A stretch of 64,000 nt of DNA from Ceratodon purpureus (lineage: Eukaryota; Streptophyta; Bryopsida; Pseudoditrichales; Ditrichaceae): contig CM026422.1 of the NCBI GenBank assembly GCA_014871385.1, positions 20,636,177-20,700,176 of the forward strand, written 5' to 3'. This document shows positions 1 to 64,000 of the stretch, piece after piece (positions within the stretch are counted from its first letter, which is position 1; every line of letters begins with the position of its first letter). The translations under genes and the position numbers were made by a program. The notes under the pieces are model-generated. The model ran no database searches and had not been told where the DNA came from. It was given only the letters and a program-made list of their open reading frames with translations.

Positions 1-289
1 TTTTTTATTTTCACCACAACACGTTTTTTAGTATTATTGAGTGATTCATGTTTAAACATGCTTTTAGCTTGGAAACTACTAATATATTCATTTACCATTA
101 AAGCCCTTTTACTTTAAGTTCTCTTCGTTTTTTATTAATATTTAGTTTAAATTATTAATCACTTAATCCAATGAAGTTCAATTTCTAATCTTGATAATTA
201 ATTCCTTTAATTTAATTTTTAAGTATTTTTATCATAAAATGCGTTTAGTGAAATAATCCGAGTAAAAAGATTTGGTCTAGATTATATGT

Positions 290-375
290 CGCTGGCGGGG
301 ATCGAACCGGTGTAACGCTCGCGGGTATTGAACCGGTGTGTCGCCGGCGGGGATCGAACCGTGATATCCTGTACC
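290..375 (-). repeat. Three tandem T-arm/B-box-like motifs
   Basis: On the minus strand the motif GGTTCGATCCCCGCC occurs twice, with a degenerate version (GGTTCAATACCCGC) between them, spaced about 27-30 bp apart. GGTTCGAnnCC is the core of the tRNA T-arm and of the RNA polymerase III B box. I could not fold a full tRNA here because the T-stem does not pair over five base pairs and no A box or acceptor stem is evident. It is best described as a tandem repeat of a tRNA-3'-like segment, possibly from a SINE. Confidence 0.4.
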
Positions 376-569
376 ATAGCCGGGGGTACTACCTCCGATG
401 ACACGCCATATCCGTGTCCCCCCGCCCCTCACGACAACGACCCCGATTCCATACCACTTACTATACCCTCACCCCCGCCCCTCCCGATACCCCCCGCGCC
501 CACGCCCGTCACGATACCCACCCCGTCAACCGATACCCTCGCCGCATCGCCCCCCAAACTTTCAAATCG

Positions 570-650
570 CGGATTCTTTCTCCCTCCACTTTCTCCCTCC
601 ACTTTCTCCCTCCACTTTCTCCCTCCTTGTCTTTCTCCCTCCTTGTCCAT
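570..650 (+). repeat. Pyrimidine-rich tandem repeat, about 14-bp unit
   Basis: The unit CACTTTCTCCCTCC is repeated about four to five times, with the last copies changed to TTGTCTTTCTCCCTCC. Open frames across it on both strands are compositional artefacts of the repeat. Confidence 0.8.
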
Positions 651-1244
651 GTCATCTCTTTTCTACATTTCATGATGACATAAATGTCTCTTTTCACACT
701 CCTTCACACCCATGAAGGAGGTCCAAGTCCTTCATGGGTCCTTTGAAGGACTTTTACATTGATATTTTATCACTTATGCAAAATTAACATATTAAATTGA
801 TTTTAAGCTACTTTCACATGAACATGGGTTTTGTTGACATAGAATATTACAATGGAAACTCAAAAAAATAAAAATAAACATTTTATGATAACAAATGTGC
901 AATATATAAACTTGGCCTTCTAATTTGACATTTTAGAAGGACTAATATGTTTTTTTAGTTTTCAACTTCATTTTCGTATTATATTCTTTCATTTATGTAA
1001 GTTCCCAAAAATTTACCCCAAAAAGGTATATTTTACTTGCCGTTTCATGTCCTTTTCATCAAAAAAGGAATTAAGACAGTTTCCTTTATTTTGACAAAAG
1101 GACAACAAATGATTAGAAAAAAATTGCAAAATTTCATTCTAATGATTACTATTAGTACCTCACATGTTAACTTTACTAAATTTAAAGTCACCCAATGAAA
1201 AAGTCAACCCTAAACCTTTTTCCAAGAAGGTTAAAAGTGTGCTT

Positions 1245-2942
1245 CTATCCTACAAAGGAGGGGAGACACTCCTTTTTGTACCCCCGAGTGTGCCCGCACC
1301 CCGTAGTCTTCTCCATCTTCCGATGATCAATCAGCCGAGCCAGCCCAAAATCTCCCAAGTGCGCATTCAAGTCCCCATCCAGCAGCACATTGCTGGACTT
1401 GATGTCCCGATGCAACACGCATTGCTCGCATTCCTCGTGCAAGTATGCGAGTGCAGCGGCCACCCCACTCAAAACAGAGTGCCTCAAGGTCAGAGGAAGT
1501 GCCTCCGCATCCTTCAAGTTTGTCATCGCTTTCCCATTACCCTTCTCGAGGCGTCGCGAGAAATGAAAGAGCCAGTTGTCGAGGCTACCGTTGCACATGT
1601 AGTCATAGACAAGAAACAGCTCCTCTTCCTCGTGACACCATCCCCGTAGCTGCACCAGATTTCTTTGACGAATCTGGCTGAGGCTGGTTGCTTCTGCTTG
1701 AAAGCTCTCCTCGCCGTGCTCGTGTCTCATCCGTTTGACGGCCACCACAGCTCCTGAAGGAAGCGTGCCCTTGTACACAGCTCCAAAGCCACCGCTTCCG
1801 AGCAGCTCTCTTCTACTGAAGTTGTTGGTGGCCTTGCTGAGCTCCTTGTAGGTGAACATGCGGGGCACAAGGTTCTGGTCCACAAGATTAAACTTATCTT
1901 GTTTCTTGGACGATGTTCTCCTCCGACACCTACTAATTAAGAAGCCCAGTAACAGCAATGCTGCAATAGCCCCAGCAGAGACTCCAGCAATGACTCCAAC
2001 TTTCCTTGATCCTTGGGAGGAATCAGAAGTAGCATTTGTGATCACGACGCCTGGGAAAGGAGCGGGAGCTATCTCTGGCATGCCAGTGCTTGTGAACCTC
2101 CATGACTGAATCTCGTGAACCTCACTGAATAGCCCGGTACTCGAACTGAACCCAACATACATGTAGTCGTCCAAGAGGTCTTGCAAGGGAACAGATGCAT
2201 TCAGCATTGGTTTTTGTGGCTTAGCGACGTTTTTGTACAATGAACCGTTGGCGAAGAACACATTAAGGTTTCGCGAGGCACTATCAAAATCTATCCAAGC
2301 AGTGAAGTCGCCACCGTTGCATAGATACGAGCAGTTCATTACCTTGCCCCCACACAGGTTGTAGGACACTGTGGAATTCATGCTGTTGACATTAATGCCG
2401 ATGTGACTGTCACTGGGATCGTTCCACCAATAATTTGCGAAGGTGTCAAACTCTACAGCAAAGACTCGATTGGAAGGTTTGCCGTTGAGCGGCTCTTTGA
2501 GGAGGCATAACGAAGACCCGGCGTCTTGTCCCAACAAGGAATCGTTCTTGGCAAATGTGAAAGCCAGCCCGTCTCCATGTACCACGCCGAAATCTGGATC
2601 AACGTAAAAGTTTAGGCCGGAGATTTTGAAAGTGAAGGATGTGTTGAAAGATGCTACCTCCCCGGATGCAGAGTCTTTCATCCTCACTTTGTCTTCGAAC
2701 AAAAGCCTCCCACAACTCGAGCTCTGCAGCGCAGCTGACCTTGCATTCATCAGAAATGAAGAGTCGTCTGCGTTATATTGCACATCCTCTACCATCAGAA
2801 AACGCTCTGGCGTGCTGAAGAAGGCGTAGCTAAAGTTGGTGTTTTGAGCTTCAACATGGACATTACTACTACCACTACCTAAGAGACACACCGTTACAAG
2901 AATTACAAGCAGACAAGTCACAAGGTGATCACAGGACCTCAT
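1245..2942 (-). CDS. L-type lectin receptor-like kinase lacking the kinase C-lobe
   Basis: This is a single open frame of 565 residues. Residues 1-26 form a signal peptide. Residues about 33-285 form a legume-lectin domain with intact ligand features: GDG at 123-125, and the metal site VEFDTFAN (163-170) followed by D-x-HIGIN. A proline-containing stalk leads to a transmembrane helix (about 315-338) and a basic stop-transfer. The kinase starts near 375, with a glycine loop GSGGFG, the ATP lysine in AVK (403), a glutamate in QAEA (417), HRDIKSSN (511-518) and DFG (531-533). Homology stops just after the point where GTLGYMAPE should follow. There the frame reads GHTRGYKKECL and ends, so subdomains VIII-XI are absent. 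Family members normally run to about 650-700 residues. The cause is either a truncating rearrangement near 1285 or a missing exon beyond the left window edge. If expressed it would be an ATP-site-bearing but catalytically doubtful receptor at the plasma membrane. Family identity is certain; functionality is not. Confidence 0.9.
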   Translation of the reverse strand: MRSCDHLVTCLLVILVTVCLLGSGSSNVHVEAQNTNFSYAFFSTPERFLMVEDVQYNADDSSFLMNARSAALQSSSCGRLLFEDKVRMKDSASGEVASFNTSFTFKISGLNFYVDPDFGVVHGDGLAFTFAKNDSLLGQDAGSSLCLLKEPLNGKPSNRVFAVEFDTFANYWWNDPSDSHIGINVNSMNSTVSYNLCGGKVMNCSYLCNGGDFTAWIDFDSASRNLNVFFANGSLYKNVAKPQKPMLNASVPLQDLLDDYMYVGFSSSTGLFSEVHEIQSWRFTSTGMPEIAPAPFPGVVITNATSDSSQGSRKVGVIAGVSAGAIAALLLLGFLISRCRRRTSSKKQDKFNLVDQNLVPRMFTYKELSKATNNFSRRELLGSGGFGAVYKGTLPSGAVVAVKRMRHEHGEESFQAEATSLSQIRQRNLVQLRGWCHEEEELFLVYDYMCNGSLDNWLFHFSRRLEKGNGKAMTNLKDAEALPLTLRHSVLSGVAAALAYLHEECEQCVLHRDIKSSNVLLDGDLNAHLGDFGLARLIDHRKMEKTTGCGHTRGYKKECLPSFVG

Positions 2943-4196
2943 CGTCCTTGGCTAGTCTTGACGGTGAGGAACACCGAATCGCAGTTCTACAACTCATTCA
3001 AAGCTCCTGAAATCTACCAAGCTGAATCTCTAACGCTACCAAACTACGCTTGTTTGGTGATATCGCAATGGCACTGGAAATGGCAACAAGCAACATACTG
3101 CAGTGCTCTCAAAGGGCTGATGGCGAGTCGCGACCGAAGCGACCAGGTTATAAGGGGCCCAGCTAATGGTTTCGGTTTATTTTGATGCCGCACATGCTAC
3201 CGCACTTCCAACAGGGCACCAGAATTAGGTTCTTCGTTGGTGTCATGCTGCCATCATGTATCCGAAAATAGCAACAAGAAAAATCAAAGAAATTATTCCT
3301 CCGGAGCGGGGACGCGGATCGAACAGAGTAGTTGTGAGTCTTGTGACCCAACTTATTCTTTTATTTTTTATTTTGGATTCAAGAGAACCGAAAGATTCAA
3401 TTGCAAGGGACAATTCAAATACAGCGGGACCGACTACGGCCCAGCCAGGAAGAGCACCTACCCACCCTAGACAAAAGTAATCAGGCTGGGGCCGTGTGAA
3501 CCCAAGTCACATGGTTCTTTCTATTCCGGCGACAGATCAACTAAAAATGACCCCAATTTTGAGTCGGTATTTGGGAGGTAATATCAATTGGCTGGAGGAG
3601 CTGGAGAGAGGGGTAAGCATTGCAATGTCAAGCCAACTTGGCCAGCTGAACTTGGCTGGTTAGTCCAGTGTGGCCCTTGCAAGAATTCTGCGAATATTGA
3701 TACAAGTGCTAGGAAGAGCTTTACTCCGTACTCCAGGCAGTGGCAGGTAAATTTGCCTCAAGTTGACCTAACGTTAATGCGGCCCATTTAACTTCCTGGA
3801 GCTTTTGGAGAAATTTCAAAGCACGATCAACAAGGCTCCTGCTGACGCAAGTGTGTCATGCCGCAAGGGTGAACAGGAAAACAATAAAGTAATTTTGGAG
3901 ATCTCAATTTTTGTCCTGTGCGACTGGAAACACTGTTTCTGCGCTTACTACTGCCCGTAGTTCCAAGACCAAAAAACAATGTCGTTGAACTCCGCAGGGC
4001 TTGAAATACTGTTCATGCGTCTGCACGTAGTTTTGAGTTTCCTGCAATTGCTTCACTTTCACGTTGGCTCATCCTACGTGAATGGAAGGTGGTGGATTGC
4101 AACTAGTGTGATCTCGAAGGCATGACAATTCATACGATACCGACAACCCAGACTGAATTATTTGGTTGATACTCAGAACAATATGATATATGTTTT
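2943..4196. other. 5' flank of the lectin kinase, no gene seen
   Basis: The leader and promoter of the minus-strand lectin kinase must lie at the left of this stretch. Several short open frames (for example 3256-3480 and 3588-3791, plus) match no family I recognise and lack splice or codon support. I see no clear TATA element. Confidence 0.5.
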
Positions 4197-4312
4197 AGAG
4201 AGGGACAGGTTGGAAAAGCCATGAGGTTATGTATGGTATCCAGGACATATAACGTATATGGTGTTAGATAGCCATATAAAACATCATGGCTTTTCCAACC
4301 TGTGTCTCTCTA
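4197..4312. repeat. Near-perfect 114-nt hairpin (miRNA precursor candidate or young foldback element)
   Basis: The left arm beginning AGAGAGGGACAGG and the right arm ending CCTGTGTCTCTCT pair over about 28 bp with only one or two mismatches. The common core CAGGTTGGAAAAGCCATGA is perfect. Pairing continues imperfectly through TTATGTATGG / ATATGGC to a small AT-rich loop, itself a palindrome (CATATAACGTATATG). One long stem with a short loop fits a plant pre-miRNA or a recently inserted foldback MITE. I do not recognise the arm sequences as a known miRNA family. Confidence 0.6.
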
Positions 4313-5189
4313 GAACTGCTGGGGATCTGGGATGACCCCCTTTTATGAACAGTACATACTGTGCTGCCTACTGCAATTGCATTGAAGTTGTGACTTGACT
4401 TCGTTTGGACACAGATACACGTTGCATGTCTGCAGTGAACTGCAGTAGGATTCTCCCAAAAAAATAAAGGGGAAAAAAAAAACAACTTGCATCAAAAGCC
4501 GAATCTGTGGTTCTTCAAAGTGTTCTCATTCGATCATGGACAAATATGTTCCTGTAGCATTCTTCAGCTTTGAATTCTGCGAAAGTGAAACACAAAGCCA
4601 TATCCAGCATGCAAACAAATTTGTCCATGCGGAGAACATCACCCCCATGATTCAGCTGGACATGTCTTCGAAGAGTTGCAGGAGAGTTCACTTGTCAGCA
4701 CTCGGAAGCGCGACAATTATTTTATTCATTGTTGATTTACTCACTTAACATATGAATAATTGTTGCAACGTCATTAGTATTTTGTGCACAGAAAATTTCG
4801 TCATGTGCAGAAGGCCCTGGCATGACACTGTTGCATGCCGTTTCTTAAGGAAGCATAATATCAGAAGAACATAGCTCCAGCCCGAGCACCAGGTTCTTAG
4901 TTCATGATGGAAATGGTAGAAATGTGTTTTTCCAAATAGTGGCGTGCAGTAACATCTTGGGTAATATCATGATCAACGCATGACTTGAATCTGAATCTCA
5001 TCTAGATGTGATCCATGAATTTTTTTTCAGGATGTGGTTGAATGTTGGTCTAGCATCTTTGTTTATGTGGTCTGCAGAGAGTAGTGCCATAAAAGAAAGC
5101 AGACAATGCATTGAATTACTTGGTATCGCAAAGGGAAGATTCAGCAAACTGCTATGTTCACAATTTAATTCTGCATCTGGTGCTTGCAG
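4313..5189. other. No recognisable gene
   Basis: Short open frames at 4536-4748 (plus) and 5008-5223 (plus) show no family signature. The right end may be intron sequence of the ancestral epimerase gene, because an AG acceptor at 5187-5189 precedes its first recognisable exon. Confidence 0.4.
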
Positions 5190-5815
5190 GACAATCTTTC
5201 GAGAGGAAGTCTGGGAGCCGTGAAAGTGCTGCAAGCGCTATATCCAGAACCTGGGCAATTGCAGTTCCTAAACGTGGACCTTGGTGACAATAAGGCTGTA
5301 TCCTTACTGGTGATTGTCTTAGGGAGAAGTTGAGTTTCAAGATATATAATTGCCCACCAATGTTATTTTAGAAATTTTGATTAAAGCCTCCTGCAACTTA
5401 GTGTTCTTTGAGTCCTGATTTTCTTGAAGAGAAAGTTGATGTTTCGAAGGTTAAATCTGAATGTACCTCATGACACGCTCTAGATCGATTGTTTTCTCTT
5501 GATGAAGGTTATGAATTTTGGCTCCTAGTTACATTTTTTATACGTTGGATGAACAGGTACTTCAATGTGATTGGGTCCGATGACAAAGGTCCTCTTGGGG
5601 AAGCTCTACGACCGGAACTTCAGGCTCATGGACGTACTGTATATCAGGAGTAAAACTGATGTCACCTCCTGGTACGGGTAAATGTTTTCTCCGGGTGTGA
5701 GTGTGAAGAATTTGTAGAAGCTTGTAGAAGTGCAACAAGTGTGAACATTACTGTTACATACATGGAAAGACGGCCGGGGGATTATGCTGCACTTGGCTAC
5801 ACTAACTAACAAGCT
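5190..5815 (+). pseudogene. UDP-arabinose 4-epimerase (MUR4-type) pseudogene, copy 1
   Basis: Two exon remnants are visible. The first (5190 to about 5300), after a cag acceptor, reads [19 protein letters not shown] and then [10 protein letters not shown], the segment after the N-terminal Rossmann strand in plant UDP-xylose/arabinose 4-epimerases. The second starts at 5556, after the acceptor gaacag, and reads [11 protein letters not shown], then [15 protein letters not shown] 4-nt insertion relative to copy 2 breaks the frame, and degraded C-terminal codons follow to about 5815. The catalytic SYK-type exons between the two are missing. Because introns are retained, this is a decayed genomic duplicate and not a retrocopy. 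The intact family converts UDP-xylose to UDP-arabinopyranose in the Golgi for wall polysaccharides. Confidence 0.85.
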
Positions 5816-6115
5816 GATCCATGGACCTTACAGCAGAGAAAGCTGATACTCGTAATTAGAGAAGATAAACCTTATGCTAAACTGCGTGAGGGAGATAACT
5901 TTGTACACAAATCTGTTCACTTACCTGCATTGTGTTTACGGAAACAACATGGTACCAACTCGGCATTACCAACACATGGAGGCGGTCGTTTTGACTTCTC
6001 TGAGAGTGGTTTTGGTGGCTGAACGTCATTGAGGGCTTAGATTGGTTGAGACTTTCAGAAACTGAGGCTCATATTGAGGCTTCTGAAGTTCAGAGGTTAG
6101 GCTGCTTTGGTAGGA
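5490..6115 (+). repeat. Inverted segmental duplication, left arm
   Basis: This stretch matches the minus strand of about 17717-18430. It covers the last epimerase intron and exon plus about 300 bp of 3' flank, including the shared strings AAGCTGATCCATGGACC, GTGAGGGAGATAACTTTG and CCAACACATGGA. Similarity fades at AGGTTAGGCTGCTT. The two arms face each other across about 11.6 kb that contain the subtilase and universal-stress-protein genes. Confidence 0.8.
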
Positions 6116-7895
6116 GTTTTATTGAGGTAGTAGATACTACAACGGATCATTGTACAGTACAAAGCGGGTTCACGGCTAGAGAAACTGGGACCTCATTTCA
6201 TTTGCGATTGTTAGATGGAATTATAGCAATATAGAGTTACATTAGTGATGTATCTCCTATTCCACTCTTCCTGTTTCAGAAAGTGTTTGAGTGGCCTGTG
6301 TTTTAGTAATGTTTTGTTGCATAATTTCAACTATGTAGATGTGGATTTTAAGATGACTTCAATTATTCATCTGTTTGCAAGAGAAAGCAAGGTAAAGCAT
6401 TTATTTATTCAAGTAACTCGTTTAAAGTTAATACAAGCAGGAATTTGCAAATTGTATTCCAATATATATATATATTCCATAGTCAAACACCTTTACATAT
6501 AGTATTCTTAACCCTTCAGGCTTTTGTAGCCACCTTTTATAAATCGGCATTTGCTACTACTATGCTTCTGTCTAATTCCTACATTAAACACTCTAAACTA
6601 CAAATCGTGAAATCTATTTGTTTTGTAAGATTTTTTTAATAGAAGACCTGTTGCACACATATTCAATCAATGATTCTCGCATCCATGTTAACGTTCCAGC
6701 GAGGTAAAATAAGAGTATATTAGAGGAAACTTACAGCCCGACAACTAGGACATCGTCTGTAAAATTTGTTATCCATCACTTGCACAAATTCGTCTTCTGC
6801 CCGTTGCAATATCTGCATACCAACCAACCTTTGCTGTTACATGTTGCACAAGGCAAATTAGGGCCATCTTCTTCTTCTCCTTCCACCTAGTCACAATTGC
6901 ACAAGCTGATGATGACGTCCACAGTAAATGAGAAAAAACTTCCAATAACACAGTAAGAACTCACAAGTACAAATGAGAAACAATCTCGACCCCAATATGA
7001 AACGTTGAAACAGACTGCGACCATTATTCAGCTCATGTTGCTACCTTTAAAAAGCAGGCCCCACATTGTACAAATTCTTCTTGGATCAAATAAAGGAGCG
7101 AGGCAAAATGGTGAACATAGAATCGAAAATATCACATTCCGAAATAGAACCTTCTCAACCGAGCTATGACGAAAACCAACTATACTCCGGGACGGAAGGC
7201 ATAATGAAATATGACGAACTAGATCCTGATTTACAGAATAGACCAGACCTCTTCTAAAACTACCACGTCGTAGAAATCAACAATTCAAAAACCAGGGTTG
7301 GCCGAGAAGTTTTCGTTTGAGGTCCAATTTGAGCTGCGGAAGTTGGACTACAAATTCTGTGACAAGAGCCGTAACCCGATTCACGCGAAAACTGAGCTAC
7401 CATTCTAGAGCAAGCCCCTTCATATTCCTGAATCTCATTCCATAATCAAAGCAGTACTAAACTGTAAAAGCAGAATTGCTCCTACTCAATCGCTTCCTCA
7501 ACAATCTCCTGTCCGACCAAACCAAGCAGTATGGACCCGTAGTGTATCTATCATCTGGTGCTGAAGTCTTATCAATGACATCCTTGCAAATCACTCATAG
7601 TTACCTTTAAAACAGGTACCTATATGAAGATGAGCATTCCAACAGGAGTCATGAAGAACGATACTCCTAAAACGTACAGAGAGTCCTCAACACTCACCAC
7701 AACCCACACAATTACCCATCATCCATGTCGCTGAGAATTTAGACAACATAAAGTCGGCTCATGCTCACTCTGAAGAAGTTGATACACGTTGAAACGACAT
7801 GAGAAGGATCTCCTTTCATTGACATTCGCAGATGGAGTCGGCTCTTCGAGCCACTCTAATTATTTGCTGCTACATACGAACTATATATCACGGAG
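6116..7895. other. No recognisable gene; right part is 3' flank of the subtilase
   Basis: Short open frames (6245-6502 plus, 6769-6951 minus, 7066-7257 plus) have no recognisable family signature. The minus-strand subtilase stops at 7896, so its 3' untranslated region and polyadenylation site should lie in the last few hundred bases. I see no confident signal. Confidence 0.4.
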
Positions 7896-10286
7896 CTAGT
7901 TAACTGATGTCCTTGAAATTACTTCACCAACCATGACGACGACGGGGCTTCGCACAACGTGCTCGCTATCCGACCACGTCACACTGCCAGATCCATGAGA
8001 GAATGAGCCAAGAGCGACCTCGGGCAAGGTCGCTGCGCCGCGCGGAGTCACTGTCAAAGTAAAGCTCTGCTTTGAGCCTGCTCTCGAGAATTCCAGAGTG
8101 GAAGGCTCGACGGAGATGTAGAATCCCTTGGGCTGCACATCCACGGTAGCCTTGTATGTGCGACCAGCGGATCCGACGTTCGTCAAGGTCCGGAAGAAGC
8201 TCACCGAGGTGTCCACCAGGGAGAGAGCAGCAGCATCTCCAAAATGGGCAACAAAACTTGGGAAATTGGCGTCTTCGACGCGCGCCGGCGGGTTGGACGG
8301 ACAGGTGTATCCGTCTCGGTCGATGAGCTTGATCTCAGTGCTGTTGTACCCCAGCCCGCACAAGAAGTGCAAGTAGTCATCCCTGCCCATGTCGTACACC
8401 AGCCCGGGGTTCATCGCCTTCTCAGGCTGTGCGAATCCTGCTCCGAAATCCCATGGAGATGCTGTGCTGCTGGTCTCTTGAGCCGTGATAGTGTGGTTGG
8501 TGTTGTCGAGGGTGGTAGCCGTGGTCATGAGCGCTGATCGAATAGCGGCAGGACTCCACTTCGGGTGCATGGAGTGCAGCAGGGCGCCGAATCCGCTCAC
8601 ATGGGGGCACGCCATGGACGTCCCAGACATGAAAGCGTACTGGTTATTCTTGACTCCTGCTGCGAGGATGTCCACACCGGGCGCTGCTATGTCAGGCTTC
8701 AGCCATTGCCCACGCGCATATCGGATGGGTCCTCGCGAGGAGAATCCTGCCACCTTTGGTGCGGGCGTGGTACCATAAACCGTCTTCGCAGGGAGAATGG
8801 TGGCTGTGGGTTTGCTGGTGGAAGCAATGTACGCCAAAATGGGTAAGCGGGCATTGCTTCCCAGTTGTGTAAAAGGAATGGCAGTCGCTTCTATTATCTG
8901 AAGCGTCTCTCCCCAATATGGATTGAGAACGTAAATGACTCCCGCTGCACCTAAGTGACCAGAGAATCTTGGGGTGCGATCATAGTTGCACACCACTATT
9001 TTTCCAGCAAGAAGAGACGCATCAAGTGCCTCCGCTTGGCAGAAGCTCGCGTTTTCTGCCGAAAGTCCATTGATGGCAGCGTGGCCAGCATAAATTAGTG
9101 GCGCGTTCGTCACCTGTCGCAATCCTGTCTTTGACGCAGCATAACCAAACCTCCCGATGAGAATCTCTCCGTTGCCGAGCAGGACGTTTTGCTGCTCCTC
9201 CCGGTCCTGCGTGGTAGCTGCAACAGTGGTGTACCAGGGTGCATTGTTTGCAATGGATCCGGGAGTTGGTCCCTCGTTGCCTCCAGCAACAGAGACAAAG
9301 ACGCCTTTCTTCACAGCATTGAAGGCCGCAATCACCTCCGCCTCCCTGCCATCGAAAAAGTCAAGGATGCCGTCGGGACCTACTTCAGATCCAACCGAGT
9401 AGGAGATGACGTCCACGCCATCCGCTACTGCATGATCAAATGCTGCCACAAGGTCGGATGTCATGCCCCGCCCTTTGGATCCCCACAACGCCTTGTACAC
9501 CGCAATCCTGGCTTTCGGCGCCATCCCGACAGCAGTTCCTCTGGCTAACCCCTTGTAGCTCGCGCGTCGCGCCCATCGTCCAGCTGCAGTGGAAGCGCAA
9601 TGTGTGCCATGGCCCAATGAATCTCGTGGAGATAGGATATTCTCGTCAACCCCATCCACAATCTTCCCATACTGTGTTTCGTAGCCTTTATAGAAATATT
9701 TGGCGCCAATGATCTTCTTATTGCAATTGGCAGCAGTGAAGTTCGTTCCGGCTTGACAAGAGCCCTTCCACCTCTTCGGAATGTGTCCTAACCCATGGTC
9801 GTTGAAGCTCAACCTCTCAGGCCAGATACCGGTGTCAATGACTCCGATGATGGAGTCCGCTCCATAATTGCTCTCCGGCCACAGGTGGGCATTCTCCCTG
9901 GACAGACCCACAAACTCGGAACTGTGCGTGGTCTGAGACTTGTGGACTCTGTCTGGGTACACTGCCATGACGCAGGGAAGCGACTCCATGTACGCCACTT
10001 GCTCCGCCGTCAAGCGAGCAGAGAATCCGTCGAAGACATGGTGGTAGACGTGATGAAGAGAGTCCATCCCATCGTCGGGATGGTCAGCTGCCAGGAACGC
10101 CTTGGCTCCATCCATGAGCTCCGTGTACCAAGCATGCTTCGCATCCACGTCCAGGTGTGTGGCATTCTTCTCCATGTGGATGATGTAAGTCTTGCTTCCG
10201 ACAGGTGCGCCATCGAGACACTGCAAGGACGACAACAAGATCACAGCTACGAGAACCCAAAGCTTCGATATCAGACATATTCTCAT
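7896..10286 (-). CDS. Subtilisin-like serine protease (subtilase, S8 family)
   Basis: This intronless frame of 796 residues starts at 10286. An upstream in-frame ATG at 10340 would add 18 residues ahead of the hydrophobic signal peptide, so the internal start is preferred because MRICLISKLWVLVAVILLSS then lies at the N terminus. An inhibitor-I9 propeptide spans about 32-115 (KTYIIHM, ARLT, YPD). The catalytic domain has Asp151 in GVIDTGIWPE, His226 in GHGTHCAS, the oxyanion Asn337 in GGNEGP and Ser557 in SGTSMACPHVSG. A PA-domain insertion lies between Asn337 and Ser557 (GKIVVCNYDR), and a C-terminal Fn3-like domain ends in the RSPVVV motif. All key residues are present, so it should be a secreted, active protease of the cell wall or apoplast. 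Substrates cannot be read from the sequence. It shares no exon or domain with its neighbours. Confidence 0.95.
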   Translation of the reverse strand: MRICLISKLWVLVAVILLSSLQCLDGAPVGSKTYIIHMEKNATHLDVDAKHAWYTELMDGAKAFLAADHPDDGMDSLHHVYHHVFDGFSARLTAEQVAYMESLPCVMAVYPDRVHKSQTTHSSEFVGLSRENAHLWPESNYGADSIIGVIDTGIWPERLSFNDHGLGHIPKRWKGSCQAGTNFTAANCNKKIIGAKYFYKGYETQYGKIVDGVDENILSPRDSLGHGTHCASTAAGRWARRASYKGLARGTAVGMAPKARIAVYKALWGSKGRGMTSDLVAAFDHAVADGVDVISYSVGSEVGPDGILDFFDGREAEVIAAFNAVKKGVFVSVAGGNEGPTPGSIANNAPWYTTVAATTQDREEQQNVLLGNGEILIGRFGYAASKTGLRQVTNAPLIYAGHAAINGLSAENASFCQAEALDASLLAGKIVVCNYDRTPRFSGHLGAAGVIYVLNPYWGETLQIIEATAIPFTQLGSNARLPILAYIASTSKPTATILPAKTVYGTTPAPKVAGFSSRGPIRYARGQWLKPDIAAPGVDILAAGVKNNQYAFMSGTSMACPHVSGFGALLHSMHPKWSPAAIRSALMTTATTLDNTNHTITAQETSSTASPWDFGAGFAQPEKAMNPGLVYDMGRDDYLHFLCGLGYNSTEIKLIDRDGYTCPSNPPARVEDANFPSFVAHFGDAAALSLVDTSVSFFRTLTNVGSAGRTYKATVDVQPKGFYISVEPSTLEFSRAGSKQSFTLTVTPRGAATLPEVALGSFSHGSGSVTWSDSEHVVRSPVVVMVGEVISRTSVN

Positions 10287-12120
10287 GATGTATGTCCTAA
10301 CCAGAAATATGGATCCAGGATGTGCGTGACTGACGACCACAGTGGACGTAGAAATGCTGCACCTTTCACCTCGGCTTCAGATCCAGTACTGCTCGGCAGC
10401 GTTAAAACTCCACCAAGTTCGCAAGCAGCATCCAGCAGATTCTCGGAATGCGAAAGTCCGCCCAAGCCAGAGTTTCAATCGATGCACCAAATAATCTCGC
10501 CTCGACTTGTTGTTGCACGGCTCTCGTCCGAGATCCTCTGCTCTCCGACAACACCAAGAGCATCAGCGAAGTGGCCGTCAACTACGCAGTAGAGCTGATT
10601 CTAAGAAGTCAAGACTTCACAACGGCACTCCTAATACCAGCGAAGCAAGGATCATGCTTGGAACCTAAGCAGCAAAAGAAAACATCATGATAATATGGGA
10701 TGGTAATGATGGAATATATGGGCCTCAGAAGCACTTTGAACAAAATATGTGTTTTTCACAAAAATATGGTAATCGGTAAGTTGCGCCGATGAATATTCCT
10801 AACGCAGCTATGCTTACGACTCTATGCTTTATGATTAGTAACATCATATTGTACTGAACAGAATAATATATATTGATGTCCACTTGACCACTGTAAGTTA
10901 GTAACCTTGTAAAATTCCCTCAAACCAAGTCCACACGGTTTGTCAGATCATCGACTGTCGGTCCAATGAGCTTGACGGTATCAGGGATTTATTCGTTTAC
11001 GGTAAGGCCATTGTATCTTCATAATGCCATTAGGAGTTGTCGTGCATCCATGCTCTTGATGAATTAGTTGCTAAAAGGATCGAAGTGTGAAGGGTCAATT
11101 ACTCGTTGTGAGATGTTACTTTCTAAAACAAACCAAAGCGTAGGATACTGTAACAGGCATAGGGAGTTCCATTTCAGGATCTTTACAAGAACTTTTTGCG
11201 GGAAGGGGTTGAAATTATTCGTAGGGGATCATTGATTTTGAACTCAAATCCGCAACCGCTGTGAACTTCGCCGATATGGCCCGCAGCCGTTGTTTGTTTC
11301 TCCCGACAAATGGCCATTAGGTACTCTCTAAGAACATTCAACCGTTTGATAATGGAATCCGACTCGGTGAATTCCTTCGACGTCGCCTTGGACAGAAATT
11401 TCGCAGCACAAAACCAATTTTCAAAGAGTTATCAATTGCATTTATTTACCTCCTTCGAAAGAAACCATACTCATGGCCACTCAAAGCTGGCTTTCTCTGT
11501 CCCAAAGAAAAACCGAAAGTTCTCGCTAAACTTGAAATATAGAAAGGGTACAAGCGTTGCAAAAGTTGATGGTTTTGAATAAGATGGTGATTTTGTGCCA
11601 TTCACTAGGAATTAAAAGACGATCACTGACAACATGATATCATATTATTAAAACGACAATAAAATATTATCAAATTTACATGTCATTGAAATTTGATCCT
11701 TCAAAATAGAGAATACACAGATAATTGTCAGAAGCTCTTTTCTGCACACGCATGTTTAGTTTCTTGTTACACCAAAATATTGTGAAAGGAATTATCCGTG
11801 ACGATTGTGACGAGAAGTTGCATCCGCAGCACTGAAGTGAAGTTAGTTGATAACATAGTTTTGCATCAGATAACAAGTGCCAGACAGAACGGTACTTGAA
11901 GAGAAAGTGTATGATTCATATCAAGCTTCCCAATTTTACTTTAGAGAAGGCAAATTGAAGATTTCAAAATCTGTCCATCGTCAAGACATTGGTCAAAAGT
12001 GGTCTACATTCTAGAAAAATTCTTTCGAAATTATTTACATCTCTGTCGCATTCTTCGTCCACATGCAATTCATGACTGGAAAATAAAAAGAAACGGACAT
12101 AAACGAACTAGCAGCTACTT
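10287..12120. other. Intergenic, no recognisable gene
   Basis: The left part is the 5' flank of the subtilase. A long plus-strand open frame across 9795-10592 is antisense to the protease N terminus and is not credible. The region 10700-12120 is AT-rich with no family match. The 3' end of the universal-stress-protein gene lies at its right border. Confidence 0.5.
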
Positions 12121-14877
12121 CTAGGTCGAACGTTTATGCTCTGAAGCTGCCTCTGTCTCAGGCTCAGCTACTATCTTCGGCATTCTTGCTACAATCAGAG
12201 GGCATGGGCTGTTGTTTGCAAGGTAATCGGTAACACTACTAAGAAGGGTCCTGCAAAATTTCAAAGAGGAAATCATGGTTATTAGATTCATGATCAGGGA
12301 ATCTTTCATACGTAACTGGTTTTTTGAAAAAAGCATCGCGAGCATTACTAGTCTCAATTTCAAAACCAGGTAAAAATCAAGGCCATACCTAGATAGCGAA
12401 CCGCGGTCATGCGTTCCAATGATGACTGCATCAGCTTGGAGGTTTGTCAGTCCTTCGATTACCTTTACTTCAGGTTGACCACTGACCACAATACCTTCGC
12501 ACTTAATCTGAAGAAAAGAGATAAAAGAAGTTATGATGATGGCATTCACACCTTCACTCCAGAGGGCCTGTTTCTGAATGATTACAAAGACACCCACTAC
12601 AATCTTGACACTTCAACCGCATGTGCCAGATAATACGGTAATACTATGTCAAGAAGCTTGTTATCAATGATTATATTTACCTTTGTTTCTTTGGCAGCGT
12701 ACTCCATGTACTTCTCCACCAGCTTCTCGCTCTCATCCAATGCTTGCACCTCAGTTTTCCCAAGAGTTTCAGTAGGAACATAAACCTCCTCCATTCCAAA
12801 CTCCCCTGAGTTCAATAAAGAGATCAATTCATACGTGAGTTGTATAATGTGTTGCGCAATGTTTCGGATCGTAAATTATCGAGCATGTAGGAAGCTCAAA
12901 AATAAGTAACGCACACGCAACGATCCCGTGGCCGGACGATTTCAAAGGGAGCTTCTATGAAACCAGTATCTGAAGAGAAAACCCAAGAAGTATTTACGTA
13001 CCGGTACCCGCCGTGGTCACGGGTGGTACAGATTGATTAACATGGTAGAGGATCACTTTATCCTCTTCATTGGCGAAATTCTCAAGCGCCCATTTGAACG
13101 CATAAACGGCCTGCACAGATACAAAACAAAACAATTAGAGTTTCTAAATTAATTACTGCATGTGTTTCAATTTCAGTAAGTAACTTGCTACATGTGTAGC
13201 AATTGCAACCAATCAGCACTAATAATTTGTGCATCATATAAATTGTACTTGCAAACCCGCACCCGGTTAGTAAGCCTTGATCCTACAAGAGTCGCTTATT
13301 CTACACCAATAGAATTTAAATCATTTACCATTACACTCAAAGAAAGCTGCCCTTGCCTTTCCACCAATTACTCAGCTGAGAAGAACCTCCGTGACTCCTC
13401 TTAGCTGAAGATCATCATGACTTGCTAACCTATCATTGCGTACAAACTTTAAAAGAGGGTACAGATAGACAAAGTACCTCTCGTGACTCGTCCACGGCAA
13501 TGACGACCTTTCTGGAACCCCCAGAAGAACTGAGCGGGTCATGGACCTTCAGATCCTCTTCTACATGTCGGACAACAGCAACTGGGCACGTCGCATTGTG
13601 AAGAACATAATCACTGTTACTTCCCATGAACACCCTGTGACATACAACAGAACACTTGTTAACCAAAACAACGAAACGTATAATCATTGAAACCAAAATT
13701 TCCAATAGTTGTTGCAAGTGTCTTCACCTTTTCAAGACTCCGGACCCTTTGCTGCCAACCACAATCACATCTGCACCGAGACGGTTGGCCTCGTCAACAA
13801 TCCACGTTCCAGCATCGCCTTTCACGACCTCTCCTGTGCAGGAAATCTGTAGCACATAAAAAGTGAATTGAGGGTTACATGATATGGATTACACAAATCT
13901 TGTAGCCAATTATCCATGCAGGATAGGAGGATGAGGATGACCTACCCTACATGGCATTGTTTTCGAAGGAGTATTTTCATCAGATTAAATAGAATTTTTG
14001 ATGATGAGCATTGGATAGGAGCACGTCAGATGGCAGATTTAGAGGAATAGCTCAAAAGCTCATAATAAAATAGAACCACTACGAAGGACAGAGAGAGACT
14101 CGTAATAATCACATGAATCGATTTCTTCGTTTAATCATGGTTGACTGAGTACTACCGCTCAATTCCATCTTTATCACTACAGTTTAGATGAGTGATTTTA
14201 GAAATTATAAAGAAAGAAGAAGTTAACGGTAGCTTACATCGGCCTGATTGCATTGTGAAATACACTTCGCAATAAGCTCCTTGGCATCCGCATTAACATT
14301 TTTCATCTTATTCTCTGTATCAAATCCTGATGGAATTACCGTCGGCCCGTATTCTGCATCACTCATGAAGCGGACTTGTTAGTAACTTTAATGAGACTCC
14401 CAAAATGACCAAGTATTTAGTGCAGTTTTCCTTGACAATTCTTTTTAAGGTACGGCTCTTTTCCGCGAACTGCACCATCACGCAGTAAGGAACTATCGAT
14501 AGTTACCGTACACTTCTAAGCACAGGTCAATAGAGCATGTGCTGGATCAACATCAAGAGTCAGATTCTACAAAACTTGATGAAATGAGTCATTTCTTGTT
14601 GAAGAAAACAGAGAAGAAGATAGTAATTCTTCAGACACTAGCTATTGTAAGATCGAAATACGACATTTAAACGTGCACAATGTGCATTGGCATGTAAATA
14701 GATCATCTTACCAGCGGCCATGTCTGAAGATGGATACGTCACATCAACGAAAGGAGCAGCTGTAAGCACAATCACTTGGTCCGATTTGCGCACCAGATTG
14801 TGCAGCGCCCAGGTGAAGGCGTACGCGGACACTTCTGAATCATCAACAGCAACCATGATCTTCCTACCACTCGCCAT
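12121..14877 (-). CDS. Tandem (two-domain) universal stress protein, eight exons
   Basis: Exons (minus): 14877-14712, 14353-14238, 13846-13728, 13634-13478, 13110-13002, 12805-12681, 12507-12389 and 12250-12121. All have GT-AG borders and join in phase to 1041 nt, giving 346 residues. Domain 1 starts MASGRKIMVAVDDSEVSAYA and has a complete USP nucleotide motif G-2x-G-9x-G(S) in GSKGSGVLKRVFMGS. Domain 2 restarts at RKVVIAVDESREAVYAFKWAL, but its motif is altered (GTHDRGSLSRTLLSS), with Asp and Ser replacing two glycines. Domain 1 is therefore predicted to bind ATP and domain 2 probably not. Intron phases 1, 0 and 2 recur at equivalent positions in both halves, which indicates duplication of an intron-bearing single-domain gene. 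Cytosolic location and a stress role are inferred from the family only. Gene identity and structure are well supported. Confidence 0.93.
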
Positions 14878-15620
14878 TGCTGCTCCAACGGTTTCGGTTC
14901 ACCAGCCAAGATAAGAAACCTCTCAAAAAACCTCGTGCACTAAAACTCTTAGCGGTTCTGAATCCAAACAATATTAACAGTCAGCAAGAATGTCATCACA
15001 AACTACACCGACGTACTAACCTCACAAAACATGGATCTATCCACAGTAAATGTGCAATATACAAGATCTGCAAGATGTGCAATGCAGATATCAATCTCCT
15101 TATCAATAAAATGCAAGTTATTAACAGCAGCCCTATCTCTCGATAACGAAACGAAAGACATAACATAAAGCTCACAGACATCAACCAAGCACTAACATCC
15201 TACCTTCTCCGACTTCACAAACCTAACTCACACAATCAGAATGAGACTTAAAATCCACAAGAAACTCACGTAACAATCGATAGCAACGGACTCGAATGCC
15301 ACAGAACTCTAACAAAGCCTTTCAACGATACAACTATCCACACCAGATGCGAAATAAACAAACCAAACCCCGCATGAGCTCACATCAAACCACATATCCT
15401 CCTCTTCACAAAACCGCTCCCAACACACACCTCCGCATTGCATTCCTCACATAAACCCAGCCAGTCACTAACATCCAACCCCGTCGCACTCCACAAACCC
15501 CATCGATCGCACGCAAACAGACCTCACTCAACCGGGACACAAAGAAAGTGAGAAAACTCACCGTAACTTTCCCTTCCGAGCTCAGAAAACAGCGGCGAAG
15601 GGCTCCAATGAAAGCTGAAG
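14878..15620 (-). promoter_or_regulatory. Probable 5' UTR with a leader intron of the USP gene
   Basis: Upstream of the ATG, a good acceptor (TTTGGATTCAG, exon starting at 14957) pairs with a consensus donor GTGAGT, whose exon border lies at 15562. This implies a leader intron of about 600 bp. The upstream leader exon is GC-rich (15562 to about 15620 or beyond). No coding sequence is interrupted. The transcription start cannot be fixed from sequence. Confidence 0.5.
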
Positions 15621-15911
15621 CAAAGCTCTACTCCGATCTGCGATTGCGTCGTGTAGTGTGCGGAAATGTAAGCAAGCACAACCAACATAAATGGACTCCG
15701 CAGCAATGCAGCAATGCGAGAAATGCACTCTGCCATCGGAGGCTTCCTGCGAGCAGGTTTTGGCGCTTGTACACGTGGCCGGGTATGAGTGGCGAGGAGC
15801 TGAATAATCCGAGCTGGACTGGCAATAATTTGGTGGCATTCATGGTCGTGTAGCAGGGAGGCTGTGGCAGCTACAAGGGTCGGGCGACGGGGTTGCCATT
15901 TGTGGACGGGG

Positions 15912-15985
15912 TTTCTGGATGACGGATGAAACCCCTCGAGGTGACGGATGAAATCCCACGAGGTGACGGATGATGACGGAACGAC
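15912..15985 (+). repeat. Short tandem repeat, about 22-bp unit
   Basis: The unit GAGGTGACGGATGAAATCCCAC occurs about three times with variation (ATGACGGATGAAACCCC, GGTGACGGATGAAATCCC, GGTGACGGATGATGACGG). It lies in a GC-rich island upstream of the USP gene. Confidence 0.65.
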
Positions 15986-17716
15986 GACGGAAGAGGGACG
16001 AAGGGGGCGGGATTTGGACGGAGTGGGGACGTGGTGGTTCGTTCGTCGGGGTTCGGGGGGTGTGGTGTTGGGGGGCGGGGTGGAATTAGTTAGTGGGGGT
16101 ATTGCCGTGGATTGTCATGCAAAAGATCAAGTAATGAGGTACTTGGATATCTTGAGATCTCCAGGCATGCTATGCTGCCACTGTGCCAGGGACTACAGTA
16201 GTGCGCTCATAATTCAGATTACTGTGGTTTTATTTTCTGTTTACTCAAGGTTCACTATGATCCTCTTGAGTATTTATGTTGATAGTGTTCTTGTTCTTGT
16301 GTTATTATAAGGGAAAAATATGTATTTAAGTATTATGCCACAACATTGTATAAATGGAAAGCAATGCAAATTATTTTGAATTTATAGTGTATTATGTGAC
16401 AATATGTTTTTAAAAAGTTAAATTTCATATGAAGTCAAAGTACATGACTAATATAGAGAGATGATAGATCTTTTGAGTTTTGTAAATGAAGGTTTTATGC
16501 TATGGAACATATGGTAGATGCACCTAAAATCACCAACTTAAGCAATATGTCCTATATTTAGCAATTCGAAAATCCTTTAAAAAATATTCTAATCTTTAAG
16601 ATAGGATTTCATGAGGAATGGAAAAATTCGCATCATAAAATTTGCAATTCTCAATTTTATAGAAAATCTCAAAGTGCAAAGTACTCTGTGACCCATTTCT
16701 AACTTAGAATTTCATAACCTATTGGTCCTCAACTTTGCTCACTATTGAATTCAAAACCGTATTCTAAGATTGTGAGAGTTCACCCACTAACAAGGTGACC
16801 AATAAGCAAATTAGTCCTATAAATGAGGATTGACAATTTACTTTTAGAGATTTTCGAGGTTGGTGAGGTCATGCTGGGTGTGGTGGTTTTAGAGACTATG
16901 GTGATTTTAGATGCGTTTACCATAGTGTGTTCTCCTAAGTAGAACTTAAGATAATGAATTATTTACCATTGTAGGGTAGTTGATCCATGCACCTCGAAAC
17001 AAATATTATTTTTAAGATAAAAAATATTTATTAATTTATTGATTTATTTGGGATGGATTAAAATAACCATATATCATTAAAATTTATTTACTTGAGATAA
17101 CTATACTAATATTTATCCTCCATATGATGCTTCTTCAGGTATTGATTTTCAAAATAGACTTGCAAAACACTACTTGTATTTTTATTAGAAACAATTTACT
17201 CCTATTGATGAATGCTTCACATGTCTCCCTCTTACAAAGTGAAAGAATTAAAGTCAATCTTAAAATCCACATTCACATATTTGACATTGTATAACAAGCC
17301 ATTGCAAAAACACAATCCACTCAAAGACTTTTTGAAACAGAAAGCGTAAAATAAGAGATACATCACTAATCTAACTCTCTTCATTCCTACAATACCATAT
17401 TCTAGCCAGCTTAAACCGGGAGTACGGATATATAAGTTGGGAACACACTCTGCACCATTTGTAACTCTAATATGTGCAGCTCTTCATCTCTCTTGGAGCT
17501 CTCTACAAATAAAAAGAGTAGTCAAATTCTTTTGACCTCGGATACAAAGTTACAAAAACACTGAGGTAACCTCGGCATTGAGTACGGATAGGCGTCTGAA
17601 TTATCGGTTTAAATGAAATGAGGTACCAGCTCCTGTGGCCCTGAACCTGCTCTGTAATGTACAATGATCTGCTGTAGTTATCTACGGCCTCAAGAACACT
17701 CATGCCCCGTAAGCCG
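15986..17716. other. AT-rich intergenic, no recognisable gene
   Basis: After a GC-rich border (to about 16100) the sequence is AT-rich with only short random frames. Nothing is recognisable on either strand up to the duplicated epimerase flank. Confidence 0.5.
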
Positions 17717-18430
17717 TAAGCAGCCTAACCTCTCAAGCCTCAATGTGAGGCTCAGTTTCTGTAATTCTTAACCAATCTAAGCCCTCAATGTACAGCTACC
17801 GAAACCACTCTCAGAGAAATCAAAACAACCGCTTCCATGTGTTGGTAATGCTGTGGTGGTATCATGTTCTTTCCATAAACGTAATGCAGGTAAGTGAACA
17901 CATTTGTGTACAAAAGTTATCTCCCTCACGCAGTTTAGCATAAGGTTTATCTTCTCTAATTTCGAGGATCAGCATTCTCTGCTGCAGGGTCCATGGATCA
18001 GCTTGTTAGTTAGTGTAGCCAAGTGGGTGCGCTTGCCGCCAATGCCAAGCGACTTTTAGCGTCTCCGTCAAGTCAGTATGTTAAGCTGACCACTGAGGTC
18101 ATTCTTGATTTTAGTTGGGTTGCTGAAAACCTCAGCAGAATCCCCCGGCCGACTTTCCATGTATGTAACACCTGTTGCACTTCTACAAGCTTCTACAAAC
18201 TCCTTCACAATCACCCGGAGAAAATATTTACCCGTACCAGGAGGTGACATCAGTTTTACTCCTGATATACGTCCATGAGCCCGAAGTTCCGGTCGTGGAG
18301 CGTCCCCAAGACGACCTTTGTCATCGGACCCAATCACATTGAAGTACCTGTTCATCCAACGTATAGAAAATGTAACTAGGAGCCAGAATTCATAACCCTC
18401 ATCAACAACAAAGTCCATCCTGGTCCTTCT
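17717..18430 (-). repeat. Inverted segmental duplication, right arm
   Basis: This is the counterpart of 5490-6115 in opposite orientation. It contains the last epimerase exon with better preserved reading frame, plus the same 3' flank (read on the minus strand). Confidence 0.8.
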
Positions 18431-18890
18431 ACAGGTCTTACATTTAATCTTAAGACTGAAATCCATAACCTCGTGAAAGCTGGCATCCTGTAATTTCATC
18501 TATTAGTACAAAACTGGGTTGCATGTTTTACAGCTCTAATGTAACCAGAATTAACCCGTCGTATCAATTCAAAGCTAAAGAATTCAATTATTATAGGCAG
18601 CAACACGAGGGACAAACCTTAAGATGATCACAGCTAGCTGATTAGTGCTATTGACGTAGTCCAATATTATGTCTTCTGCCATTTTATTTGCTTTCCCATA
18701 TGGGTTGACTGGAACATGGAGTTAAGCCCATCTTTAGAAACAACGATGTGCACAACGGAAGTGATCGACTTTTTAGTAATGGTATTACCTGTGGTGTGCT
18801 TTCCTTTTATGAGCATAACGTCAGGTTCCCCATAGGTTGCACAGGTGTTTGAGTAGATTAGTTTGTGAACACGAGTTCAGCTAGCCTTAA
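18068..18890 (-). pseudogene. UDP-arabinose 4-epimerase (MUR4-type) pseudogene, copy 2
   Basis: Three exon remnants lie in the right order on the minus strand. At about 18890-18789 the frame reads LIYSNTCATYGEPDVM and ends at a GTAATACC donor. At 18708-18618 it reads [17 protein letters not shown] and then LAVIILR, the catalytic Tyr-x-x-x-Lys segment (YGKAK in the family). From 18347 it reads [26 protein letters not shown], then VKEFVEACRSATGV and SRPGDSAEVFSNPTKIK. The N-terminal third is absent. The conserved block between GRISG and the C terminus is also replaced by the short, unrelated stretch [17 protein letters not shown]. It lies just downstream of the maspardin-like gene on the same strand. 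Confidence 0.88.
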
Positions 18891-18974
18891 ACATCCATTT
18901 TCAGCATTTTAGTCTTCTGATGTCCTGACCAACTTATAATCCAGGGTTGAAGTTCGGTTTTCTCGGATCATTGC

Positions 18975-21900
18975 TCATGATTCCATCAGACTAGAGCTTG
19001 TGGATCCTAAAAGATGTACCGAGCACATGTTAGATACAAAGAATCTAGCCAAATATGATAGAAACGCAAATTTTTGACTTATTAAGAAGTCCAAACAGAA
19101 ACTTGCACTCATGCTAAATGCTTCACAACAATCAAATGTAAGATACAGACATACCGTTCGGTCGCATGAAAGCTCGTTGTGGCACAAGTAAATCATTTAC
19201 CAAGGACCCCAAGGGATCCTCATTGCGATGAAACGAGCCAGAACCATTACTGCTCATGAAAAGACTTCCAGAATTCAGCCTTTTCATAGAAGATCCAGAA
19301 GCAAGTCCTTTCTTTTTCAGATCTTTGTCCAAATGCAAGCGCTCTTCACTGATCATCAAGCTTCTCTCTTCATCCTTGATTTCCCCTACTGAGGATGAGT
19401 TGGTCGGAAAAAGATTGTCAGTGCTCAACCGCCTCAAAGTGTTGCCATTGATTCCCTTTTTCTTCATGTCTCTGTCCACTTCAGGGCGCTCGTCAACAAC
19501 TGTTGACATCACTTTTTCGTCTCTCTTCCTTTCTTCAAAACTTGTGTTTCTTTGTTTAGGTGCAGGGTTTCTTGCCAAGGACTGAGGAACTACTTGACGT
19601 GCACCTTCAACTCCTGCACGCCGCAAGTGCAACTGAAAAATTTCGATATCAGCCACACATCACATAATCCCACAGCAATGTAAATGTGAAGGATAGTATG
19701 CAGAGGTCCTAAAGTTATCTTCTGACAATATACGATGCTTCTGGACAACGAACACTACATATTATTTATAATCCGAAGTTTCGCAAACGCTTTTTCCCAC
19801 CGAGTCTGTACCTGTGCATGAAGATTGACCTCATCGGCACGAGAAAGAAAAGGAAAATCCCCTCCCGACTTCAGAAGAGCTCGCCGAGCTCCAAAATAGC
19901 GAGCACCAACTTGGTCTTTCAGGAAATTAGGGACCGCACAATAGTCATTCGTCTGCATCACCCAGACAAACATAAAATATGAATTCATTATTCGTCAGCA
20001 CAGTATACAGAGTTGCTAAGGTAACATAAAGCAAATATTAGGGAGCTTAACCAAGACAACCACATAACGGAACCACTTCACACCCGGAACAATGATTCCC
20101 GGCAACCAAAAGCTTTGAAAACACAACCTAAGATGTAAATTTTGTGCTTCGCAGAAGGAACCTGCAAGTTAAAGAAACTGTACTTACATCCATAATTGTG
20201 ATTGAAGAATCAGCAAGACCGAGCTGCCCAACAGTTGCTGGCAGAGTGTTAAGGGTCAAGCGTGATGCCAGTTCATCTCTTGACAAAGTTTCTAGCTGTA
20301 CAAATTAGACGAGCTCACAGTTAGTTCAATCCTAGCTTCTGTCTCTCTTCATATAGTAGCTGGACTTACACATATGAACAACCCTCCCTCATTAACAGCA
20401 CAAAGAACTGTTCCATAACACCATGATAGCCACTTTTCAAACTCTCCACAGACGCGACTCCAACAGCAAGATCGAATTCACCTCAAGGAGCTATAAATTA
20501 ATTTAAGAGAAAACTGAAACAAAACCAGCTAGACATAAAGTTGCTAAACCAAATGAAAACGCATGCCTGGCTCACTACAAAGTCGATCGAATCAGCAATT
20601 TGAGGCTCCTGCGGACCATCACGAATTCCCGTGAGGACGTATCGTTTCAAGACAAACTCAGGCGCCCAGCTTATGCTGTCATATCACCGGCACAAGTAGA
20701 ACAAACCACATCTTGGGTCAGGAATCGAGGTTTTACAAAAGATCATGGAATCAATAAGCAACCTCTAAATTTCCTAGACTGAAAGAAATGAATGAAGGCC
20801 AACTTTAGTTCGGCATTTTGAGGTTTTCAGGTCGAACACCGAGGACCGAAGTCAGAAGGCACAGAACAGAAGACTCACAGAGCTGACCAAGACATCGATG
20901 CCTGGAAGGCTTGATTGTCCACAAACGTGTTAGAGAGAAGCAAAGATTTGACACGACGCGGCCGATGTTGAGCAAACATTTGGGCCAAAAATCCGCCAAG
21001 AGATGTACCATACAAATGAACCTGCCAAGTCGAGCAATAAAGCCATGTTAAACCTTCTGAATTAACTTCTTCTCAGAGATCATATCAGGAGAACAAAAAC
21101 GCTAAAAATCACGTTTGACATTAAAATTTCAGGAAAAAACAGATGCACAGAGCTACATGACGGCGATTGAAAAACTCTATCAATAGCCGCTGGTCCCTTG
21201 TACTTTCATGGGGCAAAATGTAATGGTGATATCCTTACGTGATGAACACCAATGGCATCCAAGAACTTCTCGAACGACGAGACCCATTCCTGGTGAGTCC
21301 AAACTGGAGGAGCATCCGCAGCAATTACCCTGTAGCCCTGTGAAAACCACAACCTCATTAAAATAGAAAAGTTTCATAACCTGAACAGCATTCATCTGTA
21401 CAAAAAGATGACCACGATCCTAATCTGCGATGCAAACTAATGATATGAAAGCCTTCGTCCTGACCAGACAGTCGACATCAGCAACTCGATTCAGTCGCAG
21501 TTCCTAATACATCAAGAGTTCGAATTAAGGACGTGTCTCATTCATAATTGGAGAAGAGCCCAAAAACGAAGTTGCAAAAGGCCACTCATCATATTGCATT
21601 ATGAAACCCTAAAACCCTAGCAATAGACACTATTCATCATGGAGCTATTCAGCTCCAGAAGTTTACAAACAAACTTGCAAAAAGAGAACTCTTGAAACAT
21701 CCTCATAGATATTCCTCCAATATTACGCCACCTCTCATGTAAAACGTGCACTTAATCCTCCCATATGAAGGACAATATATGCGAACTGTCACCCCTTAAT
21801 CTAACAATCTAGTGCTCTAGTCTATCAACTATAAGCTAAGCTAACGAGAGGCCGAACCCGTGAATTAATGATTCAATGATACCTTCAGACATAGAGTGAG

Positions 21901-22280
21901 AATCTGCTTGTAGAAGACATCCGCCGTGCCTGCTGTGCCCGATAGGCATACTAAAGGAACCACGGACTTGGAACCATAGTCGTAGTAGCGCCACTGCTTG
22001 GTGCCATTCGATCCAATCTGCAAAGCCCAGACGACATATTTATTCAATATAATACCAAATATCGTGGTGATTCCTCCATTACCCTCGACTACTGATCGAT
22101 CAAAACTGAACAAAAAAAGCAGTAAGTGATCACCCGAAACTGCCAGACTACGACATCCACGAGAAGATAACTTTGTTAAGACAACCGGTCGATAGGGTAA
22201 GCCGGTACCGGAATATGGTGGAGAGGCACATGGGCCTTAAAATGCACGTAGTCGCCTGAGCCACTCATCCCTTCAGACAT
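18975..22280 (-). CDS. Maspardin/SPG21-like alpha/beta-hydrolase, nine exons
   Basis: Exons (minus): 22280-22209, 22017-21883, 21337-21239, 21021-20879, 20675-20567, 20295-20188, 19952-19812, 19632-19155 and 19006-18975. They join in phase to 438 residues. The fold is an alpha/beta-hydrolase with the elbow [15 protein letters not shown], where Ser is in the usual nucleophile position. Plant-conserved blocks follow: [50 protein letters not shown] and [18 protein letters not shown]. The C-terminal tail (about 160 residues after LHLRRAG) is Ser/Lys-rich and low in complexity. Human maspardin is implicated in endosomal trafficking, but the plant role is undefined. The fifth intron starts GCATGC and not GT, and the conserved [17 protein letters not shown] join supports it. 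A second in-frame ATG lies at 22268. Confidence in the structure is high. Confidence 0.92.
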
Positions 22281-23210
22281 GCTTCTTCCGGTCCTCTTTT
22301 ATCTGTGCACATACCAAAATTTCGCTTCTACAATACGTCTCCTCCTCAAAAACGCACGCCCCAGAGAATTCCACAACCACGCTCCCCCAAATTGCTGCCC
22401 AAACCACCAACACAGGGAGAAAAAACTTCTTCACAATCGAAGATCCAACAACGTAAAAACTCCGTTTCCTCTCTAAACCGCACCACAAAGCCCACCAAAA
22501 ACTCAGAATTTCACACCATAATCCCCTCAAAAAATAAAAAATAAATCGAAGAAAAATACTCCCAGAAATCCCCTACAAAACACGACTCCTTCGGACACCA
22601 AACGCAGTATCACCATCACTTAAAACGACGCAAAAACACCCAACCTACATCAAGATAAAAAGTAAAAACCACAACAACATCCACTTCCACCCACTACCAC
22701 TTGGAATTACTCCAATGATCGATTTGATGCAAACAGAACAGGGGAAAATCAACAACGAAAGAAGATAAAGAGCAGTAAACTCTCCGGCACTAGACACAGA
22801 CCTGAAAAAACCAACAAATTCTTGACAAGAGAAGCAAACCCCAGGCTTGAAGAGTAGAGTGCACAGAAACGGAGCTGAAATTGAGAGGTGAAGGTAGTGT
22901 CGGAAAGCGGGGAGTGAGATCTAGATCCAGGGGGGAAGGGAGGGGAGTGCAGAGCTGAGCTGGGCAAGGTGCAGCGCAGGGAGGGATTGCGCATGCATCG
23001 GAGTGAAAGTGAGCAAACCCTCGCTAAGTTACTTGCCTCTCCGAATTTCCTCACCCTTGACCCTGCCTGCCTCCCTGCTGCTGCCGCAGCGCTCCGACCT
23101 TGGACTGTCGCCTTCGCCCCTTGCGGCCTCCTTCGGGAGCTCCCGTTCCCAACTGTTCCCGCCTGTTCCCGCCCGATCCCCATGGTTCCCTCGACTCCCT
23201 CGTGATACCT
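22281..23210 (-). promoter_or_regulatory. 5' leader and promoter region of the maspardin-like gene
   Basis: The minus strand here is pyrimidine-rich (22930-23010) and contains a plausible leader-intron acceptor, TTGGTTTTTTCAG at about 22803. The GC-rich block 22930-23200 probably marks the promoter and transcription start. Overlapping open frames on both strands have no family match. Confidence 0.4.
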
Positions 23211-24605
23211 TGTTTAATGTACTCTGTATTGTTTGGCTCCTCCTTTCCTTTTCCCTTCTCCCACACTTGGCACCTTACACTTACTCCTCCAACAACTTAA
23301 GGTTCACCGTACATACCACTCTTTATTGTACTTTTATTCTTCATTCAATTGTGTAATGCATCTCCTTTGTTGTAACTCTATATAAGGTTGTATTTAATGC
23401 TTTGCAATTCAGGATTATCAAGGTTGTAATAAATTAGGGTTTAGTATATTTTCATTAGAGTATTGTGTGCTAAATGGAGATTGGGGATGGTGTATAGACG
23501 TTGCTTCAATAGCCCTTGGAGAAAGCATGAATTCATTTGAAAAACGTAATTGGCATTTCCGTGGTACTAAATGACTGCTGTTGTATGGAAGGGGCGTAAC
23601 ACCGACGAAGAATTCGCGAAAGGTTGTGCTGAAGGAAGAACGTCATCTTTGATCCCGAAGACCGAGCAACAATCAACCAAAATCCACTCGGTACGTACGA
23701 AATCACGGCTCCTGAGAGAGGACTCTGTATTAGAGCAAAACGGATTAGGTAGATTATACTTATTGGTCATGTCGGTAATTGTGTTTAGCGTTTCAGTATA
23801 TCATGTCTGACTACATTTTCTTGGGAGAAGATCCTTACTCCACCGTACTGTGCGTCGCCCATGTCGACTAATGATACAAATTTCGCCATTGTGCAGATTC
23901 CCGACTTTGTGGTCTCCGAAAAAGGGACTGCACATTACGTCGCAGCGGAAGGAGGCAGACGAGGACTCCATAATCATCGAGTGTATCAACGGCGCTATGA
24001 AGCCACCGTTAGCCCCTCCATTCATGATGGTAATTGTTTATGTGGAAGGTTGGCATCTCTACTGAGAGGACTTCGGGGTTTCAGAGGAGTGCAGGAAACG
24101 GCAGCAAAGAAGAGAGCGGGAGTTCTGATGGAGCTTATACTCAAGGATGAGTATACGAGGACAAAGAAACGCTCGGCTGTGGTGTTGGTCAATATACGTG
24201 CACAAGGGCTTCGAGAGAAACATCTGGAATGGACTCGTGCACACGAAAAGGCTTGTCAAACGCACCAGATTGCGTACGAGAGGATGGTCGATGCATAGAG
24301 AAATTTTTCCACTTGGAAATCTAAACACGTCGGACCAGACTTGATGATCACCTTGTAGCAGGTTCTGTGCTTGACAACAATGTTGAAGCGAGGCACCTTG
24401 AACAACGTCAAACGATTTGCTGACCCAATGCTAATATACAAGGGGAGAATTGAGGAGTGCGAGCAAGAGGCCGTCATAACAGCGAAGGAGCTACAGCAGG
24501 TTGAACATGAATTTTCTCGCATTACACCCCGCCGTGAAGAAGAGCTGGAATGGATCAATACCCTCATCGACTTCCTTGGATCCAAGGTTATGGCATCCAC
24601 TTAGT
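23211..24605 (+). other. Possible coding remnant of unknown family
   Basis: Plus-strand frames 23861-24298 (145 residues, rich in Lys, Arg and Glu) and 24371-24604 (77 residues, with a charged segment AVITAKELQQVEHEFSR) look protein-like, with helical and charged composition. They may belong to one locus broken by stops or introns. I do not recognise a domain. Alternative frames in the same interval are similarly long, so the reading frame itself is uncertain. Confidence 0.3.
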
Positions 24606-27600
24606 GGAGCATTTTGGGCAAATTCAAGTGCCTGAAGAAGCAATCCTCGGACCTGTGGGGGCAATGTTCAGATCGGGAATTGCAGACTTCAATACGTTTG
24701 ACATAGTTTACAGCAAATTTCAGTATACATCGCCGATAGTAGTCCAGATTGATAGATTATCTACACCCTCTTGGGTGATGTATGAAAGTGGTATTGGCTA
24801 AAAAACAATAATTTTAACAAACTAAGATACAATACTACGTTTTTCGTATAAATGATTTTAGGATTGCAAAGTAAGTGCTTTGAACAGAAGAGAGAAGTAC
24901 TCAAATTTTGTCTTCATCGCTTGTGACATGTCTACCAATTCCCCTTCTACTTTATCCATGAACCGGGATCATACCTAGGTATCAACAATCTAGTCGATCA
25001 GGCTGAAAGGTAAATGGATTTAATTTACACGATCATGTTACAGAACTTACGTAAACCTCCATGTCCATACGATGAGTTTCAGTTTCTCGTTCATTCTTCC
25101 GAGTCTCATCCACTGAGTGCATTTGCAAGGTAAGTCCACCGTACGAGGGCAGTAACCAACGCGAAGGAAGAGTGGAAAACGGTTTCCAATGTTAATTTTT
25201 GAGAAAGAGGACAGAAAGCTGACAACGACAATTGCAGAAGTTCGGGCACCTAATGAACCCAATACAAGTGGCAAGTAACTCTTATGGGCAAAAACGAAGC
25301 CCACGCAAACCAGCCGGACCCCCATTACTAAAATTGATTCCTTAGCGGAAAACAGGTTAAAGGAGAGGTTTCGAGGGGAGGTCTTCTCTTCCCATTAGTG
25401 CATTGAAGGTGAACAAAGCCCTGAGAATAAACTGCATCAGCTTTTAGTCAATTTCTAAGATTGCTTCAACAAACCATTAAGGCTCTTAGAATGAGTCTTG
25501 GGTCATTGGTTAATTACTCACAATCTCAAGTTCTCACATTATAGCAGCACATGAATGGAATACAATTCTTAACAATGAAGAAAGCACAAGCATTCGAAGA
25601 AAATACTAGGAAGAAAAAAAATGCCAACCTCACCAAGTTGAAGACTATCTAAAAGAAGTTGGACAAAACAGCTCTTAAAGAGTTGAATGCTGCATTTAGA
25701 GCTTCCAAGAAAGCTTTTAAGAAGAAATGAGAACCTTCAGCTATAAAACAAGCAGGACAAAGTTTACATGATGCAACCAAGGAGGGGCATGCCATCAATT
25801 TTAAGATATCCTACTGTGGAATACAACCATGGCAATGCAAACAAAATTAACAAGTTGCAATTGCCAAGTTAAAAGCAAAAAGAGCTTGGAGGAATAAATA
25901 TATACCTATGCTACAATTTCCAGAACCTTTACCATTGCCTTGGTTTCATGGGGTGCAATGGAGGCTTCATCAATCTACTAGTCTCTTCATTGCTTCTTCA
26001 AGTACTAAGGAAATGCAACTTCCACATGCAAAGATGCAACACACTTAGGGTTTGGAAGCAACTATGAATTCCAATCCACACTATGGGCCACTCCATCAGC
26101 ACAACATCAACTCTGTCCAATACAATTAGGAATCTCAAGACACCTTTAAGCATTAGAATGGACCAACAATTCACTTCAACATCAGAGGAGGCACCATACT
26201 CCAGAGGAAGCACCATAATGAGTCAGACCTAGTTTAATGAGGATATTCTACTGGCAGAATTTTGTAACTTTATTTTTTAATATAAAGTTTTATTGATTAA
26301 GTTGCAATATCATATAGCTACATTTCGTATTTGTATCCTGAAATGAAGGAAAGGATGCAATTAGTAATGTTTCGCAAAAGTACTCTTATGCTTTGACAAG
26401 GATTCTTAAACATACTCAAAGAGTAGCCGGATAAATATGATTATCCAACCACATATTGCATGGAAGATTGAAATCGTACTATCTAAGTTAATCATGCCAA
26501 GTAGATACCATTGAATGTTTGTTTCAAGCTTGAAATAGGCAACATTCCTATCGCAATATAGCAGGATCAACAGGAGCTGGGTGTAGTCGCAAGGAGAGCT
26601 TTTAACACATGAAGCACTAGGTAGTTGGAGTCCCTGAGCAGCAAGATTACTCTCTTTCTTTCCGCTCTTGGTGCCATATCTCCTTGCCTCTGCAACAGCT
26701 TCCAACACATGAAGACACGGATGTTGCCAAGAGAAGCTCTTCTTGACAGACCGCGGTGAGGATGTGAGCCGCCGATAGAGAAGGAGAGAGAGGTTCAGAA
26801 CGCCTGTGCATCACATTTGCAGATTGAACAAAATGAGATCATAGCAAGCCGGGGGGAGGCGTGTTAGACTTTCTCAAAGCCTTGATGTATGATAGTCTAG
26901 AAAGCCGTTGGAAGCCAGCAAGTGGTAGCCAAAGCATTTTTTCCAACAAGGTTTTATCAAATTTAAAAAAAAAATAGGCGTAATTCAAATAATCATGTGG
27001 CGGATTTAGATAAAGCTTCTTTCGATGATAGGTTTTTATAATGGTGGTTCAATAAATTATTGCAGATTGTAATCATGGTACATTTGTGGCGGTCATGGAA
27101 GTTATTTTAGGTGATATTGCAATGAATAGTATAGGACATGCGTTGCGTGACGAACTATCTATGGTTGAATATATTGCAGTCATCGCCCCCACCTAGTGGC
27201 AATCATAGGATATTAGTGGCGACACCCTTTAAAATTGTAGAACTAATTCATATCATGTCCAAAAATTATGATTCCACCTCCTGTCTTCTTTAAATCTTAA
27301 GTTTTATCACTGAAAAATAGTTACAAAATACAACTACATGCCTAATATTGCTAAATCCTTATTGTGGCGGCCATAGGCCAGTTTACCACATAAGTTGCTT
27401 GTATAAGTTTCTTTACCATGGCACAATTACATGTGTTACATTAAATATGCACAACTTCTATAATTGATTTTAATAGAATTTCTGAAACAAAATCATATAG
27501 AACATTTTTTCAGTTTATATCATTTAACCATCTTATCTATCACTCATCCTCAATAATATCCTCAATTATATACCATCAACTATATGTTCTTTGTTATTTA

Positions 27601-27857
27601 TTCAACCGTACTTGGGTAGTAAATTTGTCTACCTCAAAACAAGGATTTGTTTTTATTTCAAAAATAAGGCTCATCTGTCATAAATAAATAAATAAATAAT
27701 TTTAATTCACTTAAAATAGCTTCAGATGGCATAAGCTAAAAAACATATTTTATTAAATATATTTTTATATTTTTATTATTCTTAATTTCAATTCTTGTTT
27801 TTTTTAACCATTTATGAACAAATATGCTACTCAACTACGGTATGTCATCTCACTTGT
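24606..27857. other. Long AT-rich intergenic stretch without a recognisable gene
   Basis: Scattered open frames (25047-25325 minus, 25998-26216 minus, 26406-26708 minus) have no family signature. The stretch 25570-25760 is lysine-codon rich on the plus strand but interrupted by stops. From 26950 the sequence is strongly AT-rich. Confidence 0.5.
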
Positions 27858-28325
27858 TTAAACAATATATTTTGTCATTTCAATCATGTCAATCATTTCA
27901 AGCATCTCAGTTATCTTAATCATCTCAAATATCTCAATCATTTCAAATATCTCAGTCATCTCAAGTATCCCAAGCATTTCAGTCATCTCAAACATCTCAG
28001 TCATCCTAAGCATCTCACTCATCTCAAGCATCTCAGTCATTCCAAGCATCTCTGTCGTTCCAAGCCTCTCAAGTGTCTTAATGACTTTAGACAACATCTA
28101 AGGCATCTGATGTACATGATATTCTTAATCATCTCATTTATCTCAAGCATCTTAAGCATCTTAATCATCTTAATCATTTCAAGCATCTTAAGCATCTTAA
28201 TCATCTCAAGCATCTTAGTCATCTCACACTGTAGTCATCTCAAACATCTCAATCATTTTAGACAACATTTAAAACATTTGAGGTACATAATATTCTTAAT
28301 CATCTTAGCTACTTTATCATCTTAA
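27858..28325. repeat. Degenerate satellite, about 10-bp unit (ATCTCAAGC)
   Basis: CATCTCAAGCATCTCAGTCA-type units are repeated with substitutions for about 450 bp, interrupted around 28085-28130 and 28245-28300 by the copied segment TTTAGACAACAT. Long frames on both strands (Leu/His/Ser-rich on plus, Met/Glu-rich on minus) are by-products of the repeat period and should not be annotated as proteins. Confidence 0.85.
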
Positions 28326-28537
28326 TCAAAAATCATACATGGATATTACCAATCGTATACGTATGTGCATATTGCATTGCATAATCATATACATATAGGC
28401 AAACCTAGTTGCATAGAATTTAGATGTACGTTCAAAGGTATGTTTGAAATGTAAATCAATTTTTTTGTAATTTTATCCAAATTCTTTTTCAAGCTTCTCT
28501 CATGAATAAATATATATTTGTACTTTCTCAAAATCCT

Positions 28538-28805
28538 TACCGTAACACCATAGCTGGTTCGTTCTTAAATAATTCCAAAAATAGAAAACGAAAAAATTTG
28601 AAAATTATGAAGACCAAAAAACGAAAATAGAATAAATTGTTTTTTCTGATTGTTTGTCATATCTAAGCCAAATGAGGTTATTTTTAGTAAATTTTTAGTA
28701 AAAAACGAAAATCAAGAAAATCAATTTTGGAGAGACGAACCTTATTTTTCCAAAAAAAATAATTATTCGTTTCACAAGGAACGAACCAGCTATGGTGTTA
28801 CGGTA
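28538..28805. mobile_element. MITE, Tc1/mariner-like family, copy 1
   Basis: Terminal inverted repeats start TACCGTAACACCATAGCTGG and match the far end over about 27 bp almost perfectly. They are flanked by TA on both sides, the target duplication expected of Tc1/mariner elements. The body is about 264 bp, AT-rich and noncoding. A second copy lies at 32181-32441 in the opposite orientation. Confidence 0.8.
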
Positions 28806-29573
28806 TTATCCCTTGTTAGCCATGACATTCATATTTGGATTTCAATATAGAATATTGTAACAAAGTCAACATCATTTGATTTTTGATAATAATCTCTCTC
28901 CATCATTATTTGAAGATTAATTGTATGATAATGAATGGCCACCGTGCAATTCAATTGACTTCATTGTTTAAAGATTAATTGTATGTTATTGGATGAGCAT
29001 GACTTCATCCAATTGTGTAAAGAAACAAAAGGGCTAGATTACAAATAATTCTAAGATAGGTCCATGTAGATATAAAACACACCCAACGATTCACTACCGG
29101 TAATTCGTGAAAAACTGGATCCATAAGCTAAGATTTATTACTTGCCGATTAGTTCGACGATGGAATAGGCCTCTTGCCTTACAGGCAGAGCCCAATAAAT
29201 ATTAGGTCACCTTCTCAGTTCAGCAATGAACTATGTCAACACTTCAATACTCCTTTACAACGACAGATGGTCACTTCTCCCAACAACGCTGTTCGCAAGC
29301 AATTTGAGAAACAAGTAGAAAGATACCTCTGCATTTCCATACAGATAGTTATGTACATGATACGATGCCATAGTGCTCAGTTTCTCCTTACACTTCTGAA
29401 AGAAACGCCTTCAGAATGTAAGGATCTTCTGAGTAACCTCAACATCATTATACAGCAGTAGCAAATGTATCACCGGTCATGAGTTTATTGCATTTCCTCC
29501 CGGAAATGCCACCTATTTGACCTTTTTCACGACTCAAATTTCTCGAGCAGTACGACAGCACAGTTGTCTCTTT
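28806..29573. other. 3' flank of the mitochondrial-protein gene, no other gene seen
   Basis: The right part should contain the 3' untranslated region of the minus-strand gene at 29574-31041. The open frame at 29174-29461 (plus) has no recognisable family. Nothing else is supported. Confidence 0.4.
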
Positions 29574-31041
29574 TTATGCTTCAGACTTCACTTTGTCAGA
29601 CTCGTCACTAAACACACTCGTGCCATCTTGTTCCTTCGCGCTCCATACCTCGCGTGCAATATCAGCGCCAGGCTTCTCTCTTCCAAGCTCTTTGACTTGA
29701 AACTCCTCAACCTCACCTTCCTCAGGATCACCTGTAGAAGACGAATGAATGAGATACAGAACAAGAGTTCGTGATACAGTGCATTATTCGAGCAATCAAA
29801 CGGTCAGAGCTGCAACATTTACTACGGCCGTAAAAGACGATCACCCGATTCACTATTGGGCAGCAAGCCACTGAAGCTCATTACAAACTTTAAGCAATCG
29901 TAAGGAGATGAGACATTTATCTGCTCTGAAAAGTCACTTAAAGCAATGAATTACCAATGAAATGACCAGAATCTAAAACTTACCAATTATATTGGATTGC
30001 CTGAAAAGCTCCTGACTAGCTTTCTCGATAGTCTCCTCAGGGTGCTCGTCGGTTTTCGCCTCATCCTACATTCTTCCAAATGAGTAGTTACAAACCTGGA
30101 CCATAAAGTGCAATCTGCTGCAAACTTGTCAACATAGTCGGGTCATTGCATAAAAACATGTTAAGCTTAGCACTATCACTCTCAGAAGATGGCATGCAAA
30201 CCACGGAAACCGTATCTTCTGCAATATTACCCTCCATATCACACATGAGGGAAAAAACAATTTAATAAATAATCGCACTTCCTCCGTTTTTCAGAAGTAA
30301 CGATGGAGATAGACGAACCAATTCGTGATGAATCCATCAGGACATGAGCCGCATCTCATATACCATACGTCCATGTTAGAAATTTCAGTAGCAGGTCCCC
30401 CAACGATTGGTCCAAAGTCGTCACATCTGGGGATAGGTGACCATCATTTACTTCTCTAACAAAAATTTGCTAGCTCATTAAGGGAGATAAATCGTAACTG
30501 AAAAAATTCCTGATCATTTCCTACGATGATCGGGTTGCCAACCACCAAAAAGGGATACAAAATAACGTACGAAAACCTTTCCGATCTTCCAAAAAAGGAG
30601 AATCTTATCCCCAGCTCACAATTACTTGCAAACCTTCTAAGCCAACACAACTAGACCACGAATCCATGACCAGAACAAGATATACTTATTGTGCTGCTAA
30701 AAATTGCGATACATAAAATAGGAACCAAAAAACACCTGACCAGAAGTTTTGTTTGCAAAATACAACTGAAGTTTCATACTTACCTCATTGTCGTCAGTAA
30801 CTATAGCATTTGCATGCTCTTCGTTGAAAGTCCCGAAGCCTGCGAACCTCAAAGCCCCAACACGTGACGCAGCACCGAATTGAACAAGTGCACCATCAGC
30901 TCTCGATTCAACAGACCAAAACGGAGAGACCTTGGAGACAGTATCTCTCATCGCCGGCCTCGCCACAATGCCCAGGGAGCCTCGTGAAGCCACCGAGGAC
31001 AGTCGCCTGACATTCCTACAGAACAGCGCAGCCATCCTCAT
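29574..31041 (-). CDS. Small acidic protein with mitochondrial-type presequence, function unknown
   Basis: Exons (minus): 31041-30784, 30065-29984 and 29731-29574. They have GT-AG borders and join in phase to 165 residues. The N terminus (MRMAALFCRNVRRLSSVASR) is Arg/Ser/Ala-rich without acidic residues, as in mitochondrial targeting peptides. The mature part is acidic and polar, with TDDNEDEAKTDEHPEETIEK, FRQSNIIGDPEEG and EVWSAKEQDG. No transmembrane helix or catalytic motif is seen, and I do not recognise the family. The consistent splice phases and the codon-like third positions make a real gene likely. Location in mitochondria is an inference from the presequence. Confidence 0.7.
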
Positions 31042-32180
31042 CGCTGCAACCTCCCAAACCTTTACCCTAACGCTTGAGCTTCTTTCCGAAGCTGAAACAC
31101 TTCACGCACGCTTCCTGCACGTCCCACCACAATCCCCAAAGGTAACTTAACACAACTCACTGCTTCCCACAGAGAACTCCCTACCTCACAACACCTGCTA
31201 CACCACGACAAAACCAGAATCCACAAACCCCGCAAAAAATCTCCCTCACAAAAAAAATCCAACAACAAAATGCAGCAATAAGAACGAAACACACGCATCC
31301 ACTGCACCCCCACACACATCCACTGACATAAATCCCAAAAATCCCTGAAAAATCCTCCCAAAATCCTTCCAAAATCAAACAAAAATCCCACACAAGATCC
31401 CAGAAACTCCCAAACCACCACCCACACTAACCCTCCCTCCAGAACGAAAAAAATTCTCCATTCCAAAACACCATCCTCCCACACAAGAAGAAGGACTCCA
31501 GATTTTCCCGAACACCTTAAGTGTCAGTTTCTCCATCATCCCAGACATACACCAGTACAGAACACTCCAGAGGAGAATAGACACTCCACCAGATCACAAA
31601 CAAGAACAGACAACATCACATCACACACCTGACAGAAACGCAAGCCCTGACTAAAACCGGGAAAAATGAAATACCCAGTTGTAGAAGCCGGGAAAAAAAG
31701 CAGCAGGGGGGAGGCTACCTGAACAAGGGCAGTGAACGACGTCGCAGTGAAGCTGAAAGAAGAGAGGCGCGCATCGGTGAAGCTGGAATGGGAGTGGGGG
31801 CAGTGAGGGGGGAGTAGCGGGAGCAGTAGCGGGTCATCATGCCTGCATGCCTGCATCGCCGTCCTCCCCGAGGCGCTTTCGGAGGATGCTCGTCCCACGG
31901 ACGTCCGGGTATCGTTGGTAGTTCGTTGGGAGAGTCGACGGAGATGGGAGGGGTGTGGACGAGACGGCGGCAACAGTTGGCGGCAAGGGCAGGCTGACAT
32001 GTGCAGGCCTGCGCCCGCCTCTGAGTGTGACGACACTCGTGAGCCCCGTCTCCCGAACGATGAACGGCGCCTTCTATTTGGGAGTCGCGCTCAGATGCCT
32101 CCCGCTACCTCACCATTTCTCTTTTCTCTCATTTCGGAAATTCGGAGGGTCCTTTTCACCATCTTCATATTCTAAATTTA
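31042..32180 (-). promoter_or_regulatory. 5' leader and promoter region of the mitochondrial-protein gene
   Basis: The sequence becomes GC-rich around 31720-32060, which suggests the promoter. The stretch 31150-31700 may be a leader intron because it is poor in G on the plus strand and has no coding match. Overlapping open frames on the minus strand (31062-31484, 31536-32036) are low in complexity and have no family match. Confidence 0.35.
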
Positions 32181-32441
32181 TACCCTCATACCATAGCAGG
32201 TTCGTTCCCTGCCGCACGAATATTAATTTTTTTTGAAAAAAATGAAGTTCGCCCCTCAAAATTGGTTTTCTTGATTCTTTTAGCGAAAAAATCACTTAAA
32301 TTAACATCGAATAGCTTACGAATAAAAAAATATATATCACAAAAACAATTTATTTTATTTTCATTTTTGTCTTCTTAATTTATTTATTTTTATGTTTTTT
32401 TCAATTATTTATGAACAAACCTGCTATGGTGTTACGGTTTA
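32181..32441. mobile_element. MITE, Tc1/mariner-like family, copy 2
   Basis: Ends TACCCTCATACCATAGCAGG and the complement of CCTGCTATGGTGTTACGG match the terminal repeats of the element at 28538-28805. Internal blocks (AAACAATTTATTTTATTTTC and TCTTCTTAATTT) match copy 1 on the opposite strand. The two copies are diverged but clearly one family. Confidence 0.78.
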
Positions 32442-33960
32442 TTTACAGGATTTTTTTTGGTTTCTTTTTTAGTTTTTTTTACTAGACTGAAGCTACAAAT
32501 GTTGGGGTTGAATGCAATTATCTTATTTGTGAGTGTTTTTTGTGTGCACAAAGTATATTGTTCAAAATGTGATTTTACTACCTAAGTTTTTCATTTCTTG
32601 CAAATTTGGATGACAATGTTAATTTAAAGACTATTATTAATTCTTTAAGGATAATAGTTCAAGACCGGATTTTTTTGGATTTATGAAAAATTCTTATCAT
32701 TGTGCAAGTTTTAAAGCTTTAAGAAAGCGGCAAGTTGCTAATTAATGTAGCATGTCTATCAGTGCCAACGTGGTCAAGAGTTGACCATGTCAACAGTTTG
32801 TAGGTAAAGGTATAGAATGAAGGTGCACTAAAAATTGTTGATTCAATTTGTCATTCTAGATTGTTTAAGCATTGTTTAAATTATAGGCTATAACTTGTCT
32901 ACACTTATATTCTATAATGATGAATCGAGTATGGTATTGAATACCATGAAGAGATTTCATGTGTTGTCTATAGAAACACAGTATCATCACAATTCTCTAA
33001 TCTTTCCATACTACATCTTGTTTTCAATACAACATTGATTTATTTTTTATTTTTTTATTTTTTATTTTTTTATTTTTTCTAGTAACATAAGGTAGATGTG
33101 TCATTCACCGTACGGAGCCTAAAATCGGACATAAAACCGTTCATTGACCGTACAACTCGGAAAGTCGGTGTGCGGTGAAGGGTTGTTGGTGAATGGTTGT
33201 TGATGAAGGGTTGTTGGTTGTGCGGTAAAGGGCTGTTGGTGTTTTTCTTGCCAAAATTGTACCTTTGTTTTTATAATTTACTATCACAATATTTTCATTT
33301 AATTTCACAGCTTAATTTCATCGTCTCACAAGTTTGCACTTGATATGGATTCAAAGCACCAAATTTCAAGGAAAATCGACTTCAATTTTGTGCAATACAA
33401 GGCCTCTAAATTTGCATGTGCGGTCATTGGAACATCTACCTTACATCATTGCTTTTCTTGACTAATGAATATAGGAGAACAATCACTGAAGCGGCTAATG
33501 AGGGCAATAAACGCAGTTTTTTTTTTGTTTGAAGATTTGGGAATATAGCGAAGCATATAGAAGCAATCACCTTGAATGGAGCATCTATGGTAAGTATCTC
33601 TACGATGAAGAATTGGACACCACCAAAGTTTCACCAGCACCCAATAACCTCTTGACACCATCAAAATGGAAGGCACTTCACATCTTAAAGAGACATTTGG
33701 ACGTTGCAGTTGTAGTTTGACTAATGTAGAGTTTGCTTGTATTTTTAGGATTAGAACTAATACTGTAACTTTAGATTACTTCTGATTATGGATGACCTAA
33801 TATGTTGACGTGAGTCAAGTTAGTTCTTTGGATATAAGTACCAAAGCCAAAATTATGGTTTTTGTTTAATGTTCCAATTTTGAGATCAATTTTCTTATTT
33901 CAAACCATAAAACGATTTTTATATGTTTAAAATTTATTTTGGGGTTGTAAAGTTTGTTTT
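32442..33960. other. AT-rich intergenic with a small GGTTGTTG repeat
   Basis: A tandem repeat of GAAGGGTTGTTGGTG-like units lies at about 33175-33245. The frame at 33529-33720 (plus) has no recognised family. Nothing else is supported. Confidence 0.45.
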
Positions 33961-34606
33961 TGCCGCAAGTAGAGAATTATGGGTTGTCAAAATAGAGAAG
34001 TAACTTATTAACAGGATCAATTCAACCTTTACAAAAAGGAAGAAGGGGCTTGTGAATTAGGTGAAGGAGCTTGGAATTTTGTGTGACTGTGATGTAGCAC
34101 TGATAATTTTTAATCCAAAAGGTGGTGAGTTCATTGATGTTTCTTATGGAGGGATTATTACTGATATTTATAAAAAATATATCAACTTGAAAGGTCGTCA
34201 TCCAAATACAAATCAACTTATTTGTAATCAGAGGTCATTTCAACAACAAAATGTTCATTCAATTCACCATCAACAGTCATACATGAATGAATTGAATAAT
34301 AGCATGAAGTTTCCAATTTGTTCAAGTATGCAACAAAGTGATGATGGCTTCTTGCAAGGCCAAGCAAATAATTTCATGTTCCACAACCTTGTCAACACCC
34401 CTAATCATATGGATGCTAATCATCTAAATTGTACCAACTTCATTAAGTTTTGCAACACACGATTATGAATGTAAATATGTCTCAGCTCATGAACCAAAAT
34501 CATCAACAATTGAAGCCACAAAAGCAGTATCAGTTATGTCCAATTGTGCAATTGCCACAATTGCACTCTATGCCATTGCCACAATTGCACTCTATGCCAT
34601 GAGTGA
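33961..34606 (+). pseudogene. MADS-box gene relic
   Basis: In one plus-strand frame the segment 33977-34200 reads VKIEK, stop, LINRINSTFTKRKKGLVN, stop, VKELGILCDCDVALIIFNPK, then GGEFIDVS and ITDIYKKY. This is the MADS DNA-binding and dimerisation domain (consensus KIEIKRIEN..NRQVTFSKRR.GL.KKA.ELS.LCD.DVALI.FSP). Two internal stops disable it. The frame runs on without a K-box into a Gln/Asn/His-rich tail to about 34600. In MIKC genes an intron interrupts right after the MADS exon, so the direct join suggests a type I-like or rearranged ancestor. I cannot decide which. Confidence 0.78.
34553..34600 (+). repeat. Two-copy 24-bp tandem repeat
   Basis: The unit ATTGCCACAATTGCACTCTA plus TGCC is present twice in a row inside the Gln/His-rich tail of the MADS relic. 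Confidence 0.75.
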
Positions 34607-36980
34607 AGACACAACAAACATGTGTGGTGATACCATTAAAACAGTAGAAAAAAATAATCCGTGGAAGAAAAGGGTTTAAGTTGAATGTCCTTTGGTTTGT
34701 CATTTGGAGGTTTGTAGCCTTGTGACTAGGATATTTTTAAGAAATTGGCATGTGGATGTTTTGTAAAAAATTATAAAAATTAAATCCTTTCATAGCTAAG
34801 TTGTTCATATGTGTGTCCATTCCAAAACAATTACACTTGAACATTAAAAACATTATTATATATGAATAATTTTCAATAAATATTTGAGTCTTTAGTAGGA
34901 TCTTTGTTTGGTTGTATAAACTTTTTAGTTCTTTTTATGATTTTGTTTTGTAAAAATATGATGACCTCCAAATGAAAGAAGAGAAATTGCAATCAAGTTT
35001 AGTGGAGACCCTTATAAATAAAGCATTTGTTTGTTTCACCATTTAAACTATGTCCACATAGACCTTTCAAAAATTGGTACATATGTGAATCCAAGTTTCT
35101 CACTTAATGTTTTTCTCCATTTTTGACAAAACTATAAAACTTCGCATAATTACCGCATACTAACATTGAGATTTTTTTTATTTTTTTAGATAAATGCACC
35201 TAATTATTGTTTTCTTTTAAAAGAAATATGCATTGTAACTTATAGATTTCTATTAGGAAGAAGAAAGACGAGAAGAAGAAAAAAATACGTCGCGGAGGCG
35301 GATGATGGCGATTGGAGAACGGAGGGAAAACGAATCCAGCGGCCATTGAATTGACTCCGGAAATGAGCAACATCATCACTCACAAGTCAAGGCCGATCTT
35401 CCAAAAGCAAAATAAGAATCTTTTGTACTTAGATTAGATCAAAATGTCTGATTCTTTCACCTTCTAGATTTGTTAGTGTGCAATATTTAGAATTAGTTTG
35501 TCTCCAGCTGCACAAAGTGTTTTGATTTTAAACCATCAAAGTACTTTGTTTCACTAGCTGTTTATGAGATTTTTACAAAATTTAGAAGCAAGGTTTTACC
35601 ATGAAAGAATCATATTTCTACTCTAAGTACATAGAGGTGATCACTCTAGTGAAGAAAGAGAAAAACTCATATGGGAATCGACGGATTTCTGCAGAGGTGC
35701 TGGAGGAGAGATACAGGACTGTGCAGAGATTTATATAAGCGGGGGCGGGAGCGAGAGTAGAGGCAAGTAAGATACTCAAAGTGTCGGCATCGAAGTGACA
35801 AATTCGAGGTTTTGGATTTGTGAGGTTGGATGATCTTCATACTTGCGCATCAACAAACTCCTCGATGGATGAGTCCCCACGCATGGTAACAGCCCTAGCG
35901 TTAGAGATATCTTGCCAAATCAATCTGAAAGATCTAAATTTCCTCACTTTTTTGTATTCAACGCTAAACTCCATTAGATTACAAATTAACTTGCAACCGT
36001 ATGGAGAGAAGATTGTGGCAACAAGAATTGAAAAAAAAAATTATGGTGCTCTAAACATTTATTTTTAAGAATCATAGAGATCCAAAAAATTGCTCACCAC
36101 TTAACTACCTCTAGAAAAACTTTTATGCAAAAATATTATGTAATTATCTTCTGAAATTTTCAAAAAGAACTTTTCCATATTAAAAGATTTACATTATTGA
36201 TTTTGTCAAAGAATTGTTACTTTACCAAAGAAAGTACAAAAAGATGTAACGAATCTAAAACATAGGAAAAGATATATAAAAAGTTCAAAGCATGGAAATT
36301 ATCAATTATTATCTTAAGTTTTAAATATGAATCCAAAGTCAAAAATATTTATGCAAAAAATAGAAATTTGAAAACATATTAATATTTCATAGTTAAATTT
36401 TAGACTAGTTAATAATCTTGTAAAAAAATTATTTATTTTATTCAATAGATAAGATAAAAATTTTAATTTTTACATTGAAACAATAATTAATTGAAAGATT
36501 TAAATGTCAAACTAATCTAATGCTTTTAATTTCTCATGTTTGATGATTTTATCATACCAATATATTTCTCTTCCCTATCAAATTTTTATCTTCAATTTAA
36601 TATTATTTTAGTCAGAATTAACATGTATGTTCTCATTTATTTAAATAGTTGTCAAGGTCTGATAGTTAACTTATGAAGAATAAATGAATCGGACTATAAA
36701 AATTTGATGTTCAATTAAATAAGTTCTTTCACAAATTTTATAAAGTTCACTATCAGGTATAAAAAGAAATCTAGTTGTATTGAGCTTACAAATTTTCCTA
36801 ATCTTGTGATACAACATCCTTATGGTAGACAGCTCTATTTCCAATATGATTCGTGAGTGGGGTGTGTTGGCAACTCATTTATGATGCTAAAGATTTTTCA
36901 AAGATGTGGAAAAGTGTTGGGAATACATTGCAAGTGTCAAAACATTTTTACAAAGTAGTATGTAATTGATAAAATTATTA
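34607..36980. other. AT-rich intergenic, no recognisable gene
   Basis: A short GC-richer island at 35270-35400 (purine-rich, GAAGAAGAAAGACGAGAAG) and a frame at 35820-36068 (plus) have no recognised family. The rest is very AT-rich. Confidence 0.5.
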
Positions 36981-39370
36981 AGGTGAAAAATCAGGTATTG
37001 TATGTTGGTGTTGTACTGTACATTGGTCTTGTATGTTGGTTTCACAATCAAGTCGGAAATAGGTGTGTTCACCTTACATGGAATCTCGAAGTATGTTCTG
37101 AATCAAATACAGAGGCACTTTTGCCATGGAATCCAAACAATTCGTGCCTGCAAGCGAGGTGCACCGGATGTAAGATTGCTATGCACCAATAGAGACACCA
37201 ATTCCCGAGAGGATACGGTGAGCCCATGGTCCGGCATGTGTTTTTGCCATAGCCATGGCTGCTACCTCGCCCACCGAGTATCTTACCTCTGGGGTTCCTC
37301 GACTGGTAGATCCAGTACTCAGCGTTCTTCAATAATACCACCAATGCATCAGGGTTGTAGCGATACACTGGAAGCCCTCCAACATTTCAAGTCTGTATTC
37401 AAGCTTCTGTAAGTAACGCATTCTGAAGCTTGACATCGTGAATATTCTTCAGCTCAATTGTTATCACCTCAAGCTGCTTCATCGGACTCATATCAATACA
37501 GCAGTACAGTACTGCAATAAGTAAAATGTTATATACGTATTGTTAGGCAAGATTTCTCAAATGCAAAGATAATCTATGGCTCCCGTGCTTGTTTGCACTC
37601 CGCAGTGTTCTGTTATAGCCTTGCGATGTGGGGTAATGTGCGAGAATTGACTTCGGATGTGATATGTGCATAGGAAATTCCTGGAATATCCTGCACGTTT
37701 TACGTTGTGTAGCTCATGACCACGATCTTGACACAGTAACAATTACAATTCATACATTTTTCAGAGGCTGAAACACTAATATACTTTACAAGGGCACGGA
37801 ATAGTAGGAACTCGATTCAATATCAAAATGCGTTCACGACGAGTGTGTTCGAACGTCGTCACAGGAAAATAAAGCCTTCAAGTGCTCATAATCAGCAAAA
37901 TGTCACGATAACAATAATGAACTGAATGTGTACAGTAGCAGAAACTGAGATAATTTCTTGCATAATTTAGACATTAGATTAAGACTAGAAGTAGACGTGT
38001 TAATCCGAAATGCCAGCAGCAAAGCCATTCCAAGCCCAATACTGGTGCGATTACAGATAATTGGTAGAAACAGCAAAGCAAGATTTGTTTTGTGTTTCAA
38101 CAAATAACACACCTGCTTACTCCAAAACTTATAAACTAGATTCTGCATCATAACATCTTCATTATGAATATTCATAATGTCAAATCTCTAGCAAAAATAG
38201 CTTCAAGAGTTTGTTACTAACTCAAAAGTTTGAAACGAAAAGTTGTACACTAACCTGCAAAAGGGGCAAGAAGTAACTACACAGCTAAGAGCTCCACACA
38301 GATGGCTTAAAGCAGACTTCTCAGCAAGTGTCTTCAAACAAGAGACAATCATCACTGTACAAACAAGAGACCCCGCTCTTTCAAATACCCGCACCGAAAC
38401 CTCTTCAGCCAATCAAGGTGGCAAACCTTTGAAGAGGGAGACATCTTCATTGTAGAAAGAATGTTTTTTGACACACTCAACGTCTTAAACCCGAATATCA
38501 AGAAACTGTTTAAAAGTGACCTTCCACATAGCTGGAAGGAGGATCATCCACTGGGAAGCAGCCCAGATGCAACGACAGAGAACTATACAATCATCTATAC
38601 AACACATGCCAGTCAAATTATGTCACTCCTTCAGGAGTAGTTATTCACTGAATTAGCAAACCCATCATGACCACGCTTGCATAACTTGCAGTCATAAACA
38701 CCATTGGATAAGATCCTTAATAAAAACATACAGTTACATCGATGTGAAAACGGGAACGTCTAGTTACTCATGAACTATATTAGCATATCCCCTCAATCCA
38801 TAAACCTGAAACCCTAACACAACTTCTCCACCCTCCAAACCCTAATTCCTCTCCCACGGCCAAACCCGCCACAAATTCAACCTAGCAAACGGAGTAATCC
38901 AAAGCAAACACTCCTCCACGCCTTGTGCTTAACCAGGCAAGCCAAAAACGTTAAATTCAAAAACCGGTGCAAGGAAAGAGAACACATCACGTATACCTCC
39001 AAATACATCTGATTGTCGCTTGATGCTCCGGCACTTTGCTCATGAACCTCCAACATCCCTTCCACAAACCGCCTGCCCCACCTTCATGACACCCACTTAC
39101 GTTATAAAACGGCCCAGGGCCCGATTCTTTTGACCAGAACAAATGTTTAGAGCTAACCATGACAATGCATTTCAAATAATCAAGTACTTTCCCAAAGCTC
39201 CCAGATGTACATATGCGACCAGTGACGTCAAGATAAAATGCTGTGCACAAAGTGCAGTTCAAAAAAAGACAATACTGCTTAGATCGACAACAGCAGCCAC
39301 TGTTGAGATAGTGAAGTAGAAAGCATGTGTGAAAAAAATTCGTGTTACCTTGCAGATACGTCACTTGCAC
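36981..39370 (-). other. Exon-like fragments of an unrecognised gene
   Basis: Three minus-strand patches look protein-like. At about 37490-37090 the frames read MKQLEVITIELKNIHDVKLQ, then VYRYNPDALVVLLKNAEYWI and YQSRNPRGKIL. The frame breaks after that and continues in another register as VAAMAMAKTHAGPWA. At 38412-38250 a Cys-rich patch ends at a GTTAGTG donor. At about 39090-38998 the frame GRRFVEGMLEVHEQSAGASS ends at a GTATAC donor. I recognise no family and cannot show that the patches belong together. A decayed gene is the likeliest reading. Confidence 0.35.
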
Positions 39371-40874
39371 CTTATGTGCAACTTCTAGTCATTCTTCTCT
39401 TCACTCGTCAACTATGTCTGCAGAAATGTAAATCATGGCGATGGCGTGACGCAATTACGCTGCATTGTCGGTTTTAGATGCAGTACATATCGGTTTTAGG
39501 TGCATCTGATCGGTTCTTCCAGAAGACGGAACGGAAAGGACAGAAACTGCGAAGAACGACTGCGCAGGGCCGAGCGACGGCGGAAGCTAAACGGCGATGG
39601 AGCGCGGGCTGCCCGTGCTGCCCGGGCCCGCCAACCGAGATCTCACCTGAGGTCTCACGTGGATAGTGGTTCGACCATCCGCTTGGTGCAGAACCCCATT
39701 GGTTCAACATCGGGACTCCTGGGGAATCGCATTCTTAGTATTAATAGTTGGTGAGTAAGATTCCGGCCTTGAACATGACGACACCAATCTTGGAAATCCG
39801 GAATGTTGGGCATCGGCTCCGTTGCTCCAAATGAGGCAATGACTTGTCAGGTGCCTGAGGTCCATTATTGTAAACACTATGTTTATCAACAAGTCCATGA
39901 ATCATGATGAACTCATCTGGGTTCTGGAACCTGACTGCGTTGTGGGGCACATTTCAGGCTGCTCTTTTGCATTAACTCGTGCAATGCGTAACAGATATTT
40001 TAATCGGAGTCCACTGCATACTACTTGAGGCACCGAGGCTGGCTGGAAATCCAATTTTGCTGTAACTTATGTGGGAGCGTCGAACCCTTCCAATACTGCT
40101 TCCTAGGCTTCTCTCCATCCGACTCCAAAAAAATTTGTGCCTCAATTTAACTGTGATTACTGAAACAAATTGGAAGCGGGTTACAGTTGTCTTTGAGAAA
40201 TGCGATTCATTAGTCTGTTAGCTTCTTGATCTTGTGACCGTTCTGCCAGCAGCAATGGCATGAATAACTTGGAGCACCTGAGTACAGTGCGAGTTTCTTT
40301 TAAAATAATGCATCGTATCTGGTTTGATGCTCAAGCTATCCACAATGATCCAATGCAGTGTAATCGAATTCTTAAAAATACTACAGAATCTCCGCTGAGT
40401 CCCAGGTGCTGTGGTGCATTCTCATGTTACCCAACCTCTCTGGCACATTCTAAGTTTTTCCACATACATTCTTATAATTAAGAGTGTAGAATTAACTTCA
40501 AAGATAATTTGGAGTCGCTGGGAAGTTAAAATCATTCATTCTTTTTACTGTTTGAGAAGGCCTTTTGTTCCGAAAAATATATGAATAAATAAATAAACAA
40601 AATCATTCATTGTTGCTAAATATAGAATAATCGTTTCCGGAAACCGGGGAAGAAGATCCAGGATATTACCAATAAAAGAAAGCACTATTTATTCTATTTT
40701 TCTTTTTATTCAATATCTCATAAATGGAAGTAGGGGATTTATATTTCAAACCATCAATGATGCAAATAAATTTTCTTAGGTGATTTAGTAGTGATTTAGT
40801 AGTTATCATCAAAGAATTGGATTTTAAATATTGTTATAATTTAATTGAGATACTTACTTCTATTGATACAAAAC
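39371..40874. other. Intergenic with a GC-rich patch, no recognised gene
   Basis: The stretch 39510-39650 (plus) is GC-rich and Arg-codon rich. The minus frame 39950-39741 (MPHNAVRFQNPDEFIMIHGL) is protein-like but unrecognised. Nothing else is supported. Confidence 0.35.
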
Positions 40875-41252
40875 AACTATGAAAAGATCCAATGTCTTCT
40901 AGATATGCCAGCTCGCTTGGCGAGACACCATCTGTGCCGGAATGGCTCGCAGAAACATCATTCTCAAAAATTGGAAGCGTTGCAGTGACAAGCGTAAGGC
41001 TAAGTTAGCTCAAGATTTTTTCAATCTTTGGTGTAGTAAGGAGGTTTTCTGCAAGGGAAGCCTTCAGTCTCCTCAGTGGAGATTCACTCCCGCCCTCACA
41101 ATGAATCTGAGGCCCATTATTTGGGACCCAGATTGATGTACTTTGGTTTTTCCTCCCCCGGTTCTTACTGGGCAAGGGGGGTTTTTTGCACTAATTTGAG
41201 GGTCACCTTTTTCCAAAAAAAAAAAAACAAAAAAAAACTATGAAAAGATCCA
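40875..41252 (+). mobile_element. 5'-truncated LINE (non-LTR retrotransposon) with 17-bp target duplication
   Basis: The insertion (40892-41235) is flanked by perfect direct repeats AACTATGAAAAGATCCA at 40875-40891 and 41236-41252. It ends in an A-rich tail (about 41212-41235). Inside, the plus frame reads AWRDTICAGMARRNIILKNW and continues to a TGA at 41134. This resembles the basic C terminus of plant LINE ORF2 proteins, and a short 3' untranslated region follows. A long target duplication, poly(A) tail and 5' truncation are the hallmarks of target-primed reverse transcription. Confidence 0.85.
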
Positions 41253-42282
41253 CAACCATTTTCTATAATGGTTTTAAAAGAGGAAATATTAGCAAGTAAG
41301 CTTCTAGTAATCAGTTTAAAATCTTCTTGAAATTATTGAAGATAAAATGGTTTGCTAAATTTTGAAGGATGTATATTTTAATTCAAATTTGGAAATAGTT
41401 AAAGAATAATATTATTCGCAACTGATGATTATAAGGTATCAATGGTATGCCTATTGCAAATCAAAGTATTAGAAAGCAAAAATAAGATAAAATGATGGTA
41501 ATTATTTGCATAGTTATGATTCAATATGAACAAAATAATTTTATTTAAATACAAAAATATGGGTTTTTAACAATTTTTAACAATTTTCAATAAGTTCATC
41601 AAATCATAATATGATGTTTCAAACTAGATGAAATATATACAACGCATACATATGGTCTATAAACATAGAGTGTGAATCCTTATTTATGATGTTATTACAT
41701 GATTAATTTTATTTTATTAAAAATCCTTAGTATTAAAGCTATAATTGCATAAAATCAACTGATATATTTTGAAACCCCGTATTCCAAAGGTTCTTCAATT
41801 ATATTTCACTAAAAACGATTTTTAAAACTCCATCTAAGTTGTAGGAAAATAAATTAAACCAATATTTTTTTCAACAACTTCCAATAATGCCTTTCACAAT
41901 GAAAAGAAAAAGTGTGAAAAATAAATACTCTAATAACTAAAAAATTACATATATCCATTATTTAACATTCATCAATTTCAAAATATCGATGACAACTTCA
42001 ATGCAAGTCTTGCGAGCAAGACCACAGAAAATTTATCATGAAAATATGTGCCTAAGGAATTTATCGTGAAAAAACTCCAACTAAGTAAAAGCTCCTTAAC
42101 ATACCATTTTTACCTCACACATAATTTACCAAATATGTACCACCCCCTTCAAAGCAATATACACAACCTGACATTTGAGGCTCACAAGAACATGAAGGGC
42201 CAATCCTCACAAGATGTAATGCAGTTGGTAAAGAATGTGACTCACCAACAAACATCCCAAGAAGTCAAGAAACAACAACTAA
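41253..42282. other. AT-rich intergenic, no recognisable gene
   Basis: There are only random short frames up to 42282. The frame 42048-42302 (plus) has no family signature. Confidence 0.5.
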
Positions 42283-42863
42283 ATGTCACGCTCACTTTGT
42301 AACACTGAATCATTCCGTGACGATCCATACACTTCGAAATGTCCACTAAGTTACCCCATCCAACTCCAAGACGCCGCAGCAGCGCCACCACCGGGAGTTG
42401 GAACCGGCCCCACGACAAGGGATCGCCGGGCGATGATTAACTTACATGGGATGGTACCACTACGTTGGCTACTGGGCAGTGGAATGGCCTGCCGCGTGAG
42501 AACGTGCAACCAAACTGGGGGGTCACCGGGCACCGGGCACCGGGCACGTCCGGCAGGCAGCGGGTGTGAAAGCGGAGCTGCGATCGCGACCCGAGGGAGG
42601 GCGGGTGTGAAACGATCTAGGGCATTTGGGGGAGTGGGAGTGGGAGTGGGGGGCATAAAGAAGGGCGCCAGGGTTCCTGTTTCCTCTGCACCCGCACTCT
42701 GTTCCTCATTCCACCCGCTCTCTTACTCTCTGCATCTCGGGGCTGCGGCAGCTGCAGCTCGCTCGTCCTCCCTTCCCCTTCTTGCCATTGTGCGAGAGGA
42801 AGTGAGAGAGAGTGAGGAAGAGCAGTTTGCTGTTCGCCGCTCGCACCCGAGGCATCTTATACC
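42283..42863 (+). promoter_or_regulatory. Promoter and 5' leader of the SAHH gene
   Basis: Base composition switches abruptly to GC-rich at about 42360. A GCACCGG tandem lies at 42526-42548. A TATA-like GCATAAAG at about 42653 is followed by a C/T-rich leader (42670-42740) and GAGAGAG stretches (42805-42815) before the ATG at 42864. The TATA call is tentative. Confidence 0.45.
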
Positions 42864-44683
<1,820 letters not shown>

Positions 44684-45240
44684 GCGGGTGTGCGTGTTAG
44701 GATGTTTTCAGTGGGGGGAGGGGTGTGTAGGCCGCGGTACGCATTTTATTGTTTGTTTTTCCGAGAGCATCTCACTTGCCCGGGACCGATGGGGGGATCG
44801 GCAAGGATGACATTTTTTTTTAAAAACCACATATATACGGAAGATCCGGGGTGAATCCGGGATCGAATTCATGCTGTATGTATCGGGTGCAGAGTGCGGG
44901 GCTTTGTGGGATGTGTTTGTGCGTGGGCGATATGTTTTGGATGTTGGGTGTGGCGGACTGGGTTGGATACGTTGCTGATAGCGGTGCATGTGAAGAAGCA
45001 CATTGTACTAGTTACCGGAGGAGGGTTGTTTGTCGAGCTGATTGTGTTCATTGCGGAGTTGTGCAAATGCCGAGGATTGTTGTTCCGGGTGTGTGAGTGG
45101 AGCACGTGTGCACGGCCGTTACCACGTGATGTTGTGCAATATCCCGCAGTATTTGTTGTTGGTTCATTGGATGTTAATTTTAGTATTCCTTGTTATGTTT
45201 CTTGACCTTATTTGTGTAATTCGCGTTGATAAATAATGTG
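44684..45240 (+). other. 3' flank of the SAHH gene
   Basis: Moderately GC-rich sequence continues for about 500 bp past the stop before the AT-rich DNA resumes. It probably holds the 3' untranslated region. Overlapping frames on both strands are unsupported. Confidence 0.45.
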
Positions 45241-46030
45241 TATTTTTTTTACGCCGGAGAGAAGGGTGATGGTAGTCTATTTAGTTTTCAGTGGTTATGA
45301 CTCATGAGATTGTCTTCTGTGTGTCACGGGATATGGAGACGTTGGTAAATTATTAAGTTTGTAGCAAATGATGATAAGTAGCAACTTGAAATCACCGACT
45401 GCTAATTGCGACGATGTGTGGCTGTAATCACAGCTTATTTGCTGCCATGTGGGAATGTTACAACCGGGACTTGTGGTTATTTGTTTGAACGTTCACATGA
45501 ATCCAGCGAGATTTGAGACTTAAACGTATAGAAATATGTGGTTGCAATGTATGGATTTGATCTCAATCACCTTGCTGATGAATATGAAGAAAATACAACA
45601 TGCATATGGTTAAGCAATATATTTTTAAACATAACGATTAAAAGCTATGCACTGTTTATTTTAACACATCTGAATTAAGAAAGTATATTTAAGTGAGTAT
45701 TCTTTTCAAAAGTAATAACTTGAAATAGTGCTTTGAAATAACTTGAGCAGGGAATGTGGCTTTCGAAAATGTTACTTATCTTTCCACTTTAGATTAATGT
45801 CTTTCGCATAAAGGACTAATAAGTAGGATGTGTGTTATATAAAGAAATGGGCATATATAGTTTTTTGTAGTAATATGTACAAGGGTAGGGTGAAATTGTT
45901 CTCATCTTTTTATAATACATGTTGGAAGTGTTGTTGTTCAATCTTGTGACTAAATTCGTTGGTTTGTCTTTGTCTCATAAGACTAGTTTGGAGTCTATAA
46001 CCTTACAAAGCCATTTGAGGATTTTTATAA
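45241..46030. other. AT-rich intergenic, no recognisable gene
   Basis: Only short random frames are present on both strands. Confidence 0.5.
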
Positions 46031-46293
46031 ATCTCGCCATCCTTGGAAAAACCAAACTGGCCTGAAAATAACAATGTTGGACCCAACACTTTCTGATGGG
46101 CGCATCCAGACATTTCTCTTAGGTGACCCACTACAAACCAAGGCATTTGAATGTAATTGTGAAGAGACGAGGAGTAAAGTACATGGAAAGGTCCTTTTGA
46201 GTTTCAACCGAAATTGATTTCTGAGAGGTTTGCCAACACACCAGGCCAAATCTATTTTAAACCAGTTTGGTTTTTCCTGGGAGGGCGAGAAAT
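46031..46293. mobile_element. Foldback/MITE-like element, about 263 bp
   Basis: The left end ATCTCGCCATCCTTGGAAAA, then ACCAAACTGG, matches the complement of the right end (CCAGTTTGGTTTTTCCTGG, then GAGGGCGAGA) with about five mismatches over 36 bp. The interior is noncoding. No clean target duplication is visible. Confidence 0.65.
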
Positions 46294-46354
46294 AAGAGTA
46301 GCTTGGAAGTATTGACTTGATATAGAAAAGCTGGAAATGTCAAAGGTTAAGGAT

Positions 46355-46685
46355 CCATAAACTTTCAAACATGTCAACATTGATGAAGTACACATATGTG
46401 CCAATGTTTGACATTGGTTCACGAAATGTGGAAGTTGTACTATCAGCATTGAAGTATGCATTTGTATCAAAGTTTCTTATTTGTCCAAGAATGTGGAAGT
46501 TGTACTAACCAATAGTATCTATGAGCTTTCAAAACTATCAACATTGAAGTGTGCATACAAGTCAAAGTTTCACATTGGTTATGGAAAGGATGAAGTTTTA
46601 CAAATCAATTGGATTTATGAGCTTTTGAAGCTATTAGCATTGAGGTATGGTTTTATTTCAAATTTTCACATTAATTTTTGTCGCT
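46355..46685 (+). repeat. Four degenerate tandem units of about 80-100 bp
   Basis: Units share CTTTCAAAACTATCAACATTG, AAGT(G/A)TGCAT, TCAAAGTTTC and GGAAGTTGTAC-type blocks. They are read as 46355-46440, 46441-46525, 46526-46620 and 46621-46685. Divergence between units is high. Confidence 0.65.
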
Positions 46686-49560
46686 AACCTCTTAATGTAA
46701 TTGTTCTTACTACTCGTTTACTGATATTTTCTATGAATTTTAAAATAGATCATGTAGTTGTGGTATCCAAGATTGTTTTCAAGGCGTCATTAATGTTAAA
46801 GGATGGATGTAGCATAGTAATTAGCATTTGTATCAATGGTTTCGAATGTTTGTCTTAATATTGTTTAATGATCTATTCAAGGTTTTATGTACAACTTTTA
46901 TTGAGAGATTAAGTGTAGATGTTGTAGTTCTAATATGATGACAAATAAAGGGTTCTCTTTCTACTCAAATTATTTGGTATTAAGGATTAAAATTATTTGG
47001 TTGTTCTTAGATGTGATTAATTAGAAAGTTCATTTTGATATGTCATGCCTTTTATGCCAAGCCACTAAAAGGCACCAAAAATCATCATTTAAGTAAGTTT
47101 AGACTTAAAAATAGATGCTAGACATTTAGATGGATATATATCTCATATACCTTTTGTCATAGTCTAATTTGTCCAGAATTCTTTCCAATTTCAAAAATGA
47201 TTCATCAATTCAAGTAACCTTCTTCCAATCTTCATCTGTTCAATTTTTATACTTTCTAGCAAATTCTAGTTTGTCTGCTTTGTGCTTCTAATTGAGATAA
47301 GAGTTTTATATTGGAACACGGCTTCTATAATCCAAGGTTTTCAAAGCTTTTCTTGCAATACAAGTGACTCATTCTCCGCTATATAAACTTTTGAGGCCTA
47401 CCCGGTGACTTCGGAGACCTTATAGTTCCTTGTTTTTTAAAACTTTTTAAAGCACTATAAACAATGGAAGATAACATCTCTGACTCTCTTGCTATCTGCG
47501 CACCTATCATTATACCTTTATTCATTTCAACCACTTCTCTTTTCTCAGCATCAGTCAACGTTCTAGTCTTCATTTTTTTCAACAAATTATGCCACTCAAT
47601 CTACCTATAGCACTATATAGACTTGTTTCAACAAAAAAATACAGCTCACACTAAACCAAGTCACAAATTCAGATACGATTATCTCAAAAGTTACCCTTGC
47701 AACTTACAATGCAATCACAACACAATATGACATATAGGTCTTCTTTAAAAACAATGGTCCAAAACATTGACATATTGCAACAAGGCCCAATGCAAGTTGG
47801 TGGATGAATAACGTGTTGACGCATATTCGATAGGGCAATGAAGAACTATAACTTTACATGGGTTTTACATAATTATCCACATTCAAGCTACCTTTCACAA
47901 CCTTATTCCTTGTCCTACAAATAGGTGAAAATTCCATGAAAATTGCGCACAAATTGAATATGTAGTGGTCACTTGAAGTTTACTATCTATGATCTAGAAT
48001 ACTTGGATTTAAGTAAAATCATATATCATTTCTCCAGAGTCCTGTAATCTAGTCTATTTGGAGTTAAGTAAAATCATGTATCATTTCTTCCGAGTAATGT
48101 AGGATAATACCACCAAATTTCATTGCATTAGGGGAGCATAATTTTCTACAATATTATCCGTGTCACACGTTAAGGTTGCATTACATTAATTTCATTAAAT
48201 TCATGGCAAAGCTTTGATTTATATCACATTTTAATATGTTATGTCTCCTACAAACTTACTCAAAATTAAGTAATTGGCTTGAAAGAGAGTTAAAGATGTA
48301 ATGTCTAACCAACTTCTAGGAATTTCCTTTACATCTCCTCCAAGCAATTTGAAAGCAACCTTGATAGGTTGAATCTTTGCTCATGCTTCCATTATGACTT
48401 CTTATATATATCCTTTGCACAAATAAAAGTCTTATTTACTAAAGACTCATTGGATGATGCATTATATGTCACGTAAACCACATCAAGAAATTCTAAAAAA
48501 CATTAAATTAAATGAAAGGCTTCTTGTATTAAATAATTGTTTCAGAAAAAAAACCCAATGTTTTTTCTATAGAAATCGAAATCTACGTAAACATCAAATG
48601 TAGAAGATGTTGTTGTGTTGATCTTCTATTTATTGTGTCGATCTTCTTTAGTTGTGCTTTGATTGTCTTTCTTTATATTGCTTACATTGAATTTTATAAT
48701 TTTGTATGTATTGACTTGTATAAACTATTAGTCTTGTAGAACATACAAGTTGATTTAATTTGAATCTAGTTTGTTGTGGATTGTGTATGCTCTTACCATA
48801 AGTAACATGTAGCTTTAATCATAAATAATTATTAAACAAAAAACATACTATTTTGGATATTACACTTTAAGGTTGTTGATTCAAAGAAAATTTGAAAAAT
48901 GAGAATGCCAAAATAATTAGATATAACAAAAATATCGACTGACAATACTAAAATAAAAAATTTAACAATGAAAATAATCAACATACTCCATACAAGCTTG
49001 TTGTACGATCCAAAAGTAGCTATAGTACCTAGTTTGTTGAAAGCCATGGTCTTGTAATAAATCTTACATGTACAAATACTAACATTTACACAAGAGTCAC
49101 ATGTACAAATAATAACATTTAATCTGACATTGTATAAGAGCATGAAGTCGCCAAAATTTATATCTTCTCTCATGTTGACGGAGGCCTATCATGGAGCAAA
49201 AGATTGTATCAAACTAGCTTGTTTTGAGCAAATGCTTGTGTCTACGAGTGAACTCTTTCAAATAGCATGGATGAAGGGGCTTGATTTAACTCTAGAGTTG
49301 ATTGACAAAGAGACTTGAGCAACAAGGTCAAAATGAAGAGAATGAAAGAAAATTGACAAGGGCACGTAAATGAAGAGGGACATCACGTCACCAAAAGGTG
49401 ACATGGAGTAGATTGACTAGTAGGTCAACTTGCAGAGGTTCAAGACTGACGATTCAACTATAGATGTAAAAGATTGACTTGCTATGGTTGAATGTCGGAG
49501 GCCATTATAGGTAGATGTCAAATATAGCCATTATAGGCTGAAACAGGCAAATCAAGGCTC
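46686..49560. other. AT-rich intergenic apart from a transposase remnant
   Basis: Apart from the Tc1-like remnant at 47379-47585, nothing is recognisable. The direct duplicate AGTAAAATCATATATCATTT / AGTAAAATCATGTATCATTT around 48013-48090 is a minor repeat. Confidence 0.45.
47379..47585 (-). pseudogene. Tc1/mariner-like transposase remnant (N-terminal helix-turn-helix)
   Basis: The 68-residue frame reads RTLTDAEKREVVEMNKG, an ARESEMLSSIVYSALKSFKK helix-turn-helix pair and then SPKSPGRPQKF. The GRP(R/K) linker between the two DNA-binding modules is typical of Tc1-type transposases. The frame stops where the second module should start, and a stretch resembling IARKALK follows in another frame. 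No catalytic DDE domain is visible. Its relation to the MITE copies with TA target sites (28538, 32181) is plausible but unproven. Confidence 0.6.
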
Positions 49561-50381
49561 TTACACAAGGGATGAGAGGGGTGTTCCTTCGCTGGGAGGT
49601 TTCTTAGGAGCAGGCCTTCGTCGAGCTCTAGCCCATGTAGCATTCAAGCTTCTTGTTTCATTCAAGATCTTCTCCATCTCCTCAAGAATGGTTGTGATGT
49701 AGTAACTTTCGCCGTTACTTTCATTCTTGGCAAAGTTTAGTGGGCCTCTGAACGTGGTGAACCACCTGGTTACTTCTCGACATTTGTTCAGATCCAACGG
49801 GTGGCTCTTGAGCTTCGAGAGTTCCACCCATCTACTCACCCACTCTCCGTTGTCCAGAAGTTGCTTCACTTCTTCCGGCCGAAGCTCGTAGAAGAGAGGC
49901 CACACTCTTACATCCCTTCCCCTGTCGTCAGCAGCCTTGAACACAATCAGCTTTGTCAAGCACCAGCGGCTCTCTAAAAACTCCCTCGTCACCACCACCA
50001 CGCCCAAAACAAATCTGTCTAGTTCTTTCAGTATGACTTTTGCAACCTTCTTGGCTGGTCCGATTGAATCCGAGTCGAATAAGACTTTGACACGGTACAG
50101 TCAACTGGACCATCGCTTCCTCACCAAATTTTGGTTTAGTCGTGACACGAAGTTCTTCACTTTCTCTATGTTTTGATGCGATAAAAATATGTAGACTGGA
50201 CGCGAGACCCACCAGAGCCACAACATGCCAAAAACAACAAAGACTGATGCAATTTAGCCTACAATAAGGCCGATAATCAACCCAGATTCTTTGTCGGCGA
50301 TGTTCCTGGGAGATCAACGTCGACAAGGATGCAAGGGGTTTGTGATGGTGGAGGTGAAGGTTTGCGCGTGCTGGGAGGAGG
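49561..50381 (-). pseudogene. 3' half of a lectin-TM-TIR receptor gene: linker, transmembrane helix, TIR domain
   Basis: Read on the minus strand from 50381, in frame with the lectin exon at 58784-58676: a proline-rich linker (PPSTRKPSPPPSQTP), then a one-base frameshift near 50270-50310. A hydrophobic helix follows (LIIGLIVG, stop TAA at 50254-50256, IASVFVVFGMLWLWWV), then a TIR domain from about 50199 to 49640. The TIR shows VYIFLSHQNIEKVKNFVSRL, an in-frame TGA at 50101-50103, VKVLFDSDSIGP, GVVVVTREFLESRWCLTKL and VWPLFYELRPEEVKQLL. These match TIR boxes (DVFLS, F.D, IVV.S..Y..S.WCL.EL, V.P.FY.V.P..V). The usual catalytic Glu of WCL-x-E is Lys here. A basic tail ends at 49561. Two stops and a frameshift disable it. 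TIR identity is strong, and the join to the lectin half is supported by frame continuity. Confidence 0.87.
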
Positions 50382-50722
50382 TATCAAATTTATAAGCAGC
50401 AGATCGTATGTAACTACGAGCAGATGATAGGAAATTGATATTGGTGTGCAATTTGTACAACACGTTAGTATTCAAGAATGATCACTACACAATGTATTCA
50501 AACTAAATAAGGTGAGAATCTGGTTGTTCTTTTGCACTATACAACTTGATAGGCTGTATACACACAAACACTACTCACCGCTATCACTACTGTACACAAA
50601 ACTACAACTATGCAAGATAGATCACCGAGTCATACGTAAGAGGTATATGCTCGTGTCAAGACCCTAGACGAACAAAATTCATTCTATCCTAATCATTACA
50701 TGAATGAAACATTTATTCAACA
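50382..50722 (-). repeat. Copia 3' LTR (341 bp)
   Basis: This LTR matches the right LTR along its length once the nested 747-bp insertion is discounted. Its plus-strand right end is TTTATTCAACA, followed by CTCCCACTC, the complement of the polypurine tract. Confidence 0.9.
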
Positions 50723-50885
50723 CTCCCACTCGAGCATGGAATGATTCAAATTAAACGTAAGGCTAATCATAGTTACGTATCAATCATCCGACTCGTTTAG
50801 TTTGAATTAACGTGGTAAAGGACATGGAAAGGAGAAGTACTCAAGTGACCAAAGAAGTACTCAAGTAGCCAGAGAGGAGAGATCC

Positions 50886-52500
50886 TCAAGACCTAGAAGA
50901 GTGCAGAACTTCGAAAGGGGTTCTCGAGGAAGAGCTAGTAAAGATGTCTGCAAGTTGGTTCTTGGTATTAACGTAGTGGATGTCCATTTGCCGCCAGTTG
51001 AAATTTTCTCGTATGAAATAGTACTTGCATTCAATATATTTAGTCTTCTTGTAATATCTTGGATTTTTGACCGACTGTATGGCGCCTTGATTATCAAAGA
51101 ATAAAATTGTAGGGTTCAGTTGAGCAATATCAAGGCTGCGAATTAGATTGCAGAGCCACAAGATGTCTTTGATAGCCTCAGCAATAGCCATGAAGTCAGC
51201 TTCGACGGTAGACTCAGCGGTACAGTCTTAACGCTTGCTGGTCCAGTCAATAACTCCATGAGACAGAATCATAAGGTAACTTGTGCGTGATTTCTTGTCA
51301 TCTTGGTCATTCGAGAAATAAGCGTCACAAAAGCCGTCTAAGATCAAGTTCTCCATAGAACCGTGGTAGAAAATTCCAAAAGTAGCCGTCCCTTTGAAAT
51401 AGCGCAAGATTTGTTTTGCAGCAATCCAGTGTTTATATCTTGGGCGATTAGTGTACGTAGCGACGCGACTCACATCATAACATATGTCAAAATGAGTAAG
51501 AACCATAGTGTACATGATCAGTGATCCAATTAGGGCTTTGAACGGAATCTCTGGGCTAAGTAGCTCATCATTTGGGTCATTTCAAATCGGGGTATGGGGA
51601 TCTACTGGGGTAGAGATAGAGTTAGCTTCGTCTAGATTAAATCGCTTGACAGTGTCAAGAATATATTTTTGCTGATGGACAAGGATAGATCCAGTAAGGC
51701 AATCCTGCTCTATTTGAAACCCTACGTAGTACTCAGCAACACTTTGAACCACTTTGAAAATGGCTTCAAGACGGGCAATGATAGCATTGAGCTCCTTAAA
51801 GGTGGTAGAACAAGCTAAGCCATCATCAATAAAGATTCCAACAATGGTGTCGATTTCTCCAGATGAGTTGCGGCGATAATAAACACACGGGTCATAGTCG
51901 TTGGGAGTAAGATGATGCTTCTTGAGAAATTCATCAAACTTCATGTTTCAGTAGCGCCCGGATTGTTTCAGTCCATATAGGCTTTTGAGAAGACGACAGG
52001 CGAAGTGTCATTGAGAATAGTCTTTGTATTCCCCTGGTTGTCTTATAAAAATAGTTTCGTTTAGGTCGTCATTTAGATTGGCAATGCTAATATTGAATTG
52101 CATGAGCTTCATTCGACAAGCGGCTGCGATTGCAAAAATAGTTCGAATAGAGGCGTGCTTGATAAGAGGGCTGTAGGTTTCTTTATAGTCGGTGCCTGCT
52201 ACTTGACTATAGCCTTTTGCCATGAGGTGAGCTTTATACTTATCTATTTGACTAGAGGCTTTATATTTCAGTTTAAACACCCAGTGCTTGTTTGAGATGA
52301 TCTTCCGTCCGGGAGGGGGAAGCTCGAGGATCCAAGTCTTGTTGTTGATCAGAGACTTGTATTCTTTGTCCATAGCCTCAATCCAAAAAGAGGCTTCAGG
52401 GGTTTTAAGTGCGGCCTTATATGTGCTTGGTTCACTGTACGAGCTCGCAAAGTCGACCAGGGCCGCATAAGAGCGACGTGTGCAGACATGTTCCTCATCT
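50886..52500 (-). pseudogene. Copia reverse transcriptase and RNase H region
   Basis: The reverse transcriptase half reads NKTWILELPPPGRKIISNKH and then FKLKYKASSQIDKYKA (about 52373-52008). A frame break follows, then NDYDPCVYYRR and the catalytic FIDDGL box (about 51944-51582), in the position of the usual YVDD. RNase H follows with DFICYDVSRVATYTNRP-like residues, CDAYFSNDQDDKKSRTSY (51515-51228), and DNQGAIQSVKNP, then NQLADIFT (51191-50886). Frameshifts and stops separate the blocks, so no functional enzyme is encoded. Confidence 0.88.
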
Positions 52501-53055
52501 GATCTTGAGCATAAAGTTTTGTAAGAGATCTGAGTTTGACTAGAGTGGAAGAAGATCCTTTGTTGTCAGATGGGGAGTGATGTGAGCACATTGGGCGAGA
52601 AGAGGAATTAGGTGTAGACGCTATAGAAACAGCCAGCAGATGGAGAGTCGAAGTTGTGCTCACTGGAATAATGGTGTCTCCCACTTGGACTGAAGTGTCT
52701 CCCACTTGAACTGAAGTGTCTCGCTCGTGAACAGAGGTGTCTTCTACTTGAACTAAGGTATCTCCCGCTTGGACAGAAGAGTCTCCCATTGAGACTGAGG
52801 TGTCGTTGGGGGTGAAGGGGTTGTCAATAGGATCAGAGAGGGAGTGAGACGTCGTTGGAATCTTGGGATCAGGGACACTGTGCGGGTTGTCAAGGGAGCC
52901 AAAGTGTAGTCTTCAGAATTAGGGAAAATAGTATGTGGCAGATCAAGGGTGTGAGGAAGTTCTCCTCAAAATGGTTTGGAAGAGTAGTGGAGAGATTTGT
53001 CGAAAACAATGTCAGATCGTTTGATGATTTTAGCAGTACCAGGTCGCCAAAAACG

Positions 53056-54077
53056 CTATGCTTTGGTGCAGGTGCTATAACCGACAAAGACCACGCGTTC
53101 TCCATGCGGTTCAAATTTGGTCCGAAATGGTTTATCAAGAAAGATGTAGGCGACTGTTCCAAAAACTTGGTAATGATGATTTGTAGGTTTAGCTTTGTGC
53201 CAAATTTTGTAAGGAGTCATAACACCAACTTGTGTGTTGATTGTACGATTGAGGAGGTAAACGGCAGTGTTGACAGCTTCGGCCCAGAGCTTCAACGGGA
53301 CCTGTGTAGTATGAAGCATCCTACAGGCCGATTCATTAATGGTTCGATTGTCTCGCTCGATGTAACTGTTTTGTTGAGGAATATAGACAGTACTTAGCTC
53401 CCGTGTAATGCCTTCCTGGTGAAGGAAATTGTTGAATTCGGTACCTTGGTCTATGTGTAGAAATTTTACACGGTTGTTGGTGAAACGTTCTATATGTCAA
53501 ATGGCTTGAATCATGTAGGAGATGGTTTCAGATTTTTTCTTAAGAAAATAAACAAAACAGAAAGATGTACAGCCGTCCTTGATGAGAAGGTAGAAAATAG
53601 CGCCGCCGAGGGATGGTTGTGTGATCTTCCTGCAGAGGTCCGCTTGATGGATGAAGGTGCTCGCCGGGAGTTGTCGATTGGTCTTTGTCAGGGTTGACAG
53701 TACATGATGCTTTGTATTGTTTTTCGAATACACAGCCAGAGCAGACGTGATGGAGTGTGGCCGAAGAGGCGAGAGAGACATTTTTGAGGCTGTTGTTAGA
53801 AATCATCTTCCTAAGTGTAGGAATGTTGACATATCCCATACAGATGTGCTACAAGGAGAGATCACTGATGGTTTGAGAGTTTGTTGAGGTGGCCATAGCT
53901 TGCGGAGTTTGAAGGGTAGTCGTTGTTGGCCAAATAGGTTGGAAGAAGAGTTGATATAAGGTGCCAATCCTGGTTCCTTCCATGATCTTTGGACCCTCGC
54001 CAAAATGCCGATAAAAGGCAGAAGTATTGCCTGTGGTGACAAAAGAGATCCCGGCTGTTGAAGCGAAGCCAATAGAG
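53056..54077 (-). pseudogene. Copia pre-integrase and integrase region
   Basis: Blocks read TRIGTLYQLF, MGYVNIPTLRKMISN, and a zinc-type CSGCVFEKQYKASC (pre-integrase). Then, in shifted frames, come FIHQADLCRKITQPSLGGAI, FYLLIKDGCTSFCFVYFLKK, DQGTEFNNFL and RMLHTTQVPLKLWAEAVNTA, ending in PYKIWHKAKPTNHHYQVFG and FVGYST. These are the D, D and E regions of a copia integrase. Several frame changes make it non-functional. Confidence 0.88.
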
Positions 54078-56326
54078 CATTAGGAGAAATGTGGGGTCTC
54101 CAAAAGGCCTTGTAAGACAACCCGAAGGTAGGTGAACTTGCTGTCTACGCATGCCTCTCTAAGTAATCTCATTGGTGGATATCTTGCCCGCTGACAACGT
54201 CAGGAGCTACAATGTTGACAGCGACATTACTGCTCGTACTCAATACTAGGATTTGGGGCTCTATGCAACGTCCCTGGTGTAGCATTATACACTAGAAGTT
54301 GATGGTGGTCGGCCCTGTTAGAACTTAGCTCTAGTCATGTCCCTGACGTTGCTCCCACTAAAGCCATGCCAGGGGTGTAACATTAGCAACGTTGTGCGTT
54401 GCGTGTGAATGGACGTTCCCAATGAAAAGTGCCATGTCATCGTACTTTGAAAAATCGACACGTGTACGGTGTCAGGGACTCCAGTTTTTACCTTGCTATA
54501 ACAAATTTTAATTTGCGTCACCACGCATTTGTTTTCCATTTCTTTGTTTTCATTCTATTTTTGAAAATCACCCGTTTTTTATTTTTAAATTAAGGACACA
54601 TTTGTAGCTTTTGTTTTCACCATGTCTTCTGACCTTGCGTATTCCCCTTTCATTCTGAACTTTCCTACCGACCATTAATTTTTGTCGATGTTTTTGGTTA
54701 ACAGAAGATCTAAGTGAAGCAGCTGCTAATGTGAAGCAATGCTATCAAACATAAAAATGATTGCCCTCAGCAACCCGCAGTAGTACACCCTTAAAGAACT
54801 ACAAACACTCTCGTACTGAATAGCAGAGATATTGGGACTGAAACAAATGGGACTGGAAATAGGAGAAGCGACTGAAGAATGGGTGGAATGGGTGCAAAGG
54901 ATGAAGATTCTCTTCAATACTGCAGTACAACGGGGTTTCAAGGTCAGAGTCTACTGGTAAAAAAGTGGAGCAGTTGGATGGAGAACTGCTTTCTGAGCAT
55001 AAGAAAACACTTCAGCAATCTGCACATCACCAAGACACCGGTAAGCATTTCGTCAGCACAGAAGCACCACCTGATAATATTATCTGCCGCCTACCACTTA
55101 AGAAGAGAAGTCTGAGATGTAAACAGACCATGCCAAGTGAAAAGAAAATCCCACCTGAAGGTCCAGCTTGCATCTGGCAACAATGATGGGCACCTCGATC
55201 TACATCACAAACACAATCAAACATGAAAATATTCTAAGAACATGTTCCAAAACAATGCATCCCCCCAATTGTCCTAGCACAACACCTTCATGTCGTTTCA
55301 AGTAGCTCCCAAACAAGAGTGGAGACACACACACTTCTAAGTGCCGGAGCTTGGGCAACCAGTAGCTCGAGAGCCGCTCAAACAGGAATACGTCAAAACT
55401 ACAGCATCCGCTCTAGCTCAACTCCATCTCCGTCTTAATCTTATCTTCTTGCCTGACCACCAAAACACCACAACACAAACAACACCAAAACCATTCAAAC
55501 TGGGCCCTCCTCAATTACCTTCCCACCACACAACAAAAAAACAACCCTACTCGTCAAATTCCCAAATCAACCGAGACAACATCCAATTCCCACAAATTTG
55601 TCAAAAAAAACCAAAACCACTCCAAGAAAGAACCAAACCACGCATTCGACAGACCTCGATTTGCCCTAATAGTGTGACGGCTCATATCAGAGTGATACAT
55701 CGGCGAGCTGGTGAGGGAGTAGATTAAATGTTTAGTGTTTCAAGTTTTCAGTTGACAATATGACTTTTCTATGATAAATATGAGGTTTATCCTTTCATCA
55801 CTACCCATCTGTTACCCCAGATGTAAATAATTTTGAACGACCATTTTGGACCTCATGTGAGAATAACAGTGAAAAAGACATGTAATTTAAAAAAATTGTG
55901 ATCCGCAGGGAAACCATGGGTGATTGTTTGTGGTATTGGATTTACTTGATGACAACATATCCAATCTAGAGATTCGCGATGCACTACCTGCGAGGAGAAC
56001 GCCACTGGGAACGTCAAATGTAGTTTAGACGTGGCATCAAACAGAAAGTGAGAAGCTTAACAGCATTCACAGAAAAATGTGGTTTGATTTCAAGGACGTA
56101 GCTTATTTGCCGTAGCTTCTACCCCATATTCCTAGTAGTGACTGTCCAATGGGGTGACAGCAGTGGCACACTCCGTCGTTGGCAGCGATTGGCTAGATTC
56201 ACGAAATTCACTATTGGCAACACGTGGCACCATTGGTGCCAGCAAATAAAGTGCACGGGCTGGGCCAAATTTTTAGGCACGTGGGAAACCCAAAGCTCTT
56301 TTGGAGACCCCAGATCTCCCCTAATG
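54078..56326. mobile_element. Pack-type inverted-repeat transposon carrying MIRO gene fragments
   Basis: Ends CATTAGGAGAAATGTGGGGT and CATTAGGGGAGATCTGGGGT (the second read on the minus strand) extend as inverted repeats through CTCCAAAAG, about 35 bp with six or seven mismatches. The 2249-bp body splits the copia protease-integrase junction: protease text stops at YVPDLRRNL and resumes as STAGISFVTTG on the other side. No transposase is recognisable. A clean target duplication is not visible. The superfamily is undetermined (Mutator-like or other). The interior carries fragments of a MIRO gene at 54890-55415. Confidence 0.8.
54890..55415 (-). pseudogene. Captured exon fragments of a MIRO (mitochondrial Rho GTPase) gene
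   Basis: Three minus-strand segments lie in native order with splice-like borders. At 55415-55335 the segment reads ARADAVVLTYSC, then after a frameshift ERLSSYWLPKLRHLE with a GTGTGT donor. At 55199-55155, after a TGATGTAG acceptor, it reads IEVPIIVARCKLDLQ with a GTGGGA donor; CKLDL is the MIRO-type G4 base-recognition motif. At about 55019-54890, after GATGTGCAG, it reads IAEVFSYAQKAVLHPTAPLF, a stop, then LKPRCTAVLKRIFILC. These match the first GTPase domain and the start of the EF-hand region of plant MIRO. Introns between them indicate capture from genomic DNA. Intact MIRO sits in the outer mitochondrial membrane. Confidence 0.85.
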
Positions 56327-56339
56327 GAATAGGTTTCTT

Positions 56340-56580
56340 CTTAAATCAGGAACGTATAATACTTTCTATAGAATGCCATGTTTCTTCTTTCCATCGATGG
56401 TGAGGAGAATGTGAATATCTCCAGTTCCTAATACCCAGAGGCTATGGTTATCCGCTATAGTAATTGACCATTCTCTAGACTAAATCAGGGTGAAATTTGA
56501 GAACCTGTCACGATGGTCAGCCATGTGTTGACTTGCTTCGCTATCGGCAAACCAAACGTTGGAGACTGGATTGACGCTTA
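56340..56580 (-). pseudogene. Copia aspartic protease region
   Basis: The frame reads NVWFADSEASQHMADHRDRF, a stop, then WSITIADNHSLWVLGTGDIH, and a later KVLYVPDLRRN. The active-site triad expected as DSGAS is DSEAS, so the Gly is lost, and stops interrupt the frame. The right-hand continuation is separated by the nested element at 54078-56326. Confidence 0.85.
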
Positions 56581-57572
56581 AGGCTTTTAGGAGTGCCGGC
56601 TAGACGTGAGGGAAGCATAGGAATTACTATTACTAGAGTGACTATCAGAATTAGCTGAGCTATAGTCGTGGGATGTAATCATTGAGGTAGCCGCGTTAGC
56701 ATCACTGTGTTTACGCTTGTGTTGACGAGAAGAGTGCTGATACTTGGAGTCTGGACAAGGAGGTTCAGGGCATTCGTCACGCCAGTGGCGGGGTTGCCAC
56801 AATTCCAGCAAATAGAATTGTCCTTCAAGTGACAAAGGTACTCTTTATTACAAATTTTCTTCTTGTCATGGCGATGAAAAGAATTGGAGTAGCGATTTGC
56901 TCGAGTGAAGAAAGCCTTGTCAGACGGAGTCTCTGTTGCACCGTTTTGCAAGGTGAGGATATTCTCCATTTAAAGTAGTCAGGTTTTGAGGTTCTTAATT
57001 ATCCGCTCAGAATCGGCAAGGTTTGTCCATGCAACGATGATGCTGTTGTACCCGAGAGGAAGACTTGAGAAAATCTTAGAAATTATTATGTCATCGTCAA
57101 CTGGTTTGTCTAGATCCTTAAGCAAATTTCCAAGAGCTAGCACCTTATTGACGTGAGTGTAAATGTCATCACCGCGTGACATTTTGTAGTTGAAGAAGCT
57201 AGCCTAAATGGAGTAGATATTTTCTTGAGACTTATGTTGGTAGAAAGAACAGAGTGTGGTCCACATGCAATGAGCAGTGGTATAGTTAACTAAATTTTTG
57301 AGGATAAGGAGAGTGATGGAAGAACATATCATGCGTCTGGTAAGTGAGTTCTTCTTTTACCATGCGTCTCATATGTTTGCGAAAGCCGTCGGAGCAGATT
57401 GCGGTGAAGTGCCTGTAACGACGTCGAGAATCTCCTCATCTTCGAAGCAGATTTCCATATGGAATTTCCAGAAGGTGAACTTAGAACCATCGAAAACCTT
57501 GAGAGAATCATCGCGACGCTCTATGGTTGATTGAGAAGTGTGAGAAAAATAGTTTCGCTCTCTCGAGCGCAA
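56581..57572 (-). pseudogene. Copia gag region with split zinc knuckle
   Basis: The N-terminal block reads LKVFDGSKFTFWKFHMEICF and then VVTGTSP (57572-57369). The middle block reads ALGNLLKDLDKPVDDDIIIS and then FSSLPLGYN (57182-56979). The CCHC knuckle is broken by a frameshift between ICWNCG and HWRDEC (about 56815). All three are hallmarks of copia gag (UBN2-type) proteins. Confidence 0.88.
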
Positions 57573-57589
57573 AAGATTGGCCCATAACC

Positions 57590-58675
57590 TATCAAATTTA
57601 TAAGCATCAGATCATATGTAACTATGAGCATATGATAGGAAACTGTTATAGGTGTGCACAACACTTTATTATTCAAGAATGATCACTACACAATGTATTC
57701 AAGGGGAGGAGCACAATAAAGTGGACCAAAAAAGTGCTTAACTATTTGTCAATTTCAGCCCATGTGCAAAAATTGCACAAAAGTTATGGAAAGATGTGAT
57801 TTAATTTTTATTTTTTTTGCTAATATAGATTCTCAACTTGGTTTTTTACAACTTGGAAAAGTTTTGTGCAAAGTAGACACTTTAAAGTTATTGTATGAGG
57901 GCTTTAAATCCAAGCAAAGTGAATGCAGTCATTTGAAAAAATGGCTAGAAAAGAATCAAAATTATCTAAAAATCACTTTTGATGAAGTGGTACCTTCTAT
58001 ATGTTTAAGAGGTATTCTAATATAGTCAATTATAAGCTTATTAATTGTTTTAGGGTTCCAAAAGTACCGCAAGGATGTTTTTTAAGAGGGGTCACTTCTG
58101 CGGTACCTTTAGTTAGTTTTTTTTCACCGGACATTGTTTTTCAAATTGAAAAAAACATCATCTAGATTCTAAAGACAATAGAGGGCACCAAATGAAGAAA
58201 TTAAGACTTTGGAAAAGTTCATTTTCATGATTTAGAACTAGTGGTCAAATTAAGTTTCAATTGAAGATGTTCTTTTAACGTAGATGCGTGGGAGATACCC
58301 CATGACCTTCTAGAAAGTGACTAAAATGCTCAAAAACTACACCAAAATGCTCAAAATCAGCTTTGAGCTTTTAAAAACAGCACACTTCATATTCATTTCC
58401 TAGTGATCACATGTTGTACTTTGTGGTCCACTTTATTGTGCTCTCCCCCTCAAACTAAAGAAGGTGAGAATCCGGTTGTTCCGTTGCACTACACAACCTG
58501 ATAGGCTGTACACACACAAACACTACTCACCACTATCACTCACTGTACACAAAACTACAACTATGCAAGATAAATCACCGAGTCACACGTAAGAGGTATA
58601 TGCTCGTGTCAAGACCCTAGACGAACACAATTCATTCTATCCTAATCATTACATGAACGAAACATTTATCCAACA
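57590..58675 (-). repeat. Copia 5' LTR, interrupted by a 747-bp insertion
   Basis: The LTR segments 57590-57702 and 58450-58675 together align with the 341-bp LTR at 50382-50722. The insertion point falls at the sequence GTATTCAAACTAA of the intact LTR. Confidence 0.9.
57703..58449. mobile_element. Non-autonomous inverted-repeat element nested in the LTR (747 bp)
   Basis: Ends GGGGAGGAGCACAATAAAGT and, on the opposite strand, GGGGGAGAGCACAATAAAGT match over 26 bp (to GGACCA) with two mismatches. The 4-bp target duplication TCAA (57699-57702 and 58450-58453) is confirmed by comparison with the uninterrupted LTR. The interior frame 57762-58025 (87 residues) is unrecognised. Superfamily unknown. 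Confidence 0.85.
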
Positions 58676-59698
58676 AGAGGTGCTGGACTTGGACCCGACG
58701 GTGGAGCATCCTTGGCGAGAGATATCGGAGGTGCTTCACCCTCGTTGCTGAAGCTCCAGGCGAAAATGCTGTGCCGGTCCGCACCTGCACAGACGAGACG
58801 ACAAATCAGGCCAGGAATCTACCAAAGCAAGTGAACCGCACCTGATCAGGCAAGGAATCGATCAAAGCCAGTTGCAGAGACAAGACCAACCAGGCTAGGA
58901 ATGGAATCGAAAATAGCTAGTGGGTGTGTGTTGCACACCTGTTGTACCAATAGCGGCAGAGAATCCAACAAACGTGGGCTCGCTCAAGAGCGACAGGTCG
59001 ACGTTCGGCCACGAAACGGAAGGCACAGCAGGCTTGACAACCCAAGCTTGATACACAGCGAGGTAGATATCCATCGTGGACTGATTTTGAGAGTAGTCGA
59101 TCCACACCTGGTGGTAAACAGTTTCACTTTCCGTAACCAGAGGGATGACCGGCTTAAAACTAACCGTGGAGTTCATGCTGGCGAAGTCCAGTCCAATATG
59201 ATTGTCGTTTTCGTCGTTAAACTCCGGGTTCTGATACGTATCGAATTCCACTCCGAATGTTTGCTCATCGGAGGCAACATCCTTGGCAACTGTGTCGGTG
59301 GTGGTGGTGATGAGCCCCAGGAAGTCATTGGGTGCACCGATGGTGGAGTTGTTGGGTACCATGAGGAACGTGAACCCGGAGCCTTTGCCGACATACGCAG
59401 GGTGCTGGTAGATCTGGAAGATGAAGGTGGTGCTGAAGGACATCACTGCCGAGCTGCCCAATTCCCTCATGGAGACCGCCTGCGGATAGAGTAGCCGTCC
59501 GACGGATCTGTCGGGAGGCCATACCAAAGTGTAACAACTTTCGTTGACGAGGTTGTACTCCCAATTGCTTTCGGTGACGATGAAGAGCTCGGACTGGGAT
59601 TTGAAGCCGTTGAATGCGAACTTGAATCCGAGGCTGCTCTGTGAGAAGGTCATCAGCACCGCCACCAGCAAACCGAAACTCCTCCTCGCCACAGCCAT
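58676..59698 (-). pseudogene. 5' half of the lectin-TM-TIR receptor gene: signal peptide and legume-lectin domain
   Basis: Exon 1 (59698-58939) encodes a signal peptide (MAVARRSFGLLVAVLMTFSQ) and a legume-lectin fold. The metal-binding segment FGVEFDTYQNPEFNDENDNH followed by IGLD keeps the acidic and Asn ligands. The monosaccharide-contact Asp usually found in G-D-G is Ser here (GKGSGFTFLM). The intron is 58938-58785 (GT-AG). A second in-frame donor nine bases upstream is possible. Exon 2 (58784-58676) gives ADRHSIFAWSFSNEG, the last lectin strand, and a proline-rich linker GPSPAP where the copia element begins. This half has no stop or frameshift of its own. On its own it would encode a secreted lectin truncated at the linker. 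Confidence 0.92.
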
Positions 59699-60336
59699 TG
59701 CGCAGGCCTGAACCCAATTAAACAGGTTCCACCGGGAAGCGCAGGCTCCGCTATCAAGGCACTGCAGAGCACTGAAACATCATGAAGATCGAAGTAAATT
59801 ACTTGATGGACCTCATCTAGTCACATACTCATCCACTCCAAAAAATGAAGCGACCGACAGATTATTCTTCGCAAGAGCTTCGATTTGGCGTACTAGCTCA
59901 ACTAGGAGTTTGACCATGCACTGATCGGTGTAATGAAAAGGCACCGATCTGTGTATATTCATCGATTAACATAATACTCACGTTGGGTGCGTGCAGGCTA
60001 TGTACAATCCAGGACTGGTCTGAAGGTTAGCTTTGTACGAGCAACGACTGTGCCAGTTCAAGCAAGGTGAAGGAAAATTATGAAATCTAAGCTTGGGGAA
60101 GCGTTAGATGCTTACAAGGAGCCCGGAGCCGCGCTTTCGATGGACTGCAGTAAGCTTCTTCACTATGAGAGCTAGGTTCCTAATTGAAGACGATGCCAAC
60201 AACAGATCGGTTGTCTGCAAGCGTGTGTTTGTGCAGACAGACTTGGCCGGGCTTGCATACTTGAAACCTGCGCTTCGTTCCACTTATACGTGAAATAGTC
60301 GGTATCAACTTGATGATGGTTCAAGATTTACTGAAG
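59699..60336. other. 5' flank of the lectin-TIR gene
   Basis: The promoter and leader of the minus-strand lectin gene are expected here. The frame 60108-60293 (plus) has no recognisable family. No clear TATA element was found. Confidence 0.4.
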
Positions 60337-61043
60337 GCCCGTTCACATATGGCAGTGCTTCAGCATGCATGCGTGCTTTGAGGGAATCTGTAGGGAACCA
60401 AGAAACATAGAATATGAAATGAGGAATTACTGGAACGCATCACAAGAAGGAATGGAACGCAGAAAAGGAACATAGCTCAACTTGCAGTAGTCTGTGTTAC
60501 TGCAATGTAGTTGCAAAGTACTAAGGTAGAAGTACCTAAAACCAACAATTTAAGGATTTTGAGCCTTTTTTTTGGGGGGTTGTTTTTGGGGTGTAATTTT
60601 CATGTGTAGAAGAATAGGTTCCTCATAGAATGCAAATTTTTTCAAAATTTTCTTCCCAATATTGAAATTTGAAATAGATACAAATTTTTAAACACAAAAG
60701 TACTTCATGAGACAAAACTGATCTGTAGACTTTTCCATTGTCACACCTAATTGGTACTAATTTCCACTCATGAATGTACCCAAAACCACCAGCTTTTTTA
60801 GTGTTTTGATTGGTCAGTTTGAATTGAGTGATCTAACAAGTTCAGCCAAGTTGCGGTTCAGCCAAGTTACGGTTCTGGGGACATCTACAGGTTGGATCTG
60901 GGGGTGCTATTGGTTTTACGTGCTTCTACCTTAGTTACAGCAAGAAAAGACACGCTTTCAATATTTTCTTGTTTTTGGGTTTTAACTTCCTTCATTTTGG
61001 GAACGCAACTGCAAGTGTGGCAGGGCCTAGTGTGAACCGGCCA
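60337..61043. mobile_element. Possible outer inverted-repeat element around a nested MITE
   Basis: The left end GGCCCGTTCACATATGGC resembles the complement of the right end GCCTAGTGTGAACCGGCC. The similarity is short and no convincing target duplication is seen, so the call is tentative. It would enclose the element at 60518-60938. Confidence 0.35.
60518..60938. mobile_element. MITE-like element, about 421 bp
   Basis: Ends GTACTAAGGTAGAAGTACCT and, on the other strand, GTAACTAAGGTAGAAGCACG both continue to AAAACCAA, about 29 bp with three or four differences. The interior is AT-rich and noncoding and holds a doubled GTTCAGCCAAGTTGCG motif near 60840-60870. Confidence 0.7.
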
Positions 61044-62367
61044 TGAGGAGATGCTCCTAAATGCTTGAATTGGGCATCAAGTTTTCACATAATCGGTATA
61101 AAATTCTCTATGAAATTATCAAACAACGATGATGAGTCCTTATCATTATAGAATAAAAATATCCTTTATTGTGCTAGACATAAATATTAGAAGATAAATG
61201 TAAACAGTGATGTATTCACATTTTTTTAATGCCCAGAATATGGGTACCATATATCAAATTAGGGGCCGAAGTGCACTAGGATTCTACAGTATATTACTTA
61301 ATTTGTCATTGTGTACTGGACGTGCTTTGTACTTGGTACTTCGTGTAAGGTAGGGTGATCTAAATTTGACCCTGTTCTCAAATTCTAGTGAACCTGGAAA
61401 AATCAGAAATTTTAAATTCATCACAATACCTGGAAAAAGGTGACCTCAGTTCCAGTGGAGAAGCTCTGAGGTCCGAAATGAGGACAGCTCGGAAGAGTAC
61501 ATGGTTTGGAGTGCGGGTAGGGGCATGTCAAAGGAAATCAAAAAACACATATTCTTCGCCGAGGAGGCCTGTCTCCCCTGGTTTTTGCGGTGTCGTATCT
61601 CTTCATTGATACTATGAGGTTTCAAACTTTCACCCTCTTGTTTCAAAAAATCAAAATCAAAATCAAAAAACACTGCATCGGGAAACTGCCCTCCAACTGT
61701 AGGAATATTATTGCAGTACTCCAGCGGGTCCTATACAGTTTTGTATTTCTGCAGTACTGCAAATGTTACTGCATAGTGATTTGAGTTATACTGTTTTTAA
61801 GTTAATTTTGCTGTACTGCATTTGTATAAAATCAATACTATATAATTAAAAAAATCTTCATAGTTGTGGACATAAATTTCATACTGCAAACTTATAAAAA
61901 CAGTACCATTGTTTATAACAAATGGTACTGCGTAAATTATGGCCTTACAATGGTGAAAAACCACCCTAAAATTTACAAAAGGTATTTTGGACTTTTGAAG
62001 GTTAGTGGTTTATATATTATTCAAGAATTCTTACAAACACATATTTATGATTGACAACTAAGTTCCTCACAAAAGAATTCATTCAATAAAAGCATCCTTA
62101 CTCACATCAATCCACCACTCACACATCAATCCTTACTCACATCAAATATATCTATGCATTTTGGCAATTTGACCTTACTAAATTAAATCAACGAAATGGT
62201 AGATTCCAAATGCAAAATGATTGTGGAAGAATGATATACTTCATTATTGATTTTCAATGCAGACACAATATTCACAATGGTTGGTAAAAAAAACATGGGT
62301 GCAAATTATATAGAATGAAGTCAATATAATAAATACTTGATTTTTATTTATTAAACATAATAGTTGC
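61044..62367. other. AT-rich intergenic, no recognisable gene
   Basis: Short frames (61388-61609 plus, 61446-61673 minus) lack a family signature. The word GTACTGCA and its variants recur between 61710 and 61930. Nothing else is supported. Confidence 0.45.
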
Positions 62368-63741
62368 TTAAAATTTTAAGTTGTTCAGAAAAAAATGACC
62401 ACCTTTCTGAAAATGTGGAATAATATGAATAGCCTTCAAAATTGATTCAATTTCTACGACCTTGTATGCTTCTAGACCCTCATCAACTCATTTTAATTCA
62501 AGACATTCTAAAGTCGCATGAATCTCCTGTTGTTTGTACATACGTACGAGACACAATTCTTTTGTTATATGATTATTTTGATGTCTTAATTTTATATTTG
62601 ATTTGAAAAGCAAACGAAGTTGTTCGTATGATATCTCCTCTTCCTCACCTTCACCTTCCATTTTAATAGAAACACTTCCAAACCATTCTTTCCTATAAAA
62701 AGAAGATGTAGCACCATAGCACGTGTAAACATTGGAGTGTCTCCATACCTGGAACTCTTACCAGGGCATAGTGCCAAAGACCTGTAACATTGCAGCACCT
62801 ACAAACATAATAAAAGGAGTTTCATAAATTTCATTAAATATTTCTAAATTGAATTTATAGCTTTAGTAACCTACTTTGATAAAAAGAAATTGATTAACAC
62901 GTTTGGTACTAACTTACCTTGCCGTCAAATCATTTTCGTTCATGTATTTACTATTTACCCAAAGGTGGTTTCAAATTAGTCAAAACATCTTGTTGCAAAA
63001 GCTTGGCCATTGTGCGCTGCTTCTTTGAGGGCAGAGTTTCCAAATCAAAATGTATTGCATTAGCAATATCAAGATCTAAGAGTTCCGTTTTCAAATTAAG
63101 CTGGAAGCCGGCCAAAATATGTTGTTCAGTCTCTAAAGTCTGTCATTATCACAAAGCATCAAAAAAACATCACAAAAATATAGTGAATATACAAAAAAAA
63201 AACCCCACATAATACGGTTATTTGTTTTTTTCTAACTGCAGACAATAAGTGAAATAATGAATGGTAATTCTTAAAAAACATGTAATGACTCACCATCTCT
63301 AATATCGTGTTCTTCCCAACCAGAGGTGAGTATTCATCATTTTTCAATGCACTTGTTCGTAACGCGTCTAGTCTTCTATTGTATTTCACAATAAAATCCA
63401 GAAATTGTTTTTTGTTGTTAACCCTGTATGCTGCTTTCACCAATGCTATGTGCAGATTTTCATACATATTTGAACTGTATTCAATTGGAGCTCCAGATCG
63501 TCGAATTCAAGAGGAATAATGTTTCATGGGATGAATTTTGACCAAATTGAAATTTGATTTTTGCCACATTCCTAAGTGCGTACAAAATATCAATACCGCC
63601 CTAAAGTCAAAAATAAATAATTAAAAATAAATATAAATACAAACTCATTCTTAAATTTCTCACATTGTAATTTGAGTTCACATTGTACAACTGTAAGGAT
63701 TAAAGTATTACATTTATGTTTTCAAATATTTTAATACATGG

Positions 63742-63816
<75 letters not shown>

Positions 63817-64000
63817 TTCTTCAACTTTTCTTGAATTAAAAGTAATAAAATTCACCTATTACAAAATATACTTACTTGTTCATATAGGCACCCATCGTTG
63901 TAAGAGATTCTTTGGAGAATTCTTTAGAACGACAAGCTTACCGATACCATTGTAAGAAACTTACAACAGCCTCAATGAAGAAGTTGGGATATAGTCCCAA
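62368..64000 (-). pseudogene. KDZ/Plavaka-like DNA transposase gene, 3' part, decayed, continuing past the window edge
   Basis: Exons (minus) that join in phase: 63600-63294, 63139-62959, 62798-62762 and 62692-62368. The first reads HLGMWQKSNFNLVKIHPMKH, a TGA at 63507-63509, IRRSGAPIEYSS, then NLHIALVKAAYRVNNKKQFL. This pattern (K-x-H...HY...IR..G...E-x-LHI...K-x-AYR..NK) is typical of the C-terminal part of KDZ (Plavaka-type) transposases. The last exon ends VVEIESILKAIHIIPHF, matching the conserved vesI-x-rsvHLiP terminus, with another stop at 62488-62490. Upstream exons should lie in 63830-64000 and beyond, but I cannot fix them. The two stops mark it as inactive. Confidence 0.68.
63746..63811. 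repeat. (AT)n microsatellite
   Basis: About 33 uninterrupted AT dinucleotides lie within an intron of the transposase relic. Confidence 0.97.

Follow-up and report, generated by a model that had tools for sequence, protein, structure and literature searches.

The region described here lies in a window of 64,000 nucleotides of the moss Ceratodon purpureus (contig CM026422.1, positions 20,636,177 to 20,700,176 of the forward strand), by which we mean the whole stretch of DNA that was analyzed. On the minus strand it holds the remains of a gene for a protein with an L-type lectin domain, a proline-rich linker, a transmembrane helix (TM) and a TIR domain, and this gene is split within the linker by a copia element (Table 1). 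A gene for an L-type lectin receptor-like kinase (LecRK) is also present in the window.

Table 1. Features of the split gene and of the inserted element in the C. purpureus window (positions counted from the first letter of the window), followed by the paralogous loci elsewhere in the same genome.
Feature	Position	Strand	Evidence
Split lectin-TM-TIR gene, window copy	59698-49561	(-)	
Exon 1, with a signal peptide (by eye) and the greater part of the L-type lectin domain	58939..59698	(-)	Lectin_legB 139.6 bits
Predicted GT-AG intron, 154 bp, phase 1	58785..58938	(-)	Gene model from sequence
Exon 2 up to the insertion, completing the lectin domain and entering the Pro-rich linker (...GPSPAP)	58676..58784	(-)	Gene model
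Target site duplication copy CCTCT	58676..58680	(-)	
Copia LTR element splitting the gene, 8.3 kb	50382..58675	(-)	LTR pair, RVT_2, Retrotran_gag_2
5' LTR, interrupted between 57703 and 58449 by about 0.75 kb of other sequence	57590..58675	(-)	
3' LTR	50382..50722	(-)	LTR pair
Target site duplication copy CCTCC	50377..50381	(-)	
Further Pro-rich linker, far side of the element	50286..50376	(-)	Reading frames
Transmembrane helix, in a frame different from the linker, contains TAA	50209..50280	(-)	Hydropathy
TIR domain and C-terminal tail, contains TGA, catalytic Glu replaced by Lys	49561..50196	(-)	PF01582
P0003 (KC19_4G069000), 517 aa, one continuous ORF (529 codons)	Lectin at C4:6098963		Lectin_legB 6.7e-45, TIR 1.1e-10
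L039, 595 aa, one continuous ORF (602 codons)	Lectin at C4:12949702		Lectin 1.2e-33, TIR 3.1e-8
L025 (C7), 553 aa, two exons, one phase-1 intron of 95 bp			Lectin 1.1e-44, TIR 9.8e-15
L040/L049, 535 aa, two GT-AG introns	C2:11926366-11924133		Lectin 1.2e-50, TIR 2e-8

Pfam searches placed Lectin_legB in the ORF 59779-58895 (-) of the window gene with an E-value of 1.6e-40 and TIR (PF01582) in the ORF 50100-49561 (-) with 4.8e-7. For the whole TM-TIR half, with its breaks read as X, the TIR value was 1.6e-9. Hydropathy analysis recovered the TM region, and the signal region fell below the cut-off used. The first-pass annotation, which was made from the window alone, had the linker running directly into the start of a copia LTR, and this is indeed where the two meet, exon 2 reaching 58676 and the LTR beginning at 58675. 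When the element and one copy of the flanking 5-mer were removed and the flanks were joined, the linker frame of the resulting empty site stayed open for 34 codons, as had been claimed. The 5-bp duplication that had been described is present in the sense that 5-mers flank the element; the two copies agree at four of the five bases and are not identical. The statement that the same strand and frame resume on the far side of the element holds for the strand and for the order of linker, helix and TIR, but not for the frame once the linker is passed. A stop closes the linker's own frame, and the TM-TIR part, which is read in a different one, is interrupted by two stops (TAA at 50257-50255 and TGA at 50103-50101). 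Because its TM-TIR half is out of the linker frame and carries these two stops, the window copy, judged from its sequence, is a dead relic of a lectin-TM-TIR family, a gene broken by the copia insertion, the frame change and the two stops.

Seven ORFs were submitted to the domain search, six of them from the element. RVT_2 and copia-type gag were found in three of the seven and a retroviral SH3-like domain in a fourth, and within the element the copia-type gag comes first and RVT_2 second. The LTRs differ from each other at 22 of 338 aligned sites (13 transitions and 9 transversions, K2P 0.068). With its LTR pair, gag, RVT_2 and short target duplication, the insert is a copia LTR retrotransposon.

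For the ancestral protein, the first-pass annotation had reconstructed the order signal peptide, L-type lectin, one TM and TIR, and it had called for a hunt for intact genes carrying both lectin and TIR. Four further loci of the C. purpureus genome were found to code for proteins with lectin, TM and TIR, which measure 517, 595, 553 and 535 aa. Two of these genes are single ORFs, and all four intact paralogues share the reconstructed plan; proteins from outside sources, described below, add to them. The absence of any intact lectin-TM-TIR gene from relatives, which the annotation had named as evidence against itself, is thus not what the search returned, and the annotation's interpretation is supported. 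The intron-bearing gene models were built in this analysis from sequence. The gene KC19_4G069000 is already public as a hypothetical or TIR domain-containing protein, and its model may be a computer prediction only.

Lectin_legB scored 117-173 bits in the four paralogues, above the curated cut-off of 26.3 bits that the window gene exceeds too, and PF01582 scored 29.9-55.2 bits in the seven members of the family (curated cut-off 21.3 bits). Only lectin and TIR matches were obtained when the four intact proteins were searched with Pfam, and in none of the four was there a kinase match; the LecRK of the same window served as the control for this search and matched PF07714. Hydropathy analysis of L025 gave a signal region and one later TM region, and basic residues follow the TM in most family members. 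The signal region, the single TM and the basic residues after it suggest an orientation with the lectin outside and the TIR inside.

The searched genome comprises 362 Mb in 151 contigs, and the TIR family search scored the best 150 of 285 candidates. Among 20 of the weaker TIR places that were fetched, L025 was the one at which a TIR shares its strand with a lectin. A genome search with the TM-TIR part of P0003, in which the best 150 of 284 candidates were scored, was headed by C4:6099773 (490 bits), C7:2786606 (195), C4:12948937 (144), C2:11924151 (115) and the window gene (86.5 bits), with the next match at 75 bits. The lectin family search of the genome, for which all 86 candidates were scored, kept 84 matches. 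For five of these 84 lectins, a TIR follows on the same strand no more than 10 kb downstream, and in four cases the distance is at most 2 kb, against about 0.06 such cases expected by chance; the TIR places used for this neighbor count numbered at least 266 distinct ones, drawn from 300 rows. The five lectin-TIR pairs are the same five loci that head the search with the P0003 TM-TIR part. For two other lectins a TIR lies at most 10 kb away, but on the opposite side or strand.

Protein collections were searched with L025, and 17 proteins were returned at E<=0.1 among 7999 scored candidates sharing most words with the query. P0003 was 47% identical to L025 over 96% of the query with both domains present, and the L025 lectin was 45-52% identical to the lectins of kinase-bearing matches. 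One of the proteins, P0016, is a metagenome protein of 306 aa that carries the end of a lectin domain, a TM and a TIR in one frame, and its lectin end matches Lectin_legB with 5e-10 over 52 residues. When the TM-TIR part of P0003 served as query in a protein search, the matches were P0003 itself and P0018, a protein of 291 aa from another source with a Pro-rich linker, a TM and a TIR, in which no lectin part was seen. P0002, likewise from another source, is 94% identical to the C7 protein, and its tail is the exon-2 region in a shifted frame, covering the TM and the start of the TIR. Because the tail of P0002 is this exon-2 region, the lectin and TM-TIR exons adjoin in its source as well. With the broken TIR half of the window gene as query, no match at E<=0.001 was observed among 1502 candidates.

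These proteins bear on two other explanations. An adjoining lectin gene and TIR gene might merely resemble one gene, and the window copy by itself, with its frame change and its 8.3-kb insert, would be compatible with two genes. Two of the paralogues, however, are single uninterrupted ORFs with both domains, P0003 among them being annotated as one protein, and P0016 also carries both domains in one frame. We consider two separate genes very improbable and, on account of the single-ORF paralogues, reject this explanation for the family. Secondly, all five loci come from one assembly, as they would if the arrangement were an artefact of assembly or annotation. This we find hardly credible, since P0016, P0018 and P0002 come from other sources and show the same layout or parts of it. 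We are nearly certain that lectin, TM and TIR are combined in real single proteins, and the small moss family is very likely laid out as predicted single-pass lectin-TIR surface receptors.

The kinship of the two halves was assessed in separate trees. In a tree of 38 TIRs the seven family TIRs formed one clade (100/100), the window row being a long branch (1.9). This tree took 36 of its 38 members from the C. purpureus genome, including the next-best matches without a lectin, and was built without L042, L043 and L047, which are second copies of L010, L011 and L009. The lectins of the lectin-TIR proteins, in contrast, formed a single group in none of 200 bootstrap trees and needed 4-5 label changes. 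Two lectin trees were made. The first had 27 rows, namely five family members, seven fetched lectin loci (without the copy L031) and 15 P proteins, and it treated P0001 and P0002 as lying outside the family; the second placed P0001 and P0002 inside the family and was made without P0008, P0009, P0015 and P0017.

One TIR clade accompanied by scattered lectins is the pattern that would be left if one TM-TIR module had been joined to different lectins repeatedly, by shuffling rather than by one old fusion, and the intron positions, which vary among family members, also speak for repeated joining. Other results point away from it. In the AU test a single lectin clade was not rejected (p 0.079), and four of the lectins sit on very long branches. 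Of the 84 lectin places, 7 entered the trees as fetched loci, besides the family members and the P proteins. Moreover, the two halves diverge alike, with 53% for the lectin half and 54% for the TM-TIR half between the C7 and C4a genes, as is expected under joint inheritance. Repeated joining is in our judgement possible, with a likelihood that falls clearly below even. Whether joined once or several times, lectin and TM-TIR are found as one chain in the intact members, and it is to the residues of this chain that we now turn.

NAD+ cleavage by plant TIRs requires the alphaC Glu, and 2',3'-cNMP synthesis a neighboring Cys, according to the available part of a review on TIR evolution (PMC9153377). 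All six unbroken family TIRs contain the motif WPMxEL and thus keep the alphaC Glu, which in P0003 aligns with the Glu of flax L6, the TIR nearest by sequence to the moss family among solved structures. WPMxEL is shared with 23 of the 24 other moss TIRs in which a motif at this place could be located (24 of 31, with none found in seven of the 31). In each of the six unbroken family TIRs the Cys next to the catalytic Glu is replaced by Pro. By their catalytic Glu the family TIRs fit the NADase type as far as can be predicted, and the window copy, which has Lys at this position, does not. With Pro in place of the Cys that serves 2',3'-cNMP synthesis, the family TIRs do not appear to be of the 2',3'-cNMP synthetase type and the predicted output would be of the NADase kind only.

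On the lectin side, the window gene, L039 and L040 depart from the 'GDG' loop of the sugar site, which in them reads GKG or GHG or is absent. Sugar binding by the lectin side is not assured because the usual sugar-site residues are absent from some members. The fused protein could then be real and yet not work as a glycan-gated NADase: its TIR could serve other TIR proteins as a scaffold or adaptor, or its lectin could act as a co-receptor for protein or cell wall that has no specificity for sugars. Apart from the members without the usual sugar-site residues, such a role would agree with the view, found in the accessible part of the same review, that not every TIR is an NADase and that TIR-TIR assembly alone can signal (PMC9153377). 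It is at odds with the catalytic Glu, which is retained in six of six unbroken TIRs despite family TM-TIR halves that are as little as 33% alike. We regard a scaffold or co-receptor as a serious minority possibility; a glycan-gated NADase would come only slightly short of an even chance.

The layout can be compared with several known systems. LecRKs resemble the moss family in having a Lectin_legB ectodomain, a linker and a single TM, but carry a kinase at the place where the moss family has the TIR. Animal Toll-like receptors have in common with it an ectodomain, one TM and a cytosolic TIR, an order that in the moss is predicted from sequence, and the difference lies in the ectodomain, which in the moss family is a lectin and not LRR or Ig. 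Plant TIR-only and TIR-NB-ARC proteins likewise have a TIR with the alphaC Glu; they are intracellular and without lectin or TM. Among the papers listed that speak of a 'TIR-lectin' or 'lectin-TIR', the protein cited is Arabidopsis PP2-A5. The known plant chains that combine lectin and TIR are, in the available parts of the sources, Arabidopsis TIR-Nictaba (PMC5485960, PMC12355970) and one soybean GNA-TIR-NB-ARC-LRR chimera (PMC6272470). Both resemble the moss proteins in holding lectin and TIR in one chain. In PP2-A5, however, the TIR precedes a lectin of the Nictaba/PP2 kind, with no L-type lectin in what is accessible of its description (PMC12355970), and the soybean chimera has a GNA lectin together with NB-ARC and LRR, again with no L-type lectin in the accessible part (PMC6272470).

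Animal Toll-like receptors are presented as the archetype of sensor-TIR proteins in the review on TIR evolution, in the available part of which the word lectin is absent (PMC9153377). A survey of lectin motifs across 38 plant genomes, including three bryophytes, contains in its main text no word that starts with TIR (PMC6362431). No L-type lectin-TM-TIR protein was met in the available parts of a fern study (PMC12512272) or of an NLR study that counts Ceratodon receptors (PMC11218826). The first-pass annotation had known of no L-type lectin-TM-TIR receptor, and in agreement with this no description of one was found in the open-access PubMed Central literature, as far as the accessible portions of the papers go. 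Hence we consider the architecture undescribed in the open-access PubMed Central literature searched.

Plant surface receptors are known to signal mainly via kinases, and the well-studied plant TIRs act inside the cell. The moss receptor would run from a signal peptide through an L-type lectin ectodomain, a linker and one transmembrane helix to a cytosolic TIR. Its lectin side may bind a glycan of the cell wall or of microbes, and this binding would cluster the receptors in the plasma membrane. Brought together in this way, the TIRs would assemble and break NAD+ down to small signal molecules, in the manner of plant TIRs upon NLR oligomerization. The signal output would bypass EDS1, because EDS1 is reported to be absent from non-seed plants in the available part of the review (PMC9153377). 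Our search for EDS1 with PF18117 gave 0 matches in the C. purpureus genome and equally 0 in 14 control genomes. With some reserve, at rather less than even confidence, we propose that mosses own a counterpart of Toll-like receptors in which glycan binding by a lectin at the surface leads directly to NAD+ cleavage by the TIR, with no part played by NLR, kinase or EDS1. If this is true, surface reception and TIR signaling would be joined in one chain, in a Toll-like layout with a different ectodomain. The targets of TIR signaling in plants that lack EDS1 are a question left by the review, in the part available (PMC9153377), and the four intact genes, present in a moss amenable to culture and transformation, would offer a way to ask it.

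With the window lectin itself excluded, its best-scoring counterpart in the same moss genome (37%) was locus L035 (G000:C10:2258323-2259054), where the lectin lies within a 330-aa ORF carrying neither kinase nor TIR. The C-terminal end of this ORF consists of a short linker followed by a hydrophobic tail, and the protein is perhaps a GPI-anchored lectin.

The window also holds an L-type lectin receptor kinase gene with an ORF of 568 aa. Its kinase looks truncated because the ORF exits the domain early, covering only positions 2-159 of the 263 of Pkinase; relatives at C2:24581964 and C47:17974 have ORFs of 780 aa. Two further genes were assigned by eye from their ORFs and are listed with other features below. 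For the transposase-like ORF, also recognized by eye, a Pfam search returned zero matches at E<=0.01.

Further features of the window
Feature	Position	Strand
L-type lectin receptor kinase gene	1245-2951	-
Gene presumably encoding a subtilisin-like protease	7896-10376	-
Gene taken by us to encode S-adenosylhomocysteine hydrolase	42816-44683	+
ORF resembling a piece of a Tc1/mariner-type transposase	47379-47600	-
Nested stretch of other sequence (~0.75 kb) in the copia element's 5' LTR	57703-58449	

Among the moss TIR loci, L022 (G000:C10:6140063) has a 648-aa ORF in which the TIR comes only after some 450 residues of different sequence. A sizeable class of moss TIRs, including L010, L011, L016, L026 and further loci, carries WPMxEL where WCxxEL would stand. 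When 31 TIRs outside the lectin-TM-TIR family were examined, the motif was found in 24 (not in the other 7), and 23 of these 24 had WPMxEL. This moss TIR class therefore lacks the Cys linked to 2',3'-cNMP synthesis by plant TIRs (PMC9153377).
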